Below are positions 1 through 64,000 of a stretch of 64,000 nt of DNA, one piece after another. Position 1 is the first letter of the stretch, and the number at the start of each line of letters is the position of its first letter. The stretch spans positions 1 through 64,000 of the forward strand of contig CALVJY010000009.1 of assembly GCA_944332455.1 (NCBI GenBank), given 5' to 3'. The translations under genes and the position numbers were made by a program. The notes beneath the pieces were generated by a model, which saw nothing but the letters and a program-made list of their open reading frames with translations, was not told the DNA's origin and made no database searches. Source of the DNA: an uncultured Clostridia bacterium. Lineage in GTDB: Bacteria > Bacillota > Clostridia > Christensenellales > HGM11417.

Positions 1-137
1 GGAGCCGCGCTCAGCCGGCCTTCCAAGACCCGAAGCCCTTCCTATTACTTCCCTTTTGCCCCCTTTTTATCGGACAGAGAAATTTTTTCTGAGCATAAAA
101 AAAGACGCACCTGCAGACGGCAACGTCTTTGCGGAAA

Positions 138-168
138 GAAAAAGCGCCTCTCCGCGGGGAGAAGCGCT
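138..168 (-). terminator. Rho-independent terminator after the class II aldolase gene
   Basis: On the minus strand the stem AGCGCTTCTCC / GGAGAGGCGCT (143-168) closes on a GCG loop and is followed by a run of T. It lies about 100 bases past the aldolase stop codon. A second, weaker hairpin with arms AAAGACG / CGTCTTT follows at about 100-131. Nothing else is seen in bases 1-267. Confidence 0.7.
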
Positions 169-267
169 GTCGCCGGACGGACCTAGCCGCCGGCGTATCA
201 GATCATGATAAAATTTTCTGCTTTGCATCGGCAGGCCGGCGCTGAAAACGATTTAAAGTTGAAGACC

Positions 268-1557
268 TTATTTGAGGTTGAAGACCTTGTTGATGACCTC
301 GACCTCCTCGTCCGAAATGCGGACGGGGGTGCCCAGCTGCTTGGCCTGGATCAGGGTCTTGGCGGTGAAATCGGTCACCTCCAGGCGGTCAAAGGCATTG
401 ATCAGCGAGGTGCCGCCCACGATGACGCAGTCGTTTTCGACCAGCAGCACGGGGCTGTGGTTGGAGATCATGGAAGCCGTCTTTTCGATGTCGGTGATGG
501 AACTTCCGAAGGGCACGCTCTGCACCGAACGCATGTTGATGTAGCTTTCGGGGATGGTGCGGGAGTCGATCTCGCTCTTGGTGACGCCGAAGGCCATGAC
601 GTTGGTGGGGTGGGCGATGATGACGCTGTTGATCTCGGGATGCATCTCGTAGATCCGCTTGTGCAGCAGCACCGAGCGGGAGGGCAGCTTTCCGGCCTCC
701 TTCCAGCCGTGGTCCACCCGGACGATATCCTCCACGTCCAGATAGGCGCGGTCAAGATCGTGCGGGGTGATCAGGAAGCTGTCCTCGCCCAGCCGGCAGG
801 AGATGTTGCCCTGGGTGCTGGTGAACAGCTGCTGATGGTAGCTGCGGTGGACGAACTCCACCATGACCCGGCGGGCGGTGCGCTCGGCGGAGTTGTGGTC
901 GGCGGGGATGAACTCGCCCATGGGCACCACGGAGCGGTTTTTGGCCAGTTCCAGCTGTTCCTCGTTCAGGCAGACGCACTCGCCCAGCACGTTGGACTGG
1001 ATGTTCAGGCGGGCGCAGTACTCCAGCGTTTCAAAGCGCTTGAAGGCCTCGTAGATGGTGTCGCCGCAGACCACCACGCCGTGGTTGTCCATCATAACGA
1101 CGTTGATGCCCTTTTTGAAGACCTTGGCAATGTTCTGGCCCAGCTTGATGCTGCCGGGCACTTCGTAGGCCGAGGACTCCACCTTGCCGCAGACGATGTA
1201 GGGAGTGGGAATGATGGTGGTGTTGGGCACCTTGCGCAGCAGGCTGTAGCTGACCAGTGCGGGCGGATGGGCGTGCAGCACGGCGCGAACGTCCGGACGG
1301 GTCTTGTAGACCAGCGAATGGAAGGGCAGCTCCACCGAGGGCTTGTGGCGGCCGATGATGGTGCCGTCCGGCTTGACCTGCATGATGTCGTCCCGGGTCA
1401 GGTTGCCCTTGTCGATGCCGGACGGAGTGATCCAGATGTCGCCGTCTGAATCCAGAATGGACAGGTTGCCGCCCGACATGGTGGTCAGGCCCCCGCCGTA
1501 AATGCGCTGCATCATCATGACGATCTGATCCGCCGGATGTAACAACTCGAATTTCAT
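268..1557 (-). CDS. Tandem class II aldolase/adducin-domain protein
   Basis: A 429-residue protein made of two class II aldolase (adducin-like, L-fuculose-phosphate aldolase type) domains in tandem, roughly residues 1-205 and 215-429. The family cleaves or epimerises sugar phosphates with a metal held by three histidines. Domain 1 keeps the proposed catalytic Glu76 in KPSVELPFH, the metal pair His95/His97 in HAHPP and His159 in DNHG. Domain 2 has lost these: Arg294 sits at the glutamate position, only one histidine remains in IIAHPT, and the NHG motif reads END. Domain 2 is therefore probably structural or regulatory. The start follows GAGGAGC. It is probably a sugar-phosphate aldolase; a rhamnulose-phosphate role with the rhaA gene 15 kb away is possible but unproven. 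The substrate cannot be read from sequence. Confidence 0.88.
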   Translation of the reverse strand: MKFELLHPADQIVMMMQRIYGGGLTTMSGGNLSILDSDGDIWITPSGIDKGNLTRDDIMQVKPDGTIIGRHKPSVELPFHSLVYKTRPDVRAVLHAHPPALVSYSLLRKVPNTTIIPTPYIVCGKVESSAYEVPGSIKLGQNIAKVFKKGINVVMMDNHGVVVCGDTIYEAFKRFETLEYCARLNIQSNVLGECVCLNEEQLELAKNRSVVPMGEFIPADHNSAERTARRVMVEFVHRSYHQQLFTSTQGNISCRLGEDSFLITPHDLDRAYLDVEDIVRVDHGWKEAGKLPSRSVLLHKRIYEMHPEINSVIIAHPTNVMAFGVTKSEIDSRTIPESYINMRSVQSVPFGSSITDIEKTASMISNHSPVLLVENDCVIVGGTSLINAFDRLEVTDFTAKTLIQAKQLGTPVRISDEEVEVINKVFNLK

Positions 1558-1637
1558 ACCTTTGCTCCTCTATCAAAAAAATTTTTTATCGGGTTCGGGG
1601 CGAAAGCGGAAAGCTCCCTTCCTTTTTCACCTTCTCT

Positions 1638-1666
1638 ATTATAATCCTTTTTATCCGAAATTTCAA
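1638..1666 (-). promoter_or_regulatory. Sigma-A-type promoter of the aldolase gene
   Basis: Minus-strand TTGAAA (1661-1666) and TATAAT (1638-1643) are separated by exactly 17 bases and lie about 80 bases before the aldolase start. Confidence 0.75.
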
Positions 1667-1745
1667 GTGTTTTGGGGAAGAAAAATGCCAAATTTTTAAC
1701 GATTTTTCTGTCTCCTCTGCGCCGCCCCGCATTGTGATTCCGCTG

Positions 1746-1900
1746 CTCCGCTCTGTCTGCCTGTCCGCCTCGCCGTTCCGATAACTCCGCTCTGTCCGCC
1801 TGTCCGCCTCGCCGTTCCGATAACTCCGCTCTGTCCGCCTGTCCGCCTCGCCGTTCCGCGGCCGCTGATCTACCCGCTTGTCCCCCTCTCCGTTCCGCGG
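1746..1900. repeat. 39-bp tandem repeat, about four copies
   Basis: Copies start at 1746, 1785, 1824 and 1862. The first two are almost identical and the last is degenerate. The unit is pyrimidine-rich on the plus strand (CTCCGCTCTGTCCGCC...). The array sits in the 1558-2277 gap between the aldolase and the GPH transporter, a stretch that otherwise holds only a promoter, low-complexity C/T-rich sequence and a terminator. A minus-strand open frame runs through it and gives a 13-residue periodic peptide, but it has no ribosome site or family resemblance. Confidence 0.85.
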
Positions 1901-2124
1901 CCGTCGATCCGCCCGCACGGGGCCTGTCCCGCCTCTCTCTCCGGTTTTCCCCTTTCTCTCCTCCGGCGCGCCCTTTCTCCCTGTCTTTCCCCTTCTTGCT
2001 CGCCTTGCCCTCTGCTGTCCTTCTTCCTTTCCCTCTCTACGGGCCTTCCGGCCCTCTTCCCGCCTCTCCGCTGCCACGCTTCCGGTTTTACGCTCTTCCC
2101 TCCCGCCCCTCCGGCCGGACAGAT

Positions 2125-2150
2125 AAAAAGAACGCCCCGAAGGACGTTCT
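2125..2150 (-). terminator. Terminator after the GPH transporter gene
   Basis: Minus-strand hairpin AGAACGTCC - TTCG - GGGCGTTCT is followed by TTTTTATC. It is about 130 bases past the transporter stop codon. Confidence 0.65.
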
Positions 2151-2277
2151 TGTTTGTCGGTATTTGCCGGGATCAAGCCCCGATCTTTATAGGGAGAATC
2201 GCTCCCTCTGCCGCTCAGATAAAAAGGTTTTTGCGCCTTTCCCGGGCCTTTAGCCTCCCGCAGTTCGGACTTCCTCC

Positions 2278-3867
2278 TCAGGTCCGCCCCGGCCCGTCCG
2301 GAGCATCGGAACCGGCCGTTTTGAGGGACGCTCCCTCGGGTACGGGACCGGCGCCGGCGGAGGCGGCGCGTTCGGCGCGGGCGGCCTCCAGTTTTTGATG
2401 GACCCTGTCCATGTCCGCCTTCGAGAAATTGCACTTTTTGGAGCAGATCAGGCTGATCAGGAAGATGATCCCAGGCACGCAGGCCAGAATAAGACGGATG
2501 GCCAGCAGGGCGGAGTCGGGCTGTCCGGCCCAATCGGCCGGCATGTCGATGTAGCTGCCCGCGCCCTCCACGTAGCCGCACCAGCCCAGAACCAGCCCCA
2601 CAAAGCCGATGCCCAGGCCGTTGGCCAGCTTGTAGAGGAAGGAGACCAGCCCGAAGAAGGCTCCCTCCCGCCGGACGCCGTAAACCGACTCGTCGATGTC
2701 CACCACGTCGGGGAGAATGGCCCAGGGGATGATCTGCAGACAGCTCATGGAGAAACCGCACAGCACCGAGACCACCACCAGCCAAAGCACGCTCTGCTCG
2801 GGCACGAACAGGGTGAAGAAGAAGCAGACCGCCGCCGCGATCGCCGAGGTGTTGTAGGCAAAGACCTTCCCCTTTTTCGCGGACAGCCAGGTCCAGAACG
2901 GCGCGCTGGCCATGGCGCAGACCAGGGGAATGGCCACGAAGATCATGGCCTCGGTGCCGCCGCCAAAGCCCAGGGTGTCGGAGACGTAGAACATGTAGAT
3001 GGCCATGACCACGTCAAACCCCAGCATGCTGAGCAGATAGAGCAGCGCGGAGGCCCGGAACTCCTTCAGCCGGACCAGCTGTTTTAAGGTGCTGAAAAAG
3101 CCGTAGGTGTTCTCGCCTCCGTCGTCCACCCGCTCTTTCACGTTCAGCGTGCACAGCAGGGTCAGAAGGATGGCAAGAGCAGCGAAGCAGACCCCGGCCA
3201 GCAGATAGGCCTGGGCCTGGCTCCCGGTCAGGCCGTAGAACAGGCTCTCCTCCCCCTCGGCCAGCAGGCTGAACACCGCCGCACCGATCAGGATGCCCAG
3301 ATTTGCCAGCACGATGCGGAAGGAGGTCAGCGAGGTGCGCTCGTCATAGTCGCTGGTCATGTTGGCCGACAGGGTGTTGTAGGGCACGTAGACCACCGTC
3401 CAGCAGGTGCAGAACAGCATATACATGCCGGTGTAGTACAGAAATTTGAGGGCCTGGCTGTTGGTGCCGGGGATCAGCCAGAGCAGGATGAAGCTCAGTC
3501 CGAAGGGAACCGCTCCGCAGAGCATGTAGATGCGGCGCTTGCCGAATTTGCACTTGGTCCTGTCCGAGATCCGGCCCATGAAGTAGTCGGTGACCGCGTC
3601 CCAGAACTTGGCGATGATGAACACCACGCCGGCCAGTCCGGCTTCCAGCCCTCCCACCTTGACCATGAAGTACATCAGGTAAAAGGAGACCGAGCCGAAG
3701 GCGATGTTGCTGGCAAAATCGCCCAGCCCGTAAAATACCTTTTCTCTTCTTTTCAGCAAAATATCTTTTCTCTTTTCAGCATTTCTTCTTTCCTTTTCCC
3801 CCACATTTTCTTTCCCTTCCCGCATCGGCCTACCTAAGAAGCGGTTTTTCGTCCTCGTTTTCAGCAT
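2278..3867 (-). CDS. GPH-family (MelB-like) sugar:cation symporter
   Basis: A membrane transporter of the glycoside-pentoside-hexuronide:cation symporter family (MFS). The N-terminal core GLGDFASN, the KFWDAVTDYFMGRISDRT loop and the GKRRIY segment match the family signature, and about twelve hydrophobic segments follow. The family takes up sugars or uronides with Na+ or H+. The chosen ATG at 3867 follows AAGGAAGG; an earlier in-frame start at 3900 and a later one at 3825 exist. The protein then has an unusually long, basic N-terminus of about 40 residues before the first membrane helix, and an Ala/Gly/Pro-rich tail of about 40 residues. The 529-residue length is above the usual 450-480. The substrate is unknown. 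It is transcribed alone, with a terminator downstream. Confidence 0.87.
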   Translation of the reverse strand: MLKTRTKNRFLGRPMREGKENVGEKERRNAEKRKDILLKRREKVFYGLGDFASNIAFGSVSFYLMYFMVKVGGLEAGLAGVVFIIAKFWDAVTDYFMGRISDRTKCKFGKRRIYMLCGAVPFGLSFILLWLIPGTNSQALKFLYYTGMYMLFCTCWTVVYVPYNTLSANMTSDYDERTSLTSFRIVLANLGILIGAAVFSLLAEGEESLFYGLTGSQAQAYLLAGVCFAALAILLTLLCTLNVKERVDDGGENTYGFFSTLKQLVRLKEFRASALLYLLSMLGFDVVMAIYMFYVSDTLGFGGGTEAMIFVAIPLVCAMASAPFWTWLSAKKGKVFAYNTSAIAAAVCFFFTLFVPEQSVLWLVVVSVLCGFSMSCLQIIPWAILPDVVDIDESVYGVRREGAFFGLVSFLYKLANGLGIGFVGLVLGWCGYVEGAGSYIDMPADWAGQPDSALLAIRLILACVPGIIFLISLICSKKCNFSKADMDRVHQKLEAARAERAASAGAGPVPEGASLKTAGSDAPDGPGRT

Positions 3868-3982
3868 TTCTTTCCTTCCTTTTGTTCTCCGGCAGCCCAC
3901 TTGGCAAGAAGCCTCCTCTGCCGGCCCGCAATAGTTTACAAAATTTTACCACGAAAACCGCCGTCTGTCAAGCAAAAGCAAA

Positions 3983-4010
3983 GGCCCTTCCCGCCGGAAG
4001 GGCCCAAAAA
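3983..4010 (-). terminator. Terminator after the BspA-type lipoprotein gene
   Basis: Perfect 9-bp stem GGCCCTTCC / GGAAGGGCC with a four-base loop at 3983-4004. On the minus strand it is followed by TTTGCTTTTGCTT. It lies 25 bases past the stop codon at 4029. Confidence 0.75.
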
Positions 4011-4028
4011 GTGAGTTTTTGTTCACTT

Positions 4029-5852
4029 TTAAAGATCTTCGCCCGAGATCTTCCGCAAAAAGCTCCAGTCGGCGTATGCGGTCAGTTCTCCGGCAGCCCG
4101 GGCGGGGTCCCCGAGAAGGTCTTCCGGCAGCGCCGCCCAGACCGTCTTCAGACTGGCCGGAATGCGCACGTTTCGCATGCTTACGTTGTAGATAAAGGCG
4201 TTGGTGCCGAGGCCGACCAGGGTGTCCGGCAGGTTGATGCAGTCGAACGGAAGGCCGTTCAGATAGAGCTTGGCCCCGTAGTACAGCGGATCGGAGGTCT
4301 CGTTGCCGAAGGCGATCGCTTCCCAGGCGGCCAGATCGGAGATGTACACGGCCGAAAGCGCCGTGCAGTCTTCGAAGGCGTCGTTGGCGACGGAGGTCAG
4401 AGAGGCTGGCAGCGTGAGGCTCTCCAGGGCCGTACAGTCGTAAAAAGCGGCCAGCGCAATGGTCTCGACCCCCTCCGAAAGGATCGCCTGTTTCAGCCCA
4501 GCCCGGCAAAACGTGCCGGGCGCCAGATCCCGGATCCCACCCGGAACCGTGACGCGCTCCAGGGCGGAGCAGTCCATAAAGGCCAGCATGCCCAACCGGG
4601 TCAGGCTGTCCGGAAGATCCACTTCCGCCAAGGATGCACATCCCCGGAAAGCATTGGCCCCGATCTGCTCCAATCCCTTGGGCAGGTCGATCTCCTGCAG
4701 GGCGGCGCACCGGCAGAAGGCACCGTCGCCGATCTCCCGTATGCTGTCGGGAAGGGAAAGGGTCCACAGCTCTCCGCACTCGAAAAAGGTATAGTCCCCG
4801 ATGCGCTCGAGCCCCTCGCCAAAGAAGACCCGCAACAAGCCCTCACATCCAAAGAAAGCCGACTCTCCCAGGGTTTTCAGGCTGTCGGGCAGGTCGACCT
4901 CTGTCAGATCCAAACAGCGGTAAAAGGCTCTGTTGCCGATGCTTTCGGCGTCTGTCAGCACGACGCGGGCAAAGGGCGCGTCGACAAAGGCGGAGGCAGG
5001 GACCGACGGTCCCGTAAAGATCAGCTCCCGCAGGCTTTCGGGCCAAGTGCCGTCAAAGAGAAAGCTGCCCGACGTCTCCCCGCTGCCGTCGGCATATTGC
5101 CCGGCAAAGGGCAGCGTGAGGCTCTCCAGCGCCGTGCAGGCGGACAGGGCGCCGCGGGCGACCTCCGTGACCCGGTCAGGCAGGACAAGGGTCCGGACCA
5201 AAGGATCTTTGACGCCGTCGATCCTGCAGCGCTCCGGGGAGAGCCAGGTAAAGAGGAAGGGCGATAATTCGGGATCGGCGGTGACTTCGACCTCGCAGAC
5301 CGCCAAAGCGCCGCTGTTCGCCCAGGCCATGACAAAGGCCCTCCCCTCGCTCACGCCGAACAGCGCGCCATCCTCCACCGTGACGATCCCGGGATCCGAA
5401 CTCACCCAGAACAGCGGAAGACCTGACGAGGATTCGGCGGTCAGCACGGCTCCCTCCCCGGCCGTCAGGGACAGCCGGGTCTGGCTCAGCGTGACGCCGT
5501 CTTCGGCGGGATCCCAGACCCGTACCGTGCAGGTGCCCACCTTGCCGTTGTCGGTGGAGGCCACGATGACGGCCTGCCCCGCCGAAAGGCCGGTCACCTC
5601 TCCCGCCGCGACCGAGGCCACTTCGGGATCTGAACTGAGCCAGGTCAATTTGCTTTGCCTGACCTCCTCCGGCAGGATCGTCCCGCTCAACAGAGCGCGC
5701 TCCCCGACCTGCAGCGTCAGGCTTTCGGGGGTCAGGGAGACCGATTCGGGTTCCGGCCGCTTGACGCCGCAGCCGCCCAAAAGGGCCAGGACGGCCAGCA
5801 GCGCCAAGGCTGCCGGAAGGCTTAAAAACCGCAGGATCTTTTGTTTGCTCAT
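4029..5852 (-). CDS. BspA-type leucine-rich-repeat surface lipoprotein with Ig-like domains
   Basis: A 607-residue exported lipoprotein. A hydrophobic signal peptide ends in a lipobox (LLGGC, Cys28). Two bacterial Ig-like (Big_2) modules follow at about residues 35-200, recognisable from SVSLTPESLTLQVGERALL and the closing GxxxxTCTVRV. From about residue 210 come at least nine BspA/TpLRR repeats of the type LPDSLxxIGxxAFxxCxxL. Such proteins are anchored outside the cell and bind host or particle surfaces. I chose the ATG at 5852, eight bases after AGGAGG; the GTG just before it is too close. It has its own promoter and terminator, so it is a single-gene unit. The binding partner is unknown. 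Confidence 0.9.
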   Translation of the reverse strand: MSKQKILRFLSLPAALALLAVLALLGGCGVKRPEPESVSLTPESLTLQVGERALLSGTILPEEVRQSKLTWLSSDPEVASVAAGEVTGLSAGQAVIVASTDNGKVGTCTVRVWDPAEDGVTLSQTRLSLTAGEGAVLTAESSSGLPLFWVSSDPGIVTVEDGALFGVSEGRAFVMAWANSGALAVCEVEVTADPELSPFLFTWLSPERCRIDGVKDPLVRTLVLPDRVTEVARGALSACTALESLTLPFAGQYADGSGETSGSFLFDGTWPESLRELIFTGPSVPASAFVDAPFARVVLTDAESIGNRAFYRCLDLTEVDLPDSLKTLGESAFFGCEGLLRVFFGEGLERIGDYTFFECGELWTLSLPDSIREIGDGAFCRCAALQEIDLPKGLEQIGANAFRGCASLAEVDLPDSLTRLGMLAFMDCSALERVTVPGGIRDLAPGTFCRAGLKQAILSEGVETIALAAFYDCTALESLTLPASLTSVANDAFEDCTALSAVYISDLAAWEAIAFGNETSDPLYYGAKLYLNGLPFDCINLPDTLVGLGTNAFIYNVSMRNVRIPASLKTVWAALPEDLLGDPARAAGELTAYADWSFLRKISGEDL

Positions 5853-5881
5853 CACAATTTCCTCCTTGATCCTTCCCCTTC

Positions 5882-5910
5882 ATTATAGCACATTCCGCCC
5901 TGTCTGACAA
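5882..5910 (-). promoter_or_regulatory. Promoter of the BspA-type lipoprotein gene
   Basis: Minus-strand TTGTCA (5905-5910) and TATAAT (5882-5887) with a 17-base spacer, just upstream of the ribosome site. Confidence 0.8.
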
Positions 5911-6040
5911 GCGATTTTTAAATATTTTTATTTTCAAATTTTTTATACTTTGAACACGTAAAAACTTTACCACCCCCCCCCCGAAATTTTACTGTTTTGT
6001 TTGTTTTTTCTGATACTCGTTATCTGCCTCCCGGGACACC

Positions 6041-6072
6041 AAAAAAGACCCTCCATGCGGAAGGTCTTTTTC
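6041..6072 (-). terminator. Terminator at the end of the pst-pho operon
   Basis: Minus-strand AAAAAGACCTTCC - GCAT - GGAGGGTCTTTTTT hairpin, directly past the phoR stop codon at 6083. It is roughly symmetric and could work on both strands. Confidence 0.7.
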
Positions 6073-6082
6073 GATGTTCGCC

Positions 6083-7765
6083 TTACTTTTTGAAGGTGAC
6101 CGAGACGGTGGTGCCCTCGTCGGGGGCGGAGACGATGGTCAGTTTGGCGTCGTAGATCTGGCAGACGTGCTTGACGATGGCCAGCCCCAGCCCGGTGCCG
6201 CCGGTGTTTTTGGAGCGGCTCTTGTCCACGCGGTAGAAGCGCTCGCAAAGGCGCGGGATGTGCTTTTGTTCGATGCCGATGCCGGTGTCACGCACCGAAA
6301 AGCGCACGCTCTGGGGGAAGTTCTCGATGACCACCTCCACCCGGCCGCCCTGCTTGTTGTAGCGCACGGCGTTGGAGAACAGGTTTTCGCAGCAGGTGTA
6401 GATCTTTTTGGGGTCGGCGAAGATCTTGCCCTCCCCGGTCTGGGTGTAGGCGATGCCCTTTTGCTCCATCTGCCCGGCGAACTCGGCCGAGATGTCCTGA
6501 AAGACCGCCGAAAGCTGGACGGCCTGCACGGCCTCGTCGGCCGAGGCCTGCTCCAGGCTGCTGAGCTTGAGCATGTCCAGAATGAGGTCGTTCAGCCGCA
6601 CGGTCTCCTTGTGGATGCGTTCGACGTACTTGCGGTTGGGGCTGTCGGCGGGCTCCTTTTCCAGCAGCAGCTCGCTCATGCCCTGCAGAGAGGTCAGCGG
6701 GGTCTTGAGCTCGTGCCCGGCGTTGGCAAAGAAGTCGCTCCGCTGGCGGATGGCCAGCTTTTCGGCGCTGAGGTCGGTCAGGATCATGATCATCTTGACG
6801 TCGGCCTCGTACTTGGCCACGTCGATGAGATCCACGTTCAGGGGATGGTCGCGCAGCTCGTACTCGAAGTGCTGATCTCCCCCGCCGTCCAGCACCTGGC
6901 TGATCTTGCGGGAGAGCTTGTTGTCCTCGATCAAGTACAGCAGATTCTGCCCCAGCGCCGAGCTGTTGACCCCGAACAGGCTCATGGCCGCCCGGTTGAT
7001 CAGGGTGACCGTGCCGTCCCTGTCAAAGGCCACGATGCTCTGCGAGACGTTGTCCAGCACAAAGCTCAGCCGCGCCCGGCTGTCCTGCAGCTTTTTCAGG
7101 TTTTCGTTGACCTTGGAGAACAGTTCGTCGGTCTCGGTCATGACGGCGTAGAGCTCGGGGTTGGAGCTGTCGCAGCGCAGCGGGACGTAGCTGCCCTGAT
7201 TGAGGCTGCGCAGGCTGAGCTGGATGTCCTTGACGGGCTGGGTGACGGCCCGGGAGGACCGGTTCGCGACCAGATAGGAGATCAGAAGCGCCAGCCCCAG
7301 GGCCAGCACGGTAAAGGGCAGCAGGGAGAGCACGTAGTCGGTGACCGCGCTCTGCCGGACGGCCACCCGCAGCACCTGCTCCTCGCCATAACGCACGGCG
7401 TAGTAGTACATGGTGCACTCCATGGTCTCCGACCAGCGCACGAAGGCCTGAGGCTGGCCGTTCAGGGCGGCCTGGACTTCCGGGCGGGTCAGGTGCTCCT
7501 CGTCCACCTCGGCGGTGTTGTCATAGATCACTTCGCCGTCCGAGATGTTGATGACGGTGATGCGGAGGTCGGCGTGCGGGCGCAGGGTCTCCAGGGAGGC
7601 GACGTCGCCGTCCCAGAGCTGAGCGATGAGGTTGGCGTCCACCTCCAGCTCCCTCTTTTGGGTGTTCGAGGCCTGAAAGCTGATCACGCCGATACCGGCC
7701 GCCAGCACGATGACAGCGGCCAACAGGGCGATCAGAAAGGTCCTCCACAGCATTTTTTTGGTCAT
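6083..7765 (-). CDS. phoR: PhoR-type phosphate sensor histidine kinase
   Basis: A 560-residue membrane histidine kinase. There is one membrane segment at about residues 9-30, an extracytoplasmic sensor region, and a second membrane segment at about 148-170. HAMP- and PAS-like linkers follow. The HisKA H-box is NAGHELKTPLTS with the phospho-accepting His351. The ATP-binding part shows the N-box, DTGIGIE (G1) and GTGLGLAIVKHV (G2). The kinase normally phosphorylates PhoB when phosphate is scarce and is held off through PhoU and the Pst transporter. It is the last gene of the operon, 15 bases after phoB, with a terminator behind it. The PhoR name rests on this context and on the domain layout. 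Confidence 0.93.
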   Translation of the reverse strand: MTKKMLWRTFLIALLAAVIVLAAGIGVISFQASNTQKRELEVDANLIAQLWDGDVASLETLRPHADLRITVINISDGEVIYDNTAEVDEEHLTRPEVQAALNGQPQAFVRWSETMECTMYYYAVRYGEEQVLRVAVRQSAVTDYVLSLLPFTVLALGLALLISYLVANRSSRAVTQPVKDIQLSLRSLNQGSYVPLRCDSSNPELYAVMTETDELFSKVNENLKKLQDSRARLSFVLDNVSQSIVAFDRDGTVTLINRAAMSLFGVNSSALGQNLLYLIEDNKLSRKISQVLDGGGDQHFEYELRDHPLNVDLIDVAKYEADVKMIMILTDLSAEKLAIRQRSDFFANAGHELKTPLTSLQGMSELLLEKEPADSPNRKYVERIHKETVRLNDLILDMLKLSSLEQASADEAVQAVQLSAVFQDISAEFAGQMEQKGIAYTQTGEGKIFADPKKIYTCCENLFSNAVRYNKQGGRVEVVIENFPQSVRFSVRDTGIGIEQKHIPRLCERFYRVDKSRSKNTGGTGLGLAIVKHVCQIYDAKLTIVSAPDEGTTVSVTFKK

Positions 7766-7780
7766 TTGGACATTCCTCGC

Positions 7781-8443
7781 TTAAATTTCCAGGCGGTACC
7801 CCACGCCCCGGACGGTGCCGATACAGTTCTTGCCGCCCGCCTTGCGGATCTTTTCGCGGAGGGTGACCACGTGCATGTCCAGGGTGCGGGACTCCCCGAA
7901 AAAGTCGGTGCCCCAGACCTGATTCAGGATCTCTTCCCGGGGCAGGGTGACGTTGGGATTGGCCGCCAGCACCTTGAGCAGGTTGAATTCCTTCAGGGTC
8001 AGTTTCAGGTCCTTGTCCCCGATCCGGGCGGTGTAGTTGGAGTAGTCGATGATCAGATCCCCCACCACGCCGATGTCCACGTTGGCCCGCCGCAGGTTGG
8101 CCTTGACCCGGGCCATCAGCTCGAGCAGGGAAAAGGGCTTGGACATGTAGTCGTCCGCCCCCTTGTTCAGGCCCTTGACAAAGCTCATCTCGTCCGACTT
8201 GGCCGAGACCACGATGACCGGCGTGCGGGCGTCCTTTTCCCGGATCTGCTGCAAAATGGCATAGCCGTCCATGTCCGGCAGCATGATGTCCAGGATGACC
8301 AGAGCGGGCTTCTGCGCCCAGAAGGCCTCCAGAAAGGACTTGCCGTCTCCGAAGATCCGGATTTCGTAGTCGCCCTCGAAGGCCCCCTGATAGAGTTCGG
8401 AAATTCCCTCGTCGTCCTCGACGGCATAGATCAGCGTCTTCAT
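7781..8443 (-). CDS. phoB: PhoB/PhoP-type phosphate response regulator
   Basis: A 220-residue OmpR/PhoB-class regulator. The receiver domain occupies residues 1-115, with acidic residues at 10-11 (EDDE), the phosphorylation site Asp52 in LVILDIMLPDMDG and Lys in MSKPF. A winged-helix DNA-binding domain (about 125-220) ends in GVGYRLEI, typical of the class. It should be phosphorylated by the adjacent PhoR and bind TTTACA-type direct repeats, three of which lie before pstS. Its start codon lies one base after the phoU stop, so the two are likely translationally coupled. Confidence 0.94.
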   Translation of the reverse strand: MKTLIYAVEDDEGISELYQGAFEGDYEIRIFGDGKSFLEAFWAQKPALVILDIMLPDMDGYAILQQIREKDARTPVIVVSAKSDEMSFVKGLNKGADDYMSKPFSLLELMARVKANLRRANVDIGVVGDLIIDYSNYTARIGDKDLKLTLKEFNLLKVLAANPNVTLPREEILNQVWGTDFFGESRTLDMHVVTLREKIRKAGGKNCIGTVRGVGYRLEI

Positions 8444-8444
8444 A

Positions 8445-9104
8445 TCAATACTTCTGGTGTACTCCCGTTTCGTTGTACTCCGTCCATTCGCAGACGTTGA
8501 CCGCGTGGTCGCCGATGCGCTCGAGGTACTTGGTGATCATCATGAAAATGATGGCCTGATCGGCGTTCTGGGAATCCTTTTTGATCAGCTCGATCAGCTC
8601 ATCCATGACCACGTTGAACAGCTCGTCCATTTCGTCGTCCAGCCTGGCGGTCTCCATGGCCAGGTCGTTGTCGTTGCGGATGAAGGAGTCCACCGAGTTG
8701 TGCACCATCTTCACGGCCAGCTTGCCCATCCGCTCGATGTGCTGGAGGTCCTTGACGTACCTGCACTTGCGCTCGGCCAGATGCACGACCAGCTCGGAGA
8801 TGTCCGAGGCCTGATCGCCGATGCGCTCGATGTCGGTGATCAGCTTCAGGGTGGTGGAGACCTCCCGGAAGTCCTTGGCCACGGGGGCCTGACGGAGCAT
8901 GAAGCGCAGGCACTTTTTCTCGATGTCCAGCTCCATGGCGTCCACGTCGGGATCCATTTCGATGACATTTTTGGCCAGCACCGTGTCCTGCATGATCAGG
9001 GCGTGGATGGCCCCGTCGATCATCTCCTCGGTGGTGCGGCACATCTTGACCAGCGCCAGCTTCAGCGCGTTCAGTTCTTCTTCAAAATACTTTCTGATAG
9101 ACAT
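8445..9104 (-). CDS. phoU: Phosphate signalling accessory protein PhoU
   Basis: A 219-residue all-helical PhoU. The two PhoU repeats are clear: ISELVVHLAERK-type metal-site helices, with the paired motifs ITDIERIGDQASDIS and ITKYLERIGDHAVNV. PhoU connects the Pst transporter to PhoR and damps phosphate uptake. The reading frame is open for another 590 bases upstream, but the family N-terminus MSIRKYFEEELNALK and the GAGGG ribosome site fix the start at 9104. A 13-base segment containing the ribosome site is duplicated just before the start (9105-9131). It lies between pstB and phoB in the operon. Confidence 0.94.
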   Translation of the reverse strand: MSIRKYFEEELNALKLALVKMCRTTEEMIDGAIHALIMQDTVLAKNVIEMDPDVDAMELDIEKKCLRFMLRQAPVAKDFREVSTTLKLITDIERIGDQASDISELVVHLAERKCRYVKDLQHIERMGKLAVKMVHNSVDSFIRNDNDLAMETARLDDEMDELFNVVMDELIELIKKDSQNADQAIIFMMITKYLERIGDHAVNVCEWTEYNETGVHQKY

Positions 9105-9170
9105 TTGATACCCTCTTATGATACCCTCTTTTATTTTAGCACGAACGGGCGGGTCCTGACAAGCGTTTTG

Positions 9171-9294
9171 CGCTTTTTTCCGCGATTGCCGCCGTCCGCC
9201 CCAAGGCGGCACGTTTTTCCGCGATCGCCCGACCGGCCGCCCCAAGGCGGCACGTTTTTCCACGATCGTCCGACCGGCCCGCCCCAAAGCGGCG
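9171..9294. repeat. 41-bp tandem repeat between pstB and phoU
   Basis: Three copies (about 9171-9211, 9212-9252, 9253-9294) of a unit that begins CGTTTTTCCGCGATCG and ends CCCCAAGGCGGCA. Copies 2 and 3 are the closest. The palindromes CGATCG and GCCGCCCCAAGGCGGC could fold as small hairpins inside the pst-pho mRNA, where pstB and phoU are otherwise expected to be closely spaced. Confidence 0.85.
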
Positions 9295-9337
9295 TGGGAT
9301 GTCGGGATCGGCGGCCCGGCCGCCCTTTGCCCCGGGA

Positions 9338-10105
9338 TCAGCCGAAGCGGCCGGTGATGTAGCGCTCGGTCTCCGGCATGCGGGGGGCTTCGAAGATCTG
9401 TTCGGTGTCGCCGTACTCGACCAGATCGCCCAGCAGGAAAAATCCGGTCTTGTCCGAGATCCGGGTGGCCTGCTGCATGTTGTGGGTGACGATGACGATG
9501 GTCACCGTCTGCTTGAGTTCGGCGCACAGTTCCTCGATCTTGCCGGTGGAAATGGGGTCCAGGGCCGAGGTAGGCTCGTCCATGAGCAGGATCTTGGGAT
9601 CCACGGCCAGGGCCCGGGCGATGCACAGCCGCTGCTGCTGACCGCCGGACAGACCCAGGGCGGACTTGCGGAGGCGGTCCTTCAGCTCCTCCCACATGGC
9701 CGACTGCTTCAGGGTGCGCTCCACGATCTCGTCCAGCTCCGAACGCTTGCGGATGCCGTAGATGCGCGCCCCGTAGGCGATGTTGTCGTATACGCTCATG
9801 GGGAAGGGATTGGGCTTTTGAAAGACCATGCCGATGCTGCGGCGAAGCTCGTTGACCTCGACCTCGCGGTAGATGTCCACGTCCCCCACCTTGATGGTGC
9901 CCTCCACCTTGCAGCCCTCGATGAGGTCGTTCATGCGGTTGAGGCAGCGCAGCAGGGTGCTCTTGCCGCAGCCCGAGGGGCCGATGAAGGCGGTCACCTG
10001 GTTGGCGGGGATCTCCATGTTGATGTCTTTGAGCGCCTGAAAGTCGGAATAGAACAGATTGACGTCCTTTATGCTGACGTTGGCGCTTTGGATGGCTTTA
10101 CTCAT
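9338..10105 (-). CDS. pstB: Phosphate ABC transporter ATP-binding protein PstB
   Basis: A 255-residue ABC ATPase with Walker [10 protein letters not shown], the signature [15 protein letters not shown], Walker [13 protein letters not shown] and the H-loop VTHNMQQA. The segment LNRMNDLI after Walker A is characteristic of PstB. It drives phosphate import through the fused permease encoded immediately upstream. Its ATG overlaps the permease stop codon (ATGA, 10102-10105), which implies translational coupling. Length is normal for the family. Confidence 0.96.
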
Positions 10106-11889
10106 GCGCCGGTCGTCCTCCTCTGAAGTTTTTTGACCAAAAAGGTGGAAAGCAGGTTGAGCCCCAGCACGATGATCATCAGGATGGCCGCCGTGGCGTA
10201 GGCCTGATCAAGGTAAAGCCCTTCTCCTGTATAATAATACAGGAGAACAGCCAGACTTGTTCCCGGGCTGGAAAGTCCGCTGGGAGCCGGTCTTGGCGAT
10301 GCCCCCATGGTATAGACCAATGGAGCGGACTCGCTGACCACACGGCCGATCGCCAGGATGACGGCGGCCAAGATACCGGGCAGAGCCGAGGGCAGCACCA
10401 CCTTGAACACGGTGCGCAGCTTGGTGGCCCCCAGGGCGTAGCTCCCCTCCCGATAGGAGTCGGGCACGGCGATCAGGGCCTCCTCGGTGGAGCGCACGAT
10501 CACGGGCAGGATCATGATGGTCACGGTAAGTGAGCCGGATATGATACTAGTGCCCAGATTCATGAAAGTACAGAAGAAAGCCATACCGAACAGACCGTAC
10601 ACGATAGATGGCACTCCAGACAATACTTCGATGGCTGAACGAATCACTTTTACCAGTTTGTTCCCTCTCTTCGTATACTCATGCAAATAAATTGCAGTAG
10701 CAATTCCGATAGGGATCGCTATGACCATACTGACAACAATCAAAAGTCCGGTGGCCGCCAGTGCCGGCATGATAGTGGGCCCGCTTCCATAAGTATAGTT
10801 GTTTGTAAGGAAATCCCAAGTGATATGCGGAATACCGTTAATCATTACGAACAACACGATTCCCGCTAAGGCAACCGTCGAAAAGGCAGCAGCCCCGTAA
10901 CAGCAACCCTTTTTAAATTTTCCTAAAGGGCGGTCTATTTTGGCGTAAAAACCCCGAAGCCAGTCCGGCACAAGCCTCCCCTGCCTCCCGTTCCTGTTTG
11001 ATTTTTTCTCTCGGCTGACCATGTGCAGAATGAGATTCACAATCAGCACAAATACCAACAGCACACAGCCTATGGCAAACAGGGAACTCAGATGCACGTC
11101 CTCGGCATAACCCATCTCTTTGACAATGGTAGCTGTCAGCGTACAGAAAGAACGGAAGAGACCGGTTGGGAATACGGGACTGTTGCCCGCCACCATGACC
11201 ACGGCCATGGTCTCCCCCATGGCCCGGCCCACGCCCAGAATGAGCGAGGCCAGAACGCCGGAGCGGCCGGCCGGCACCACCACCTTGAACACGGCCTGTT
11301 CGTGGCTGGCGCCCAGCGCCCGGGCGCCCTCGTAGTAGGCGTCAGGCACGGCCTCGATGGCGTTTTTGGAGAGCGACACCACCGTGGGCAGGATCATGAT
11401 ACCCAACACGATAGACACCAAAAAGATGCCCGAACCGGAGCCGTTCGATGTAAAGATTCCCAAAAACGGAGATAACACCCGCATCCCAAAGAAGCCGAAT
11501 ATGACAGAAGGAATGCCCGCCAGCAGATTGACCACCTGCGACAGGATCCCCTTGATCTTTTTGGGACAGAACTTGGCCAGAAATATGGCGGTCAGATAAC
11601 CGATCGTACCTCCTACCAGCAAAGCGCCGGCGGTGGCGCACAGGGTACCCACGATCATGGGCAAAATGCCATACATCCCTTCCAACGCCTGGTCAAAGAC
11701 ATCATTGTTATTCGGTCGCCAATCGACTCCGAACAGGAAATCGAACAGTCCCACTTTGGCCATGGCAGGAATGCCACGGACAAACAGAAAGATACATATG
11801 ACAATAACGGCAACCACCGAAAAGGCTGCCGCTATGCCAAACACGACCGTCATGATCGTGTTTAAATTCTTTTGTCTTGCCTGCGTCAT
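10102..11889 (-). CDS. pstCA: PstC-PstA fusion: phosphate ABC transporter permease
   Basis: One 595-residue polypeptide holds both membrane subunits. Residues 1-300 resemble PstC and residues 325-595 resemble PstA. Each half has about six membrane segments and its own cytoplasmic EAA loop: [16 protein letters not shown] in the first half and [16 protein letters not shown] in the second. A basic linker (about 300-325) joins them. In most bacteria these are two genes forming a heterodimer; here one chain supplies both. Base composition alternates sharply along the gene: about 10200-10330, 10540-11160 and 11400-11890 are visibly AT-richer than the stretches between them. The ribosome site before the ATG is weak. 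Confidence 0.93.
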
Positions 11890-11904
11890 ACTCTATTAAT
11901 CCGT

Positions 11905-12843
11905 TCAGGCAGCCACATTCTCCTCGGGGAGCAGGGTGGAGAACTTGGTTATGGCCCCGGTGTAGATGTCGAAGATCTGCTCGATGGTGACGTCTTCCAG
12001 CTCGTTGGCGTTGTTCACGATGACAGCCACGGCGTCTAGCGCGATGTCAAAATGAGTAGCATACTCCTCATCCGCCGGCTTCAGTTTCGACGAACTCAAG
12101 CCGATCACATTTCCGTTGGCATCTTTTTCAACGGCTTCTTTGCCGACACCGGAACCTTTGCAGTCCACGTCAAAGTGCTCTTCCGGATCTACACCGGTTA
12201 ACTCGATGTAAGTTTCGATCAATCCCGCCACATGCTTTCCGTTTTCAGTCTTGCCGACCATCAAAGGCTCGATAGAGGTCGATCCGCGAATGATCACTTT
12301 GCCGGCGTTGATTTCGGTCATATCATCAGGCTTCACATAATCAGGCGTATTTTCATCGAGCTGCTGCACATAGCCATGCTCCAGAACGATCTCCTGAGCC
12401 TGCTTGCTCTGCAGGAATTTAATAAAGTCCGCAGCGGCAGGCGTCGTCTCCACTTTCTTGCTGTTCAGGATGACGAAAGGTCTCCACAGAGAATAGCTTC
12501 CACCCAGAACGGTCTCCGAGGAGGGCGCCACGCCGTTGACTTTCAGCACTTTGACGGTGTCGTCCACCGAACCCAACGAAATATAACCGATGGCGGTTTT
12601 GTTGGTCGCAACCATGGTCTTAACAGCACCTGTGCTGTTCTGCTCCTCACGGGTGGCGACCAGGTTTTCCTCGGACAGCTCTTCGTCCCCTTTGGTAATC
12701 AAGCTGTCAAAAGCATCACGGGTACCGGAAGCGGAATCACGGACAATGACCATGATGTCCTTCTCTCCGCCGCAGCCGACCATGGCGACCGCGCCGATCA
12801 CGAGTGCGAGCACAACTAACATGGCTCTGAGAAACTTTTTCAT
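11905..12843 (-). CDS. pstS: Phosphate-binding lipoprotein PstS with permuted domain order
   Basis: A 312-residue secreted phosphate receptor. The signal peptide ends in lipobox MVGC (Cys24). The phosphate-binding signature SGTRDAF, normally in the second half of PstS, is at residues 39-45, followed by the TSxxxx-IGYISLG lobe. The segment VIIRGSTSIEPL, normally near the mature N-terminus, starts only at about residue 184 and is followed by GSGVGKEAVE and the VIVNNAN..IFDIYTGAI region, after which the protein ends. The halves are therefore in swapped order relative to the classical protein, as in a circular permutation. The start follows AGGAGATGCAAGT. It is the first gene of the operon, behind a Pho box. 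Confidence 0.9.
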   Translation of the reverse strand: MKKFLRAMLVVLALVIGAVAMVGCGGEKDIMVIVRDSASGTRDAFDSLITKGDEELSEENLVATREEQNSTGAVKTMVATNKTAIGYISLGSVDDTVKVLKVNGVAPSSETVLGGSYSLWRPFVILNSKKVETTPAAADFIKFLQSKQAQEIVLEHGYVQQLDENTPDYVKPDDMTEINAGKVIIRGSTSIEPLMVGKTENGKHVAGLIETYIELTGVDPEEHFDVDCKGSGVGKEAVEKDANGNVIGLSSSKLKPADEEYATHFDIALDAVAVIVNNANELEDVTIEQIFDIYTGAITKFSTLLPEENVAA

Positions 12844-12913
12844 ACTTGCATCTCCTTTTGTTTGATCTTGCCTACAGTTTACCATAAAGAAAAATTTCTT
12901 GCTATCATGAAAC

Positions 12914-12941
12914 GGTAAAACTTTTGTAAAGTTTTTGTAAA
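12914..12941 (-). promoter_or_regulatory. Pho box upstream of pstS
   Basis: On the minus strand three half-sites TTTACA, TTTACA and TTTACC recur every 11 bases (plus-strand 12936-12941, 12925-12930, 12914-12919). Direct repeats of TT(A/T)ACA with about 5-base spacing are the known target of PhoP/PhoB regulators in Firmicutes. They lie about 70 bases before the pstS start, as expected for activation by the PhoB encoded in the same operon. Confidence 0.75.
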
Positions 12942-13211
12942 GTTTCGGGGCCTTCTCCCCCGTTTTTCCGCCTCTTGTTTTGAGGTTTTCCAAGCCCTCC
13001 CAAATCGATAGGGAAATTTTTGCCAAAATATCGCCATAAAATTCAGTTTTTCGCCCGGATTCCTTGTCAAAAAACGGAAAATTCTGTTCCCCCACTCTCC
13101 CTTCCGTCCCTTCCTTTCTCCGCCCATTCCGTAAAACTTTCTTTACATTCGCCGCCCGATCGGAAAAGTTTTTGTCAAAAGCGCTTTACAAAAGACTGCC
13201 TCCGCCGAAAT

Positions 13212-13372
13212 TCCCCTTTCCCGGACATATACTGCCTCCTCCGAGACCACCCCTCTCCCGGGCATATGCGCCTCCTCCGAGACCGCCCCTTTCCCGGGCA
13301 TATGCTGCTTTCTCCGAGATCGCCCTTCTCCCGGGCATACGCTCCTCCTCCAGGCCGCCCCTCTCCCGGCAT
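13212..13372. repeat. 36-bp tandem repeat, about 4.5 copies
   Basis: Units of the form CCCCTCTCCCGGGCATATG followed by a CTCCTCCGAGACCG-type half recur from 13212 to 13372 with few changes. They are in phase with a 12-residue peptide period on the minus strand, but no start site or family supports a protein. This is part of the 1.1-kb gene-free stretch 12844-13944, which otherwise holds the Pho box, shorter repeats and a promoter. Confidence 0.85.
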
Positions 13373-13455
13373 AAATGCTGCCCGCCCGATGCCGGCCCCG
13401 TCTTCCCGCCCGTCCGGACAATGCCAGCACCCGTCCGCCCGGAAAAAGCCAAAAC

Positions 13456-13520
13456 CTGCCCATCTGGCGCCGGCCCTTATGTATCCTGCCCGTCTGGCGC
13501 CGGCCCTTATATATTCTGTT
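13456..13520. repeat. 30-bp direct repeat, two copies
   Basis: The sequence CTGGCGCCGGCCCTTAT and its flanks occur twice head-to-tail, differing at a few bases. It lies a short distance after the 36-bp array in the same gene-free interval. Confidence 0.75.
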
Positions 13521-13628
13521 ATATTCTGTCCGAAAAACCGGAGCCGGAAGCCGCCGCTTGCCCCTTTTGACCGGTTCATTCATTCTCCGTCCGGCGGGAC
13601 AGGAGCCAAGGCCTTCCCCGGGGGCTTT

Positions 13629-13890
13629 TCTGATCGGCAAAGCGGAAGCTATTGCCTTTTAAAGAACCCCCTGCACCCTTTCTTTTCTGATGGCAAAACG
13701 GCGCCCCGGAAAGCACCCCGCGCCACTCTGTCTTTCTGATCGACAACACAAGCACAAATTCTATTGTCCTCACAAGCACAAATTCTATCGTCCTCGAAAG
13801 ACAACCTTTCCGCGACTCCCTCTTTCTGATCGACAAGGCGAAGCAGCGCCTCCGAAAGCCCCTTCGCACCTCTTCTTTTCTGATTGACAA
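13629..13890 (+). repeat. Dispersed TTTCTGATCGACAA motifs leading to a promoter
   Basis: The motif TTTCTGATCGACAA or a close variant occurs near 13627, 13680, 13733, 13826 and 13877. Between two of them a 24-base unit (CACAAGCACAAATTCTAT...) is tandemly duplicated at 13747-13794. The last copy supplies the TTGACA -35 element of the promoter at 13884-13913; the others lack a convincing -10 element. Confidence 0.7.
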
Positions 13891-13913
13891 AAGGGGACCG
13901 TTTCGTTTAAAAT
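13884..13913 (+). promoter_or_regulatory. Promoter of the GHKL-like gene
   Basis: TTGACA (13884-13889) and TAAAAT (13908-13913) with an 18-base spacer, about 30 bases before the ribosome site of the gene at 13945. Confidence 0.75.
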
Positions 13914-13944
13914 AGTAGGGAAAAAGACAGGAGATTTTTGAGTT

Positions 13945-14532
13945 ATGGTGACAGACAAATTTGAGCTGAAAGATCTTTCACAGGATATTCCCGCCGCGCT
14001 CGGAGAGATCGAGCGGGCCGCCGAATTTTGCAAGCTCTCCCCCGAGCAGGTCAACGTGGTGCGCCTGCTGGGGGAAGAAATGATGTCCATGACCCGAGAA
14101 ATCCTGAAGGGGTGCTCGGCGGAGCTTTGGATGGAGAATCAGAAAAACCGCTTTGAGATCCATCTTTCGGCCAAGGCCATGGTGGACGCCGACGCCAAAA
14201 AGACCTTCATTGACCTGTCCTCGGCCCGGAAGAACACCCTGCCCCGGGGCCTGAAGGCCAAGATCGCCATGCTGTTTGAAAATTTTCTCTTTTCGGACAA
14301 CCAGGCGGCCCTGATCATGCCCTCCATGCAGTACGGCTTTGCCGGCGGACTTCCCGGCACGACGGCCGGCGCGGTCTGGTCCATGCGGAACTTCAACCGC
14401 AACGCCCCCGCCGAGGAACGCGACGCCGCGCTGGAGGGCGCGGAAAAGTCCATTCTGGAACGGTTCGCCGACGACATCCTCGTCACCGTGCGCCTGAGCG
14501 AAGTGGAGCTGGTCTGCGTCAAGGAATTTTAA
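13945..14532 (+). CDS. Uncharacterised RsbW/GHKL-like protein
   Basis: A 195-residue soluble protein. I recognise only a faint likeness to GHKL ATPases of the anti-sigma/RsbW type: the N-terminal helix VRLLGEEMMSMTREIL resembles an N-box (with EE where the family has ExxxN), followed by a beta-rich stretch. The downstream half (IMPSMQYGFAGG...) is not recognised, and a clear G-box DxGxG is missing, so ATP binding is doubtful. It is expressed alone from its own promoter, with a good AGGAG ribosome site. The frame, codon use and promoter support a real gene; the function is unknown. Confidence 0.75.
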   Translation: MVTDKFELKDLSQDIPAALGEIERAAEFCKLSPEQVNVVRLLGEEMMSMTREILKGCSAELWMENQKNRFEIHLSAKAMVDADAKKTFIDLSSARKNTLPRGLKAKIAMLFENFLFSDNQAALIMPSMQYGFAGGLPGTTAGAVWSMRNFNRNAPAEERDAALEGAEKSILERFADDILVTVRLSEVELVCVKEF

Positions 14533-15180
14533 GTGCCACAGGCACTTTTCTGTCCGCCCACTCCGGGCAAACGGGGAAACGGATTTATTTATCCTGCGAT
14601 AAATTTATGTCGATATGTTTGCCTTCGGCAAACTCGATATATGGCCTGACGGCCATTCGACCAAGGCTCCGGTGCCGGCGGCACCGGGCAGCGCGCCCAC
14701 TCCGGGTGACCGGGCAAATGATTTATTTACCTGCGATGGATTTTAGACGATATACACGGCTGCTCGCCTTGCTCGATATGTGCCACAACGTGGCACGTAT
14801 TGGATAAAAAACATAAAGGAAAATTGGTATGCCCGTGTCCGATTGCTTTGTTCGTAAAGTTTATCTTCGTACCGGGCTTCCAATCTCGTCGCGCCAACGC
14901 CGGGCGTGTACCGGCGTTGGACTCAATCGAAAATTTACGGTGAGTAAATTTTCGGCCGGAAAAGGGTGAAGCGGAGGCGCAGCCGAAGCGAGGGAAAAAC
15001 CGCGCATAGCTGCACTAAAAGATTGCAGACAGCACTAATGTTTGTTAAAAGTAAGGATTATTTCAGCCCTTAAAGACAAGTCAGCGGCACGCGGTTTGTC
15101 CCTCAAGTCCGGCTCATTTTTCGCAAAGCGAAAAATGATGTCTGGCCGGAGCGCCGCAGGCCGCCTGGCCGGAAAAAAGG
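14533..15180. repeat. Hairpin-rich repeat assembly upstream of the AraC gene
   Basis: This 650-base gene-free stretch is built from short palindromes (GTGCC-ACAG-GCAC, TTTGCC-TTCG-GGCAAA-type, TGGCC-TGAC-GGCCA, GGTGCC-GGC-GGCACC, GTGCCA-CAACG-TGGCAC) and longer modules. One module pair, CGCCCACTCCGGG plus TTTATTTATCCTGCGA, appears at about 14556-14600 and again at about 14694-14735. Two later modules, near 14870-14905 and 15083-15165, recur downstream of the AraC gene. I see no gene in it. Confidence 0.8.
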
Positions 15181-15187
15181 AGATCGT

Positions 15188-16210
15188 ATGCGGGAAAGCC
15201 TGATCCGACATTTTGAGCCGTTGACCGAGGAGGAGCGCGCGCTGCTGGCCATGCCGCCGGACGCCGCCGCCTTCGAGCCTGCCCGTTACAGTTCGCAGGG
15301 CTCCTTTACCTTTGAGAGCAAGACGGTCATGCAGCGGGCGGGCAGCCTGATCGACATCCGCCCGCACACCCGCTTTGTACACTTTCCCAAGCACCGGCAC
15401 GACTACATCGAGGTGCTGTTCATGCTGCGGGGAAGCACCACCCACATCGTCAACGACGTCCACACCGTCACCCTGAAGGCCGGGGATCTGCTCTTTCTGA
15501 ATCAGGTGGCCGACCACGAGATCCTGCCGGCCGGCAAGGACGACATCGGGGTCAACTTTATCATTCTGCCTGCCTTTTTCGATTTCTCCTTCGGGATCCT
15601 GGAGGGGGACAACGCCCTCTCGCGCTTTCTGGTCAGCACCCTCTCCTCGGGCAAGAACACTTCGGACTACCTCTATTTTCAGGTCGCCGACGTGCTGCCC
15701 GTGCAGAACTTGCTGGAAAATCTGGTCTATGCCCTGGTGGAGAGGCGGGACGACGACCGACTGAACCGCATGACCATGGGCCTGCTGCTTCTGGAGCTTT
15801 TGCAGTGCTCGGAGGCCCTGGAGTCCGGCTCCGAGGACACCTACCGCCACTCCCTGGCCATGCAGGTGCTCAAGTACATCGACCGCCATTACCAAAAGGC
15901 CAGCCTGACCGAGCTGTGCAGGGATTTGAACCAGTCCCCCTCCGGCCTGTCCAAGCTGGTACGGGAACAGACCGGCAAGACCTTTTCCGAACTGCTGCTG
16001 GACAAGCGCCTTTCCCGGGCCAGAGAGCTGATCGAGCACTCGACCCTCCCCATCACCGAGATCATCCACCTGGTGGGCTACGAGAATACCAGCTACTTTT
16101 ACCGCACTTTTTCCGAAAAATTCGGCCAAAGCCCCCGCGAGATCCGGACTTCCGGCTCCGAAACGTCCGAAGCAGGCGGCAGCGCCGCCGGGCAATACAC
16201 CCGTTCTTAA
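15188..16210 (+). CDS. AraC-family transcriptional regulator with cupin sensor domain
   Basis: A 340-residue regulator. The N-terminal half (about 50-180) carries a cupin-like sugar-sensing fold, with FPKHRHDYIEVLFMLRG and LKAGDLLFLNQVADHEI. The C-terminal 100 residues hold two AraC helix-turn-helix units (LTELCRDLNQSPSGLSKLVREQTG and ITEIIHLVGYENTSYFYRTFSEKFGQSPREIR). It stands just upstream of, and on the same strand as, L-rhamnose isomerase, so a RhaS/RhaR-like activator of rhamnose use is plausible. The start follows GGAGATCGT. The last eight or so codons and the stop lie inside a repeat whose second copy is at 16443-16481, so the native C-terminus may have been replaced by repeat sequence. 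Confidence 0.92.
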   Translation: MRESLIRHFEPLTEEERALLAMPPDAAAFEPARYSSQGSFTFESKTVMQRAGSLIDIRPHTRFVHFPKHRHDYIEVLFMLRGSTTHIVNDVHTVTLKAGDLLFLNQVADHEILPAGKDDIGVNFIILPAFFDFSFGILEGDNALSRFLVSTLSSGKNTSDYLYFQVADVLPVQNLLENLVYALVERRDDDRLNRMTMGLLLLELLQCSEALESGSEDTYRHSLAMQVLKYIDRHYQKASLTELCRDLNQSPSGLSKLVREQTGKTFSELLLDKRLSRARELIEHSTLPITEIIHLVGYENTSYFYRTFSEKFGQSPREIRTSGSETSEAGGSAAGQYTRS

Positions 16211-16481
16211 ATAAACTTTATTTATAACTGTTCTCGCACCGGCTTTCCATCTCGTCGTGCCAAGAGCGGGGCGGCAGCGCCGCCGGGCCTGCACGCCCAC
16301 TCGAGGCGAACAAAAAACATTAAACTTTTATTTCCTGCGATAAAGCTATGTCAAGAGCGGATCGGGTGCCGCCAGCGGCACGCGGTTTTCCCCTCAGGTC
16401 CGGCTCATTTTTCGCTTTGCGAAAAATGTCGTTTGGCAGGAAGCGCCGCCGGGCAATACGCCCGTTCTTAAACAGACTTTA
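16182..16481 (+). repeat. Repeat assembly at and after the AraC 3' end
   Basis: A 39-base unit, GCGCCGCCGGGCAATAC..., occurs at 16182-16220 (covering the AraC stop codon) and at 16443-16481 with three or four differences. Between the copies lie modules shared with the upstream assembly: CCATCTCGTCGTGCC (about 16247), CGCCCACTCGAGG (about 16293), TTTTATTTCCTGCGAT (about 16326) and an approximately 80-base block at 16374-16455 ending in a TTTTTCGC/GCGAAAAA hairpin. The modules are in direct orientation relative to the upstream set. Confidence 0.8.
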
Positions 16482-16534
16482 CTGAAAGCTGGGCGCCAGG
16501 AAAATCAGGTCGTAAATGTTCTGAAACAAAGACC

Positions 16535-16564
16535 TTGCTTTTTGAGCGGGTTTTGTGGTACAAT
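16535..16564 (+). promoter_or_regulatory. Promoter of rhaA
   Basis: TTGCTT (16535-16540) and TACAAT (16559-16564) with an 18-base spacer. The weak -35 element fits a promoter needing an activator such as the upstream AraC protein. A leader of about 140 bases separates it from the rhaA start. Confidence 0.6.
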
Positions 16565-16707
16565 AGCCTCGGCAAGGGAAAAAGCCCCCTTTTTCAGGAG
16601 AATGCGGCCCCTCTCGGGGAAAATAAAGCCCTCTCCGTCAAAAAAGCGGCACCCCCTGCCCATCTGCTGAAATTCAAATCAGGTCGCAAGACCGAAGGAG
16701 ATTTGCT

Positions 16708-17970
16708 ATGTACGATACTGCCAAGGCTCTGGAGATCGCCAAAGAGTTTTACGCCGGTTACGGCGTGGACGTGGATCAGGCCGTCAAGATCTGCGACGAG
16801 ACCCCTGTCTCCATCCACTGCTGGCAGGGCGACGACGTCATCGGCTTTGAAAAGAAGGCGGGCGCCCTCTCCGGCGGCATCATGACCACGGGCAACTATC
16901 CCGGGCGGGCCCGCACCCCCGAGGAGCTCCGCGCCGATATGGACGAAGTGTTCAAATTTGTCCCCGGCGCCAAAAAGGTCAACATCCACGCCAGCTACCT
17001 GGAGTCCGACAAAGCGGTAGACCGCAACGAGATCGAGCCCGAACATTTCAAAAACTGGGCCGACTGGGCGGTGGAGCGCGGCATGGGCCTGGACTTCAAC
17101 CCCACCTACTTCTCCCATCCCCTGGCCGCCAAGGGCACCCTTTCGGCCGCGGACGACAAAGTCCGGGAGTTCTGGATCGAGCACGGCATCCGCTGCCGCC
17201 GCATCGGCGACTACTTCGCCAAGCGCACCGGCAAGACCTGCGTGATCAACCACTGGACCCCCGACGGCGACAAGGAGTTCCCCATCGACACCATCTCGCC
17301 CCGGCTCCGCATGAAGGACAGCTATGACCGCATCTTCGAGGCCACCAAGGACGTCAAAAACGTCATGGACGGCATCGAATCCAAGGTCTTCGGCATCGGT
17401 CTGGAGGCCTACACCGTGGGCTCTCACGAGTTCTGCATGGGCTACGTGATGAGCAAAAAGTCCGACCACATCATCCTGACCCTGGACACCGGCCACTTCC
17501 ACCCCACCGAGGTGGTCTCGGCCAAGCTGGGCGCGGCGTATGCCTTCTCCGATCACGTGCTGCTGCACGTCTCCCGCCCCATCCGCTGGGATTCCGACCA
17601 CGTGGTGGCCTTTGACGACGAGACCCGCGCCATCATGGAAGAACTGGTCCGCCTGGGCAAGGTGCAGGATACCTACATCGCCACGGACTACTTCGACGCC
17701 TCCATCAACCGCGTGGCGGCCTGGGTCATCGGCCTGCGCAACACCAAAAAGGCCCTGCTGGCCGCCCTGCTCCAGCCCACCGAGCTGCTCAAAAAGACCG
17801 AGCGCGAGGGCGACGTGACCACTCGTCTGGCCCTCTCCCAGGAGTTCAAGGCCGCGCCCTTCTCCCTGGTCTGGGACGCCTACTGCGAGAAGGCCAACGC
17901 CGGCGTAGGCTCCGCCTGGCTGGATGCGGTCAAGGACTACGAGAAGAAAGTGACCTCCAAGCGGGGCTGA
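16708..17970 (+). CDS. rhaA: L-rhamnose isomerase
   Basis: A 420-residue RhaA, normal length for the family, converting L-rhamnose to L-rhamnulose in the cytoplasm with divalent metal ions. Family segments are obvious: SIHCWQGDDVIGFE near the N-terminus, IMTTGNYPGRA, KKVNIHASYLE, GLDFNPTYFSHPLA, GIRCRRIGDYFAKR, CVINHWTPDG, and the metal-site regions GLEAYTVGSHEFCMGYV and LTLDTGHFHPTEVVSAKL. The start follows GAAGGAGATTTGCT. It lies downstream of an AraC regulator on the same strand and ends in a strong terminator. No rhamnulokinase or rhamnulose-phosphate aldolase gene is adjacent; the class II aldolase at the left edge is a remote candidate. Confidence 0.96.
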   Translation: MYDTAKALEIAKEFYAGYGVDVDQAVKICDETPVSIHCWQGDDVIGFEKKAGALSGGIMTTGNYPGRARTPEELRADMDEVFKFVPGAKKVNIHASYLESDKAVDRNEIEPEHFKNWADWAVERGMGLDFNPTYFSHPLAAKGTLSAADDKVREFWIEHGIRCRRIGDYFAKRTGKTCVINHWTPDGDKEFPIDTISPRLRMKDSYDRIFEATKDVKNVMDGIESKVFGIGLEAYTVGSHEFCMGYVMSKKSDHIILTLDTGHFHPTEVVSAKLGAAYAFSDHVLLHVSRPIRWDSDHVVAFDDETRAIMEELVRLGKVQDTYIATDYFDASINRVAAWVIGLRNTKKALLAALLQPTELLKKTEREGDVTTRLALSQEFKAAPFSLVWDAYCEKANAGVGSAWLDAVKDYEKKVTSKRG

Positions 17971-18009
17971 AAAATTTTCCTAATTCCTGCACAGTATCAT
18001 GGATTCAAA

Positions 18010-18050
18010 CACGGCAAAGGCCTCCGCGTTTCGCGGAGGCCTTTGCCGTG
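18010..18050 (+). terminator. Terminator of rhaA
   Basis: A perfect 19-bp stem (CACGGCAAAGGCCTCCGCG and its complement) with a TTT loop lies 40 bases after the rhaA stop codon. A T-rich but not pure tract follows. Confidence 0.8.
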
Positions 18051-18156
18051 CTCCTTTCTCTGTCATTCTCCTTCCTCTGTCATACTCCCCTCTGTCATTC
18101 TCTTTCCTCTGCCGTTCCCCTTCCTCATTCCATTTAAAGGTTCTTTCAGGCAAGGG

Positions 18157-18190
18157 AAAAGGCCGCCGCGAACCAGTCGCGACGGCCTTT
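18157..18190. terminator. Hairpin between rhaA and ppdK, probably a bidirectional terminator
   Basis: Stem AAGGCCGCCGCGA / TCGCGACGGCCTTTT with one mismatch and a short loop, flanked by A and T runs. It lies between convergent rhaA and ppdK. The rest of 17971-18339 is C/T-rich sequence with no gene. Confidence 0.6.
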
Positions 18191-18339
18191 TGATGTTTAA
18201 CCGCAACGGCGGCCGGGAAACCCCGGTCATGCATGCCGCTCCGGCCTTTGGCGATTGACTTTTCCCCCTTCCGGGGGCCCCCCTCCTGTCCAAAGTCGGA
18301 GCCCGATTCCGGGGCCGGCCTGTTAAAGGGCAGGCGATC

Positions 18340-21063
<2,724 letters not shown>

Positions 21064-21469
21064 GAAACGTATATCCTCCTAAATTTGTCACGATCGATGG
21101 GACGATCCTCTCAGACCGTCATCTTATATTTTAATATAAACCCGGATTTTTCACAAGTATTTTGAGGCCGTTTTCCGAATTTTTTTGCCCTCCGCCCCCC
21201 AAAATCAGCAAAAGCGGGCCTCTCCCGTCGGGGGTCGGGCGATCGGCGCTCCGAAAGACAGGCGGCAGGTGCGGGCGAGAAAAAGCCCCCTGGGCCTGCG
21301 GGCGCAGTCAGGATGACCCCGTCCGGCAAGGCCGCTCAGGGCCCGGTCCGGCCTCCCCTCCGCTCCGGAATCCCGCTTTGTCCCACGGCCCACTCCCGAA
21401 GTCCGAAGCGGCCGGGTCTATGGCTAAAACGGCTATAAACGCGCTTTGCCCCGCGCCCGAGTCCGAAGA
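21064..21469. other. Gene-free interval holding the ppdK promoter
   Basis: The ppdK promoter lies at 21128-21156 on the minus strand: TTGTGA (21151-21156), 17-base spacer, TAAAAT (21128-21133). The remaining approximately 300 bases up to the DUF2156 stop codon are GC-rich, without a reading frame, repeat or hairpin I can defend. Confidence 0.6.
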
Positions 21470-22363
21470 TCAGGCCTCCGGGGCGCGGAGCCGGCAGCGG
21501 TACTTGGGCAGCACGTACAGGGGGTGATAGGACAGTTTGGCCTGCCGCAGCCCCTCCAGTCCCATGTCCTCGCAGCGGTTGATGCGCTCCACGTCCGCAA
21601 ACAGGCGGGCGGCGGTCTCCCGGTTGATCAGCTGGAACAGCCCCTTGACGTCGGGCAGGGCCTTTTCGATGATCTCGATGCCGGCCTGGGGGGCCATCTT
21701 CTCGCTCATGGAGAAGGCGGCGATCTGCCCGTCCATGCGCAGCACGCCGATCCGCAGCTCCAGCTCCCTCCAGGCGGCAAAGCCCCGCTCGATGGCCTCG
21801 GTCTCCTCGCCGTCCTCCTCCCCCTTGGCCTCGGCCCAGGCCGCGTTCACGGCCAGACATCCCTCCAGGTCCCCGGGTTCGAACTCCGAAAAGGAAAAGG
21901 TGTGCTCGCGCAGAAAGGCGTTGATCAGATTGCGCTTCTGGTGGAGCTTTTTGCCGGCCAGGGTGGCCAGGGCGGACTGTTCGTAGATGTACTCCCCCGC
22001 CCCGGGATCCTCCTCGTAGGTGAAGGCGCCGGGCATGTCCCGCTCCATTAGCTCCCGCATCTGCGGGCAGACGTAGCGGATCTCGAAGGGCAGGCCCTCC
22101 CCCTCCATGACCGACCGCATGAAATCGAACATGGGACGGAGGGAGCGGTTCCGGTCGAACAGCAGGGGGGCCACCATGTGCGGAGGCTCCTCCCCCACGT
22201 GGGAGCAGAACAGCAGCCCGTCCTCGTGTGGGCAGATGCCGATGTGGTAGGACGGCTGCCACATGTAGGACTGCGCAAAGCTGAATTTGGAATTCTCGTT
22301 CCGGCCGCACACCCGGCCGTAGAGGGCCCGGTGTTCCAGCCGCAGGGGCTCAAACTTTCTCAT
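21470..22363 (-). CDS. DUF2156 (LPG synthase C-terminal-like) protein
   Basis: A 297-residue cytoplasmic protein of the DUF2156 family, related to the GNAT-fold aminoacyl-transferase half of MprF/lysylphosphatidylglycerol synthases. Supporting segments are SFAQSYMWQPSYHIGI near the N-terminus, KLHQKRNLINAFLREH in the middle, and the C-terminal stretch INRCEDMGLEGLRQAKLSYHP, which is typical of the family. There is no membrane domain, so it is the stand-alone form. It follows rpsR on the same strand after a 50-base gap and may be read from the rpsF-ssb-rpsR transcript. The true substrate is unknown. Confidence 0.85.
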   Translation of the reverse strand: MRKFEPLRLEHRALYGRVCGRNENSKFSFAQSYMWQPSYHIGICPHEDGLLFCSHVGEEPPHMVAPLLFDRNRSLRPMFDFMRSVMEGEGLPFEIRYVCPQMRELMERDMPGAFTYEEDPGAGEYIYEQSALATLAGKKLHQKRNLINAFLREHTFSFSEFEPGDLEGCLAVNAAWAEAKGEEDGEETEAIERGFAAWRELELRIGVLRMDGQIAAFSMSEKMAPQAGIEIIEKALPDVKGLFQLINRETAARLFADVERINRCEDMGLEGLRQAKLSYHPLYVLPKYRCRLRAPEA

Positions 22364-22414
22364 TGCAATAAAAAAAGGCCGCAGCGCGCAGCATACAGCC
22401 CCTTTTCCGATCGG

Positions 22415-22741
22415 TCAGTCCGCCTTGAAGGGCAAAAGAGCCATGACGCGGGCGCGCTTGATGGCCAGAGCCAGCCTTCTCTGATGCGCGGCGCACACGC
22501 CGCTCATGCGGCGGGGAATGATCTTACCCTTTTCGGTGGTGAATTTTTTGATTTTCTGAATGTCCTTGTAGTCGATCTCCTCCACCTTTTCGGCGCAGAA
22601 GAGGCAGACTTTCCGCTTGGGCATCCTCTTGGCCGGGCGGCGGGCCGGCTTCTCCTCGGCCGGGGCCGCGGCGGGCGCCGCGTTCGCGTTGGCGGCGGGA
22701 GCGGGATTGGCGGCCGGAGCCGTCGTGTTTTCGTTGTTCAT
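22415..22741 (-). CDS. rpsR: 30S ribosomal protein S18
   Basis: S18 core [32 protein letters not shown]-type sequence followed by [29 protein letters not shown], which binds 16S rRNA and contacts S6. Two cysteines in CLFC are kept. The N-terminus carries an unusual Ala/Pro/Asn-rich extension of about 38 residues before the conserved part. The ATG at 22741 follows AGGAGGT; an upstream in-frame start (22762) overlaps the ribosome site and is rejected. It is third in the rpsF-ssb-rpsR operon. Confidence 0.96.
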
Positions 22742-22807
22742 GCTCGAATGACCTCCTGTCAAAAATGTTGAGGCTCAAAAGCCAGATGGTCTGAAAAAAA
22801 TGTTCCC

Positions 22808-23227
22808 TTAGAAGGGCAGATCGTCGTCGGCCACCGGTTCGAGTTCGGCCACCGCCTTCTTGCGGGAAGGAGCGGGGCGGTCCTCGGAAAAGCTTTCCCC
22901 GGCCTCGGAATTCCTGCTGGTCAGAAACTCCACCTCGTCGGCCACGATCTCGGTCACATAGCGCTTGCTGCCGTCGTTGGCCTCGTAGGTGCGGGTCTGC
23001 AGCGAGCCGCAGACGCCGGCCTTGCTTCCCTTTTTCAGGTAGCGGTGGCAGTTTTCGCCCTGCTGGCGCCAGACCACGATGTTAAAAAAGTCGGCCTCCC
23101 GATTGCCCTCCGCGTTGGCAAAGCGGCGCTGGACGGCCAGCGAAAAGGTGCAGACCGAGATCCCGCTGGAAGTCTGCTTCAGCTCGGGGTCCCGGGTCAG
23201 ATTTCCGACCAGAATGACTTTGTTCAT
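22808..23227 (-). CDS. ssb: Single-stranded DNA-binding protein
   Basis: A 139-residue SSB. The OB-fold begins [17 protein letters not shown] and includes FSLAVQRRF and [14 protein letters not shown] charged linker leads to the acidic C-terminal tip DDDLPF, which recruits replication and repair partners. It lies between rpsF and rpsR as in most Firmicutes and is read from the same promoter. Length is slightly shorter than B. subtilis SsbA, mainly in the linker. Confidence 0.97.
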
Positions 23228-23251
23228 ACCTTACCTCCTGCGCGGCCGGCC

Positions 23252-23533
23252 TTACAGGCGGACGACCATTTTGCGCACGATCTCGTCCGAAATCCCCATC
23301 TGCCGCTCCAGCTCTTTGGGAACGGTGGGATCAGCCGTGAAAGTCATCAAGACGTAGTAGCCCTCGGTCTTGTAGTCGATGGGATAAGCATAGCGCTTGG
23401 TCCCCCACTTCTCCGTCTTTTCGACGGTGCCGTTGAGCGAGGTGATCAACGTCTCGTACTTCGCAATCACAGCCTCTTTTGCAGCGTCATCCAGCTCGTT
23501 GAGGATGATGTACAAAACTTCGTACCTGTTCAT
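23252..23533 (-). CDS. rpsF: 30S ribosomal protein S6
   Basis: A 93-residue S6 starting MNRYEVLYIILNELDDA, with WGTKRYAYPIDYKTEGYYVLM and the C-terminal IVRKMVVRL. It binds 16S rRNA in partnership with S18. The start is fixed by AAGGAGGTG nine bases upstream; the frame remains open further upstream but has no family sequence. It is the first gene of the rpsF-ssb-rpsR operon. Confidence 0.97.
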   Translation of the reverse strand: MNRYEVLYIILNELDDAAKEAVIAKYETLITSLNGTVEKTEKWGTKRYAYPIDYKTEGYYVLMTFTADPTVPKELERQMGISDEIVRKMVVRL

Positions 23534-23632
23534 GTGAAAACACCTCCTTGTGGACATAAGGCTCCGGAAAGGCCGGAGCAAGAAGTTTTTTGTCCCCTCC
23601 CCGGGAAGCCCCGAAGGATTCGACATTGGTAT

Positions 23633-23661
23633 ATTATAACATAACCGCCCTGATCTGACAA
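23633..23661 (-). promoter_or_regulatory. Promoter of the rpsF-ssb-rpsR operon
   Basis: TTGTCA (23656-23661) and perfect TATAAT (23633-23638) with a 17-base spacer; the leader is about 95 bases long. Confidence 0.85.
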
Positions 23662-23867
23662 GCAAATCGAGGCGGTTTTTAACAAAAATTTCACAATTCA
23701 TGACTTGGCTTTCATCAAATTTTGTTTCTGTTGCTGTTTCTTTGTGCCCGCTGTTGTTTTATTTACGCTGGCTGCCTCCTTCCCTGCCGGCGCCGTTCCG
23801 GTCGGATCCGGCGAAAAAGTCCCTCAAAGCTGCTCTTTTACGCTCCGGGCTCTTTCCCTGCTGAAAA

Positions 23868-24050
23868 CCGGGCCGGCCTTCGGAGGCGACCCTCCGCCTT
23901 TTCGGATGAATACCGGACGGCCTTCGGGTGCAGTCCTCCGCCTTTTCGAGTGTAGGCCGGACGGCCTTGGAGTGCGACCCTCCGCCTTTTTAGATGAATA
24001 ACGGACGGCCTTCGGGTGTAGTCCTCCGCCTTTTCGAGTGAAGACCGGGG
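23868..24050. repeat. 44-45-bp tandem repeat, four copies
   Basis: Units starting (C)CGGACGGCCTTCGGGTG and continuing with a CCTCCGCCTTTTCGAGTG-type half recur four times between proS and rpsF. The gap 23702-24145 otherwise holds no gene, and no clear proS terminator. Confidence 0.85.
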
Positions 24051-24145
24051 GCTTTTCCCGTTTGGTCCTCGCCGGGCCTCAACAGGCCCTGGCTCACCCG
24101 CAAGAGCGGGAACGGACCGGGCGATCCGGTCTTCCGCCGGGCGGA

Positions 24146-25576
24146 TCAATAGGCCTTGGCGAACAGCACAGTGTGCTTGGCCGGTTTGCCGCAGCACACG
24201 CAGGTCCCGGAAGCCTCCTCGTCGAAGGGCATGACCCGGGCGGTGGCGGCGGTCTCCTCCTTGATCCTGTCCTCGCAGGCCCGGTCGCCGCACCAGCCGC
24301 ACTTGACGAAGTTGCCGTTTACAGCCTCTTTGAAGTCCTCGAAATCGCCGGCGGTCACCACATGGGAATCGCGGAAGGCCCGGGACTTTTCCAGCATGTT
24401 CTTCTGGATCTCCTCCAGCAGGGCGGACACCGATCCGGCCAGCCCCTCCATGGGCAGGGTCTGCTTTTCCAGGGTGTCCCGCCGGGCCACAAAGACGGTC
24501 CCCTGCTCGATGTCCCTGGGGCCGACCTCGATCCGGACGGGCGCCCCCTTCATCTCCCACTCGTTGAACTTCCAGCCGGGCGAGTAGTCCCTGCTGTCCA
24601 GCTCGGCCCGGATGCCGGCCTTTTCCAGGGCGGAGAACAGCTCGGCGGCCTTTTCCCTGACCCCGGGTCTGTGGTCGGCAATGGGGATGATGACGGCCTG
24701 GACCGGAGCCACATGCGGAGGTAGCACCAGGCCGCGCTGATCGCCGTGGGCCATGATCAGGGCTCCAATCAGCCGGGTGGATACCCCCCAGCTGGAGGAA
24801 TAGGCGTACTTGTGCTTGCCGTCCCGGTCCAGGAACTGCATGTTGAAGGCCTTGGCGAAGTTCTGTCCCAGGTAGTGGGAGGTGCCGGCCTGCAGGCTCT
24901 TGCCGTCCAGCATCATGGCCTCCATGCCGAAGGTGGCCACGGCGCCGGCGAACTTCTCCTTTTCGGTCTTGCGGCCCACGAAGACCGGCACGGCCAGCAC
25001 GGTCTCGGCGAACTCGCGGTAGACCTCCAGCATCTGCATGGTCTCGGCCAGGGCCTCCTCCTCGGTGGCGTGCGCGGTGTGGCCCTCCTGCCACAGAAAT
25101 TCGCTGGTGCGCAAAAAGGGCCGGGTGGTCTTTTCCCAGCGGACCACATTGGCCCACTGGTTGATCTTGATGGGCAGGTCGCGGTAGGACTGCATCCACT
25201 TGGCGTACATCTCGCAGATGATGGTCTCGGAGGTGGGGCGGACCACCAGCTTTTCGGCCAGTTCGGCCCCGCCGGCATAGGTCACCACCGCCACCTCGGG
25301 GGCAAAGCCCTCCACGTGCTCGGCCTCACGCTTTAAGTAGCTTTCAGGGATGAACATGGGAAAGTAGGCGTTCCGGTGGCCGGTGGCCTTGAAACGGGCG
25401 TCCAGCTCCTTTTGAATGATCTCCCAGATGGCGTAGCCGTAGGGACGGATGACCATGGTCCCCTTGACCGGTCCGTAGTCCACCAGCCCGGTCTTTAAGA
25501 CCACGTCGGTGTACCACTGGGGGAAGTCGGCCTTCATGTCGGCCACTTCGCGCACAAATTCTGTCTGCTTTGCCAT
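24146..25576 (-). CDS. proS: Proline--tRNA ligase (archaeal/eukaryal-like type)
   Basis: A 476-residue class II synthetase that charges tRNA-Pro. Motif 2 region RPTSETIICEMYAKW and FLRTSEFLWQEGHTAHAT, motif 3 GALIMAHGDQRGLVLPP, and an anticodon-binding domain are present. There is no editing (INS) insertion, and the C-terminus has a Cys4 zinc module (KCGWC...CVCCGKPA) ending in a tyrosine, all features of the short archaeal-like ProRS found in some bacteria. The ATG at 25576 follows AGAGGT. It has its own strong promoter and stands alone. Confidence 0.96.
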   Translation of the reverse strand: MAKQTEFVREVADMKADFPQWYTDVVLKTGLVDYGPVKGTMVIRPYGYAIWEIIQKELDARFKATGHRNAYFPMFIPESYLKREAEHVEGFAPEVAVVTYAGGAELAEKLVVRPTSETIICEMYAKWMQSYRDLPIKINQWANVVRWEKTTRPFLRTSEFLWQEGHTAHATEEEALAETMQMLEVYREFAETVLAVPVFVGRKTEKEKFAGAVATFGMEAMMLDGKSLQAGTSHYLGQNFAKAFNMQFLDRDGKHKYAYSSSWGVSTRLIGALIMAHGDQRGLVLPPHVAPVQAVIIPIADHRPGVREKAAELFSALEKAGIRAELDSRDYSPGWKFNEWEMKGAPVRIEVGPRDIEQGTVFVARRDTLEKQTLPMEGLAGSVSALLEEIQKNMLEKSRAFRDSHVVTAGDFEDFKEAVNGNFVKCGWCGDRACEDRIKEETAATARVMPFDEEASGTCVCCGKPAKHTVLFAKAY

Positions 25577-25625
25577 GTCCAAACCTCTTTTTGTAAAAAA
25601 AATCCACGGAAAATCCGTATAGATG

Positions 25626-25654
25626 ATTATAACATGTTTTTCCGGGGAAGTCAA
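25626..25654 (-). promoter_or_regulatory. Promoter of proS
   Basis: TTGACT (25649-25654) and TATAAT (25626-25631), 17-base spacer. The leader is about 40 bases, too short for a T-box. Confidence 0.85.
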
Positions 25655-25953
25655 TAAAACCGTTCCCCCATTTTTCTCAAAATCCGCATTTTCGAAATCG
25701 GCCTCCGCTCCTTCGCGGTCAAAACCAGCGTTCAGTCCGTCAACCTCCGGAGGGGCCTGAATTTCCGCATTTCAAGGTCTTTGCTTTTCCCTTCCCTGAA
25801 AAGTGAAAAGACCGGCTGCTCCGGACGGCACAACGGCAAAAAACGGCCAAAAAAATCGATTTCGCACGGGTGCAACCGGCAAAAGCAGGCGCGGAAAAAG
25901 AAAGCGCAGGAAAGGTGAAAAAGTCGGGCGGGGCCTGCGGGAAGGCCAAAAGC

Positions 25954-25982
25954 TTGCGGAAGGCGGAAAAATATGGTAAAAT
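25954..25982 (+). promoter_or_regulatory. Promoter of ppa
   Basis: TTGCGG (25954-25959) and TAAAAT (25977-25982) with a 17-base spacer, 20 bases before the ppa start codon. Confidence 0.65.
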
Positions 25983-26002
25983 AAAAGAAAAGGAGTTTTT
26001 CC

Positions 26003-26527
26003 ATGAACATCTGGCACGACATCGATCCCGGGCGCATCACCCCCGAAAATTTTGAAGTCCTCATCGAGATCCCCAAGGGGAGCAAGACCAAGTACGAGCT
26101 GGACAAGGAGACCGGCCTGCTGAAGATCGACCGCGTGTTGTACACTTCCACCGTCTACCCGGCCAACTATGGCTTTATCCCCCGCACCTACGCGGACGAC
26201 GGCGACCCCCTCGACGCCCTCGTGCTCTGCCATGAATCCGTCTACCCCATGACGCTGGTCCACTGCTACCCCATCGGCGTCATCAAGATGACCGACAGCG
26301 GCGCACTGGACGAAAAGATCATCGCCATCCCCTTCCGGGACCCCACCTACAACAGCTACCGCGACATCCGGGAACTGCCCAAACACATCTTCGACGAGAT
26401 GATGCACTTCTTCGAGGTCTACAAGACGCTCGAGCACAAGAAGACCACCGTGCGCGAGATCGCGGGCCGCGAAGAGGCCGTGGCCGTCGTCCGAAAGTGC
26501 GTCGGGATCTATGCCGAAAAGTTTTAG
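26003..26527 (+). CDS. ppa: Inorganic pyrophosphatase, family I
   Basis: A 174-residue soluble pyrophosphatase, normal length. It hydrolyses PPi to two Pi with Mg2+. The N-terminal VLIEIPKGSKTKYELDKETG, the substrate-contact YPANYGFIPRTYADDGDPLDALV and the second acidic cluster (RDPTYNSYRDI) are the family hallmarks; the metal-binding DDGDPLD is intact. The ATG follows AAAAGGAG. It stands alone between divergent proS and convergent trpB, with its own promoter and terminator. Its activity opposes PPi formation by PPDK in the direction of PEP synthesis. Confidence 0.97.
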   Translation: MNIWHDIDPGRITPENFEVLIEIPKGSKTKYELDKETGLLKIDRVLYTSTVYPANYGFIPRTYADDGDPLDALVLCHESVYPMTLVHCYPIGVIKMTDSGALDEKIIAIPFRDPTYNSYRDIRELPKHIFDEMMHFFEVYKTLEHKKTTVREIAGREEAVAVVRKCVGIYAEKF

Positions 26528-26574
26528 CCCCTGGAAAAGTTTTAGGCCTTAATGATGACGGAAAATCACCGATC

Positions 26575-26626
26575 AAAAAACCGCTGTCCGCTTTCTCTTT
26601 GGGAAAGCCTTGCAGCGGTTTTTTTG
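26575..26626 (+). terminator. Terminator of ppa
   Basis: AAAAAACCGCTG ... CAGCGGTTTTTTT forms a stem around a 29-base loop that can itself pair, 50 bases after the ppa stop codon. The A and T runs make it usable on both strands. Confidence 0.75.
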
Positions 26627-26649
26627 TTTCGTCTTTTTTTCCGGAAAAC

Positions 26650-26848
26650 GCGGGTTTCAGCGTGTTTTTCGGCGCAGGTCTTGGCCTGATCTCAACGCCG
26701 TTTTCAAACGATTTTCCGGCGTCTTAAGCGCGGGTTTCAATGTGTTTTCCGGCATCTCGGGCATAGGTCTTAAATGCGGATTTCAATGCGTTTTCCGGCG
26801 CAGGTCTTGGTCTGATCTCGGCGCCGTTTTCAGATGTCTTAAGCGCGG
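26650..26848. repeat. Degenerate compound repeat reaching into the trpB stop codon
   Basis: Unit A (GCGGGTTTCAATGTGTTTTC-like) occurs at about 26650, 26730 and 26776. Unit B (GCAGGTCTTGGTCTGATCTC-like) occurs at about 26674 and 26799. The string GTCTTAAGCGCGGG is found at 26721 and again at 26836-26849, where it contains the trpB stop codon. The interval 26528-26838 has no gene. Confidence 0.8.
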
Positions 26849-28227
26849 GCCTCCCGGTTCTGGGGAATGTCCGGCAGGGAATCGAAGCCCCTTTTCAGGT
26901 CCTCGTCGGTGGGGACGTAATCGCTCATCTTCCCCTCGTGGTAGGCCGTGTAGGCGGTCAGATCGAAATAGCCCGTGCCGGTCAGGCCGAAGAGGATGAC
27001 CTTTTTCTCCCCGCTCTCCCGGCAGCGGAGGGCCTCGTCCATGGCCGCCCGGATGGCGTGGGCGGACTCGGGGGCGGGCAGGATGCCCTCGCAGCGGGCA
27101 AAGCGGACGGCGGCCTCGAACACCTTGGTCTGCTCCACCGAGACGGCCTCGAGATAGCCGTCGTGATACAGTTTGGAGAGGGTGGGGCTCATGCCGTGGT
27201 AGCGCAGGCCGCCGGCGTGGTTGGGCGAGGGCATGAAGCCGCAGCCCAGGGTGTACATCCGCATCAGCGGGGTGGTTTTGCCGGTGTCGCCGAAGTCGTA
27301 GGCGTACCGTCCCCGGGTCAGCGAGGGGCAGGAGGCCGGCTCCACCGCCACGAAGCGGATGTCGTTCTTCCCCTGCAGCCGTTCCCCCATGAAGGGGGCG
27401 ATCAGGCCGCCCAGGTTGGAGCCTCCCCCCGCGCAGCCGATGACGACGTCGGGGACGATGCCGAATTTGTCCATGGCCAGCTTGGCCTCCAGGCCGATGA
27501 CGGACTGATGCAGCAGCACGTGGTCGAGCACGCTGCCCAGCACATAGCGGCAGTCCGGCGCAGCGGCGGCCACTTCCACGGCCTCGGAGATGGCGCAGCC
27601 CAGCGAGCCGCCGGTCTCCGGGAACTCGGCCAAAATTTTGCGCCCGGCCTCGGTGGTGTCCGAGGGCGAGGGAATGACTTTGGCGCCGTAGGTCTCCATG
27701 ACCGCCCTGCGGTAGGGCTTCTGCCGGGCGCTGACCTTGACCATGTAGACGGTCAGATCCAGATGGTAAAAGGCGGCCGCCATGGCCAGCGCGGTCCCCC
27801 ACTGTCCGGCTCCGGTCTCGGTGGTCAGGCGGGTGATGCCCTGCTCTTTGGCGTAGTAGGCCTGGGCCACCGCGCTGTTGAGCTTGTGGGAGCCCGAGGT
27901 GTTGTTGCCCTCGAATTTGTAGTAGATCTCGGCCGGGGTCTTAAGTTCCCGCTCCAGGTAGTAGGCCCGGGTCAGCGGCGAGGGCCGCACCATGTTGTAA
28001 AATTCCCGGATGCCCTCGGGGATCTCGATGTAAGGGGTGGTCTGATCCAGTTCCTGCTCAATGAGGCCGTCGCAGAAGATGGGCCTTAGATCGTCGGCCG
28101 TGCAGGGCTTTAAGGTGGCCGGGTTCAGAAAGGGCTCGTGCTTTTCCTTCATGAAGGCGCGCAGATTGTACCAGGCCCGGGGCAGCTCCTCTTCGGTCAA
28201 ATAGATCTTGGTGGGGATTTTTGCCAT
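26839..28227 (-). CDS. trpB: TrpB2-type tryptophan synthase beta-like protein
   Basis: A 462-residue PLP enzyme of the long TrpB2 branch. The PLP lysine lies in NNTSGSHKLNSA, the phosphate-binding loop is CAGGGSN, and ETGAGQWGTA gives the indole-site glutamate region. TrpB2 joins indole and serine into tryptophan. No trpA is next to it, which is usual for this branch, whose members often act as indole-salvage enzymes. Upstream is a complete T-box with a UGG specifier, so expression should rise when tRNA-Trp is uncharged. The start follows AGGAGGAACA. The last codons overlap a repeat. Confidence 0.95.
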   Translation of the reverse strand: MAKIPTKIYLTEEELPRAWYNLRAFMKEKHEPFLNPATLKPCTADDLRPIFCDGLIEQELDQTTPYIEIPEGIREFYNMVRPSPLTRAYYLERELKTPAEIYYKFEGNNTSGSHKLNSAVAQAYYAKEQGITRLTTETGAGQWGTALAMAAAFYHLDLTVYMVKVSARQKPYRRAVMETYGAKVIPSPSDTTEAGRKILAEFPETGGSLGCAISEAVEVAAAAPDCRYVLGSVLDHVLLHQSVIGLEAKLAMDKFGIVPDVVIGCAGGGSNLGGLIAPFMGERLQGKNDIRFVAVEPASCPSLTRGRYAYDFGDTGKTTPLMRMYTLGCGFMPSPNHAGGLRYHGMSPTLSKLYHDGYLEAVSVEQTKVFEAAVRFARCEGILPAPESAHAIRAAMDEALRCRESGEKKVILFGLTGTGYFDLTAYTAYHEGKMSDYVPTDEDLKRGFDSLPDIPQNREARA

Positions 28228-28269
28228 GTTCTGTTCCTCCTTTGGGAAAAATAATATTGCAGTTTTGAC

Positions 28270-28557
28270 CGAAAAGAGTAGAAAAAAACACGGACCGCTC
28301 CGCCCCATTGGGACGGACGAGCCGTGTTGCCACCCAAATTCATAGTCAAAAAAACTACCTCTGCCGATACGCTGCGCAAATTCTTGCCGACATATCTGCT
28401 CCCGATAACGCAGGAGAGGCGTCGCGGACTACTGCGGTTCGCCCGCGCCCTCGGCGGTCCATTCCCCTTTCCTCGCCTCCGCCCCACTTTCACCCTGACG
28501 GGGCTCTCTTTGGTCGGCGATCCTGAAAGCGTACTCTTCCGCTTCAACGGTTTATCG
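28270..28557 (-). promoter_or_regulatory. T-box riboswitch (tRNA-Trp specifier) controlling trpB
   Basis: Minus-strand leader with every T-box landmark: Stem I opening GAAGCGGAAGAGTA, the distal AGAGAG and GGGTGAAAG elements, a specifier bulge GAA-TGG-ACC with the Trp codon at 28459-28461, AGTAGTCCGCGACG of the lower leader, and the T-box sequence TTGGGTGGCAACACGGC at about 28320-28338. A terminator hairpin ending in TTTTTTT (about 28283-28330) competes with the antiterminator. Uncharged tRNA-Trp should stabilise the antiterminator and turn on trpB. Confidence 0.93.
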
Positions 28558-28563
28558 CTTAAA

Positions 28564-28592
28564 AGCATAACACAGAAAACCGCTCTTGTCAA
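28564..28592 (-). promoter_or_regulatory. Promoter of the T-box/trpB unit
   Basis: Perfect TTGACA (28587-28592), 17-base spacer and TATGCT (28564-28569), directly before Stem I of the T-box. Confidence 0.85.
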
Positions 28593-28727
28593 GCCTTTTT
28601 CGGAAATTTTTGAAAATTTCACCTTTCTTTCTCCCGCCGGACAAAAAACCGCCCCGGAAAGAGAACGTGACCTGCAAAAGCCGCCGCAAAAGAGGGAGCG
28701 TGATCTCGGTCGGGCAGGATCAGAAAG

Positions 28728-28755
28728 AAAAAAGCCGTCCGGAAAGTCGGACGGC
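28728..28755 (-). terminator. Terminator after the cobalamin uptake unit
   Basis: Minus-strand stem GCCGTCCG / CGGACGGC with a six-base loop, followed by TTTTTTC, 18 bases past the ECF gene stop codon. Confidence 0.8.
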
Positions 28756-28772
28756 CCAAGGCCGAAAAAGTT

Positions 28773-29489
28773 TCAGGAATGGCGTCCGGGCTCCCCGGCG
28801 GCAGCCGGGACCGCGTCCTTTCCGCCGTCGGCCGCAGCCGGAGACGCTTCCCCGTCCCCCTCCTCTTTCCCGGCGGCGCGGCGCTTCCTGGGCTGGGGCG
28901 GCCAGGCGGACTGTCCGAACATCTGCCGGCAGATGCGGTCCAACAGTTTGCCCAGGGTGGGCACCAGAATGAGCACCCCGCCGAAGCCGCTGATCAGGCT
29001 GGGAATGAAAAAGGGAAATCCGAGGCCCGCATAGACCATCCACTGATCCGGCCGGGCGATGCCCATCAGCACGTAGATGGTGGGCGTTTCCAGCCAGAAG
29101 GCCACCGCCATGACGGCGGCCAGCGCGGGGAGCAGGACCATAATGAAAGAATTCCGGATCCATCGGCAGACCAGCGCCGTGGCCCCGCACAGCAGGGGCC
29201 AGTGGAAGAGATACTGCACGATGGTGTCCGGGCTGTGCGGATAACACAGGATGTCGACCAGGCAGAAGGCCAGCACGGCAAAGATGGTCCGCCGGAATCC
29301 GAACACCATGGTGAAGACCATGATCAGGGAGGTGACCACCTCCACATTGGGGACGATGGCCAAAACCAGCTTGCCCAGCACCAGCAGGGTGGCCATGACG
29401 GCGGTCACGGCCAGATCCTTGGCCGGACTTTTCCACTTGCCGCCGCCCTTAAGCCCTTTCTTTCTGCCGCGCCCCAGCCGTCTTTTCAT
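28773..29489 (-). CDS. ECF transporter S-component, probably for cobalamin
   Basis: A 238-residue membrane protein with about six hydrophobic segments (residues 25-200), a basic N-terminus and a long hydrophilic, Ala/Gly-rich tail. The opening AKDLAVTAVMATLLVLGKLVL and the fold resemble S-components of energy-coupling-factor vitamin transporters, which bind the vitamin and work with a shared EcfA/EcfT motor encoded elsewhere. The gene follows the DUF4430 lipoprotein by 11 bases, and both lie downstream of a cobalamin riboswitch. That context makes cobalamin or a precursor the likely substrate (CbrT-like role). The assignment of substrate is inference from the riboswitch. Confidence 0.82.
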   Translation of the reverse strand: MKRRLGRGRKKGLKGGGKWKSPAKDLAVTAVMATLLVLGKLVLAIVPNVEVVTSLIMVFTMVFGFRRTIFAVLAFCLVDILCYPHSPDTIVQYLFHWPLLCGATALVCRWIRNSFIMVLLPALAAVMAVAFWLETPTIYVLMGIARPDQWMVYAGLGFPFFIPSLISGFGGVLILVPTLGKLLDRICRQMFGQSAWPPQPRKRRAAGKEEGDGEASPAAADGGKDAVPAAAGEPGRHS

Positions 29490-29500
29490 GTCTTACCCTC

Positions 29501-30028
29501 TCACCAGACCTGGTACAGGATGACGTAGACGCCGCCGTCCTCCAGGGGCAGGGAGGAAATTCCCGCGATGGCCGAACCCAGCACGGCCTCGCTCTCCCCG
29601 TAGATCTCGGGCAGCAGAGTGTAGGTCCCCCACTCGGTGTTGGCATAGTCCGTACTCGAGCAGTAGATCATGTAGCTGGCGGAAGGATCTCCGTAGTAGT
29701 CGGCCTTGACGTTGTCCACGGTGTCGATCATCACGCCGGTGGCCGAACTGACCGTGCCGGAATAGGTAAACTTCTGCTCGGCGGTCAGCTCCTCCATGGC
29801 CTCGTACAGGGTGCCGGCCTGGGTGGTCAGTTCCAAGGTCTTGAACTTCTGACCCTCGGCATAGGGATCCACGCCCTCGGAGACCGTGATCTCACCGGCA
29901 TAGGCCTGCAGGTCGAGGATGATGACGACTTCCTTGCGCTCCCGGGAAGTGGAGGGGGCGCAGGCCGACACCGCGACCAGCATCACCGCCGCCAGAACCA
30001 ACAAAAGCGCCTTGGTAAACTTTTTCAT
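29501..30028 (-). CDS. DUF4430-type lipoprotein, probable cobalamin-binding partner
   Basis: A 175-residue lipoprotein: signal peptide with lipobox VSAC (Cys23), then a single compact domain with GTLYEAMEELTAEQKFTYSG and a C-terminal GGVYVILYQVW strand, the pattern of DUF4430, a domain related to the C-terminal part of transcobalamin/intrinsic factor. Sitting first in a unit controlled by a cobalamin riboswitch and followed by an ECF S-component, it probably captures cobalamin outside the membrane and hands it on. The start follows AGAGG. Cobalamin binding itself is inferred from family and context. Confidence 0.83.
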   Translation of the reverse strand: MKKFTKALLLVLAAVMLVAVSACAPSTSRERKEVVIILDLQAYAGEITVSEGVDPYAEGQKFKTLELTTQAGTLYEAMEELTAEQKFTYSGTVSSATGVMIDTVDNVKADYYGDPSASYMIYCSSTDYANTEWGTYTLLPEIYGESEAVLGSAIAGISSLPLEDGGVYVILYQVW

Positions 30029-30124
30029 GATAACCTCTTCGGGACGGCCGTAAGATTACCCCGATCGGAGCGGGCCGCCCTCTCTGTCAAAGGAAGACCC
30101 GAAGCCTTTCCGCCCGAGGGGCAG

Positions 30125-30160
30125 AAAAAAGCTCCGGCCTCGGCAAAGAGAGGCCGGAGC
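30125..30160 (-). terminator. Riboswitch terminator (expression platform)
   Basis: Minus-strand stem GCTCCGGCCTC / GAGGCCGGAGC with an eight-base loop followed by TTTTTTC. It lies between the cobalamin aptamer and the DUF4430 start codon, so ligand binding probably promotes termination here. Confidence 0.85.
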
Positions 30161-30211
30161 GCGAACGCACCGGAAAGACCCGTCTCTCCCGCCGAGAAAC
30201 AAAGAGAAAAT

Positions 30212-30375
30212 CGTCTGCCGGCAGGTCTCCTGGCTTTCACGGCCGTGTTCCCCGCAGCCTTCCCGGTTTTCCCAGTGGCATGTTGCGGCGGCCGTTTGAC
30301 AGTAGCGGGGGCTGCGAGGCTTGAACCTTCTTCCCTCCGGCGCAAAACGCCGGCCTTTCGGCTCCGTCAGACGTC
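30212..30375 (-). promoter_or_regulatory. Cobalamin (B12) riboswitch
   Basis: Minus-strand aptamer with canonical blocks in order: GAGGGAAGAAGGTTCAAGCC, GCAGCCCCCGCTACTGTCA, GCCACTGGGAAAACCGGGAAG and the B12 box AAGCCAGGAGACCTGCCGGC. The ends CGTCTG and CAGACG pair as the closing P1 stem. A terminator hairpin follows about 50 bases downstream. Confidence 0.95.
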
Positions 30376-30418
30376 TGTAAAGAGCGGCGGGACAACCCTT
30401 CTCGCTCGTTGTGCTCCT

Positions 30419-30447
30419 ATTATAGTACAATTATTCCGGATTGGCAA
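30419..30447 (-). promoter_or_regulatory. Promoter of the riboswitch unit, inside the UDG 3' end
   Basis: TTGCCA (30442-30447), 17-base spacer, TATAAT (30419-30424). The -35 element lies within the last codons of the upstream UDG gene. Confidence 0.85.
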
Positions 30448-31027
30448 GCGTTTGGGCGGGCTTTGGCAAAATTTCACCCTTTCCCAGCAAATCCTTCAGC
30501 TTTTGCAGGTCCTCCAGATAGACGCTCTTCAATTCGGGGTTGTAGATGATGCTGGCGGGGTGAAAGAGCGGGAACAGGGGCAGGCCCCGGAACTCGGTCA
30601 GCGCGCCGTGCAGCCTGCCGACCTGGGCCTCCGCCCCCAAAAGGGCGCGCAACGAGATCCCACCCAGGGTGACCAGAAGCTTTGGCGAGACGATCTCGAT
30701 CTCCTTGAAAAGGTAGGGACGGTAGGCCTCGATCTCCTTTTCGGTGGGCGGGCGGTTGGTCAGATTCCCCCGCTCGTTCAGTTTGGTGGGGCGGAATTTG
30801 ACGGCGTTGGAGATAAAAAGAGCCTCCCTCTCCAGCCCCAGCACTTCCAGAAACTCGTTCAGGTTGCGGCCGGCCTTGCCCACAAAGGGGCGGCCCTGCT
30901 CCTCCTCTTCCCGGCCGGGGGCCTCGCCGATCAGCATGATCCCCGCCCGTTCGTTCCCCTCGCCCATGACCAGGTTCTGGTCCGGAAAGTCGATGTGGTA
31001 CAAAAGCTGTAATGTCTTCAGATCCAT
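30431..31027 (-). CDS. Family 4-like uracil-DNA glycosylase lacking Fe-S cysteines
   Basis: A 198-residue protein of the UDG superfamily, closest to family 4. Motif 1 is GEAPGREEEEQGRPFVGKAG, ISNAVKFRPTK follows, then LLVTLGGISL, and the C-terminal HPAS motif. These enzymes remove uracil from DNA. Canonical family 4 proteins bind a 4Fe-4S cluster through four cysteines (an N-terminal CxxC pair, one in VVKCRP and one before the PYL helix). Here there is no cysteine at all: those last two positions read KFRP and EAYRPYL. Motif residues for catalysis look intact. It may be a cluster-free UDG branch; activity needs testing. It follows AGAGG and precedes the B12 unit. Confidence 0.85.
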   Translation of the reverse strand: MDLKTLQLLYHIDFPDQNLVMGEGNERAGIMLIGEAPGREEEEQGRPFVGKAGRNLNEFLEVLGLEREALFISNAVKFRPTKLNERGNLTNRPPTEKEIEAYRPYLFKEIEIVSPKLLVTLGGISLRALLGAEAQVGRLHGALTEFRGLPLFPLFHPASIIYNPELKSVYLEDLQKLKDLLGKGEILPKPAQTLANPE

Positions 31028-31143
31028 AAGAGCAAGCCTCTTTAGTATCCTTTGCAGGTTTTTTGTTTTTCAGACATAAGGAAAGATTTATGTTTTACAG
31101 ATAAAGAGGAAAAATTTTATTCAAAAACATTTTTTCTCCCCTT

Positions 31144-31791
31144 TCAATCACATTCTTTCCACAGCCGCCGAAGCGCCAGCACCGTCATTCTGTCAATACG
31201 CGCAGCCAGTCTGGCCCAGGGCTCCTGTCTGTCTTCTTCTTCCAGCCTCTTTATGGCGGCCTTGATTACCTTCCTTTGATCTTTGGGGAAATACCGTTTC
31301 AGCACACCGGCCTCGCTCAGCAGCATGAGCATGACGTAATCCCGGGCTTTCCGTTGTTCCTGAAAAAGAGCCTCTTTGACAAGTCCGATGAGCGCCTCTT
31401 GATAAGAGGGTTCCGGCACATACAGGATATTCCTTCCGAACAGTCCGCACCGGCAGGCTTTTGCCAATCCTTCGTCCGCCAGCGAACTGCCGATATCCTG
31501 GATCAGAAGTTTCCGTTTTTTCCCGTCTAAATAATCATAGACCGCAGTCGTTCCGTTCGGGCCCTCCTGCAAGTAGTCATACAGAGAACACAGATGCCTG
31601 AGTTCCTCAGGCAGCCGGGCCGTCACCCTCAGCCTGTCTTCCGCCAGAGTCACCGCGTTTGACGCCATAAGATCGGTAACTCCCGCGATCACCAGTCCTG
31701 CGGAAAAGCCGATGTCGTCGTTCGGTCTGCGTCCCTTCTGATCCACCGCCAGAACATAGTACTCTTGCGCAATGCTCTTTCTGTCTGCCAT
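31144..31791 (-). CDS. GPP34 (GOLPH3/Vps74-like) domain protein
   Basis: A 215-residue soluble, mostly helical protein. The opening AQEYYVLAVDQKGRR..DIGFSAGLVIAGVTDLMASNAVTL and the spaced LP..LRHLCSLYDYL region fit the GPP34 family, whose eukaryotic members bind phosphatidylinositol-4-phosphate at the Golgi. Bacterial roles are unknown. Match strength is moderate because I judged it by eye. The gene seems less GC-rich than its neighbours, with more codons ending in A/T, which could indicate recent acquisition. The start follows GTGAGGAAAC. Confidence 0.65.
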   Translation of the reverse strand: MADRKSIAQEYYVLAVDQKGRRPNDDIGFSAGLVIAGVTDLMASNAVTLAEDRLRVTARLPEELRHLCSLYDYLQEGPNGTTAVYDYLDGKKRKLLIQDIGSSLADEGLAKACRCGLFGRNILYVPEPSYQEALIGLVKEALFQEQRKARDYVMLMLLSEAGVLKRYFPKDQRKVIKAAIKRLEEEDRQEPWARLAARIDRMTVLALRRLWKECD

Positions 31792-31956
31792 GTTTCCTCA
31801 CTCCTGAAATCCGCATGATATTGCACAGAAAAGAGGATCAAATTTTATTTTTGAATAAATTATTACCCCCCCCATTCTGTCCGGGAAAACGGAAACAGTT
31901 CTAAGCGCGGACAGGCCGTCATAAGATGAAAGGAGATCATTTCCCGGGAGGTTGCC

Positions 31957-32208
31957 ATGGCGGCGCTGGAAATTGCCCTCTGCTTCACGGCGGGCCTGTT
32001 TTTGCTCATTCTGACCGCCCTTCTGTTCCGGCTGTCCTTCAAGGGGATCGCCAGACTGCTGCTGAACGCGGCCTTCGGCGGCGTGGTGCTTCTGGCGCTG
32101 TCCATGCTGAGCCTGTTCGACCTGCCCCTCAACCCCGTCAACGCTTTGGTGGTGGGCTATCTGGGGGTGCCGGGGCTGATCGCCCTGCTGATCATCCGCG
32201 CCCTGTGA
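31957..32208 (+). CDS. bofA: BofA-like pro-sigma-K processing inhibitor
   Basis: An 83-residue membrane protein with two or three hydrophobic segments. The C-terminal part LLLNAAFGGVVLLALSML..LPLNPVNALVVGYLGVPGLIALLII is the BofA signature. In sporulating Firmicutes BofA holds the SpoIVFB protease inactive in the mother cell. In B. subtilis bofA follows dnaX-yaaK-recR on the same strand; here it is next to recR but faces it from the opposite strand, so a local inversion or relocation has occurred. The start follows GGGAGGTTGCC. It implies a spore-forming lineage. Confidence 0.85.
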   Translation: MAALEIALCFTAGLFLLILTALLFRLSFKGIARLLLNAAFGGVVLLALSMLSLFDLPLNPVNALVVGYLGVPGLIALLIIRAL

Positions 32209-32472
32209 GATCTCGGGACATCGGGCCTTGAAAGGCCCTCAAAGACCGCCTGACGGCTTTCCCCGTCCTGACCGGACTTCCTTTTTTTGTCCGAAGTTTC
32301 CTTAAAAAAAGTCGTTCTGGATCCCCGCGCCGACGGACGGTCTGACGGCGTCGCTTTGAAAAATGACGTCTGGCCGGAAGCGAAGCGCCGTCTGGACGGA
32401 AAAACTTACCTCAGCCTGTCAAAGCGCCTCCCTAAAAACATGCACCGGGAGATCAGAGAGGCAAAAGGCCGG

Positions 32473-33066
32473 TCAAAGTTCCTGCCGCTCGTTGAGCGCC
32501 CGGGCCAGGGTGACCTCGTCGGTAAATTCCAGCTCGGCCCCCATGGGCACGCCCTGGGCCAGGCGGGTGACCCGGACCCCCATGGGCTTTAATAATTTGG
32601 CGATGTACATGGCGGTGGCCTCCCCCTCGACGTCGGGGTTGGTAGCCATGATGACCTCGGACACGCCGCCCTCGGCCACCCGCTTCAGCAGTTCCTTGAT
32701 GCGGATCTGATCGGGGCCGATGCCATCCAAAGGGCTGAGCACCCCGTGCAGGACGTGGTAGACGCCCTTGAACTCCCGCACCTTTTCCATGGCGGTGACG
32801 TCCTTGGGTTCCTTGACCACGCAGATGACCGATTTGTCCCGGTTTTCGCAGATGGGACAGGGGTCCACGTCGGTAAAGTTGCCGCAGACCGAGCAGTAGT
32901 GCACCTTTTCCTTGACTTCGCGGATGGCCGAGATCAGCTCGTCGGCCTCCTCTTTTTCCATGCCGATGACCGCATAGGCATAGCGAAGCGCCGTCCGGGG
33001 TCCCACCCCGGGCAGCTTGGAAAATTGATTGACGAGTTTTGCCAGCGAATCGATGTAGATCTTCAT
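32473..33066 (-). CDS. recR: Recombination mediator protein RecR
   Basis: A 197-residue RecR: N-terminal helix-hairpin-helix ([20 protein letters not shown]), Cys4 zinc finger [16 protein letters not shown], Toprim domain with [13 protein letters not shown] and [13 protein letters not shown], and a C-terminal [22 protein letters not shown] with Walker-B-like end. It helps load RecA with RecF/RecO. The family start is the ATG at 33066, although no strong ribosome site precedes it; an in-frame start 60 bases upstream lacks family sequence. It is the last of the dnaX-ybaB-recR set. Confidence 0.96.
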
Positions 33067-33395
33067 GAATGTCTTTGGGCCGTTCCGGCCCTTTTTTCTG
33101 CCTGTCCGGCGGGCGCTGCCGGACAAAAACCTGCCTCGGGCTCCGGGAAGGCCCCAACCTCTCTCTGCAAGGGGGAGAATGCTCAGGTCCTCTATGGACT
33201 TTTATCGCGGTTTTTGGCCTGTTATTTTATTTTTGAACGTTCTGAGATGACGATCAGGGACCGGCCGCGTTCTGCTCAGGCCACAAAATCCAAACCGGTT
33301 CGGGGAACGCGGTGCTTTTTTGGGGCATGATGACGGCCTGACACGCGCTCAGAAACTGCCGAAAGCCGGACCCGTGTTTACAGCCTTCCGGCGGA
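33067..33395. other. Interval between ybaB and recR with a repeat copy
   Basis: No gene is seen. A 38-base AT-rich block at 33211-33248 (TTTTTGGCCTGTTATTTTAT and onward) is repeated at 33765-33801 on the other side of ybaB. The interval is much longer than the usual close spacing of ybaB and recR. Confidence 0.7.
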
Positions 33396-33801
33396 TCACA
33401 TCATGCCGGCCAGGGGGCCCATGAGCTCCTCGTAGAGCTCGTCAGCCTGCTTGGCCGCGTCGTTGTAGGCGGCGGTGATCAGGTCCTCAAGCATCTCCAC
33501 GTCGTCGGGATCCACGGCCTTGGGGTCGATCCTGACCCCCAGAAGCTGTTTTTTGCCCGACAGGGTGATCTCGACCAGGCCCTCCCCGGCCGTGCCCTTG
33601 ACTTCGGATTCCTCCAGCTGCTGCTGGGCCTCCGCCATCTTCTGCTGCATCTGCTGCGCCTGCTTCATCAGGGCCTGCATGTTGCCCATGCCGCCGCCGA
33701 AGCCGCCGAATTTTGCCATGTCTGAATTCCTCCAATGATTCTTGATTTTGTAAAATAAACTTGATTTTTGCCTGTTATTTTATTTTTGAACGTTTTAAGA
33801 T
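33211..33801. repeat. 38-bp direct repeats bracketing ybaB
   Basis: Copies at 33211-33248 and 33765-33801 differ at only a few positions over TTTTT(G)GCCTGTTATTTTAT and the following TTTTGAACGTT. Both are in the same orientation in the intergenic regions on either side of ybaB. They are AT-rich islands in GC-rich surroundings. Confidence 0.85.
33396..33719 (-). CDS. YbaB/EbfC nucleoid-associated protein
   Basis: A 107-residue protein with the family layout: Gly/Met-rich N-terminus (GGFGGGMGNMQALMKQAQQMQQKM), a coiled-coil helix, GTAGEGLVEITLSGKKQLLGVRIDP and a C-terminal helix AYNDAAKQADELYEELM. EbfC proteins dimerise and bind DNA. Gene order dnaX-ybaB-recR is the common bacterial arrangement. 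The start follows GGAGGAATTCAGAC. Confidence 0.95.
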   Translation of the reverse strand: MAKFGGFGGGMGNMQALMKQAQQMQQKMAEAQQQLEESEVKGTAGEGLVEITLSGKKQLLGVRIDPKAVDPDDVEMLEDLITAAYNDAAKQADELYEELMGPLAGMM

Positions 33802-33866
33802 AGCTTCTGGAGCGCGGTCTTGATCAAAGATCGCTCCGCCGCAGTTTCATTTTATGAAGCCGCAGC

Positions 33867-33939
33867 GCCTTTTATCCCTCGCAGCACTTCCTGCCGCGGT
33901 CTTAGCCTTTTATCCCTTGCGGCATTTGCCGCGGTCTAC
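33867..33939. repeat. 36-bp degenerate direct repeat overlapping the dnaX stop
   Basis: GCCTTTTATCCCTCGCAGCA... (33867-33904) and GCCTTTTATCCCTTGCGGCA... (33905-33939) are tandem; both end GCCGCGGTCT. The second copy includes the dnaX stop codon. Confidence 0.65.
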
Positions 33940-35576
33940 TTGATGATCAGGGTGTCCCCCACCAGCTCCTCCAGCTCTCGGGTGTCGGCCTGCGCGCTCC
34001 TGGGCTTTTGGGCCTTTTCGCGCACCTCGAAGGCAAAGCCCTCCTCGCCGGCCAGGGCCGTCAGCGCGTCGGCATTGGCCTTCATGTTCAGGATCTGGAC
34101 CTGCTGCCCGGTGTCTGCCAGCACGACCAGGGTCTTTCCCTCCAGCACGGCCTCCAGATCCCGGCAGAGGGGGTAGAGCATGGGCTTTTGGGTCCGCAGC
34201 TTGCGGATGACGCTCCCCCAGGCCTTTCCGGCGGGCGCGGAACCGCTCTTTTCCCGGCCGTCAAACAGGGGGTCAAAGGGCTTTTCGGGCGGGGCCACGG
34301 CCTCCTCGGAGAGCGGGCGCGAGACCGGCTTGGGCGCCGGAGCGGGCGGGACGGGTGCCTCCTCCGGATCGGGGACGGGGACCGGCCGCAGCGGCGTCGG
34401 GCGGGGCGAGGCCGGCCTTTGTTCCAGCTCGGACAGTTTCCGCTCGGCCTCGGAGAGGCGGGCCAGCAGGGCCTTGGGATCGAAGTCCTCCTCCGGGCGG
34501 GCGCAGCGAAGCAGGGCGGCCTCCAGCAGCACCCGGGGATGGAGGGCAAATTTAAGTTCGTTTTCGGTCTCGGCCAGCACCTCCACGCAGCGGAGCAGCT
34601 TGTCCTTGGAGGCCTTTCCCGCCGCTTCGGCATAGGATCTGAAGACCTCGGCGGGGAGGTGGAGCAGCTCGTTGGGGTTTTGGGTCAGCCGGCAGACGAC
34701 CAGATCCCGGAAGTAGCCCAAAAGGTCCCGGTTGAGCACGCCCACGCTCTTGCCCAGGCCGATCAGCCCGTCCAGCAGGGTCAGGGCGCCGCCGGGGTCG
34801 GAATCCAGCAGGCAGTCGGCCAGCTCGGCGATCCTGCCCCGGTCGGAGGCCCCGATGACCTCCAGCACGTCCTGATAGGTCAACTCCCCCTCGGAGGCGG
34901 ACACGCACAGGTCTGCCAGCGACAGGGCGTCCCGGCAGCTGCCCTCCCCGGCCTTGGCGATCTGCATGACGGCCTCGGGGGTGTACTTTTTGCCGATGTC
35001 GTCGTAAATTCTGGAGATCAGGCCGGCGATGCGTTCGGCGGGGATCAGCCGGAAGTCGAACCGCATGCACCGGGACAGGATGGTGGCGGGGAGCTTCTGG
35101 ACCTCGGTGGTGGCCAGCACGAAGATGACGTGACGGGGAGGCTCCTCCAGCGTCTTGAGCAGGGCGTTGAAGGCGGCGTCGGTGAGCATGTGGACCTCGT
35201 CGATGATGTAGACCTTGTACCGCCCGTGGACGGGGGGATACTGCACCTTTTCCCGCAGATCGCGGATCTCGTCCACCCGGTTGTTGGAGGCGGCGTCGAT
35301 CTCCACGATGTCGATGTTGGCGGGGTCGGACAGGGCCAGACAGGTGGGACACTCGTTGCAGGGCGACCCGTCCCTGGGATGCTCGCAGTTGACCGCCTTG
35401 GCGAAGATCTTGGCGCAGGAGGTCTTGCCCGTTCCCCGGGCGCCGCAGAACAGGTAGGCGTGGCCCACCCGGTCGTGCATGATCTGGCTGGCCAGCGTCT
35501 TGGTGATGTGTTCCTGCCCGATCACCCGGTCAAAGCCGGAGGGGCGGTATTTTCGGTAGAGGGCCAGATAGGCCAT
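33936..35576 (-). CDS. dnaX: DNA polymerase III subunit gamma/tau
   Basis: A 546-residue clamp-loader ATPase. N-terminal MAYLALYRKYRPSGFDRVIGQEHI, Walker A GARGTGKTSC, a zinc module with cysteines in CEHPRDGSPCNECPTC, Walker B IIDEVHML and sensor-1 region VFVLATTEV..LPATILSRCMRFDFR are present. A Pro-rich linker (about 390-430) leads to a tau-like C-terminal domain. It is separated from sigH by 118 bases. I see no obvious frameshift site for a separate gamma form. The start follows AAGGAGAACGTCC. Confidence 0.97.
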   Translation of the reverse strand: MAYLALYRKYRPSGFDRVIGQEHITKTLASQIMHDRVGHAYLFCGARGTGKTSCAKIFAKAVNCEHPRDGSPCNECPTCLALSDPANIDIVEIDAASNNRVDEIRDLREKVQYPPVHGRYKVYIIDEVHMLTDAAFNALLKTLEEPPRHVIFVLATTEVQKLPATILSRCMRFDFRLIPAERIAGLISRIYDDIGKKYTPEAVMQIAKAGEGSCRDALSLADLCVSASEGELTYQDVLEVIGASDRGRIAELADCLLDSDPGGALTLLDGLIGLGKSVGVLNRDLLGYFRDLVVCRLTQNPNELLHLPAEVFRSYAEAAGKASKDKLLRCVEVLAETENELKFALHPRVLLEAALLRCARPEEDFDPKALLARLSEAERKLSELEQRPASPRPTPLRPVPVPDPEEAPVPPAPAPKPVSRPLSEEAVAPPEKPFDPLFDGREKSGSAPAGKAWGSVIRKLRTQKPMLYPLCRDLEAVLEGKTLVVLADTGQQVQILNMKANADALTALAGEEGFAFEVREKAQKPRSAQADTRELEELVGDTLIIK

Positions 35577-35694
35577 GGACGTTCTCCTTCCCGGGGCCTT
35601 CTGCTCCCTTCCGGCCGGGAGGTCCCGATCCCCTGCCGGAGGTTTTTGCTGTCCTTCCCGGAAGGATCCCCCTTCCCGGAACTTTCAGACTCTT

Positions 35695-36249
35695 TCAGTC
35701 GGCCAGCTTTTTTTTGATGCGCTGCAGGGCGTTGTCGGTCTGCTTGCGGCTGATGCCCAGAGCTTCCGAGATCTCGGCGTAGGAGGCCCCCTTCAGGTAG
35801 ACGTTGAGCACCTTTTTTTCCAGCGGGCTGAGCAGGCGGTCGATCTTCTCCAGCAGGGAGCGCAGGTCCTCCCGCCCCTCCACGATGCTTTCGGGGTCGT
35901 CCGGCGCCCAGAGCTTCAGGGGATCGCCGTCGCCCGGCTCGGACAGAGAGACGTAGTTGTTCAAGGGCTTGTGCTTGTCCCGCAGGGCGGCCTTGACCGC
36001 CGTGGAAAACTGCCGGCTGACGCAGAGGGCGGCAAAGGCCGAAAAGGGAACGTTCCGGCTTTCGGAATAGTCGCGCACGGCCTTGAAGAGGCCGATCATG
36101 CCCTCCTGCAGCAGGTCCTCCGGCTCGGCGCCGATCAGAAAGTAGCCCCTGGCCCGGCTACGGACCAGCCCGCGGTAGCGGTTTAACAGCTCCTCCATGC
36201 TCTGATTGTCCCCGGCCTGGGCCCTTTTTACCAGTTGTTCGTCGGTCAT
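35695..36249 (-). CDS. sigH: RNA polymerase sporulation sigma factor SigH
   Basis: A 184-residue sigma-70-family factor. Region 2 has LVRSRARGYFLIGAEPEDLLQEGMIGLFKAVRDYSESRNVPFSAFAALC, typical of Spo0H/sigma-H. Region 4 has LSPLEKKVLNVYLKGASYAEISEALGISRKQTDNALQRIKKKL. SigH starts the sporulation programme. The neighbours mrnC, thyX and rlmB upstream are the usual sigH company in Clostridia. It is slightly shorter than B. subtilis SigH (218 residues). The start is ten bases after rlmB. Confidence 0.94.
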   Translation of the reverse strand: MTDEQLVKRAQAGDNQSMEELLNRYRGLVRSRARGYFLIGAEPEDLLQEGMIGLFKAVRDYSESRNVPFSAFAALCVSRQFSTAVKAALRDKHKPLNNYVSLSEPGDGDPLKLWAPDDPESIVEGREDLRSLLEKIDRLLSPLEKKVLNVYLKGASYAEISEALGISRKQTDNALQRIKKKLAD

Positions 36250-36259
36250 GCAGGCCTCC

Positions 36260-36994
36260 TCAGTTCCCTCCGGTCCGCCGGCGGAGCACCTCGAACACGG
36301 CCACCCCGCAGGCCACCGAGGCGTTCAGAGAGTTGACTTTTCCCCGCATGGGGATGCTGACCACCCGGTCGCAGTGCCTACGCACCAGGGGGCGGATGCC
36401 CTTCCCCTCGCCGCCGACGACCAGGGCCAGCGGGCCGCCGAGGTCGGTCCCCCAGATGGGTTCGCCGTCGGCCTCCAGCCCGGCCGTCCACAGTCCGGCC
36501 TCCTTCAGGGCGTCCAGCTCGGCCGCCAGATTGACGGCGCGGGCGATCTTTAAGTGGTTGCAGGCCCCGGCCGAGACCCGCATGACCGTTTCGTTGACCT
36601 TGGCGCTCCGGTGCTCGGGGATGATCAGCCCGTGCACGCCGGCGCACTCGCACACCCGGATGACGCTGCCCAGATTGTGGGGGTCCTCCACCCCGTCCAG
36701 CAGCACCACAAAGGGATCCTCCCCCCGCTCCCGGGCCAGCGCCAAAATCTCCTCGGCCGAGGCATAGGAAAAGTCCGGCGAAAGGGCCAGAAATCCCTGA
36801 TGCCGGCCGGTCAGGCTCTGACGGTCCAGCGCCTCCCGGGGGGCAAAGGTCACCGGGATCCCCTTTTCCCGGGCCTGCCGGAAGATGGTCCCGCCGATCC
36901 CGCCCCGTTCGGCTCCCCGTTCGATGAGCAGTTTGTCGATGGCCGTGCCCGCCCTCAGGGCCTCCAGCACGGCGTTCTTTCCTTCGATCTGCAT
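36260..36994 (-). CDS. rlmB: 23S rRNA 2'-O-methyltransferase RlmB (SpoU family)
   Basis: A 244-residue SPOUT methyltransferase. A substrate-binding N-domain (IEGKNAVLEALRAG) is followed by motif 1 LDGVEDPHNLGSVIRVCECAGVHGLI, motif 2 LVVGGEGKGIRPLVRRHCD and motif 3 IPMRGKVNSLNASVACGVAVFEVLRR, which form the knotted SAM site. The E. coli enzyme methylates G2251 of 23S rRNA. It sits between thyX and sigH in a likely long operon. Confidence 0.95.
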   Translation of the reverse strand: MQIEGKNAVLEALRAGTAIDKLLIERGAERGGIGGTIFRQAREKGIPVTFAPREALDRQSLTGRHQGFLALSPDFSYASAEEILALARERGEDPFVVLLDGVEDPHNLGSVIRVCECAGVHGLIIPEHRSAKVNETVMRVSAGACNHLKIARAVNLAAELDALKEAGLWTAGLEADGEPIWGTDLGGPLALVVGGEGKGIRPLVRRHCDRVVSIPMRGKVNSLNASVACGVAVFEVLRRRTGGN

Positions 36995-37008
36995 AGCTTA
37001 CCCGCGGA

Positions 37009-37749
37009 TCACGCGTTTTTCGTCGTCTTTTCGGCAAGGGCCTTCTGCCTGGCCCGGACCTCGTCGGCCCGGCCGCAGCTCATTCTCCCTTCCGAACAGG
37101 CCCCGCGCACGCAGGCCGGACCCGCATTTTTGAAGAGGGCGGGCGCCACGGTCAGGACCAGCTCCAGCATCTGCCAGGCCATCTCCCGGATCTCCCACTG
37201 GGCGCGGTTGCAGCACCGCAGGGAGAAAAAGTGCATCAGCTCCCGGGCGTTCATGGTCATGACCAGCTTGGTCTCGGCCGCGTTGGGCAGCACGAAGCGG
37301 GCGTCCTCGTTGCCCCGCTCCCCGGCCTCCAGCTTTTCGACCCAGCTCCGGTACCACCCGGCCATGGTCTCCATCTGCCGGCAGTACTCGGCTTTGGCCT
37401 CCTCGCCCAGGGCCTCGATCTTTGGGGGGATGACGTAGTTGAAATCTTTGACCCGGACGTAGCGCTGGGACTTGACCGAAAAGCTGGCGATGCGGTGGCG
37501 GGTCAGCTGGGCCAGCAGACTGCGGGAGACCCCCTCCACCCCGAAGGTGAAGGAGGCGTGCTCGATGGGCGAGAGATGGTTCATGTCCACCAGCTTTTGA
37601 ATGAATTTGGAGATATCCTTGCTCTCCACCCCCTCCCGGATCTCGGCGATGCCGGCGTCCGAGTAGCACAGCTTGGCCGCGGTGGCCACCACGACCTCGG
37701 GGTTGGATGTGTATTGCAAAAGTTCGGTTTTGACTTTGACCTGTCCCAT
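37009..37749 (-). CDS. thyX: Flavin-dependent thymidylate synthase
   Basis: A 246-residue ThyX that makes dTMP from dUMP using FAD, NADPH and methylene-folate. The ThyX motif is RHRIASFSVKS (RHRx7S), followed by SQRYV; HLSPIEHASFTF and ARELMHFFSLRCCNRAQWEIREMA are also typical. The ATG at 37749 follows AAGGAGGACATC; the frame extends upstream without family sequence. The cell is therefore likely ThyA-independent. It lies between mrnC and rlmB. Confidence 0.96.
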   Translation of the reverse strand: MGQVKVKTELLQYTSNPEVVVATAAKLCYSDAGIAEIREGVESKDISKFIQKLVDMNHLSPIEHASFTFGVEGVSRSLLAQLTRHRIASFSVKSQRYVRVKDFNYVIPPKIEALGEEAKAEYCRQMETMAGWYRSWVEKLEAGERGNEDARFVLPNAAETKLVMTMNARELMHFFSLRCCNRAQWEIREMAWQMLELVLTVAPALFKNAGPACVRGACSEGRMSCGRADEVRARQKALAEKTTKNA

Positions 37750-37778
37750 GATGTCCTCCTTGGTTTCCGCCCTTCCCG

Positions 37779-37847
37779 TGTCTGGCCGGCCGGTACGCGG
37801 TCCCGCAGGAACGAGCGGGACGGGGATTCGGCCCTTCCGGCCAGACA
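37779..37847. repeat. Nested inverted repeat between mrnC and thyX
   Basis: Outer 11-bp arms TGTCTGGCCGG (37779) and CCGGCCAGACA (37837) enclose an inner stem GTCCCGC / GCGGGAC. The arm motif GTCTGGCCGG recurs near 15140 and 32368 beside similar GCGCCG palindromes, so this looks like one member of a dispersed family. It lies in the 201-base mrnC-thyX gap. Confidence 0.7.
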
Positions 37848-37950
37848 AAGCTCCCGATCCCGAGAAAATCCGCCCCGTCTGCCGGCTGTGATGAAAATTT
37901 TCTGCCTTCGGGCCGGTTTGCCCGGACAAGGGGTAAGACTTTTTTGCCTT

Positions 37951-38394
37951 TCAGCGCTTTCCGGCCCGGGGATCGGAGCCGGCCCCTTCGGGGGCTTCCG
38001 GCCCGGCCTCGGCCAGACTCTGGGTCAGCAGCCATTCCAGCCGTTCCTGCTGCCCGGTCAGAAAGAGATAGCCTGCCAGCGCCTCAAAGCCGGTGGCCTT
38101 GCGGTAGTCCCCCGCCGTGGCGTGCTTGGCCAGCTGGGTGTTTTTGGTGTTGCGGCCCCGCTTTAAGATCTCCCGCTCCCGCTCCGGCAATTGGTCGAAG
38201 ACCCGCTCGTAGGTCCGGGCCTGGCTGGCCGCATTGACGACGCCGGCGGCGGCATGGTGAAGGTCCACCGCCTTCCCCGGGTGCGCCCGGAGCAGGTGAT
38301 CCCGCACGAACAGGGTGTGCACGGCGTCCCCCAGAAAGGCCAGCGAGAGCAGGTTGATCCGCTCGGCCTCCTCGGGCGAGAGGGGCTCTAGCAT
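37951..38394 (-). CDS. mrnC: Mini-ribonuclease 3
   Basis: A 147-residue stand-alone RNase III catalytic domain. The metal-binding signature is LLSLAFLGDAVHTLFVRDHLL, with the catalytic Asp; VDLHHAAAGVVNAASQA and RGRNTKNTQLAKHAT follow as in B. subtilis MrnC. It matures 23S rRNA 3' and 5' ends. Its ATG overlaps the end of the PHP gene by seven bases. The C-terminal 20 residues (Pro/Ala/Gly-rich) are not conserved. Confidence 0.92.
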   Translation of the reverse strand: MLEPLSPEEAERINLLSLAFLGDAVHTLFVRDHLLRAHPGKAVDLHHAAAGVVNAASQARTYERVFDQLPEREREILKRGRNTKNTQLAKHATAGDYRKATGFEALAGYLFLTGQQERLEWLLTQSLAEAGPEAPEGAGSDPRAGKR

Positions 38395-39668
38395 GAGCGG
38401 CCGATCTCGGCGAAGTGCCGGATGCGCTCCTCCAGATCGGGGAAGGCCTTTTCTGTCTTTGGGGTAAACATCCCGTCCTCGGGGTCCAATGTGGCCGCCT
38501 TTTCGTGGCCGATCAGCGCCCATGTGGACTGGATGAGGTTGGCGTAGGCGGGGTCTTTCAGGGCCTCGCACTCGAACTTCTGGCGGGGGGAATTGATGTC
38601 CTCGCCCGAGATCTCGAAAAAGGCCTTCTCCCGGCAGAGGCCGCGCAGGCGGTCCAGCTGTTCCCGGGTGTTGCGGGTGGGCATGTAGGCCACCGCCCAG
38701 ATGCCTTTGGCGGCCACCTCGGCGATGAGCTCGTCCAGAATGTCGTCCTCGAACTTCTGCGGCCGCTTGTCCCCGGTCACCGAGCCGCCCACGTCCCCGA
38801 GATAGGGGTAGGCCACGATGGCCCCGGCCTTCTGCGCCTCGGCCACCAGGGCCGAGATCTCGCAGGATTCCTCCTCGGCGTCGAGGTAGAAAAAGGAGGT
38901 GTCGCTCTTCAAGACCCCCAGCAGGTCGTACAGGTAGTGGGGGTTGTCCCCGTCCAGCAGGTAGCCGCGCACCTTGTCGGAGAGGGCGATCTTCAGTTCC
39001 CGGTCCAGAAAGTCCACCGTGCCCTGTCCCCGGCCGAAGCGGTCGGCGATCTTGACGGAGAGGGCGTACATCAGGTGGCGCTCGGTGACCGAGCCCCCCT
39101 CCCTCGCCATGGACAGCGGGAGTACGTCAGCCTCGAAATCCAGCCGGATGCCGAAAGACTCGAAGCGGTCGTTGATCTTTTTTACCATGCGGCGGTTGCG
39201 GTCGTTCCGGCGCTCCCGGTAGGGGGCCAGAAAGGCGTTCAGGCTGTCGATGTTCTGGTGGGGAATGCCGTGCACGGCAACGTAGCTGTGGTCGTTCTGG
39301 TCGGGGTTGTTGATCCGCCTGGAGCCCAGCCCCGGCAGCCGGAAGTGGCAGCGGAACTCAAAGCCCACGGTGGCGGCCGTGCCCAGGATGTCACAAGCGT
39401 TCAGGAATTCTCTGGCCCCGGACAGGGAGTCGTGATCCATGATCCCCATGGTCCCCAGCCCCGCCTGATAGGCGCAGAAAGCCGCCTTGACGGGCGAATA
39501 GGGAGAAAAGGAATAGATGGTGTGGATGTGGTTGTTGGCGTCGTTCTCGCGCAGGGCGGGCTTTGGGACCTTGCCCGCCTTCTCCAGCGCCTTCCAGGCG
39601 CGCAGAGCCTGCAGCCGAACTTCCCTGTCGGGGTGATTCATCTGTTCGATCAGCTTTGTCGGATTCAT
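38388..39668 (-). CDS. PHP-domain metal-dependent phosphoesterase
   Basis: A 426-residue protein with a PHP (polymerase and histidinol phosphatase) fold. Metal-binding motifs are NNHIHTIYSFSPY near residue 50 and GIMDHDSLSGA at about residue 80, with later histidines and Glu residues (GFEFRCHF, IPHQNI). The family hydrolyses phosphoesters; the substrate is unknown. The PHP core is interrupted by a helical insertion (about 150-270). It is the first gene of the long operon PHP-mrnC-thyX-rlmB-sigH, with a promoter upstream. The start at 39668 is set by AGAGAGGTCCGG. Confidence 0.85.
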   Translation of the reverse strand: MNPTKLIEQMNHPDREVRLQALRAWKALEKAGKVPKPALRENDANNHIHTIYSFSPYSPVKAAFCAYQAGLGTMGIMDHDSLSGAREFLNACDILGTAATVGFEFRCHFRLPGLGSRRINNPDQNDHSYVAVHGIPHQNIDSLNAFLAPYRERRNDRNRRMVKKINDRFESFGIRLDFEADVLPLSMAREGGSVTERHLMYALSVKIADRFGRGQGTVDFLDRELKIALSDKVRGYLLDGDNPHYLYDLLGVLKSDTSFFYLDAEEESCEISALVAEAQKAGAIVAYPYLGDVGGSVTGDKRPQKFEDDILDELIAEVAAKGIWAVAYMPTRNTREQLDRLRGLCREKAFFEISGEDINSPRQKFECEALKDPAYANLIQSTWALIGHEKAATLDPEDGMFTPKTEKAFPDLEERIRHFAEIGRSC

Positions 39669-39740
39669 CCGGACCTCTCTTTCCCGGCCTGACCGCTCTC
39701 CGGAAAGAGCGGCCCGCTGCGGTGATGTTGATTCCATATT

Positions 39741-39769
39741 AGTCTACCAAATTCTTGCCGAAAAGTCAA
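39741..39769 (-). promoter_or_regulatory. Promoter of the PHP-mrnC-thyX-rlmB-sigH operon
   Basis: TTGACT (39764-39769), 17-base spacer and TAGACT (39741-39746). Confidence 0.7.
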
Positions 39770-39797
39770 TAATTTACCATGGGCGAAGGCGGGTGCC

Positions 39798-39919
39798 GAA
39801 AAATAAGACCTGGCATAAAGCTTAAGCCCGCTGAAAATAAGGCGGGTATAAAAACTTAAGTCCGTCGGAAAATAAGGCCTGGCATCCAGCCCAAGTCCGC
39901 CGGAAAAAAAGGCAGGGCC
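39798..39919. repeat. 35-bp tandem repeat, 3.5 copies
   Basis: Units at 39798-39832, 39833-39867, 39868-39902 and a partial at 39903-39919 share GAAAATAAGG...CTTAAGTCCG. They lie just upstream of the PHP promoter. The larger gap 39669-40225 also contains a terminator (39939-39979) and two perfect hairpins near 40038-40062 (AGATCATCC/GGATGATCT) and 40196-40219 (CCGGGGAA/TTCCCCGG), but no gene. Confidence 0.85.
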
Positions 39920-39938
39920 GACGCACTTTTAAGGGGTC

Positions 39939-39979
39939 AAAAAAAGACCGGCCTCCCGAAGATGAGGAAAGGCCGGCCG
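39939..39979 (-). terminator. Terminator downstream of the thioesterase gene
   Basis: Minus-strand hairpin GGCCGGCCTTTCC / GGGAGGCCGGTC followed by TTTTTTTGACC. It is about 250 bases beyond the thioesterase stop codon and before the next promoter. Confidence 0.7.
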
Positions 39980-40225
39980 ATATGCGGATCCGATAAATCT
40001 TTTTTAAGACTAGCTGTGAAGAGTCAGACGAAAGAGAGATCATCCGGGGAGGATGATCTTGCAGGACACGTTGAGCAAAAAGGCTCCCCCGAAACTTCTG
40101 CGCCGGCAGTCTGCGGCCCGACCCGGGAGAAACCGCCGCAAGGCTCCGAAACAGCGGCCAAGAGCGAAAAACAGAGCCGAAAAGCTCTCCGGGCCGGGGA
40201 AAGAATCTCTTCCCCGGAACGGCGG

Positions 40226-40942
40226 TCAGAACAGGATCTCGCCCTTGGCCACCGTCCTGCCCTCCTTTTGCAGGGCAAACAGGTCGCCGCCCGCAGTCCC
40301 GCCCCTGCGGACGGAGAGCAGGTCTCCCTCGAAGGACTGGCTGACGTAGACGATCTCCATCTCCCGGACGGGGCGATCCTGAAGCTCGGCGACCGAATAG
40401 GTGTCCAGCATGAAGCGGATATACTCGATGTTGTTGGTGTGCCGGGTAAAGTCGATGTTGGTGTACTTCACCTGCACCTGCGCGACCTCGGGCAGATCCT
40501 CGCAGTCCAGGCGGGTAAAGGGCAAATCGACCTCCCCCTGCTCGGCTGCGGCGGCGCCGTCAAAGCCGAAGGAGGAAAACCGCCGGATCCTGCCGGTCTG
40601 AAGATCCAGGGCGCAGAGTTCCACCCGGGAACAGGCGCATAATTCCCCCTTTTCGTCCCGGATCTCCACGTCCGCGTTGGCCGTGATCGGCGTGGCCGAA
40701 GACAGAAAGCACACGGTGGAAAACTCCTGTCCCCAGCCAAGGTCCTTAAACCGCCGGATCCGGTTTTTGACAAAGACCCAGGCCGCGTTGTGCCGGTTCC
40801 GCATGGTGATGTTGTCTGCATTCAGCTCCCCCAGCATGGCGGTAACGGCGTCCTCCACCACCTGGAAGACGCCGATGACCGACAGATTGGCCTGGGGATC
40901 GGTCAGACTTGCGGTGACCGTCCGCTTGCGAACGCTCTTCAT
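40226..40942 (-). CDS. Acyl-ACP thioesterase
   Basis: A 238-residue member of the acyl-ACP thioesterase (FatA-like) family, a double hotdog fold that releases fatty acids from acyl carrier protein. The second hotdog contains the catalytic segment NIDFTRHTNNIEYIRFMLDTY (Asn-His dyad region), preceded by VQVKYT. The first hotdog has HNAAWVFVKNRIRRF. The start at 40942 follows AGGAAGTC. It has its own promoter and is a single-gene unit. Chain length preference is unknown. Confidence 0.88.
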   Translation of the reverse strand: MKSVRKRTVTASLTDPQANLSVIGVFQVVEDAVTAMLGELNADNITMRNRHNAAWVFVKNRIRRFKDLGWGQEFSTVCFLSSATPITANADVEIRDEKGELCACSRVELCALDLQTGRIRRFSSFGFDGAAAAEQGEVDLPFTRLDCEDLPEVAQVQVKYTNIDFTRHTNNIEYIRFMLDTYSVAELQDRPVREMEIVYVSQSFEGDLLSVRRGGTAGGDLFALQKEGRTVAKGEILF

Positions 40943-41040
40943 GACTTCCTTTGTCCCTCGCACCGGGCCGGACCTCGGGCGCTGCCGGATCCGCCCTCTT
41001 TTTTCTCCCTCTCCGAGAGGGGCCGAAAAAGGCTCATTTC

Positions 41041-41070
41041 ATTGTAGCACGATGGCCGCGGAAATGTCAA
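41041..41070 (-). promoter_or_regulatory. Promoter of the thioesterase gene
   Basis: Perfect TTGACA (41065-41070), 18-base spacer, TACAAT (41041-41046). Confidence 0.8.
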
Positions 41071-41120
41071 GTTTTTCGTAAAAATTTTTTTTCAAAGCGC
41101 CTGAAACGCCCCTTGCGGGT

Positions 41121-41337
41121 ATTTGCCTAGCGGCGGTTTTATTTGCCTTCGGCAAGTTATATTTGCCTGACGGCAAGTTTTATTTTGCTGTCGCAAAGTG
41201 TTATTTCTCCCTTCGGGAGAAGTTGTGGACTTATCCGCAACTTTGGCCAGGGGCCAAAATATCACGCAGGCCTGCATATCACTTTCAGCCGTAAGGCTGA
41301 AAATATAACTTTGACGGTAAGTCAAAATATAACCACG
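41121..41337. repeat. Hairpin array 1
   Basis: A run of short perfect hairpins joined by ATATCAC/ATATAAC-type linkers. Order on the plus strand: TTGCC-TTCG-GGCAA type, TTGCC-TGAC-GGCAA, TTTGC-TGTC-GCAAA, TTCTCCC-TTC-GGGAGAA, GTTGTGGACTTATCCGCAAC, TTGGCC-AGG-GGCCAA, GCAGGCCTGC, TTTCAGCC-GTAA-GGCTGAAA, TTTGAC-GGTAA-GTCAAA. It is in the 3' region of the lipoprotein gene at 41621 and before the thioesterase promoter. No protein is encoded. Confidence 0.9.
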
Positions 41338-41392
41338 TTTGAGGCGCTCCTTGAACGCCCGAAACCTGTGACCGCGGATCAAAATATAACCG

Positions 41393-41610
41393 AGTTTTAT
41401 TTGCCTTCGGCAAGTGATATGCCTTCGGCGTGTTATTTTGCTTCGCAAAGTTTTATTTCTCCCTGTGGGAGAAGTTGTGGTTTTATCCACAACTTTGGCC
41501 AAAGGCCAAAATATCACTTTCAGCCGCAAGGCTGAAAATATCACTTTGACGATAAGTCAAAATATCACTTTGGCCAAGGGCCAAAATATAACTTTGACCT
41601 TTGGTCAAAA
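41393..41610. repeat. Hairpin array 2
   Basis: Same stem order as array 1 with different loops: TTGCC-TTC-GGCAA, TGCC-TTC-GGCG, TTTGC-TTC-GCAAA, TTCTCCC-TGT-GGGAGAA, GTTGTGG-TTTT-ATCCACAAC, TTTGGCC-AAA-GGCCAAA, TTTCAGCC-GCAA-GGCTGAAA, TTTGAC-GATAA-GTCAAA, then an extra TTTGGCC pair and a TTTGACC pair. The central hairpin contains a perfect TTATCCACA (41483-41491). It begins about ten bases past the stop codon of the lipoprotein gene at 41621. Confidence 0.9.
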
Positions 41611-41620
41611 TTCCCCCCTT

Positions 41621-42316
41621 TCAGCTCTGGCTCTGGATCTCCGTTCCCCCCTCCCGGACGTCGTAGAGCACGGCGAACATGCCGCCCTGGCGGTCGCAGA
41701 TCAGCACGTGCCAGAACAGTTTCCCATCCGGGCGCTCGGCCAGCCGGACCTGGATCTCGCAGGCATACTCCCCGTTCTGCAGGGTGCCGGCCAAAGGCTC
41801 GGCCAGATCGGCCAGGCCCTTGCGGAAGGCCTCCTCCATGGTCATGTCCCCCTCCTGCCGCAGGGTGCGGACGGTCACGTCCTCGTCATAGTGCTGCCCG
41901 GTGACGTTGATCTGGGCGGCCCCGGACGACAGGTCGGCCTCGGGAATGTCGGCGGCGTACTGCCCGTTGTAGGGGTGGCGGGCCAGCACGGCGGTAAAGG
42001 TCTGCCCCCCGGCCGCCAGTCGGGCGGTCAGTTGGTCGGCCTCCTCGGTGTCGAACTTGGGGGTGACGATGACCAGACAGTAGGCCGTCAGCGGATTGGC
42101 GGTCCCGTCCAGCGCATAGGGGTCCTCCCGCTGGCCCAGATAGACGGTGATCGAAAAGTGCTCGCTCTCCCCGACCAGAACGTCTTCCCGGGTCTCGGAG
42201 AGCACTTTGCGGGGCTGCGCGTACTCGTCTCCGCAGGCCTGCAGAAGGCCCAGCGAGACCAGCGAGAGCAGCGCGACCCACAGAATGACAGAGAGGCGGC
42301 GGATGTGTTTCAGCAT
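41621..42316 (-). CDS. Uncharacterised lipoprotein
   Basis: A 231-residue lipoprotein of unknown function. The signal peptide (MLKHIRRLSVILWVALLSLV-like) ends in lipobox LQAC. The mature part is a single mixed alpha/beta region without a family I recognise; it starts with a short charged stretch (DEYAQPRKVL). The ATG at 42316 follows AAGGGGAAG. The gene is monocistronic in appearance: hairpin arrays begin right after its stop codon. Confidence 0.8.
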   Translation of the reverse strand: MLKHIRRLSVILWVALLSLVSLGLLQACGDEYAQPRKVLSETREDVLVGESEHFSITVYLGQREDPYALDGTANPLTAYCLVIVTPKFDTEEADQLTARLAAGGQTFTAVLARHPYNGQYAADIPEADLSSGAAQINVTGQHYDEDVTVRTLRQEGDMTMEEAFRKGLADLAEPLAGTLQNGEYACEIQVRLAERPDGKLFWHVLICDRQGGMFAVLYDVREGGTEIQSQS

Positions 42317-42408
42317 AAAAAAACTTCCCCTTGGCAGATTTACTACCAATCTATGAGGAAGTCTTTTTCTTTATGCCTGTTTCGCGGCGGAGCGGCGGAC
42401 CCGGTTTT

Positions 42409-42531
42409 CTAGGCGGTTTCCAAAAGCAGACTGAAGAAGGTGAGGCCCAGCACCGCCAGCAGATAAAGGAAGCCAAGTCCGGTCAGAATGGCCGTGATCA
42501 GCCGGATGGTTTTGGCCCTGCCGCCTTGGCT
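42409..42531 (-). pseudogene. In-frame remnant duplicating the C-terminus of the upstream membrane protein
   Basis: Directly after the stop codon of the 42532-42978 gene, and in the same frame, 40 codons read SQGGRAKTIRLITAILTGLG... and end in TAG at 42409. This aligns with the final residues of that gene (GQGGGAAKVQRIILGVLTGLS...): QGG, a basic segment, then IxxxILTGLxxLxLL. It has no start codon or ribosome site, so it is a decayed tandem duplicate of the 3' end or an old C-terminus cut off by a stop. Confidence 0.65.
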
Positions 42532-42978
42532 TCAGCTGAACAAGCTGCTCACCAGGGTGATGAGCAAAAACAGCAGGCTGAGGCCGGTCAGGACCCCGAG
42601 AATGATCCGCTGCACTTTGGCGGCTCCCCCGCCCTGTCCGGTCCGCACGGCCAGATGGGCAAAGACAAAGCCCAGCGCCCCGAAGACCGTGAACACGATG
42701 GCGCCCAGCAGAATGAAGACGGCAATGGCCACGGCGACGGCCACCCCGGCCGCCAAAGCCCCGAAAAAAGTGCTCTGGGAGGTGTCCAGCCCGTCCAGCA
42801 GCTGCGCGACCAGCAGGACGGTCAGCAAAACGGTGACCGCCTGCAGTCCCAAAAAGACCCAGCCCGCCAGATAAAATCCTTTTTTTCTCCGCACGGGAGG
42901 CGCCGCGGTCCCGGCCGAAAATTCCGGCTCCGGCCCGACCCGTTCCTCCTGTTCCGGCCTCATGTCCCGTTCATCCAT
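42532..42978 (-). CDS. Small membrane protein of unknown function
   Basis: A 148-residue protein with a charged N-terminus of about 32 residues and three hydrophobic segments (about 34-58, 70-105 and 122-146). No family is recognised; the hydrophobic pattern and short loops resemble DUF4190-like Gram-positive membrane proteins only loosely. A 40-codon copy of its C-terminal segment follows in frame after the stop. It lies between lipoprotein genes on the same strand. Confidence 0.7.
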   Translation of the reverse strand: MDERDMRPEQEERVGPEPEFSAGTAAPPVRRKKGFYLAGWVFLGLQAVTVLLTVLLVAQLLDGLDTSQSTFFGALAAGVAVAVAIAVFILLGAIVFTVFGALGFVFAHLAVRTGQGGGAAKVQRIILGVLTGLSLLFLLITLVSSLFS

Positions 42979-43002
42979 AACTAATTCTCTCTTTACACTT
43001 TA

Positions 43003-43461
43003 TCAAATTACTGTGAGAAACAAACGGACCCTTCTGTAGTGCCACAGAGTAGAAGAACTGTCCGCTGAACAACGAATCATATAGGTTCCTCGGTCTAGGA
43101 TACTTTCTACCTTATGTTGCTTTCCGTTCAAATCCGTATATAAATATGACTCAATTTCAAATACATTGGGGCCGGAATGATCCGGAGAGACCCACGTAAG
43201 CTTCCCTTGCAAACAATAAGCGTCCACAATGATTCTGAATGCCTTGCCGGTGTATTCGATCTCATCGTGGATCTCATCCGTACCGACCGGGAAAACCCAC
43301 GTCCGAGAGGTAGACTCAGTATAAGGCGGTATTGTCCGAGTGGTGCTTTTCAGCCGAATGCTGACATCTCTTTTCCCGTCACACCCGGCAAGCGGCAGAC
43401 AGACCGCCGACAGCAGCAGCGCCACCGCCAGCAGGCTGACCGCCCGTTTCAATGCTTTCAT
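43003..43461 (-). CDS. Uncharacterised lipoprotein, copy 2
   Basis: A 152-residue lipoprotein (lipobox PLAGC, Cys27) of unknown function. It is a tandem paralogue of the next gene upstream (43487-43921). Signal peptides are nearly identical (MKALKRAVSLLAVALLLSA), while the mature parts match only in pattern: RLK/RLG...W-FPVGTdEIHdEIeYTGk, a Tyr-rich middle and ...STLWHxRxxRLxxTV at the end. The mature part is AT-richer than the signal peptide coding region. The C-terminal strand-rich domain is not recognised. Confidence 0.75.
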   Translation of the reverse strand: MKALKRAVSLLAVALLLSAVCLPLAGCDGKRDVSIRLKSTTRTIPPYTESTSRTWVFPVGTDEIHDEIEYTGKAFRIIVDAYCLQGKLTWVSPDHSGPNVFEIESYLYTDLNGKQHKVESILDRGTYMIRCSADSSSTLWHYRRVRLFLTVI

Positions 43462-43486
43462 GTTTCCCTCCTCCTCTTTTGATGTT

Positions 43487-43921
43487 TTAAACTACTGTGA
43501 TGTACAGGCGAATTGTTCTCGCATGCCATAAAGTACTCTCTGAAGCTGCTCTGCAATAAAATATATAACTCCCTTTGCCTGGAATGACGCGTGGCTCACT
43601 TTGCTGTCCGCTTTCATCCGTAAAGAGGGACGAAGTATAAAAGACATTTTTCCCCTGTGGAGCAAACCATTGGGCTTCTCCATGGAAGCGATAGCCCTCC
43701 ACAAAAATCCGGATCTCTTCACCGGTGTAAGTGATTTCCGTGTGAATCTCTTCAGTCCCGACCGGAAAATCCCAGTGTCGGAATACCCAACCGCTTTCGG
43801 TTTCAGCGCCCAACCGGATGACGATATCTTTTTTCCCATCGCACCCGGCAAGCGGCAGACAGGCCGCCGACAGCAGCAGCGCCACCGCCAGCAGACTGAC
43901 CGCCCGTTTCAATGCCTTCAT
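43487..43921 (-). CDS. Uncharacterised lipoprotein, copy 1
   Basis: A 144-residue lipoprotein with lipobox PLAGC (Cys27). It shares with its downstream neighbour the signal peptide almost base for base, and weakly the mature domain (DFPVGTEEIHTEITYTGEEIRIFVEGY; ESTLWHARTIRLYITVV). A strong promoter lies 65 bases upstream, and the downstream copy starts 25 bases after its stop, so the pair is one transcript. Function is unknown. Confidence 0.75.
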   Translation of the reverse strand: MKALKRAVSLLAVALLLSAACLPLAGCDGKKDIVIRLGAETESGWVFRHWDFPVGTEEIHTEITYTGEEIRIFVEGYRFHGEAQWFAPQGKNVFYTSSLFTDESGQQSEPRVIPGKGSYIFYCRAASESTLWHARTIRLYITVV

Positions 43922-43983
43922 GTTTCCCTCCGCCTTTGAAGTCAGCACACGGGCGGCCGTTCCGGTCTCCCCTTGCTGCTCTT

Positions 43984-44012
43984 ATTGTAACACATCGGCC
44001 CCTGCTTGTCAA
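43984..44012 (-). promoter_or_regulatory. Promoter of the paired lipoprotein genes
   Basis: Perfect TTGACA (44007-44012), 17-base spacer, TACAAT (43984-43989). The remainder of the gap to 44285 holds a GGAGCGGACAA-type duplicate (about 44083-44125) and the terminator at 44248. Confidence 0.85.
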
Positions 44013-44247
44013 TACCCTTTTTAAAAATTCTTGTGATTTGTCAAACACCGCGCATCCAATTTCCAAAAACTAGGGTCAAAATCGGAGCGGACAAACCGCG
44101 TTCCATTTTGGAGCGGACAAGCCGTGCTTCCTGTTCAAAAGAGCGCCGGAGGCGTCATACTCCCTCATTCAGGCCGGCCATGAAAAAAGTGCGGGCCCCT
44201 TCTTCCGAAAAGGCCGGCAAAACGGCTTCCGGACCGGATACGGAAAA

Positions 44248-44273
44248 GGCCCCCGTCGTGACGGACGGGGGCC
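44248..44273 (-). terminator. Terminator at the end of the sugar locus
   Basis: Stem GGCCCCCGTC / GACGGGGGCC with a six-base loop, flanked by TTTT on the minus strand and AAAAAA on the other side. It lies 13 bases after the stop codon of the URO-D gene at 44286. Confidence 0.8.
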
Positions 44274-44285
44274 CAAAAAACGTTC

Positions 44286-45341
44286 TCAGTCTTCAAAATC
44301 TCCGCGGAGGGTGCGGACGGTCTTTAAAAAGAGCAGGTAGCGCTCGTCGTCCACGTAGGCGGGAATGGAGTTGCCGCTGCCGATGGCAAATCCGCCCTTC
44401 TTTTTGCAGGCCAGCGCCCACAGATCCCGGACTTTTTGCTCCAGCTCGGGCAGGGGCATGCGCACCAGGTGGTCGGTGTCCAGCCCGCCGAAGTTGCCGA
44501 TGCGGTCTCCGTAGCGCTCCACCCATTCGGACATGGGCGCGATCTGGTCCTCGTTGGAGTGCTTGGCGTCGATGCCCACCTTGTCGATGAGATCGTCCAT
44601 GACCGAGAAGATGCAGCCGCAGGAGTGCAGCAAAAAGGGCTTGCCCTTGGCGTGGACCAGGTCCACGATCCCCTTGTAGGCGGGCAGGACGTGGGCGCGG
44701 AGGTCGTCGGGAGAGACCAGCGTGTTACTGCGGTAGCCCAGATCATCCCCGAAGCGGCAGACGCAGTAAAGGTCGGCGTACTCGTCCAGGAACCAGCTCC
44801 AGATCTCCTTCATCATCCTGCCGATGCGGGCGAACAGGGCGGCGTAGAGGTCGGGATCGTCGTAGGAGAGCAGGCAGAGATTTTCGTAGCCGACCAGATC
44901 TTCGGCGATCTCGAAGACGCCGTTGCCCACTCCGCCCACGGCCTTCATGCCGTCCGGCATCACCTTTTTCAGGGCGTCCAGCTTGGGCTTGAAGGTGTCG
45001 ATGAAGATCTGCGGCACCCGGTCAAAGGGGTATTTTTCAAAGTCCCCGGCGCTTTGGATGACGCCCGGCCGGAGGTTGTTCAGCGCCCCGCCGTCGGGCA
45101 AAACTTCGGTAATGCAGCACTCGTAGGAGACCGCATCGTAGCCGTAGTCCCGGAAAAAGCCGCAAAAGTGCCGGAAAAAGGTCTCGTAGTCCGGCTTTTC
45201 GTCAAAGTAGCAGTGCACGAAGGGCTGTCCGGTGATGCGCTCGGCCACCCCGGGGTCCACGTTGTGCTCGTAAAGGGGGATGCGGGCCGGCTTTTTGTTG
45301 CGGGCGCAGTCCTCCAGGTTGCGATAATCGGGTTTGAACAT
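44286..45341 (-). CDS. URO-D/MtaA-superfamily protein, copy A
   Basis: A 351-residue TIM-barrel protein of the uroporphyrinogen decarboxylase superfamily. HSCGCIFSVMDDLIDKVGIDAKHSNED is the superfamily's metal-ligand segment (His-x-Cys type, as in the zinc methyltransferases MtaA/CmuA), and ARIPLYEHNVD, RFGDDLGYRSNTLVSP and FGGLDTDHLVRMP are shared with copy C at 51085. True HemE arginine motifs are absent, so heme synthesis is unlikely. Copies like this in sugar loci have no assigned role; a methyl-group transfer or demethylation reaction is one possibility. The start at 45341 follows AGGGAGGAAGATC. It is last in the sugar locus. Confidence 0.8.
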   Translation of the reverse strand: MFKPDYRNLEDCARNKKPARIPLYEHNVDPGVAERITGQPFVHCYFDEKPDYETFFRHFCGFFRDYGYDAVSYECCITEVLPDGGALNNLRPGVIQSAGDFEKYPFDRVPQIFIDTFKPKLDALKKVMPDGMKAVGGVGNGVFEIAEDLVGYENLCLLSYDDPDLYAALFARIGRMMKEIWSWFLDEYADLYCVCRFGDDLGYRSNTLVSPDDLRAHVLPAYKGIVDLVHAKGKPFLLHSCGCIFSVMDDLIDKVGIDAKHSNEDQIAPMSEWVERYGDRIGNFGGLDTDHLVRMPLPELEQKVRDLWALACKKKGGFAIGSGNSIPAYVDDERYLLFLKTVRTLRGDFED

Positions 45342-45580
45342 GATCTTCCTCCCTGAGATCTTTTCAGATTTTGCTTTTCTGTCTGCGTGAGTTTGGCAAG
45401 ATCCCCTTCTCCGGTTTTTCCATGACCGCGGTCTCTCGCCCGCTTTCGCCTTTTCATCCGCTTCGGGCCATGCCCGGATATCCCGTACGGCGGCGGACTT
45501 TTCCAAAACCTTGCTTTTCCGAACTCTTTTTTACCGTTTTCGTTCCCTGCAAGAGAGGAAGGCCGGGCGTGTTTTGGGGA

Positions 45581-46603
45581 TCACCCTCTGGCGGTCAGGT
45601 TTTCCCACTCCTCGAACACCGTGCGCACGTTTTCGGGCTTTCCGCCCGGCCCGAACTCGCACTGGGCGATACAGCCGCCGTCCGCATACAGGTTTTCAAA
45701 GGCCCGGCGCACCGCCTGCCGGATGTCCTCCCGGCTGCCGTAGGGCAGCAGATTCTGGCGGTCGATCTCTCCCCAGAAGGTGATCTTGCCCCGGAACTGC
45801 CGGAGGTTTTCCGGCCCCATGCAGAAGATCTGGGTGTTGAAGGCATCCAGGCCGATGTCGATGAGGTCGGGAATGATCTCCAGCGTGTAGCCGTCCGAGT
45901 GCATGAAGGTCTTTTTCCCCCTGCGCCGGGCGATGTCGATGAAGTCGCGGTACATGGGCCGGAAGATCTCCCGCCACAGGGAGGGATTGATCAAAAGCGC
46001 CCGCTGGCTCCCCCAGTCGTCCATAAAGGAGAGGGCGTCGCAGTCGGTCTCGGCCAGCTTGGTCAGGTAGCGGCAGTAAAAGTCGTGCATCCGCTCCATG
46101 AAGGCCATCATTTTTTTGGGACGATCCATCAGGTCCATGAAGAGGTTTTCGGTCCCCCGGATGAATTGGAGCTGCTCGAAGGGCCGGGGACAGCCCATCA
46201 CCACAAAATGATCCCGCACTTTGGCGATGTCCCGGTTGACCTGCTCGACCTCGAAGGACAGCCACTCCTCGGGGATGTGGACTTTGTCCACGTCCGACCA
46301 GTCGTCTTCCAGGACCAGCGGCTCCTTGACCTCCCCGATGATGCCCTGCTGGATGTTGACGAACTTGCAGCCCCAGGCGTCCGTGTACTCGCCCAGGGCG
46401 CAGCTGTCCCCCCTTTCGCAGACGGGCGGCCGGGCGAGGGCGGTCCCCACTCCGGCAAAATCGGAAGGGTACTCGGCCAGAAGCGCCCTGATCTCCTCCC
46501 CGTAGTGATCCCAGGCCCAGGGCAGCGTCCAAAGCTCCCGGGCGGTGCGGTGATCGGTGTTTTTGAATTCCAGCGTGTCGTAGACGATCTCTCTCGGCGT
46601 CAT
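45581..46603 (-). CDS. URO-D-superfamily protein, copy B
   Basis: A 340-residue URO-D-like protein, more divergent than copies A and C. The barrel segments SFMDDWGSQRALLINPSLWREIFRPMYRDFIDIA and KKTFMHSDGYTLEIIPDLIDIGLDAFNTQ correspond to the metal-site region, but the family HxCG is HSDG here, so a cysteine ligand is missing. TFWGEIDRQNLLPYGSREDI matches the closing part of the barrel. Function is unknown. It lies between copy A and the phosphohexomutase/hairpin array. The start at 46603 follows AAGGGGAGATC. Confidence 0.78.
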   Translation of the reverse strand: MTPREIVYDTLEFKNTDHRTARELWTLPWAWDHYGEEIRALLAEYPSDFAGVGTALARPPVCERGDSCALGEYTDAWGCKFVNIQQGIIGEVKEPLVLEDDWSDVDKVHIPEEWLSFEVEQVNRDIAKVRDHFVVMGCPRPFEQLQFIRGTENLFMDLMDRPKKMMAFMERMHDFYCRYLTKLAETDCDALSFMDDWGSQRALLINPSLWREIFRPMYRDFIDIARRRGKKTFMHSDGYTLEIIPDLIDIGLDAFNTQIFCMGPENLRQFRGKITFWGEIDRQNLLPYGSREDIRQAVRRAFENLYADGGCIAQCEFGPGGKPENVRTVFEEWENLTARG

Positions 46604-46812
46604 GATCTCCCCTTTTCCGGCTTCGCCGGAAGCTTTCCCCTCCTGCCCGGGATCCCGGAAAAGAAGGGTACGGCCGGCCCCGCGGCATTGCCCGCGCAAG
46701 GTCGGTTTCTTTCTTCTATTGTACCATTTTGTCGGGGCGCCGGAATAGGAATTTCTTGCACGTTTGGGGGAATTATTTGTGAAAAGTTTGTCGGGAGCAA
46801 CCGGAAAAAGGA

Positions 46813-47033
46813 AAGCACACGACTTCGCAAGTAAGGTTCGTGTGCTCTTTAACCTTCGGTCAAATTGATATTTTCAGCCTTGCGGCTGAAAGGTTAAATT
46901 TTGGCCTTCGGCCAAAGTTGTGGATAAATCCACAAACTTCTCCCGCAGGGAGAAATAACACTTTGCGACAGCAAAATATCACTTGCCGTCAGGCAAATAT
47001 AACTTGCCGTCAGGCAAATATAACTTGCCATAG
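46813..47033. repeat. Hairpin array 3
   Basis: On the minus strand it shows the same stem order as arrays 1 and 2: three TTGCC hairpins, TTTGC-TGTC-GCAAA, TTCTCCC-TGC-GGGAGAA, GTTTGTGGATTTATCCACAAC, TTTGGCC-GAA-GGCCAAA, TTTCAGCC-GCAA-GGCTGAAA, TTTGACC-GAA-GGTTAAA. A terminator-like GCACACGA/TCGTGTGC stem closes it at 46815-46845. The central hairpin contains TTATCCACA (complement of 46919-46927). It starts about 20 bases past the phosphohexomutase stop codon, in the gap 46604-47055, which has no gene. Confidence 0.9.
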
Positions 47034-47055
47034 GCAAATAAAACTCGTTTATTGC

Positions 47056-48696
47056 TCAGGGCCGGACGAGGGTGGCCAGCTCCTTTTGGCAGCGGTCGAA
47101 CAGGGCGGCGTTCTGCGCCCGGTTTCCCCTGGCAAAGGCGTAGACCTTGACCAAAGGCTCGGTGCCGGAGGGCCGGAAGGTCAGCGTCAGCTCCTCGGTC
47201 CGGAAGCGCAGCACGTCGGCCGGCGGCAGACCGTACAGTCCCCCGGCAAAGTCCTCGGCCGATCGCACGGGAGCGCCGCAGAGGTCGGCCGGCGGATCTT
47301 TGCGGAGCCTTTCCATGACCCGGATCCGGTCCTTCTCCCCCTCGGCCCCGGGGAAGTCAAAGGAAAACAGGCGCTGTTCGAAACAGCCGTGGCGCTCGTA
47401 CAGCTCATCCAGCCGTTCGGCCAGGGTGGTCCCCTCCCGCGCGGCCCGGGCGGCGGCCTGGCAGATCAGAAAGCAGGCCAAAACCCCGTCCTTGTCCCGG
47501 ACGTTCAGGCCGGAAAGGTAGCCGCAGCTCTCCTCGAAGCCCAGCACGAAATCGGCGGCCCGGCCCTCCCGCTCGAGGGCGGCCACGCTCTCGCCGATGT
47601 ACTTGAAACCGGTCAGCACCTCCCGGACCTCGCCGCCGAAGGGCGCGGCGATCGGCCGTACCAGATCGCCGGTGACGATGGTCTTGATCAGCACCGGGCG
47701 GGCGGTCAGCGTTCCGGCCTCCTGCCGGGATCTCAGCAGAAATTCGGCCAGCAGGGCGCCGACTTCGGCCCCGGACAGCCGGGTCAGGCGGCCCTTTTTC
47801 CGGGCAAACACCCCCACCCGGTCGGCATCGGGATCGGTGGCCAGCACCAGATCGGCCCCCGCTTGTTCCCCGGCTTCCACGGCCGGGCGCATGGTCTCGT
47901 CCAGCTCGGGATTGGGCCTGGGGCAGGTGGGGAAACGGCCGTCCGGAAGGCTCTGCGCCTTGCAGAGGGTCACATTCGCCCCGAACCGGCGCAGCAGCGC
48001 GGGGACCAGCCGCCAGCCCGCTCCGTTCAGGGGGGTGTAGAGCACCTTCAGCCCCGCAAAATTTTCGTACGCCTGCGCGGCGATGTCGTCCAGATAGGCC
48101 TGTTCCAGCGCCTCGGGGATTCTTTCGAACAGGCCCGCCCTTTCGGCCTCGTCCAAGGGCTGCCGGGGAAGGGAAAAGCCGTCCTCCCCCTCCATGGCCG
48201 CGGCGATGGCGGCGGCGTCCCCCTCGGTGATCTGGCAGCCGTCCGGGCCGTAGACCTTGAAGCCGTTGTAGGGGGCGGGGTTGTGGCTGGCCGTGATCAT
48301 CACGCCGGCGCCGGCCCCTTCCGCCCGCACCGCAAAGGACAAAAAGGGCGTGGGCAGCAGTTCCCGGCCCATCAGCACCCGGATCCCCCGGGCGGTCAGC
48401 ACCTCGGCCGCGGCCCGGGCGAACTCGGCGGAATGTTCCCGGCTGTCGTAGCAGACCACCGCCTTTTTGATCCCGATCCAGTCGGCCACGCCGGCCGCCG
48501 CCCGGCGGATGTTGACCACGTTCATGGCCCGGGTCCCGGGGCCCATCAGTCCCCGGAGCCCGCCCGTTCCGAAGCGGAGATCGGCGAAAAAGGCGTCCTC
48601 GGTCTCCTGCGGCGTCATCCGCCTTAAGGCCTCCTTCAGCTCGCCCTCCTCCAGCTTTTGCAGCCATTCCTCTCTTTTTTTGCAGGCTTCGCTCAT
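47056..48696 (-). CDS. Alpha-D-phosphohexomutase (phosphoglucomutase/phosphomannomutase)
   Basis: A 546-residue phosphohexomutase of the PgcA/PMM2-like long type. Domain 1 has FGTGGLRGLMGPG and the active-site serine loop VMITASHNPAPYNGFKVYG; domain 2 has the metal loop ATDPDADRVGVFA; domain 3 has LGFEESCGYLSG; domain 4 has the phosphate-binding FRPSGTEPLVKVYA. It swaps phosphate between C1 and C6 of hexoses. Lying behind GH130 genes, it can carry mannose-1-phosphate to mannose-6-phosphate. Glucose-1-phosphate may also be a substrate; the family cannot be separated by eye. The start is 12 bases past the upstream gene. Confidence 0.93.
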   Translation of the reverse strand: MSEACKKREEWLQKLEEGELKEALRRMTPQETEDAFFADLRFGTGGLRGLMGPGTRAMNVVNIRRAAAGVADWIGIKKAVVCYDSREHSAEFARAAAEVLTARGIRVLMGRELLPTPFLSFAVRAEGAGAGVMITASHNPAPYNGFKVYGPDGCQITEGDAAAIAAAMEGEDGFSLPRQPLDEAERAGLFERIPEALEQAYLDDIAAQAYENFAGLKVLYTPLNGAGWRLVPALLRRFGANVTLCKAQSLPDGRFPTCPRPNPELDETMRPAVEAGEQAGADLVLATDPDADRVGVFARKKGRLTRLSGAEVGALLAEFLLRSRQEAGTLTARPVLIKTIVTGDLVRPIAAPFGGEVREVLTGFKYIGESVAALEREGRAADFVLGFEESCGYLSGLNVRDKDGVLACFLICQAAARAAREGTTLAERLDELYERHGCFEQRLFSFDFPGAEGEKDRIRVMERLRKDPPADLCGAPVRSAEDFAGGLYGLPPADVLRFRTEELTLTFRPSGTEPLVKVYAFARGNRAQNAALFDRCQKELATLVRP

Positions 48697-48708
48697 GCGT
48701 TCTCCTTT

Positions 48709-49830
48709 TTAGCGTCCGGCCGGCAGCGAGCGGGCCAGACAGGTGTAGTACTCGCTCCCCCCGTAGTACAGAAAGATCCGGTCCCCCACCCCGGTCAGCC
48801 CGGTAAAGAACACGGTGTCCCGCCAGCCGGAGACCGGCTCGTGGGGAGGCAGGGCGTTCCGGCCGCTCTCGTGGGGCAGCGCGGGGTCGGCAAACAGCAC
48901 GGGGCAGGGGCAGACCTCCAGGGGGCCGGCGGGGTCCCTGACGTCGAACAGCACCTCGCCCACGGCGTAAAAGTGGCCGTTGTGGTGCCCGCCGGTGAAC
49001 AGCAGAATGTGATCCTTCAGCTGCGGGAAGCCCGGGGCCTCCCCGGTGATCGCCGCGCAGCCCTCCCCGCCCGGCCAGCGGATGCCGATCTCCCGGCTCT
49101 CCCAGCGGAGGAGGTCGGAAGAGGTCGCCATCAGCCCGTCGTTGAGGTACATGACGTACCGCCCGTTCAGGCGGACCGCCCGGTTGTCGAGGTCCTGCAC
49201 CACGCAGGCGTTGCGGTGGATGCGGCCGGCCTGCGGAAAGACCAGGCCCTTCTTCTCCCAATGTTTCAGATCGTCGGAGACGGCCAGAAAGGCCCCGTTT
49301 TTGCGGGGATTGAGGGGATCGGTCCAGTCCCAGCGGTTGCAGAACAGGAAGTACCCTTCCTCCCCCTGCACCAGGCAGACGTCCTCGAAACTGAACGCAT
49401 CGTCCGCCCCGTGGCGGAAGAGGCCGGACTTTGGGGTCAGCCGCTCAAAGCGAAGGCCGTCACGGCTTTGCGCGATGCCGATGTCGCAGATGTAGTCAAA
49501 GCACGACACCAGCGGATCGCCCTTTGCGGACGCGCCCTGCCAGGGCTGTTCCCCGCGGTAGAAGTAATAGAACATGCCGTCCTTTTTGAGGACGGAGCCG
49601 TTGTGCACCCCGCCGCTGGTGTGTCCGCAGTCCCAGCCCTTTTCGGAGGGGCCGAACACCGGGTTGGCGGGCTCCTTTTCGAAGCGGATGACCCAGTCCG
49701 GCCAGTCGATCTTCGGCCGGGGAAAGCCCCCCCAATAGCGCTGCTCGTCATAGGTCTTCTGGGCCCACCCCTCCCAGACGGAGCGGTTTTTCTGCCAGTC
49801 AAACAGGCCCTCCCGGAAAAACTCATTCAT
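48709..49830 (-). CDS. GH130-like beta-mannoside phosphorylase/hydrolase, copy 1
   Basis: A 373-residue five-bladed beta-propeller protein of GH130 type. Indicators are PDWVIRFEKEPANPVFGPSEKGWDC, GVHNGSVLKKDGMFYYFYRG, AFSFEDVCLVQGEEGYFLFC, NDGLMATSSDLLRWESREIG and the terminal propeller strand DRIFLYYGGSEYYTCLARS. GH130 enzymes cut beta-mannosides, many by phosphorolysis giving mannose-1-phosphate. A GH130-family base could be the Asp in SFEDV, but catalytic residues cannot be fixed without a structure-based alignment. No signal peptide is present, so it acts in the cytoplasm. It overlaps the next upstream gene by eight bases. Confidence 0.83.
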   Translation of the reverse strand: MNEFFREGLFDWQKNRSVWEGWAQKTYDEQRYWGGFPRPKIDWPDWVIRFEKEPANPVFGPSEKGWDCGHTSGGVHNGSVLKKDGMFYYFYRGEQPWQGASAKGDPLVSCFDYICDIGIAQSRDGLRFERLTPKSGLFRHGADDAFSFEDVCLVQGEEGYFLFCNRWDWTDPLNPRKNGAFLAVSDDLKHWEKKGLVFPQAGRIHRNACVVQDLDNRAVRLNGRYVMYLNDGLMATSSDLLRWESREIGIRWPGGEGCAAITGEAPGFPQLKDHILLFTGGHHNGHFYAVGEVLFDVRDPAGPLEVCPCPVLFADPALPHESGRNALPPHEPVSGWRDTVFFTGLTGVGDRIFLYYGGSEYYTCLARSLPAGR

Positions 49831-50875
49831 GGGCGCACTCCTTGCTCCGGTAAAAATAGATCTCTTCCCGCCCGGTCTCCGAGGCGTCCCAGCCCTGGGC
49901 GAGCAGATACCTGCCGTTCAGGACGGACATTCCGCCCCAGGCCAGGCTGCCCCCGCGGTGGAAGTCCGCGGCCTCGAAGGGGGATCCCCTGCGATAGAGC
50001 GCCTGCCCGGCCGCAAATTTTCCCTCGGCGTCCTCGAAGAAAAAGTCCAGCACGAAGCCCTCCTTTGTCGGAACGCAGCAGGCCACTTCCAAAATCCTTC
50101 CCCACCCGTCGGGCAGGGTCAGGTAGGTCCGGGGTTCGAACCGCCAGCTTTTAAGGTCCTCCGAGCGGCCCACCACCTGCATGCCGCCGCAGCCCTCGGA
50201 GAGGAACATCAGAAATTCTCCCCCGATCCGGACGGCGTTCCCCTCGCCGTCCCGGGGAATGACCGCCCCCTTGGCCCACAGGCGGGAGACCTCGAGGGGG
50301 ACGGCGATCCCCCGCTTTTCCCAGGCGATCCCGTCCCGGCTGACGGCGTACTTGACGTTGACCGAGACCGAGCCGGGGGCCTGGCCGTAGCGATCGGCCA
50401 GCTCCTCCGGGGCGGCGTACACCCCGTTGTAGAACATCACGTATTCCTTCCCCGCCCGGTAGACCTTGGGGTCGTCGATGGAGAGGATCTCGTCCTCCTC
50501 GGTGGGCCAGATCAGGGGCTTTGGGAACATCTCCCACCCCCGCCCGGGCCGACGGACGGCCAGCCCGATCCGGGAGCAGAGGCTCTCCTTTTTGGGGGCG
50601 GCCCGGAAGTACAGCCACAGCTCCTCGCCCCGGACCACCAGGGAGGGGTTGAACAAAAAGCCGGAGGTCCAGCCGATCCCGGTGGGATCTTCCAAGGGCT
50701 CCGTTTTGGTAAAGGTCAGTTCGGGGGCCTTTTCGAAGGAGCCGACCGCCCAGCTCGTCTGGGGCCGGTACTGCCGGCAGAAATGGTCCATTTTCAGCTT
50801 CTGAAAGAGGTCGCCCGTGGGCGTTCTGACGGCCTCGTCATAGGCCGCCTGCAGTTTTTGGCGAAATTCGTCCAT
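49823..50875 (-). CDS. GH130-like beta-propeller enzyme, copy 2
   Basis: A 350-residue cytoplasmic protein with a five-bladed propeller repeat: FNPSLVVRGEELWLYFRAAP, SIDDPKVYRAGKEYVMFYNGVY, NVKYAVSRDGIAWEKRGIAVP, GAVIPRDGEG and GGMSVLNGRYLLAQGWD. The layout and the IDDPKV site fit GH130 or a close clan (GH32/43/62/117-like) relative. It is less similar to the classical phosphorylases than the 56435 gene. It overlaps the downstream gene by eight bases and probably forms a working pair with it. A 210-base gap separates it from the URO-D gene upstream. Substrate unknown. Confidence 0.72.
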   Translation of the reverse strand: MDEFRQKLQAAYDEAVRTPTGDLFQKLKMDHFCRQYRPQTSWAVGSFEKAPELTFTKTEPLEDPTGIGWTSGFLFNPSLVVRGEELWLYFRAAPKKESLCSRIGLAVRRPGRGWEMFPKPLIWPTEEDEILSIDDPKVYRAGKEYVMFYNGVYAAPEELADRYGQAPGSVSVNVKYAVSRDGIAWEKRGIAVPLEVSRLWAKGAVIPRDGEGNAVRIGGEFLMFLSEGCGGMQVVGRSEDLKSWRFEPRTYLTLPDGWGRILEVACCVPTKEGFVLDFFFEDAEGKFAAGQALYRRGSPFEAADFHRGGSLAWGGMSVLNGRYLLAQGWDASETGREEIYFYRSKECAHE

Positions 50876-51084
50876 GATTCCTCCCTCCCCGCCCGGGGGC
50901 GGCAGATTTTTTTGGGGCCGACAAATGCCCGGGCAAAAACTGCCCGGGCCGGCCCGGGATCGGGGATCCGCAAGTGTGCGGATCGTCCCGGAGAAACTTT
51001 CGGATCGCGTTCAAGTGCCGGGCCGTTCTCGGGATCCTGTCCGGAGCCGCCCTTATGTGCCCGCGCCCCTCCGCTCCTTTTGGG

Positions 51085-52146
51085 TCACAGTCCGTTGAAT
51101 TCGTCCACGGCCGCCTTCATGGCCAGATAATTTTGGGGCGGCATGTAGCTGGTGACGGTGTTCCCGGTGCCGGCGGCATAGCCCCCGCCCGGCGCGCAGA
51201 TCTTCAGAATTTCCAGCGTCCGCTCGCGGATGGCCTTGGGCTCGGCCCGGCACAGGAAGTCCACGTCCACCCCGCCCAGCAGGGCGATGCGGTCCCCCCA
51301 CCGCCGCTTGGCCTCGGTGACCGGCAGGATGACGTCCTCGAAGGAGTGTTTGGCGTCGATGCCCACCTCGTCGATGAGGTCGTCCATGACCGACTCCAGC
51401 TGGCCGCAGCTGTGCAGCACGAACTTTTTGCCGTGGCGGTGGACGGTCTCCACCACCTTTTTCTGCCAGGGGAAGATGTGCTTGCGCAGGGCCTCCGGGC
51501 TGATCATGGTGGCGTTTTTGAAGCCCAGATCGTCCCCGAAGCGGTAGACGCCCAGCTTTTCCAGCCCGCACAGGCGGTCGGCCGCATAGACCAGGCGCTC
51601 CCCCACCTTCTGCAGCAGGGCCTCCACCAGCTCCTCGTCCTCGTACAGGTTGAGGCAGAACGGCGTCAGACCCATCAGGAAGGTGGCGTTTTCGAAGGGG
51701 CCGCCCGAACAGCCGCCCACCGCCTTCATGTGCGGGGGGACCATGGCGAGGACTTCCGCATAGAGGTCAAAGGGAAAGCATTCCTCCACCGGGGTCCAAA
51801 GCTCCGGGTCCTCCAGATCCTCCCATCCCTTGATGATCCCTTCGTTCTCGTCCACGTAGCCCCGGGTGACCTCGTCGCCCTCACTCCGCCCCGCCTTCAT
51901 GGCGATCTGCGGGAAAAAGGCGGACATCTCCACCGAGACGTAAGGGTAGCCCATCTGATCGTAAAAGTCGATCCAGCGCTTCCAAAACGTCAGCAGGCCC
52001 TCCTTCGTGGACAGGTCGGGGTCGTCGGCATAGCCCATGATCGCCCGGATCACGGGATAGTCCACCCCGTGCTCGTAGAGGGGCACGGCGGGAAGAGCGG
52101 GATCGTGATTGAGCATGCGGTCAAAAAAGGTGTAGTCGATCTTCAT
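51085..52146 (-). CDS. URO-D/MtaA-superfamily protein, copy C
   Basis: A 353-residue URO-D-superfamily protein closest to copy A. VPLYEHGVDYPVIRAI, MKAVGGCSGGPFENATFLMGL, VYRFGDDLGFKNATMISPEALRKHIFP, VLHSCGQLESVMDDLIDEVGIDAKHSFED and ALLGGVDVDFLCRAEP mirror that copy, including the His-Ser-Cys-Gly metal segment. It follows the DUF1861 gene after about 60 bases, in the middle of the sugar locus. The ATG at 52146 is favoured over an upstream TTG because GGAG precedes it by five bases. Function unknown; not HemE. Confidence 0.8.
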   Translation of the reverse strand: MKIDYTFFDRMLNHDPALPAVPLYEHGVDYPVIRAIMGYADDPDLSTKEGLLTFWKRWIDFYDQMGYPYVSVEMSAFFPQIAMKAGRSEGDEVTRGYVDENEGIIKGWEDLEDPELWTPVEECFPFDLYAEVLAMVPPHMKAVGGCSGGPFENATFLMGLTPFCLNLYEDEELVEALLQKVGERLVYAADRLCGLEKLGVYRFGDDLGFKNATMISPEALRKHIFPWQKKVVETVHRHGKKFVLHSCGQLESVMDDLIDEVGIDAKHSFEDVILPVTEAKRRWGDRIALLGGVDVDFLCRAEPKAIRERTLEILKICAPGGGYAAGTGNTVTSYMPPQNYLAMKAAVDEFNGL

Positions 52147-52209
52147 GGAAACTCCGTTCAAAACTCAGATAAAGCGGGCATAAACGCCCGGTCAGGCGGT
52201 CTTTGCCCC

Positions 52210-53136
52210 TTACGGCTGATCTTCGTATTCGTCGAAGGGATCCTCCAGCAGGGCGCGGAAGCCCTCGCAGTCCCCGCCTCCGCAGTACAGTTCGGCCCTG
52301 CCTCCCCCAAGCCGGACCAATCCGCCCGAAAACAGGACGTCGGCAAGGTCGGGGCGCTTGGCGGGGCCGGCGGGCAGGTCCCCTCTGGTGCAGATGATCC
52401 TGGGCAGGGTGCAGCTGTCGGAGGCCGGGTCGTAGCAAAAGGCCATGGCGTGGTAGTGCAGGCCGGCTTCGTCCTTGAAGCTGATGTGCCCCAGCACCCC
52501 CACCTTGCCGTTTTTCAGCAGGTGGAGGTCATTGGCCCCTCCCCACTCGTCGGGCAGGAAGGTGTCGAACACGGGGGCCTCGCGCAGCTCGTCCGCGTCG
52601 ATCCAGCCGGCGGGCAGGACCGTTCTGCCGATCCGCCCCAATCCCCCCTTTTTGCCCTGCGGGCGGGTGAAAAAGAGGATCTTGCCCCCCAAAGACAGCA
52701 GGCGGACGTCCTTCATGCGGTCGGGGCCCGTTCCCCAGAAGGCCAGCCTGCGGACCGAGGGGCCCTTGAAAAAGATGGTCCGCCAGTTGATGATCCGCTC
52801 CGGGTCCAGAGGATCCAGGTCGATGTGGGTGCCGCCCACCACCAGCTCCTCGCCCAGGGTGGTGACAAAGGGGTCCTGCACCTGGGCAAGCTGCGGGGCG
52901 TCCGCAAGCAGGGCGTACTCGGCCTCCCCCGTCCGCTCGAAGAAGCAGACCCGGGAGACCTCGCTCCCCCGCCGTTCCACCCGGCCGGCGATCAACGTCC
53001 GGCCCTCGTCCGCAAAGGCCTTGCTGATGTTGTAGACGTCCTCCCCCTCCACGCCGGTGAAGGAGAGTTTTTTTCCCTTGATGACGGGCGATTTCTGCCG
53101 GAAGTCCTCCAGCAGCGCCCTGCAGCTTCTGATCAT
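52210..53136 (-). CDS. DUF1861 (GH130-related) protein
   Basis: A 308-residue protein of the DUF1861 family, a beta-propeller relative of GH130. VYNISKAFADEGRTLIAGRVERRGSEVSRVCFFE, QDPFVTTLGEELVVGGTHI, GPDRMKDVRLLSLGGKILFFTRPQGKKGG, DEWGGANDLHLLKNGKVGVLGHIS and GPAKRPDLADVLFSGGLVRLGGG are diagnostic. Some relatives are mannoside phosphorylases or hydrolases. There is no signal peptide. It follows the permease genes within the same transcript and precedes URO-D copy C. The start is eight bases after AGGAGG. Confidence 0.88.
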   Translation of the reverse strand: MIRSCRALLEDFRQKSPVIKGKKLSFTGVEGEDVYNISKAFADEGRTLIAGRVERRGSEVSRVCFFERTGEAEYALLADAPQLAQVQDPFVTTLGEELVVGGTHIDLDPLDPERIINWRTIFFKGPSVRRLAFWGTGPDRMKDVRLLSLGGKILFFTRPQGKKGGLGRIGRTVLPAGWIDADELREAPVFDTFLPDEWGGANDLHLLKNGKVGVLGHISFKDEAGLHYHAMAFCYDPASDSCTLPRIICTRGDLPAGPAKRPDLADVLFSGGLVRLGGGRAELYCGGGDCEGFRALLEDPFDEYEDQP

Positions 53137-53188
53137 ATCGGGTCCTCCTTTTGGATCTTTCGGAGCAGCCCGGAACCTCTCCGGGCGC

Positions 53189-54085
53189 TCAGGCCTTCAG
53201 GCCGGAGCCGACCAGGCTCTCCACAAAGTTTTTCTGCGCGGCGAAGAAGAACACCAGCACGGGCAGAATGGAGATGACGGTGGCGATGGAAACGTAGTGG
53301 TAGGGCACGATGAAGTCCCGCGACCCGTAGTTGTAGAGGTTTTCGAAGATGCCCACGCTCTGGGCGATGACCTTGTGCTCGTAGTCGTTGGCCCGGATGT
53401 AGAGGGAGGGTCCGTAGACGTCGTTGTAGGTCCCCACGAAGTAGAGGATGATGGTGGTGACGATGACCGAGCGGGAGAGCGGAAGCATCACCCGCAAAAA
53501 GGCGGTGAACTCGTTGGCGCCGTCGATCTTGGCGGCCTCGGCCAGGGAGTCCGGGATGGAGAAGAAGTACTGCCGGAACAGGAAGATGATGGTGATGTCG
53601 GTCCCGAACCAGGCCCCGATCCAGATGGGCACGTAGATGGGGCTGTAGCGGAGATTGAGGTTGACCATGATCTCGTAGAAGGGGATGTTCAGCAGCTCGC
53701 CGGGCAGAAACAGCACCGCGATGAAGGCGGTGAACATGAAGCTGTTCAGCTTGCAGGGGAACTTGGCGAAGGCATAGCCCGCCAGGCTGCAGGTCAGCAA
53801 GATCCCCACCGTCTTGAGGACAAAGATGAACATGGTGTTGAAGAAGTAGCGGAAAAAGTGGTAGTCCTCGTAGTTCCAGACAAAGGAGAGGTTCTCCAGA
53901 AAGTGATTGCCCTGGGGAAAAAGGGTGACCGTGGAGCCGGTGACCTCGTTGAGGTCCTTGAAGCAGGTCATCACCAGGTAGAAAAAGGGAATGAGCACGA
54001 AGATCGAGGCCAGCACCAGCAGGACATAGTTGACGATCTTGCCGCGCAGGTCGTGTTTGCGGTGAAATTTTTTCACTTGTTCCAT
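53189..54085 (-). CDS. Carbohydrate ABC transporter permease (MalG/AraQ type)
   Basis: A 298-residue inner-membrane permease with six hydrophobic segments. The first follows KIVNYVLLVLASIFVLIPFFYLVMTC, and the cytoplasmic EAA loop reads SLAEAAKIDGANEFTAFLRVMLPLSRSVI. The C-terminal end VFFFAAQKNFVESLVGSGLKA is characteristic of the CUT1 MalG subfamily. With the upstream MalF-like permease and binding protein it forms an oligosaccharide importer; the ATPase subunit is not in the window and may be a shared MsmX/UgpC-type protein. The start follows AGGAGGGCGCT. Confidence 0.93.
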   Translation of the reverse strand: MEQVKKFHRKHDLRGKIVNYVLLVLASIFVLIPFFYLVMTCFKDLNEVTGSTVTLFPQGNHFLENLSFVWNYEDYHFFRYFFNTMFIFVLKTVGILLTCSLAGYAFAKFPCKLNSFMFTAFIAVLFLPGELLNIPFYEIMVNLNLRYSPIYVPIWIGAWFGTDITIIFLFRQYFFSIPDSLAEAAKIDGANEFTAFLRVMLPLSRSVIVTTIILYFVGTYNDVYGPSLYIRANDYEHKVIAQSVGIFENLYNYGSRDFIVPYHYVSIATVISILPVLVFFFAAQKNFVESLVGSGLKA

Positions 54086-54094
54086 AGCGCCCTC

Positions 54095-55024
54095 CTACTC
54101 CACGTCCTTGTTCACGTAGAACTTGGACATGATGAATTGCACGGCGGTGAACACCATGATGACCAGGAAGAAGATGTAGGCCAGCGCCGAGGCGTAGCCC
54201 AGCCGCCTTCCCCCGTACTCGGTGTTGAAGGCGATGCGGTAGATCAGCACCGGGAACAGCAGGGTGGAGTTGTTGGGGTTGCCCTCCACGCCGCCGATCA
54301 GGTAGCCGGTGTTGAAGGATTTCAGCCCGTTGATGGTGACCAGCACCACGTTCAGAAAGAGCATGGGCGAGATCATGGGCATGGTGATCGAGAGGAATTT
54401 GCGGGTCTTGGAGGCCCCGTCGATCTCGGCGGCCTCGTACAGCGAGGCCGGCACGTTCTGCAGGGCGGACAGGAAGATCAGCATCTGGATGCCGAATCCC
54501 CAGATGCTCATCAGGATCATGGTCAGAAGGGCGGTGTCCTCGGACTTGAACCACCCCGGCCCCTGGATGCCGAAATTGTCGTACAAAAAGACGTTGATCA
54601 GGCCGGAGTTGGGGTCGAACAGCCCCTTGAAGATGGCCGCCGAGGCAAAGGTGGGAATGACGAAGGGCAAAAACAGGATGATGCGGAACACCCCCACGCC
54701 CTTGACCTTGGAGTTGAGCAGCAGGGCCATGAAGAAGGCGATCACCAGGGTGATCACCCCCGAGCCGAAGGCGTAGATGATGGAGTTGACCAGCGCCTTC
54801 CCCAGCAGGGTCTCGTTGCGGAAAATGCGGATATAGTTGTCCAGCCAGACGACGTTGACGTCCGGCCTGGTCATGGTCTTGTCCGTGAACGAGAGCATCA
54901 GGGTCCGCAGGATGGGATAGAAGTAAAAGAGCAGATACCCGACGATGGGAACGGCTGCGAACATCAGAAAGACCGAAGTGCGGCTTCTTTTGAACTTTTT
55001 CAGCGCCGAAGAAAAACGGTTCAT
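54095..55024 (-). CDS. Carbohydrate ABC transporter permease (MalF/UgpA type)
   Basis: A 309-residue CUT1 permease with six membrane segments. The N-terminal FLMFAAVPIVGYLLFYFYPILRTLMLSF and the EAA loop SLYEAAEIDGASKTRKFLSITMPMISP are typical of the MalF/UgpA subfamily. The ATG at 55024 follows GGAGGTCG; a longer open frame upstream has no family sequence. It is ten bases from the partner permease and about 110 bases from the binding-protein gene. It should import the glycan fragments bound by that protein. Confidence 0.92.
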   Translation of the reverse strand: MNRFSSALKKFKRSRTSVFLMFAAVPIVGYLLFYFYPILRTLMLSFTDKTMTRPDVNVVWLDNYIRIFRNETLLGKALVNSIIYAFGSGVITLVIAFFMALLLNSKVKGVGVFRIILFLPFVIPTFASAAIFKGLFDPNSGLINVFLYDNFGIQGPGWFKSEDTALLTMILMSIWGFGIQMLIFLSALQNVPASLYEAAEIDGASKTRKFLSITMPMISPMLFLNVVLVTINGLKSFNTGYLIGGVEGNPNNSTLLFPVLIYRIAFNTEYGGRRLGYASALAYIFFLVIMVFTAVQFIMSKFYVNKDVE

Positions 55025-55136
55025 GATCGACCTCCGGAAAATCGGGGCCGCCGCCGGTCCGGGCGGGCCGGCGGCAGACCTCAGGGCAAAAGGCCCTTGT
55101 TCCGGGCAAAAGCCCTTGTTTTTTTGTTCAGCGGTT

Positions 55137-56429
55137 TCAGCTGACGGTGGCCAGGTAGTCCTCCGCGGCCTTGGTCGCGGCCTCCGCCCAGGCGTCCACG
55201 TCGGCATAGCCGCCGTTTAAGAAAGTGGCGATGGTGTTGTAGACCGGCGCACCGGCCACGGCCTGGAAGTTGGGATCGGTGGGCAGGACGGCGGACTTCT
55301 CCATCTGGGCGAACACGGCCTCCATGTTCTTGGGGTTGGAGCGCTCCTCGTAGGGAGTGGCCAGCACGTGATCGCGGTAGGTGGTGGTGGGCACCAGACG
55401 GCCCAGGCTGCCGAAGGCGTACTGCCCTTCCTCGGAGAACATGTACATCAGCACCCGGAAGGCCTTTTCCTTGTTCAGGGCTCCGGTGTAGATGCCGTAG
55501 CCCTCCACCGCCAGCTCGGCCCCGATCCCGTCGGGGTTGGAGTCGGCCGTGGGGATCATGGCCACGTTCCAGTTAAAGTTGTCCAGCGCGTTGTAGGAGG
55601 GCCAGTTTCCGGTGTGGCCGCCCAGCTCCATGGCCGTCCTGCGGCTGGCAAAGCCGCCCAGATCCCCCTGGCCCACCGCGGTCGAGCCGGGGTTGGGGGC
55701 GAACTTGTCCGGGCCTTCGGCCTTGTCCTTGAAGAACTGGATGCCCTGTTTGAATGCGGGGGTGTTCAGCGCCAGGTTGCCGGAGGCGTCATAGAAGTCT
55801 CCGCCGAACAGGCGGGCGTAGATGAGGTATTCTCCCCACCAGCCCTGGGTGGTGGAGGCCCCCCACTGGGTGTAGCGGCCGTCCTCCTGCTTGGTCAGCT
55901 TTTTGCCGTTCTCCACGAAGTCGCTCAGCGTCCAGTCGTTGGTGGGATAGGCCAGCTCCTCGGCGTCAAACAGGTCCTCGTTGTAGTACAGCAGGGAGAC
56001 GTTGGCGTTGACGGGCAGCACCAGCTGCTTGCCGTCCCGCACCAGAGATTCGGCCGTGCCGGTCAGGAAGGTGTCCATGAACGCCTGCGCTTCGGCCTCG
56101 CCCCCGAAGTAGTCCTCCATCAGGGGATTCAGGTCCACGAAGTAGTGGGCGATGGAGTCCAGCTGCACGTTGCCGATGAACAGCAGATCGGGGGGATACT
56201 GGGTGTCCATCTGATCCAGCTGATCCACGCCGTACAGAACTTCGATCCGGATGTCCTCGTTTTCGGCCATGAACTTCTGGAAGAAGGGTTCCAGCACGTC
56301 TTCCATTTCGGAGTGCGCGATGATCCGCACGGTCTCCAGCTGCTCGGGATCCCCGCCGCAGCCCGCAAAACTCAGAACGCCGAAGCACATCAAAAGGGCC
56401 AGCATTCCCGCCAAAAGAGTTCTTTTCAT
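55137..56429 (-). CDS. Extracellular sugar-binding lipoprotein of the ABC importer
   Basis: A solute-binding protein of the ABC family 1 type, about 430 residues. The signal peptide ends in lipobox FAGC. The mature chain shows QKFMAENEDIRIEVLYGV, DLLFIGNVQLDSI, VSLLYYNEDLFDAEELAYPTNDWTLSDF and a C-terminal lobe with AVEGYGIYTGALNKEKAFRVLMYMF. It should capture the locus's oligosaccharide for the two permeases downstream. Two ATGs compete: 56438 overlaps the upstream stop (ATGA) but is only one base from GGAG, while 56429 has the right spacing; I favour 56429. Confidence 0.92.
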   Translation of the reverse strand: MKRTLLAGMLALLMCFGVLSFAGCGGDPEQLETVRIIAHSEMEDVLEPFFQKFMAENEDIRIEVLYGVDQLDQMDTQYPPDLLFIGNVQLDSIAHYFVDLNPLMEDYFGGEAEAQAFMDTFLTGTAESLVRDGKQLVLPVNANVSLLYYNEDLFDAEELAYPTNDWTLSDFVENGKKLTKQEDGRYTQWGASTTQGWWGEYLIYARLFGGDFYDASGNLALNTPAFKQGIQFFKDKAEGPDKFAPNPGSTAVGQGDLGGFASRRTAMELGGHTGNWPSYNALDNFNWNVAMIPTADSNPDGIGAELAVEGYGIYTGALNKEKAFRVLMYMFSEEGQYAFGSLGRLVPTTTYRDHVLATPYEERSNPKNMEAVFAQMEKSAVLPTDPNFQAVAGAPVYNTIATFLNGGYADVDAWAEAATKAAEDYLATVS

Positions 56430-56434
56430 GGTTT

Positions 56435-57463
56435 TCATTCTCCTTTTTTCAGATTTTCGCGGATCTCGTCAAAGCTGAGGTCCGCGCAGCAAACGTTCTG
56501 GTCCGCGCCCCCGTAGAACACCCGGACGCCGCCCGGAATGGGGTGACAGCCGGTGACAAAGACCACCGAGGAGAAAAATCCGTTCTTTTCGAATTCCTCC
56601 TCCGGCTCCATCAGGGGAGTCCGGCTCCGCCGTTTGACCTCCAGCGTTCTGCCGTCCAGCACGGCGGCGGCCAGGGCATAGCGATCCCCCCGGTCCGCCC
56701 CGTGATAGAGCAGGAGCCAGTCCTCTCCCCACCGGATGGGGGGACAGCCGGCGCCCACCCGCTTGTCGTCGAAGTATCCCTCCCGGGGCCCGAACAGAAA
56801 ACGATTGTTGCCGAAGTGACAAAGATCCGGGCTCTCGGCCAGCCAGACGGCCAGAGGGCCGAAGGCCGACGCCGAGGGCCGGTGCAGCACGGGAAAGACC
56901 GCCCCCATCCGCTCCGGAAAGATCACTACGTCCTTGTTGTCCGGGCAGAAGGGACGGCCCATCCGTTCGAAGGAGACAAAGTCCCTCGTGCGGCAGATCC
57001 CCGTGACGATGCCGTAGGGCGAGGCCGAGCTGTAGGTGACGAAGGAATCCGCCCCGATCTGTGTGATGCGGGCGTCCTCGATGCCGAAGGCCTCGGCCGG
57101 GCCCTCTCCCTCCAGGGTGGGCTGATCCGCCACCGTGAAGTGTTCGCCGTCCGAGCTTCTGGCCAGACGGAAGTGGGAGCGGGAGGTCAGAAAGGTCCCC
57201 TCCCGGGTCCGGATCACCCGGGGATCGGAGCAGTCGCAGTCGGGGTCGGACTTTCGGAAGGTGCGGATCCCCACCCTGCCGTCCTCCAGCACGGGGACGC
57301 GCACAAGGTCGGAGTCCTCCTGGCGGACCCGCTCAGCCACCCGGACCAAGAGCAAAGTCTCCTCTCCCAGGACCGCAACGCCCGGGTTGAAGGCACCCAC
57401 GACCTCGAAGTCGGGGCGGGAGGGCTTGACGTCCTCGATCCCGATCAGTTTTTTGCGCAGCAT
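56435..57463 (-). CDS. GH130 beta-1,4-mannooligosaccharide phosphorylase-like enzyme
   Basis: A 342-residue GH130 enzyme, the best match of the four here. FNPGVAVLGEETLLLVRVAERVR, SDPRVIRTREGTFLTSRSHFRLARS, GIEDARITQIGADSFVTYSSASPYGIVTGICRTRDFVSFERMG, NKDVVIFPE, VWLAESPDLCHFGN and GCPPIRWGEDWLLLYHGADRGDRYALAAAVLDG are standard family blocks. The Asp in IEDARIT is the expected catalytic acid. These enzymes phosphorolyse beta-1,4-mannobiose or longer to mannose-1-phosphate. No signal peptide. It starts after GAAGGAGGGGAGATC. Exact chain-length preference is unknown. Confidence 0.9.
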   Translation of the reverse strand: MLRKKLIGIEDVKPSRPDFEVVGAFNPGVAVLGEETLLLVRVAERVRQEDSDLVRVPVLEDGRVGIRTFRKSDPDCDCSDPRVIRTREGTFLTSRSHFRLARSSDGEHFTVADQPTLEGEGPAEAFGIEDARITQIGADSFVTYSSASPYGIVTGICRTRDFVSFERMGRPFCPDNKDVVIFPERMGAVFPVLHRPSASAFGPLAVWLAESPDLCHFGNNRFLFGPREGYFDDKRVGAGCPPIRWGEDWLLLYHGADRGDRYALAAAVLDGRTLEVKRRSRTPLMEPEEEFEKNGFFSSVVFVTGCHPIPGGVRVFYGGADQNVCCADLSFDEIRENLKKGE

Positions 57464-57742
57464 GATCTCCCCTCCTTCGGGTCATTGAAACAGATTTTTC
57501 TTTTTTGGGAAGGCGGCACCCGACCCTGTCTTTGGCGCCGGGCAGCCCCTTTCTTGGACAGCTGAGCAGCCCTGTTTTTGGCGGCCGGTCAGTCCTTGTC
57601 TTTGCCGGCCGGGCGGATCGTCCGGCAGGCAGGTGACGTACGGCCCGCTCCGGCCTCGTCTTGAGAGGCCGGGCGGTCTTTGCGTCCGATCCGTTCGATC
57701 AAAGGTTTTTCGTCCCGACTGTCTTTCCTTTCGGGAAGGCGG
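57464..57742. repeat. Degenerate GGC/GTC-rich repeats between a lipoprotein gene and the GH130 gene
   Basis: Units resembling CTTTGGCGCCGGGCAGCCC, TTTTTGGCGGCCGGTCAGTCC, CTTTGCCGGCCGGGCGG and CTTGAGAGGCCGGGCGG recur about every 35-45 bases. No reading frame with a ribosome site lies here. A palindromic GCCGGCCGGGC-like core may fold, but no terminator is clear. Confidence 0.65.
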
Positions 57743-59770
57743 TCAGTCCACGTAGTAGAAGGTCAGCGAACGGATGTTGATATAGCCGTAGGGCGCGGCG
57801 TCCAGCGGGGTGGAGCCGTACTGGAAGTCCAGATTGAGTTCCACGGTGCCGTCCGGATTGGCCACGGCATTGTCGATGGCGGTCTTGAAGGTGTCCTTGT
57901 CGCGGTAGTGGTCCACGTCGATGACGAAGGCGCCGGCCTGCTTGGGCCCGGTCCGGTCCTCCTTGTTCCCCTCCAGAATGTTGGTGTAGGCAAAGCCCTC
58001 GTCCGTCCAGTAGTCGGTGTACCAATCGCCATTGATGCGCAGGAAGCGGACGTTCAGCCAGGCATAGGATTCCTCGACCTCCAGCAGCACCATGACGTTG
58101 CGGTTGAAGTCGATGACCACGCGGTCCTCCTCTTCCTTGGCGTTGGTGTACACCCGGATGTTGGGCTGGGCGAAGTGATGCCCGGTTTCGGCGTTGGTCA
58201 GCTGCAGCTTGAGCAGGCCGTCCTCGACCACCTGGTTGTAGTCGTCCTGCCGCTCGTGGATGGAGGTGATCTCGTTCAGGGCCTCGGCGTCGAGGTAGGC
58301 CCCGATGCCGGAAGCGTCGATCAGGTTGACCTGCACGCGGGCGGCCGTGACGGCGGTCTGATCGGTCCAGACCACCACCAGCTGGTAGGAGCCGGTCTCC
58401 TTGACCCCGTCGGTCACAAAGGGCAGGGCCAGGGTGCAGCCGTACTCGTCCCCGGTCTGGGTCAGGGCCTGATTGCGGGCCAGGCGGTAGATCTTGTCTC
58501 CGGCGATCTTGTAGATGCTGACCGTGGCGGTGTTGGCCTGTGCGGTCATGGTCTCGTTGTTGACGGCCAGACGGAGGGGCAGCGCGCCCTCGAGCTCGGC
58601 CGCGGCGTCCGCGTCCGCGTCGGCGTAGGCGTTCAGGTAGGTGACGGCATTGCCGAACACGTACAATTTGGCAAAGTCGGCCTGCCCGCCGGCCTCGGCC
58701 TGCTGGGCCTCCAGCACCGTCCCGGCCAGGATCTGCCGGACGTTTTCGTCGACGTCGGCGACCTCATCGGCAAAGGAGAGGGACTCGAAGTAATCCTTGA
58801 TGCCCGCGGCGCTGTCGATGCTGCCGCGGACCTCCACCTGAAGGGTCACCCGCTTGGAGACGTCGGCCTGGGGCATGGCGTAAACGCTGACCGGACCGGA
58901 GGTGACGCCTTCGAAGGAGAGCAATCCTTCCTCGGTGACCGTGACGGCGGGATCCGTGGACTGCCAGCGGACGGCGGTGTTTTCGAAGCCGTCGGGGAAG
59001 ACGGGGGTCAGCTGCACGCTCTCGTCCCCTACCTTTTTGGCGGCCTCGCCGGTCATGTCGGACTGGGCCAGCGAGAAGGATGTCAGGGTCTTTTCCGACA
59101 GCTCCTCGATCTCCAGCGAGGAGAACTTCAGGGCCTTTGCCTCGCTCCCGCCCAGGGAGAAGCACCAGATGTCGATGGTGACGTTGATGGATTCGCCCTC
59201 AAATTTCAGGGTGCCGATCAGGGGATCCCCCTCGGCCAGGGTCTGCCCGTCCGGGCCCCTGTCGCCGACCTTCCAGATCAGGCGCTGGTTGTCCGCGGCC
59301 GTGGCGTAGTTTTTGACCGTGTCCTTGACGTTGACCGAGAAGTCGCCGGAAAGGTCGGTGTACTCGTTGGAGAGCAGATAGGCCGAATTGGAATCCGAGT
59401 AGCCGGCAAAGCGCATCTTCAGGATCATGGCCGTGTTCGCGGTGGTCTCGAAGCCCTCGAAGGTCAGATAGACCTCCTTGGAAAAGTCCACCCGAACGGC
59501 GGGCGAGATCACGCCTCCGTAGGCCTGGGCGGTCTCGGTGGAGGTCACCTTGACCTTGCCGTCCTCGACCTCGGCCTTTCCGGCCGCCTGAGAGGCGCCC
59601 CAGCGGGCGATCTCCTCGGGGGTGTACAGCTTGTCCTCCGGCTCCTCGACGGAGCTTTCGGGGGGCGGAGCCTCCGAACTTTCGTCCGCCGGCTCGCCGC
59701 AGGCGGTCAATGCCAGGCCGCACAGCATCAGCACGGCGAGGACAAAGGCCCAGAATCTCTTTGCTTTCAT
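57743..59770 (-). CDS. Large uncharacterised lipoprotein with Ig-like module
   Basis: A 675-residue lipoprotein (lipobox LTAC, Cys24), then a Pro/Ser/Glu linker. Residues about 50-200 look like a beta-sandwich (AWGA..EVYLTFEGFETTANTAMILKMRFAGY), about 235-320 resemble a bacterial Ig-like fold (LTPVFPDGFENTAVRWQSTDPAVTVTEEGLLSFEGVTSGPV), and the C-terminal 180 residues repeat a sandwich pattern (FNRNVMVLLEVEESYAWLNVRFLRINGDW). The shape suggests a surface glycan-binding protein feeding the ABC importer. No catalytic family is recognised. It starts after GAGGAAAAAAGG and precedes the GH130 gene by about 280 bases. Confidence 0.82.
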   Translation of the reverse strand: MKAKRFWAFVLAVLMLCGLALTACGEPADESSEAPPPESSVEEPEDKLYTPEEIARWGASQAAGKAEVEDGKVKVTSTETAQAYGGVISPAVRVDFSKEVYLTFEGFETTANTAMILKMRFAGYSDSNSAYLLSNEYTDLSGDFSVNVKDTVKNYATAADNQRLIWKVGDRGPDGQTLAEGDPLIGTLKFEGESINVTIDIWCFSLGGSEAKALKFSSLEIEELSEKTLTSFSLAQSDMTGEAAKKVGDESVQLTPVFPDGFENTAVRWQSTDPAVTVTEEGLLSFEGVTSGPVSVYAMPQADVSKRVTLQVEVRGSIDSAAGIKDYFESLSFADEVADVDENVRQILAGTVLEAQQAEAGGQADFAKLYVFGNAVTYLNAYADADADAAAELEGALPLRLAVNNETMTAQANTATVSIYKIAGDKIYRLARNQALTQTGDEYGCTLALPFVTDGVKETGSYQLVVVWTDQTAVTAARVQVNLIDASGIGAYLDAEALNEITSIHERQDDYNQVVEDGLLKLQLTNAETGHHFAQPNIRVYTNAKEEEDRVVIDFNRNVMVLLEVEESYAWLNVRFLRINGDWYTDYWTDEGFAYTNILEGNKEDRTGPKQAGAFVIDVDHYRDKDTFKTAIDNAVANPDGTVELNLDFQYGSTPLDAAPYGYINIRSLTFYYVD

Positions 59771-59859
59771 CCTTTTTTCCTCCTGTTTTCGGCGGGATGC
59801 CGCCGTTATTTGTCTGGTCCCCCGGGTTAATGTTTGTCTCCGCCCGGGCTTTTATGCGG

Positions 59860-62001
59860 TCAGGCCCTGCGGAGCCGGATGACCGCCGTATCCCAACTGC
59901 CGCTTTGGGTTTGGATCTCCACCTTCAGCTCGCCTTCGTAGAACTGATTGATGAACTGCACCGGAGTGACGTCCCAGTTCCGGCCGCCCTCGAGGTGGCT
60001 TCCCGGCACGAACAGCCAGTCCTCCTGCGCGGGAGGCTGGAACTCAAAGACGTCCAACCTTTCTCCCTCGTACAGCGTTTTGCCGTTGAAGGAGAGGGTC
60101 ATGCCGGTCACGGGGTCGCCCTCCTGCAGGTCGAAGGAGAACTCCACCCGGGTGGGGCTGTCCGCGGGCACCACGGTCTTGGGCACGGTCAGGTTTTCGA
60201 TGTTGACCGCGCACCGGTCGGTGCGGACCAGCGGGATCCCGTCCACAAAGAGCATCCCCCCTTCCTCCGTCCGCTCGCCGTCGGCGGGCAGCACGGCCAG
60301 GATGACGCTTCCCGAAGCGGGCAGGACGATCTCGGCCGCCCCCTCCGTCCGGGGCACCAGCACCCGGTTCGTCACGGTGTCGAAGAGGCAGACGTCCCGG
60401 CCGAAATCCACCGTCAGCGTCTTTTCCTCCCCGTAGGGATTGTAGTAGAGGTAGTGCTGGAAATCTCCGGCGGCGCCGAAGTCGTCGGCCCGGGTCAGAT
60501 CGATCCGGAGGATCTGTTCGATCTCGGTCTGCCGCACCAGCCCGCCGAAGATGCCGGCGTGGGCGGAGCCGTAGATGCCGAAGTCGGTCTTTCCCCAGCC
60601 GTAGACGGTGGGATCTCCCATGGCGTAGGGGCTCTTGCCGGCGTAGTTCCGGCGCACCCCCTCGTAGGCCAGGGCCCCGTTGGGATCGGCGGCCGCCGAC
60701 ACGCCGTACTGCGACTGCTGGTCGGCCGGCAGGGTAAAGTTGTAGAACAGTCTGGCGCTGTTGACGGCGTGCAGGAACCACTTGCCCACATCGTCGGCAA
60801 AGCGGGCGTCGTAGCGGAGCAGCGGGGCCAGGGTGGAGCCGATGTGGAAGGTGTTCATGGCGAAGGCGTAGGCCGATTCGTAATTGTTCCCCCAATTGTC
60901 ATAGGCCATCAGCCCGTAGGCGTCGTAGTCCCCCCACTTGCCGTTGACCACCCCGCTGGGGCGGTAGTCGTCCTCGGAGTCGAAGATGTTGTTGACGAAC
61001 TTCTGCACGTTGTAGCGGGTGCCGTGGGCAAAGTTCATGTAGGCCGCGCAGTACCCGAGGTAGTCGATGAGGATCTCGTAGTTCTGATTCTTCATCTCCT
61101 GCTCGCAGTAGTCCACGTACTCGCGGGCGGCGTCCAGGTAGCCTTGCTTCCCGGTCAGGTTGAAGGCGTTCAGCAGAATGAAGGCCGCGCCGGGATTGGG
61201 CGGCTCCACCCACCGCGAAAGGGTGGGCCGCATGGAGAAGAAGTCAAAGGAAGTCCAGGCGAATCTGCCCAGCCCGTCGTCGTAGAAGTAGTCCAGGGCC
61301 TCCGCCCACTTGTCCGCCCCCTCCAGGATGATGGCCCTGGCGTCGGCGTCGGTCAGCCCGGCCAGGTTGTGGATGCGGGCGTAGAGGATCTGCGGATAGA
61401 GCTCGTACCAGAAGCTCGCCCCCGTGGTGCCGTTCATGCGGTTGAGGATGAAGCCCTCGCTGCTGTAAAAGCTCTTGAGCATGTCCACGAAGTCGTAGGT
61501 GTAAACTGTCCCGTCCGCCCCCGTGAAGGTCTGGGCGGTCTTGTCGATGCCGGACAGCATGGCGCCGTACACCGCCGCCAGCGTGGTCACCCCCTCGGGA
61601 GAGCCGCCGCCGTTGATGCCGATGGTACCGTTGCCGCTGTCGTCCACGTGCCCCAGATACGACGGCACGCCGAAGGCCCTGCCCTCGTAGTACTTGTTTT
61701 TGACCTCGGGGATCCAGTAGCCCACCGGGGCATAAGTGGGGTTTTCCGAAACCCAGTCGGTCTCCGCGAAATCGGGATCTTTGGCAAAGTCGAACAGCAC
61801 CGCGTCCAGATCGCGGGCGATTTTCCGGTAGTCGGTGTAGACGTAGCTGTCCGGCCGGTCGGGCATTTTGTCGATCTGATTGATGTTCTTGCTCACCTTG
61901 GCCGAAGCGCCCTCAAAGTCTGAAATCGTCATCTTTCCCCCTCCGCAGCCCGAAAGCAGCAGCAGTCCGCCCAAAATCAGGGCCGTCCATCTCTTTTTCA
62001 T
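59860..62001 (-). CDS. Large uncharacterised lipoprotein, paralogue 1
   Basis: A 713-residue lipoprotein (lipobox LLSGC, Cys19) unrelated to any family I know. The first 480 or so residues are helix-rich with many Trp/Tyr, suggesting an (alpha/alpha) toroid as in glycosidases and polysaccharide lyases. The strongest blocks, shared with the neighbouring paralogue, are WGDYDAYGLMAYDN, YAFAMNTFHIGSTLAPLLRYDARF, ADDVGKWFLHAVNSARLFYN and ALAYEGVRRNYAGKSPYAMGD. The last 190 residues are beta-strands like a carbohydrate-binding or Ig-like domain. A surface glycanase or lyase role is inferred only from shape and location in the sugar locus. Confidence 0.82.
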   Translation of the reverse strand: MKKRWTALILGGLLLLSGCGGGKMTISDFEGASAKVSKNINQIDKMPDRPDSYVYTDYRKIARDLDAVLFDFAKDPDFAETDWVSENPTYAPVGYWIPEVKNKYYEGRAFGVPSYLGHVDDSGNGTIGINGGGSPEGVTTLAAVYGAMLSGIDKTAQTFTGADGTVYTYDFVDMLKSFYSSEGFILNRMNGTTGASFWYELYPQILYARIHNLAGLTDADARAIILEGADKWAEALDYFYDDGLGRFAWTSFDFFSMRPTLSRWVEPPNPGAAFILLNAFNLTGKQGYLDAAREYVDYCEQEMKNQNYEILIDYLGYCAAYMNFAHGTRYNVQKFVNNIFDSEDDYRPSGVVNGKWGDYDAYGLMAYDNWGNNYESAYAFAMNTFHIGSTLAPLLRYDARFADDVGKWFLHAVNSARLFYNFTLPADQQSQYGVSAAADPNGALAYEGVRRNYAGKSPYAMGDPTVYGWGKTDFGIYGSAHAGIFGGLVRQTEIEQILRIDLTRADDFGAAGDFQHYLYYNPYGEEKTLTVDFGRDVCLFDTVTNRVLVPRTEGAAEIVLPASGSVILAVLPADGERTEEGGMLFVDGIPLVRTDRCAVNIENLTVPKTVVPADSPTRVEFSFDLQEGDPVTGMTLSFNGKTLYEGERLDVFEFQPPAQEDWLFVPGSHLEGGRNWDVTPVQFINQFYEGELKVEIQTQSGSWDTAVIRLRRA

Positions 62002-62011
62002 GGCTCTCTCC

Positions 62012-63994
62012 TTACAGCACCCGCACCCGGATGGAGGCGGTGTCGGTCAGGCCGGAGGCCGTCCGCACCCTGACCTGCAGGTTGTAGACGCCCGCCCGCA
62101 TGGACGGGATGTCGTCCAGCGCCAGCGAGGTCAGGGGATCGCCCTCGTAGATCAGCTCATCGCCGATCCGCACCGCCATGTAGGTCAGCGCGTCGTCCGG
62201 CAGGCCCTCGGCCTCCAGCTCCAGGACCGACTTGGAGGTCAGGGTCTGCTTGGGCTCTGCAGGGCTTAAGATGTCCACGGCGGGCTTTTGCAGGGCCAGG
62301 AACTGTCCGTCCGCGCTCACCCGGCCGTTCTCCGCGGTGACCGAGGCGTCGGCGGGCAGCAGAGCGATGACCGCCGCTCCCTCGGCCGGGAGAGAGATCT
62401 TCTGGCTGCCGGAGAGGTTTTCCCCCACCACCTCGCCGGTCACCGTGTTGTACAGGGTGGCGGGCCGGGTCAGCTCGAGGGTGACCTCCCGGGCGTTGGG
62501 GTAAGGATTGTAGTAGAGATATTTCTGGAAGGGCGACAGGCCCAGGGTGTCGGTCTTGTTCAGGTCCACCCGGATGATCTGCTCCACGTCGGTCGGGGAG
62601 ACGATGGCCCCCAGGATCCCCACGTGCACCCCGCCGTAGATGCCGTAGTCGGTGGCCCCGCCCCAGCCCAGGTTGGACTGGTCCCCCATGGCGTAGGGCG
62701 TCTTGCCGTCCACGGTGGTCTTGACCCCCTCGTAGGCGATGGACTTGTTGGGGTCGCCGGCGGTGGCCTCGGGGCAGCTCTGATTTTCAAGGGGCACCTC
62801 GCTGCCGTAGAAGATGCGGGCGGAGTTGGTCATGTGGTAGAACCACTTGCCCACGTCGTCGGCAAAGCGGGCGTCATAGGCCAGCATGGGGGCCAGCGTG
62901 GAGGCCATGTGGAAGGTGTTCATGGCAAAGGCGTAGCCCGCCCCCGAGGTGTCGCTGTAGGAAAAGGCCATCAGCCCGTAGGCGTCGTAGTTCCCCCATT
63001 TGGCGTTGACCACCTGGGCGCTGTTGCGGAAGTCCCCGCTCCCCTCGAAGGAGACGTTGGCGAACTTCTGGATGTCGTAGTCGGTGCCGTGGAAGGCGTT
63101 CAGTACCGCCGCCACGCAGCAGGCGTAGTCCTGCAAAATTTCATAATAGGGGTTTTTGTTCCACTGCTCCAGGTAATCCAGCACGATCTTGCAGTCGTCC
63201 AGGAATTTTTTCTCCCCGGTCAGCAGATAGGCGTTGTAAAACAGATAACTCAGCCCCCCGTTGGGCGGCTCGTTCCAATCCGAACCGTACACCGGCATGT
63301 CGCTGCGGAAGTCGTAGGACTTGAAGGCGAAATCCCATTCCCCGTTGGTCTTGAAGTTGGGGAGCACCCGGTGCCAGTTTTCGGCCCCGGTCAGAATGAT
63401 CTCCTCCATCCAGGTCTCGTCTGGGTACAGAGTGTACAGCTTGGCAAACAGGATCTGGGGATAGATCTCGTACCAGAAGGTCTCGCCGGTGGGCGAATTG
63501 CCGTGATCCAGCACAAAGCCCACCTCGTCGTTGTAGAACTGCTTGGCCATGGCCACGAAGTTGTGCACCACCTTCTGGTTGTCCTCGTCCGTGAACTCCT
63601 GGGCGCTCTTGTCGATGCCGGCATAGGTGGAGGCCACCAGCGAGCCCAGCACGGTGATGCCCTCCTGCCCCGACCGCGAGGCCGCGTTGGAGGCCCCGAT
63701 GTAGGCCGGGAAGCCGAAGGCCCTGCCGTAGGCGGCGTTGTCGTCCCACCAGCCGATGGGCGTCAGGGTCTCCGCGTCGTAGGGCGGGTTTTCGGCATAG
63801 CGGGCAAAGTCGTAGAGCACCCGGTCGACCTCCCGCGCCAGGGCGGCGTAGTCGATCAGTTTGTAGTTGGACGCCATGGCGGGCATCTCGTCCACCTGGG
63901 CCAGATTTTTCTGCCCGGCGTTTCCCTTGACCGCCTCCCCGCCGCACCCGAACAGGGCGCTCAGGCAAAGGAGCAGCGCGCAGCACAGAGCCAT
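62012..63994 (-). CDS. Large uncharacterised lipoprotein, paralogue 2, at the window edge
   Basis: At least 660 residues. Lipobox LFGC (Cys17) follows a hydrophobic stretch right at the edge; the frame stays open to base 64000, and the true start may lie a few codons beyond. It is a tandem paralogue of the gene 10 bases downstream. Shared blocks are YGLMAFSYSD, YAFAMNTFHMASTLAPMLAYDARF, ADDVGKWFYHMTNSARIFYG, SIAYEGVKTTVDGKTPYAMGD and TDYGIYGGVHVGILGAIVSPTDVEQIIRVDL. A helix-rich N-terminal region precedes a beta-rich C-terminal domain. Function is unknown; a cell-surface glycan enzyme is plausible. Confidence 0.82.
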   Translation of the reverse strand: MALCCALLLCLSALFGCGGEAVKGNAGQKNLAQVDEMPAMASNYKLIDYAALAREVDRVLYDFARYAENPPYDAETLTPIGWWDDNAAYGRAFGFPAYIGASNAASRSGQEGITVLGSLVASTYAGIDKSAQEFTDEDNQKVVHNFVAMAKQFYNDEVGFVLDHGNSPTGETFWYEIYPQILFAKLYTLYPDETWMEEIILTGAENWHRVLPNFKTNGEWDFAFKSYDFRSDMPVYGSDWNEPPNGGLSYLFYNAYLLTGEKKFLDDCKIVLDYLEQWNKNPYYEILQDYACCVAAVLNAFHGTDYDIQKFANVSFEGSGDFRNSAQVVNAKWGNYDAYGLMAFSYSDTSGAGYAFAMNTFHMASTLAPMLAYDARFADDVGKWFYHMTNSARIFYGSEVPLENQSCPEATAGDPNKSIAYEGVKTTVDGKTPYAMGDQSNLGWGGATDYGIYGGVHVGILGAIVSPTDVEQIIRVDLNKTDTLGLSPFQKYLYYNPYPNAREVTLELTRPATLYNTVTGEVVGENLSGSQKISLPAEGAAVIALLPADASVTAENGRVSADGQFLALQKPAVDILSPAEPKQTLTSKSVLELEAEGLPDDALTYMAVRIGDELIYEGDPLTSLALDDIPSMRAGVYNLQVRVRTASGLTDTASIRVRVL

Positions 63995-64000
63995 CCGTCT

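What the first reader, a model, noticed from the sequence alone, without database searches (positions are those of the whole stretch)
41121..41610. Two consecutive hairpin arrays with the same stem order and variable loops
Between the lipoprotein gene and the thioesterase promoter, about 490 bases consist almost only of short perfect hairpins. The two arrays keep one order of stems: TTGCC, TTTGC, TTCTCCC, GTTGTGG, TTGGCC, TTTCAGCC, TTTGAC. The loops differ (TTC, GTC, TGT, GCAA, GTAA). Conserved stems with changing loops point to selection on pairing. Ordered, multi-hairpin elements like this differ from REP/BIME elements, which repeat one palindrome. They could be a non-coding RNA, a multi-step mRNA 3' stabiliser, a protein-binding chromosomal site or a mobile repeat.
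Basis: seen in the sequence. Interest (0 to 1): 0.82.

Follow-up and report, generated by a model that had tools for sequence, protein, structure and literature searches.

The report
Hairpin arms of IVS-like mobile elements
The hairpin arrays are remnants of a widespread, previously unconnected family of bacterial selfish DNA elements that lodge in or beside RNA hairpins such as transcription terminators and usually carry one small 'four-helix bundle' protein gene, the same protein found in insertions inside ribosomal RNA.

Summary
Window 41121-41610 holds two ordered arrays, and a third lies at 46848-47045 (minus strand). The constant part is not the stems but exact 7-nt linkers: GTKATAT-type on the left and the reverse complement, ATATMAC, on the right. 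Hairpins of variable sequence sit between linkers, and linker direction flips once at a centre. The same grammar occurs in 37 of 396 genomes of the order (2 reversed-pattern control hits), and stems change compensatorily.

In other genomes the element is mobile. It sits inside loops of intrinsic terminators, sister species show an uninterrupted terminator, and a 1.3-kb copy is 99.3% identical in two families with different left flanks. Its characteristic gene is PF05635 (IVP/S23p, four-helix bundle): 22/26 array-positive and 7/26 array-negative genomes. IVP genes in Bacillota, Bacteroidota, Spirochaetota and Cyanobacteria are flanked by inverted tandem repeats of about 7 nt, including IVPs inside 23S rRNA and one inside RNase P RNA.

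The window copies look like IVP-less, degenerate members beside stop codons. I reject REP/RAYT; obligatory dependence on a reverse transcriptase is unlikely. How the element moves, and whether RNA or DNA pairing is selected, remain open.

The parts
41121..41333 (+). Array 1: left arm of hairpins with GTTTTAT/GTTATAT/GTGTTAT linkers, centre, right arm with ATATCAC/ATATAAC linkers
41222..41241 (+). Centre of array 1: near-perfect GTTGTGGACTTATCCGCAAC hairpin where linker direction flips
41334..41393 (.). Weakly structured stretch between the arrays (GAGGCGCTCCTTGAACGCC; similar segments occur in other copies of this genome)
41394..41609 (+). Array 2: same order, then one additional GGCC and one GACC hairpin
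41472..41495 (+). Centre of array 2: perfect AAGTTGTGG-TTTTAT-CCACAACTT hairpin
46848..47045 (-). Third array, opposite orientation, starting about 10 nt after a stop codon and followed by an intrinsic-terminator-like hairpin
41621..42349 (-). Upstream lipoprotein-like ORF whose stop codon lies about 10 nt from array 2
   Evidence: no Pfam match
40226..40963 (-). Downstream acyl-ACP thioesterase-like gene
   Evidence: PF20791

Best explanation
The arrays are the non-coding arms of a mobile element of the IVS kind (23S rRNA intervening sequences carrying IVP/S23p). Shown: the element has a terminal hairpin, a left arm of hairpins separated by 7-nt linkers, a centre that in most copies pairs with the outermost left linker and hairpin arm (helix P1), and a right arm of hairpins separated by the reverse-complement linker. 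Complete copies continue with a promoter-like stretch and a PF05635 four-helix-bundle gene, sometimes with cargo; copies without the gene are common. Copies lie in the loop of, or beside, hairpin-forming RNAs: terminators, sites 3' of tRNA genes, and, for IVP elements with other linkers, 23S rRNA and RNase P RNA. Inferred: because the arms are inverted copies made of self-closing hairpins, the insert folds away as a branched side structure, the interrupted host hairpin can close beneath it, and the insertion is tolerated. IVP, the only common protein, would bind the arm nucleic acid and take part in mobility. In the window's genome the IVP gene and helix P1 are gone, and the copies persist beside stop codons as degenerate, non-autonomous members. 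My confidence is about 0.8 for the family identity, 0.5 for fold-away tolerance and 0.4 for IVP acting in mobility.
For: Linker-only pattern in 37/396 genomes of the order, 2 control hits, patchy. Inserts between linkers form perfect stems of >=4 bp in 274/415, against 8 shuffled. One flip per array, with three exceptions among 145 clusters. P1 of >=10 nt in 64/82 arrays against 7/410 shuffles, 26 different sequences. Stem covariation. Terminator split: stem score >=18 in 7/50 against 0/200 re-paired flanks, >=14 in 16/50 against 8/200. Same locus with an uninterrupted terminator in two sister species, 306-321 nt shorter. A 1321-bp element in a terminator with IVP and a methyltransferase, 1225 nt 99.3% identical in another family with a different left flank. 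PF05635 in 22/26 array-positive against 7/26 array-negative genomes, p = 6e-5. Inverted 7-mers at 35/65 IVP genes, 4/260 shuffles, 0/56 control flanks. IVP elements inside 23S rRNA and RNase P RNA. The window's arrays share hairpin order with G012, a genome with IVP-bearing and IVP-less copies.
Against: The window's own genome has no IVP gene, its arrays are not in split terminators and lack P1, so membership rests on homology with other genomes. Only 8 of 28 IVP loci in the order have window-type linkers; the rest have other linkers. Four array-positive genomes lack IVP. Terminator insertion is demonstrable for roughly a third of arrays. Empty-site terminators differ in sequence from the occupied one, as expected between species but not a strict proof. 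No mobility enzyme identified; IVP has no known catalytic activity. Target-site duplications were not examined.
Confidence: 0.78

Rival explanations
1. Functional 3'-UTR RNA: the arrays are host-retained mRNA 3'-end structures (stabiliser or ribonuclease substrate), kept for pairing; mobility is incidental or past.
For: All examined copies in the window's genome lie beside a stop codon, most within 5-44 nt; order and pairing are kept with compensatory changes.
Against: Patchy distribution and very variable copy number, movement between families, almost no G-U pairs, and both orientations relative to genes.
Confidence: 0.12
2. Mutation-driven palindromes: hairpins stay perfect because replication template switching corrects imperfect palindromes, not because pairing is useful. 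This could act within the best explanation.
For: 5 G-U and 6 A-C against 1042 Watson-Crick pairs, with no strand bias; G-U against A-C single mismatches 5 to 5.
Against: Does not by itself explain the constant linkers, the single flip, the long-range helix P1 or the link with IVP.
Confidence: 0.3
3. REP/BIME-type element moved by a RAYT (Y1 transposase) or an IS200/IS605 relative.
For: Palindromes with a short asymmetric tag, inverted pairs, extragenic placement. G000 itself has two Y1 transposases.
Against: Y1 transposase absent from 20 of 26 array-positive genomes, including G012 with the most copies.
Confidence: 0.03
4. Chromosomal protein-binding site, for example a DnaA-titrating site, since the centre contains TTGTGG..TTATCCACAA.
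For: Window centre 41472-41495 resembles the DnaA-box consensus (sequence; consensus from memory).
Against: The centre is not kept: relatives have GTTGTGGTAAATATAATATAAC or GGCGAATATAATATCAC, and some copies of the same genome lack it.
Confidence: 0.03

Closest known systems
23S rRNA intervening sequences (IVS) with IVP/S23p (PF05635, TIGR02436), e.g. Coxiella burnetii (PMC4990558)
   Same: Selfish insert of a few hundred nt in an RNA hairpin, complementary ends, S23p ORF, heptamer repeats reported upstream of the ORF; IVP elements in 23S rRNA found here carry inverted heptamers.
   Different: Window-type elements sit in terminators or 3' UTRs, have hairpins between heptamers, occur in many copies and can carry cargo; the window copies lack the gene.
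REP/BIME elements and RAYTs (PMC3733652 for REPs)
   Same: Extragenic palindromes with a short tag, inverted arrangement.
   Different: Stems variable, linkers constant, no Y1 transposase in most carriers.
Intergenic heptamer repeats: TAACTGA repeats of Beggiatoaceae and cyanobacteria (PMC4679880)
   Same: Tandem 7-nt units, intergenic, patchy across phyla.
   Different: Reported as direct repeats without an IVP link; whether they derive from IVP elements was not tested.
Diversity-generating retroelement accessory protein Avd
   Same: Avd is homologous to PF05635 (PMC10053308).
   Different: No reverse transcriptase gene in 19/26 carriers.
Group IIC introns (from general knowledge)
   Same: Also favour transcription terminators.
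   Different: No Rfam intron match at the window arrays; most carriers have no RT.

Membership tests
IVS / IVP element | Insert lies in the hairpin of a structured RNA | tested here: met
   Terminator loops in relatives; 23S rRNA and RNase P RNA for other IVP elements. Not met for the window copies themselves.
IVS / IVP element | S23p/IVP (PF05635) ORF in the element | tested here: inconclusive
   Met in many related copies; no PF05635 in the window's genome.
IVS / IVP element | Complementary (inverted) ends | tested here: met
   Inverted 7-nt linkers in the window and around IVP genes.
IVS / IVP element | Excision from the transcript by RNase III | not testable with these tools
   Needs RNA experiments.
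REP/BIME with RAYT | One conserved palindrome with tag, Y1 transposase in the genome | tested here: not met
   Stems vary; Y1 absent in 20/26 carriers.
MITE of a DDE transposon | Terminal inverted repeats with target-site duplication and a matching transposase | not tested
   Target duplications and DDE transposases were not examined.
DGR or RT-borne element | Reverse transcriptase in the carrier | tested here: not met
   PF00078 in 7/26 carriers only.
Any Rfam family | Match at gathering score | tested here: not met
   Only a cobalamin riboswitch elsewhere in the window.

The most novel reading that the evidence does not exclude
IVP (PF05635) is the signature protein of a pan-bacterial class of mobile elements built from inverted tandem heptamers, with or without hairpins between them. 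They insert into loops of hairpin-forming RNAs (terminators, rRNA, RNase P RNA), can carry cargo, move without an encoded recombinase or reverse transcriptase, and are the common source of rRNA IVSs, of some unexplained intergenic heptamer repeats and of the window's hairpin arrays.
Probability: 0.5. Interest if true: 0.92.

Novelty: new variant of a known kind. Interest (0 to 1): 0.8.

Why it matters
It connects three puzzles not linked in the literature searched here: 23S rRNA intervening sequences of unknown mobility, the function of the common 'four helix bundle protein' (TIGR02436), and intergenic heptamer or hairpin repeats. It gives a concrete setting, terminator loops with empty sites in sister species, for studying how IVS-like elements move, and it names the one protein to test. 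It also warns that ordered, covarying hairpin arrays in Clostridia are likely to be selfish DNA rather than regulatory RNA.

Tried and rejected
RAYT/REP: Y1 transposase absent in 20/26 carriers. Obligatory reverse-transcriptase mechanism: RT absent in 19/26. Phage origin: of 69 viral stretches with the pattern only one (L196) carried real hairpin inserts; one IVP-bearing faecal 'phage' record has a window-type array (L335) and may be host DNA. Known RNA family: no Rfam match at the arrays. RNA-strand test by G-U against A-C mismatches: 5 to 5, not informative. Rank-by-rank nested linker pairing: weak (34/500 permutations as good), although linkers of the two halves match better within an element than between elements, 54% against 41.5%, 0/500. 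Terminator split in the window's own genome: not found. DnaA-box idea: centre not conserved. The exact-7-mer statistic misses divergent heptamers (for example L306, L312), so 35/65 is a lower bound. No covariance model was built; order and covariation were tested on a direct alignment instead.

Full report
OBSERVATION. The window sequence at 41121-41610 contains two hairpin arrays in the same order, and a third copy lies at 46848-47045 on the minus strand. Folding is much stronger than in dinucleotide shuffles on both strands (z -10.4 and -11.7). At least nine places of the same 2.35-Mb genome carry arrays, up to 94% identical over 207 nt.

GRAMMAR. The hairpins are separated by exact 7-nt linkers: GTTTTAT, GTTATAT, GTGTTAT and GTGATAT in the left half, ATATCAC and ATATAAC in the right half. 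The right linker is the reverse complement of the left, so every array flips once at its centre. A pattern made only of linkers, blind to the stems, hits 37 of 396 genomes of the order (23 of 142 genera), with 2 hits of the reversed pattern as control. Hits are patchy and reach 63 in one 1.3-Mb genome, G012. The stretch between two linkers forms a perfect stem of at least 4 bp in 274 of 415 cases, against 8 after shuffling; in viral contigs, where the pattern is mostly chance, in 6 of 271. Among 145 clusters the order is left-type then right-type with three exceptions.

LONG-RANGE PAIRING AND COVARIATION. In 64 of 82 arrays at least 10 nt of the centre are the reverse complement of the outermost arm on one side (helix P1), against 7 of 410 shuffles; 26 different sequences do this, for example GGCGAATATAA, GGCGAATAGAA, GGCGAATAAAA and GGATTTATTTA. 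This defines a canonical orientation. A further pairing between the terminal hairpin loop (AGGGATT) and the right end (AATCCCT) was seen by eye in several copies and not tested statistically. Homologous segments from the window's genome and two other families keep the hairpin order, pair in 98.9% of cells and show 27 double-changed cells; no shuffle of 500 does as well, and slid structures pair in 22-48%. G-U pairs are almost absent (5, with 6 A-C, against 1042 Watson-Crick). That is unusual for a selected RNA fold and compatible with palindrome-correcting mutation or DNA-level selection, so covariation alone does not prove an RNA function.

MOBILITY. In many copies outside the window's genome the two flanks form an intrinsic terminator whose loop holds the element: AGAAGGTCGC|GCGACCTTCTTTTT, CCCGTTGCCC|GGGCAACGGG, GGACACC|GGTGTCC, AAAAAAGTCCGG|CCGGACTTTTTT and others. 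Scored blindly, a stem followed by a T-run scores at least 18 in 7 of 50 arrays and 0 of 200 re-paired flanks (at least 14: 16/50 against 8/200). Two sister species of G149 have the same flanking genes with an uninterrupted terminator and are 306-321 nt shorter there. A 1321-bp element in G329 carries the array, an IVP gene and a SAM-dependent methyltransferase between the halves of a terminator; 1225 nt of it are 99.3% identical in G258, of another family, with unrelated DNA on the left. Several array and IVP loci also lie directly 3' of tRNA genes (not tested against expectation).

THE GENE. Right of the arrays, complete copies encode PF05635/TIGR02436, the 23S rRNA intervening-sequence protein (solved relative 2RLD). 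It is present in 22 of 26 array-positive and 7 of 26 array-negative genomes of the order (p = 6e-5). In 8 of 28 IVP loci five or more window-type linkers lie within about 500 nt (background 0.16 per 900 nt). Other IVP loci have arrays of the same design with other linkers (ATGAAGC/GCTTCAT, GTGATGC/GCATCAC, GAAATCC/GGATTTC and more) or plain inverted tandem heptamers. Exact inverted repeated 7-mers occur around 35 of 65 IVP genes, 4 of 260 shuffles and 0 of 56 other flanks of the same loci. This holds in Bacillota, Bernardetia (Bacteroidota), Treponema (Spirochaetota) and several Cyanobacteria. Four of these IVP genes lie inside 23S rRNA and one inside RNase P RNA, whose 367-nt model spans 775 nt. 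Three low-scoring family members (L322-L324) look by eye like DGR Avd proteins and do not follow the rule.

WHAT THE WINDOW COPIES ARE. The window's genome has no PF05635 match (assembly 94% complete), its centres lack P1, and its arrays are not in split terminators. They lie beside stop codons, most within 5-44 nt, some followed by an intact terminator. Homology with G012, where IVP-bearing and IVP-less copies coexist (L290 and others), makes them degenerate, non-autonomous members of the same family.

MECHANISM. Shown: architecture, insertion into terminator loops in relatives, horizontal spread, IVP association. Inferred: the inverted arms fold the insert into a branched side structure so that the host hairpin closes beneath it, which would explain tolerance in terminators, rRNA and RNase P RNA alike. 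IVP probably binds the arms. The chemistry of movement is unknown: neither a Y1 transposase nor a reverse transcriptase is common to carriers.

LITERATURE. The Coxiella IVS is described as a selfish element with S23p and heptamer repeats (PMC4990558). TAACTGA heptamers are described without an IVP link (PMC4679880). Homology of Avd to PF05635 is known (PMC10053308). Searches of the open-access library found no paper linking IVP with inverted heptamers, hairpin arrays or terminator insertion. Subscription papers and preprints were not searched, so the novelty claim is limited to that library.

Noticed in passing
L312 (G443:C1), IVP match 1501-1818, RNase P RNA 1229-2003: An IVP element interrupts the bacterial class A RNase P RNA gene (367-nt model spread over 775 nt); by eye the flanks are inverted heptamers. 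No report found.
   Followed up: partly
L268 1239-2559 (G329) and L267 from 1239 (G258): IVP element carrying a SAM-dependent methyltransferase as cargo, 99.3% identical between two families. L280 also has another ORF directly after IVP.
   Followed up: partly
L330, L331, L332, L334: IVP genes sit between defence genes on plasmids: type I restriction, helicase/methyltransferase, DISARM/BREX-like, CRISPR. Possible insertion preference or passive spread.
   Followed up: no
L009, L011, L013, L016 just left of the arrays: Four copies of the window's genome are preceded by a similar hairpin, GGGGCAGCGAT..ATCGCTGCCCC, perhaps the terminal hairpin of the element in this lineage.
   Followed up: no
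L322, L323, L324: Low-scoring PF05635 members next to repeats that look like DGR variable/template repeats; probably Avd genes.
   Followed up: no
window 43003-43948 (-): Two adjacent small lipoprotein-like ORFs with nearly identical N-terminal regions, apparently a tandem duplication.
   Followed up: no
window 30203-30383 (-): Cobalamin riboswitch, 78.7 bits.
   Followed up: no

Follow-up and report, generated by a model that had tools for sequence, protein, structure and literature searches.

The window analyzed here, the whole 64,000-nucleotide stretch from an uncultured Clostridia bacterium, carries three arrays of short hairpins, two near 41 kb and a third, array 3, at 46813 to 47053 (minus strand), with a gene stop codon (47056 to 47058) at its near end. 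Its GCC-rich arm (46955 to 47044, minus strand) has linkers of the form GTKWTAT, as read on that strand, at 46955, 46976, 46997, 47018, and 47038, with hairpins at 46962 to 46975, 46983 to 46996, and 47004 to 47017 and an imperfect TTGCC hairpin at about 47025 to 47036. The center (46900 to 46954, minus strand) has no linkers, and its TTCTCCC, TTGTGGA(TTTA)TCCACAA, and TTTGGCC hairpins directly abut. The opposite arm (46848 to 46899, minus strand) contains TTTCAGCC and decayed TTTGACC hairpins, and its linkers are decayed as well. At the far end, the array is bordered by a terminator-like hairpin, AGCACACGA...TCGTGTGCT (46814 to 46847, no strand assigned).

Array 1 (41136 to 41333, plus strand) has the layout LLLL-center-RRRR and is enclosed by imperfect inverted sequences, AGCGCCTGAAACG at about 41096 and CGTTTGAGGCGCT at about 41337. 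Array 2 (41394 to 41609, plus strand) has four left linkers, the center GTTGTGG-TTTTAT-CCACAAC, and four right linkers. All three arrays have the same plan, a linker-less center between two mirror-image arms in which heptamers separate the hairpins, with one arm decayed in array 3. The original prediction held that array 3, read on the minus strand, has the stem order of the pair at 41 kb read on the plus strand, and the sequence bears this out. On the minus strand, array 3 runs TTGCC (three times), TTTTGC, TTCTCCC, TTGTGG, TTTGGCC, TTTCAGCC, and TTTGACC, and the order common to the three arrays is TTGCC, TTTTGC, TTCTCCC, the TTGTGG..CCACAA center, TTTGGCC, TTTCAGCC, and TTTGAC; moreover, 75-nt arms of arrays 1 and 3 are 96% complementary. 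Array 3 contains 8 perfect-stem hairpins and arrays 1 and 2 together contain 15, whereas shuffling leads one to expect 1.4 (maximum, 5) and 3.4 (maximum, 10), respectively. The minus-strand RNA fold of array 3 has a z score of -9.9, with 0 of 200 shuffles as low.

The genes adjoining arrays 2 and 3 both lie on the minus strand, and the flip of the element relative to its gene is real: the TTTGAC end of array 2 lies 11 nt from the minus-strand stop at 41621, while it is the TTGCC end of array 3 that lies 11 nt from the stop at 47056. The direction assigned to the element holds for the stem sequences but not for the linkers, in which the arms are roughly mirror images, so that the stem sequences alone make the element directional. 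As a result of this mirroring, a transcript from either side reads GUKAUAU-type linkers first and AUAUMAC-type linkers second. Within the center hairpins of arrays 2 and 3, a perfect DnaA-box-like TTATCCACA is seen at 41483 and 46919; it is not kept in other families and was taken as chance. A GC-rich spacer, GGCGCTCC.TGAACGCCCGAAAC, is common to the window (about 41334 to 41380) and to two other loci, L006 (about 860 to 960) and L010 (about 1590 to 1690), and, lying between or within arrays of this genome, looks like a separate module.

To map copies genome-wide, the genome to which the window belongs (2.35 Mb in 53 contigs) was searched, and 17 array matches at about 10 loci were found, so the array is not a private repeat. 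Across the order, three spaced copies of GTKATATT occur in 28 of 297 genomes; a reversed-pattern control was silent except in genome G005, and this genome and G043 were dropped by eye as unlike hairpin arrays, leaving 26 array genomes. These are scattered over many families, often with sister species that lack arrays. The family is apparently undescribed, patchily spread, mobile, and given to settling at gene ends.

Comparison among genomes shows that the constant part of the arrays is the 7-nt linker rather than the stem, as stems vary freely between genomes. The TTGCC arm uses GTKATAT (or GTKTTAT) and the opposite arm uses ATATMAC, the center has no linkers around it, and arms most often contain four (93 of 151). 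A model in which left and right linkers pair strictly like a zipper (GTG with CAC, GTT with AAC) was discarded, as many arrays, judged by eye, break the rule. Often, the center carries, in reverse-complement form, the outermost linker and the 5' half of the outermost hairpin (L246, L248, L270, L313, L044, and L211), so that a single arm could close on itself as a large loop. Such apparent copying of the outermost 5' arm into the center is striking in single arrays (genomes G246, G015, and G224 and locus L246); a swap test between genomes gave a mean of only 7.5 versus 6.7, a weak contrast because many arrays match in the linker only.

Arrays in related genomes are intergenic. When 47 arrays with clear neighbors were set against a background of 58 array-free gaps in the same loci, none of the arrays fell in a gap between divergent genes (0/47 versus 23/58), and 25/47 lay between convergent genes (versus 8/58). 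This agrees with the earlier claim that the arrays are seated behind stop codons. The further claim that placement is independent of gene direction is supported, as copies lie across the genome and the flip is seen, with one nuance: one-armed arrays behind stops are oriented, with GTKATAT on the coding strand in 20 of 23. In genome G243, the order is stop codon, three heptamer-spaced hairpins, intrinsic terminator. One-armed arrays of that genome (L068, L110, L116, and L120) follow genes that are paralogs of one another, which looks as though each gene had been duplicated along with its array.

Mobility was assessed at one locus of genome G149, compared within its genus. Its flanking genes have counterparts of 73 to 75% identity in G123, and the 101-bp syntenic gap there contains an ordinary terminator but no array. 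The array unit of ~320 bp is nevertheless present at many other G123 sites, mostly at 82 to 89% identity, and recurs at 87% identity in G187, which belongs to another family; in this one clade, the unit is thus closer between species than the genes are (82 to 89% versus 73 to 75%). The proposed comparison of syntenic gaps for presence and absence with clean junctions thus yields a case of presence and absence in a related genus, with the unit recurring elsewhere; the empty site lies between diverged species and so leaves no clean junction and no target duplication to be read.

The ~320-bp unit has sharp ends. Outside these, every copy has an inverted repeat of its own in the flanks, with A and T runs, which is an intrinsic terminator split by the unit. 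After a first test was swamped by A/T runs, a second one weighted for G+C detected split terminator stems in 12 of 15 copies; of 210 control pairings of mismatched flanks, 7 gave such stems (permutation P ≤ 5e-5). A T run is present in 13 of the 15. The split terminators were demonstrated in one clade (G149, G123, G012, and G187). In other clades, arrays begin at the T run of an intact terminator, and the terminator-like hairpin neighboring array 3 of the window is likewise intact.

An all-against-all comparison of array-adjoining genes yielded ABC ATPases, short-chain dehydrogenases, and a ~118-residue protein common to several genomes. The last of these is the only non-generic family recurring near arrays, in five genomes, and it matches PF05635 (E values of 1e-27 to 1e-29) and TIGR02436 (1e-31 to 1e-33). 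The gene lies between the arms in G012 (L158), G058 (L191), and G271 (L109) and beside arrays in G085 and G258. PF05635 is present in 23 of 26 array genomes versus 53 of 271 others (P = 2e-12, an optimistic value, as related genomes are not independent). A PF05635 gene was not matched in three array-bearing genomes, namely, that of the window (a 94%-complete assembly), G208, and G243. The predicted structure is a four-helix bundle (mean pLDDT, 95) that matches 2rld (BT_0352; TM score, 0.92) and 2gsc. A relative with a solved structure is reportedly pentameric, going by the title of its publication, and we know of no catalytic site in the family. Travel with the arrays suggests a job for this protein, known as "four-helix bundle" or 23S rRNA intervening-sequence protein. 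Elsewhere, a CRISPR survey places PF05635 among genes near CRISPR adaptation modules (PMC10910872); the arrays themselves are not CRISPR arrays, as the units between their repeats are palindromes and not unique non-palindromic spacers. Relatives of PF05635 are also encoded at 17 loci on viral contigs (L325 to L341), some with flanking repeat arrays (L325, with 15 copies of ATTTCAC, L333, and L335).

Around PF05635 genes elsewhere, inverted arrays are built on other heptamers: ACATCAC, ACATCAT, ACTTCAY, ATTTCAY, ATTTAGC, CAATTCAT, and ATCATAAC. Inverted shared 7-mers surround the gene at 20 of 84 loci, compared with 0 of 84 in direct orientation, 14 of 2,000 for mismatched loci, and 3 of 177 for neighboring genes. 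When the eight heptamer labels were placed on a tree of 51 PF05635 proteins, 8 changes sufficed, where the minimum is 7 and the shuffled mean 33.4 (0 of 200 as low); about half of the PF05635 loci (52) have no assignable heptamer array, and the control-gene set for assignment is small, with 3 of 23 positive. Host phylogeny does not explain the match of heptamer and clade, because family f17 holds three heptamer/protein pairs and one pair spans many families. Such congruence is expected from joint inheritance too and so shows one element rather than binding. Some PF05635 genes (L219, L235, L239, L236, and L243) are flanked by plain inverted tandem heptamers, such as GAATTCA or GCGGAAT, with no hairpins.

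Taken together, these results make it probable that the arrays are a dispersed, terminator-targeting mobile element of a new class, partnered with PF05635, whose way of moving we infer. The cis part would consist of near-perfect hairpins parted by a heptamer, in two mirror arms (typically of four heptamers) around a linker-less center. The PF05635 protein may bind the heptamers, while the hairpins, as single-stranded or extruded DNA, would keep these in register. The protein-array complex might then seize a terminator hairpin, which is a structured DNA target too, by its loop or end; the element would be copied or pasted there, with the chemistry of cutting and joining perhaps falling to host enzymes. 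Insertion at terminators would let the element build up harmlessly behind stop codons. Copies in the window genome are read as non-autonomous or orphaned, because no PF05635 gene was found in its 94%-complete assembly. A bolder reading, which we hold as possible but rather doubtful, makes PF05635 alone the mobility factor of a large class of selfish DNA, recognizing heptamers, whether hairpin-spaced or plain tandem, and inserting them at terminator hairpins with no need of a known transposase or reverse transcriptase.

A 3' untranslated region element that acts at the level of RNA, as a stabilizer, processing signal, or scaffold for protein binding, and that has no separate means of moving would account for the strong RNA fold and for the coding-strand bias of the one-armed arrays behind stops (GTKATAT in 20 of 23). 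The hairpins argue against it. Among 323 distinct oriented hairpins, chosen by GTKATAT-type linkers and so all carrying them, stems are near perfect, with 36 non-Watson-Crick among about 1,690 pairs (13 G.T, 16 A.C, and 7 others); G.U wobble thus makes up about 0.8% of pairs, and these stems have no RNA-type wobble signature, that is, no G.U-over-A.C bias. Among the loops, read on the ATATMAC strand, c(GNA)g and c(GNNA)g predominate, and the third base of the GNNA loops is more often a pyrimidine than a purine (45:29). RNA GNRA loops need a purine at this position, and d(cGNAg) and d(cGNNAg) are unusually stable DNA hairpins. The loop preference fits extra-stable DNA mini-hairpins better than RNA GNRA loops, and indirectly favors a hairpin that acts as DNA on the ATATMAC strand; literature on the d(GCGAAGC) mini-hairpin is cited in PMC10527192. 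The patchiness, the presence and absence at a syntenic site, and the tie to PF05635 accord with a mobile element instead, and no Rfam family matches the arrays, the only match in the window above the gathering score being a cobalamin riboswitch (30203 to 30383, minus strand, 78.7 bits). We therefore regard a purely RNA-level role as unlikely.

A retroelement is an improbable alternative. Like its structural relative Avd, PF05635 would then assist a reverse transcriptase, and this enzyme would write array RNA into terminators in the manner of group IIC introns. This reading draws on the match of the predicted fold to the retroelement accessory protein Avd (4dwl; TM score, 0.79) and to a diversity-generating retroelement complex (8ube; TM score, 0.74), and group IIC introns are known to target stem-loop DNA (PMC10190682). 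Yet an RVT_1 gene is absent from 9 of 15 array genomes tested (G012, G058, G102, G019, G149, G224, G258, G271, and the window genome). As these include very rich genomes, a retro-mechanism is unlikely as a requirement, and a reverse transcriptase as a required partner was rejected.

REP/BIME-type palindromes mobilized by RAYT, a Y1 HUH transposase, would work alike, being interspersed, intergenic, and arranged as mirror images, and the window genome has two truncated IS200-like Y1 genes. This explanation is nonetheless very hard to credit, as no Y1_Tnp (PF01797) gene occurs in the array-rich genomes G012, G058, G102, G015, G019, G149, and G224, the family is not enriched among array genomes (6/26 versus 103/271; P = 0.14), and the linkers are GTKATAT-type 7-mers, not GTAG-type tetranucleotides; RAYT/Y1 as the partner is largely refuted. 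The two Y1 genes of the window genome (L039 and L040, on C2 and C6) start identically but differ in their ends, which are broken. Slippage that multiplied degenerate intrinsic terminators of several hairpins would explain why arrays touch terminators in many genomes but is just as implausible, given that single hairpins have no T run after them, that the linker is conserved in sequence across families, and that stem order is kept between arrays.

The proposed PF05635-partnered element can be placed among known systems, of which REP/RAYT is the closest in working and the 23S rRNA intervening sequences (IVSs) are the closest by protein. REP/BIME with RAYT (REPIN) is likewise dispersed, intergenic, and palindromic with mirror arms, and has a protein gene linked to some copies and many copies without the gene. 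Here, in contrast, PF05635 takes the place of the Y1 HUH protein and 7-nt linkers that of GTAG, stems vary freely within one array, and the sites are terminators. IVSs share the S23/PF05635 open reading frame, which is found in related elements and not in the window genome, and their mobility, by a mechanism not yet known, has long been suspected (PMC4990558). Unlike the arrays, which lie between or at the ends of protein genes and have heptamer/hairpin arms, IVSs interrupt 23S rRNA genes and are excised by RNase III.

Intergenic heptanucleotide repeats such as TAACTGA occur in Beggiatoaceae, Cyanobacteria, and Bacteroidetes, and their author proposed an unknown repeat-binding mobile protein (PMC4679880). 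They resemble the arrays in their 7-nt units, intergenic and patchy distribution, and suspected dependence on a repeat-binding protein, but are plain tandem, often upstream of start codons, and described with no mention of PF05635. Plain inverted repeats of the heptanucleotide type also flank several of the present PF05635 genes (L235, L239, and L219), and plain inverted heptamers at PF05635 genes are a possible key to these unexplained repeats. Group IIC introns also insert at stem-loop DNA targets and prefer intrinsic terminators, but no ribozyme was found in the arrays, and reverse transcriptase is missing from the 9 of 15 array genomes noted above.

PF05635/TIGR02436 is widespread in bacteria and has solved structures (2rld and 2gsc), but no function is known for it; intergenic heptanucleotide repeats are abundant yet lack an explanation, and the mobility of IVSs has been suspected for decades with no mechanism. 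The present finding ties the three together and offers a candidate substrate, as every PF05635 clade is paired with a heptamer array of its own. Were PF05635 alone the mobility factor, this would explain both the abundant bacterial heptanucleotide repeats and the spread of IVSs. Papers open to our search, which did not extend to subscription papers and preprints, included none linking PF05635 to repeats. Apart from the arrays, the window has a neighboring pair of small lipoprotein-like genes whose 125-nt starts (43351 to 43475 and 43811 to 43935) are 90% identical, a tandem duplication.
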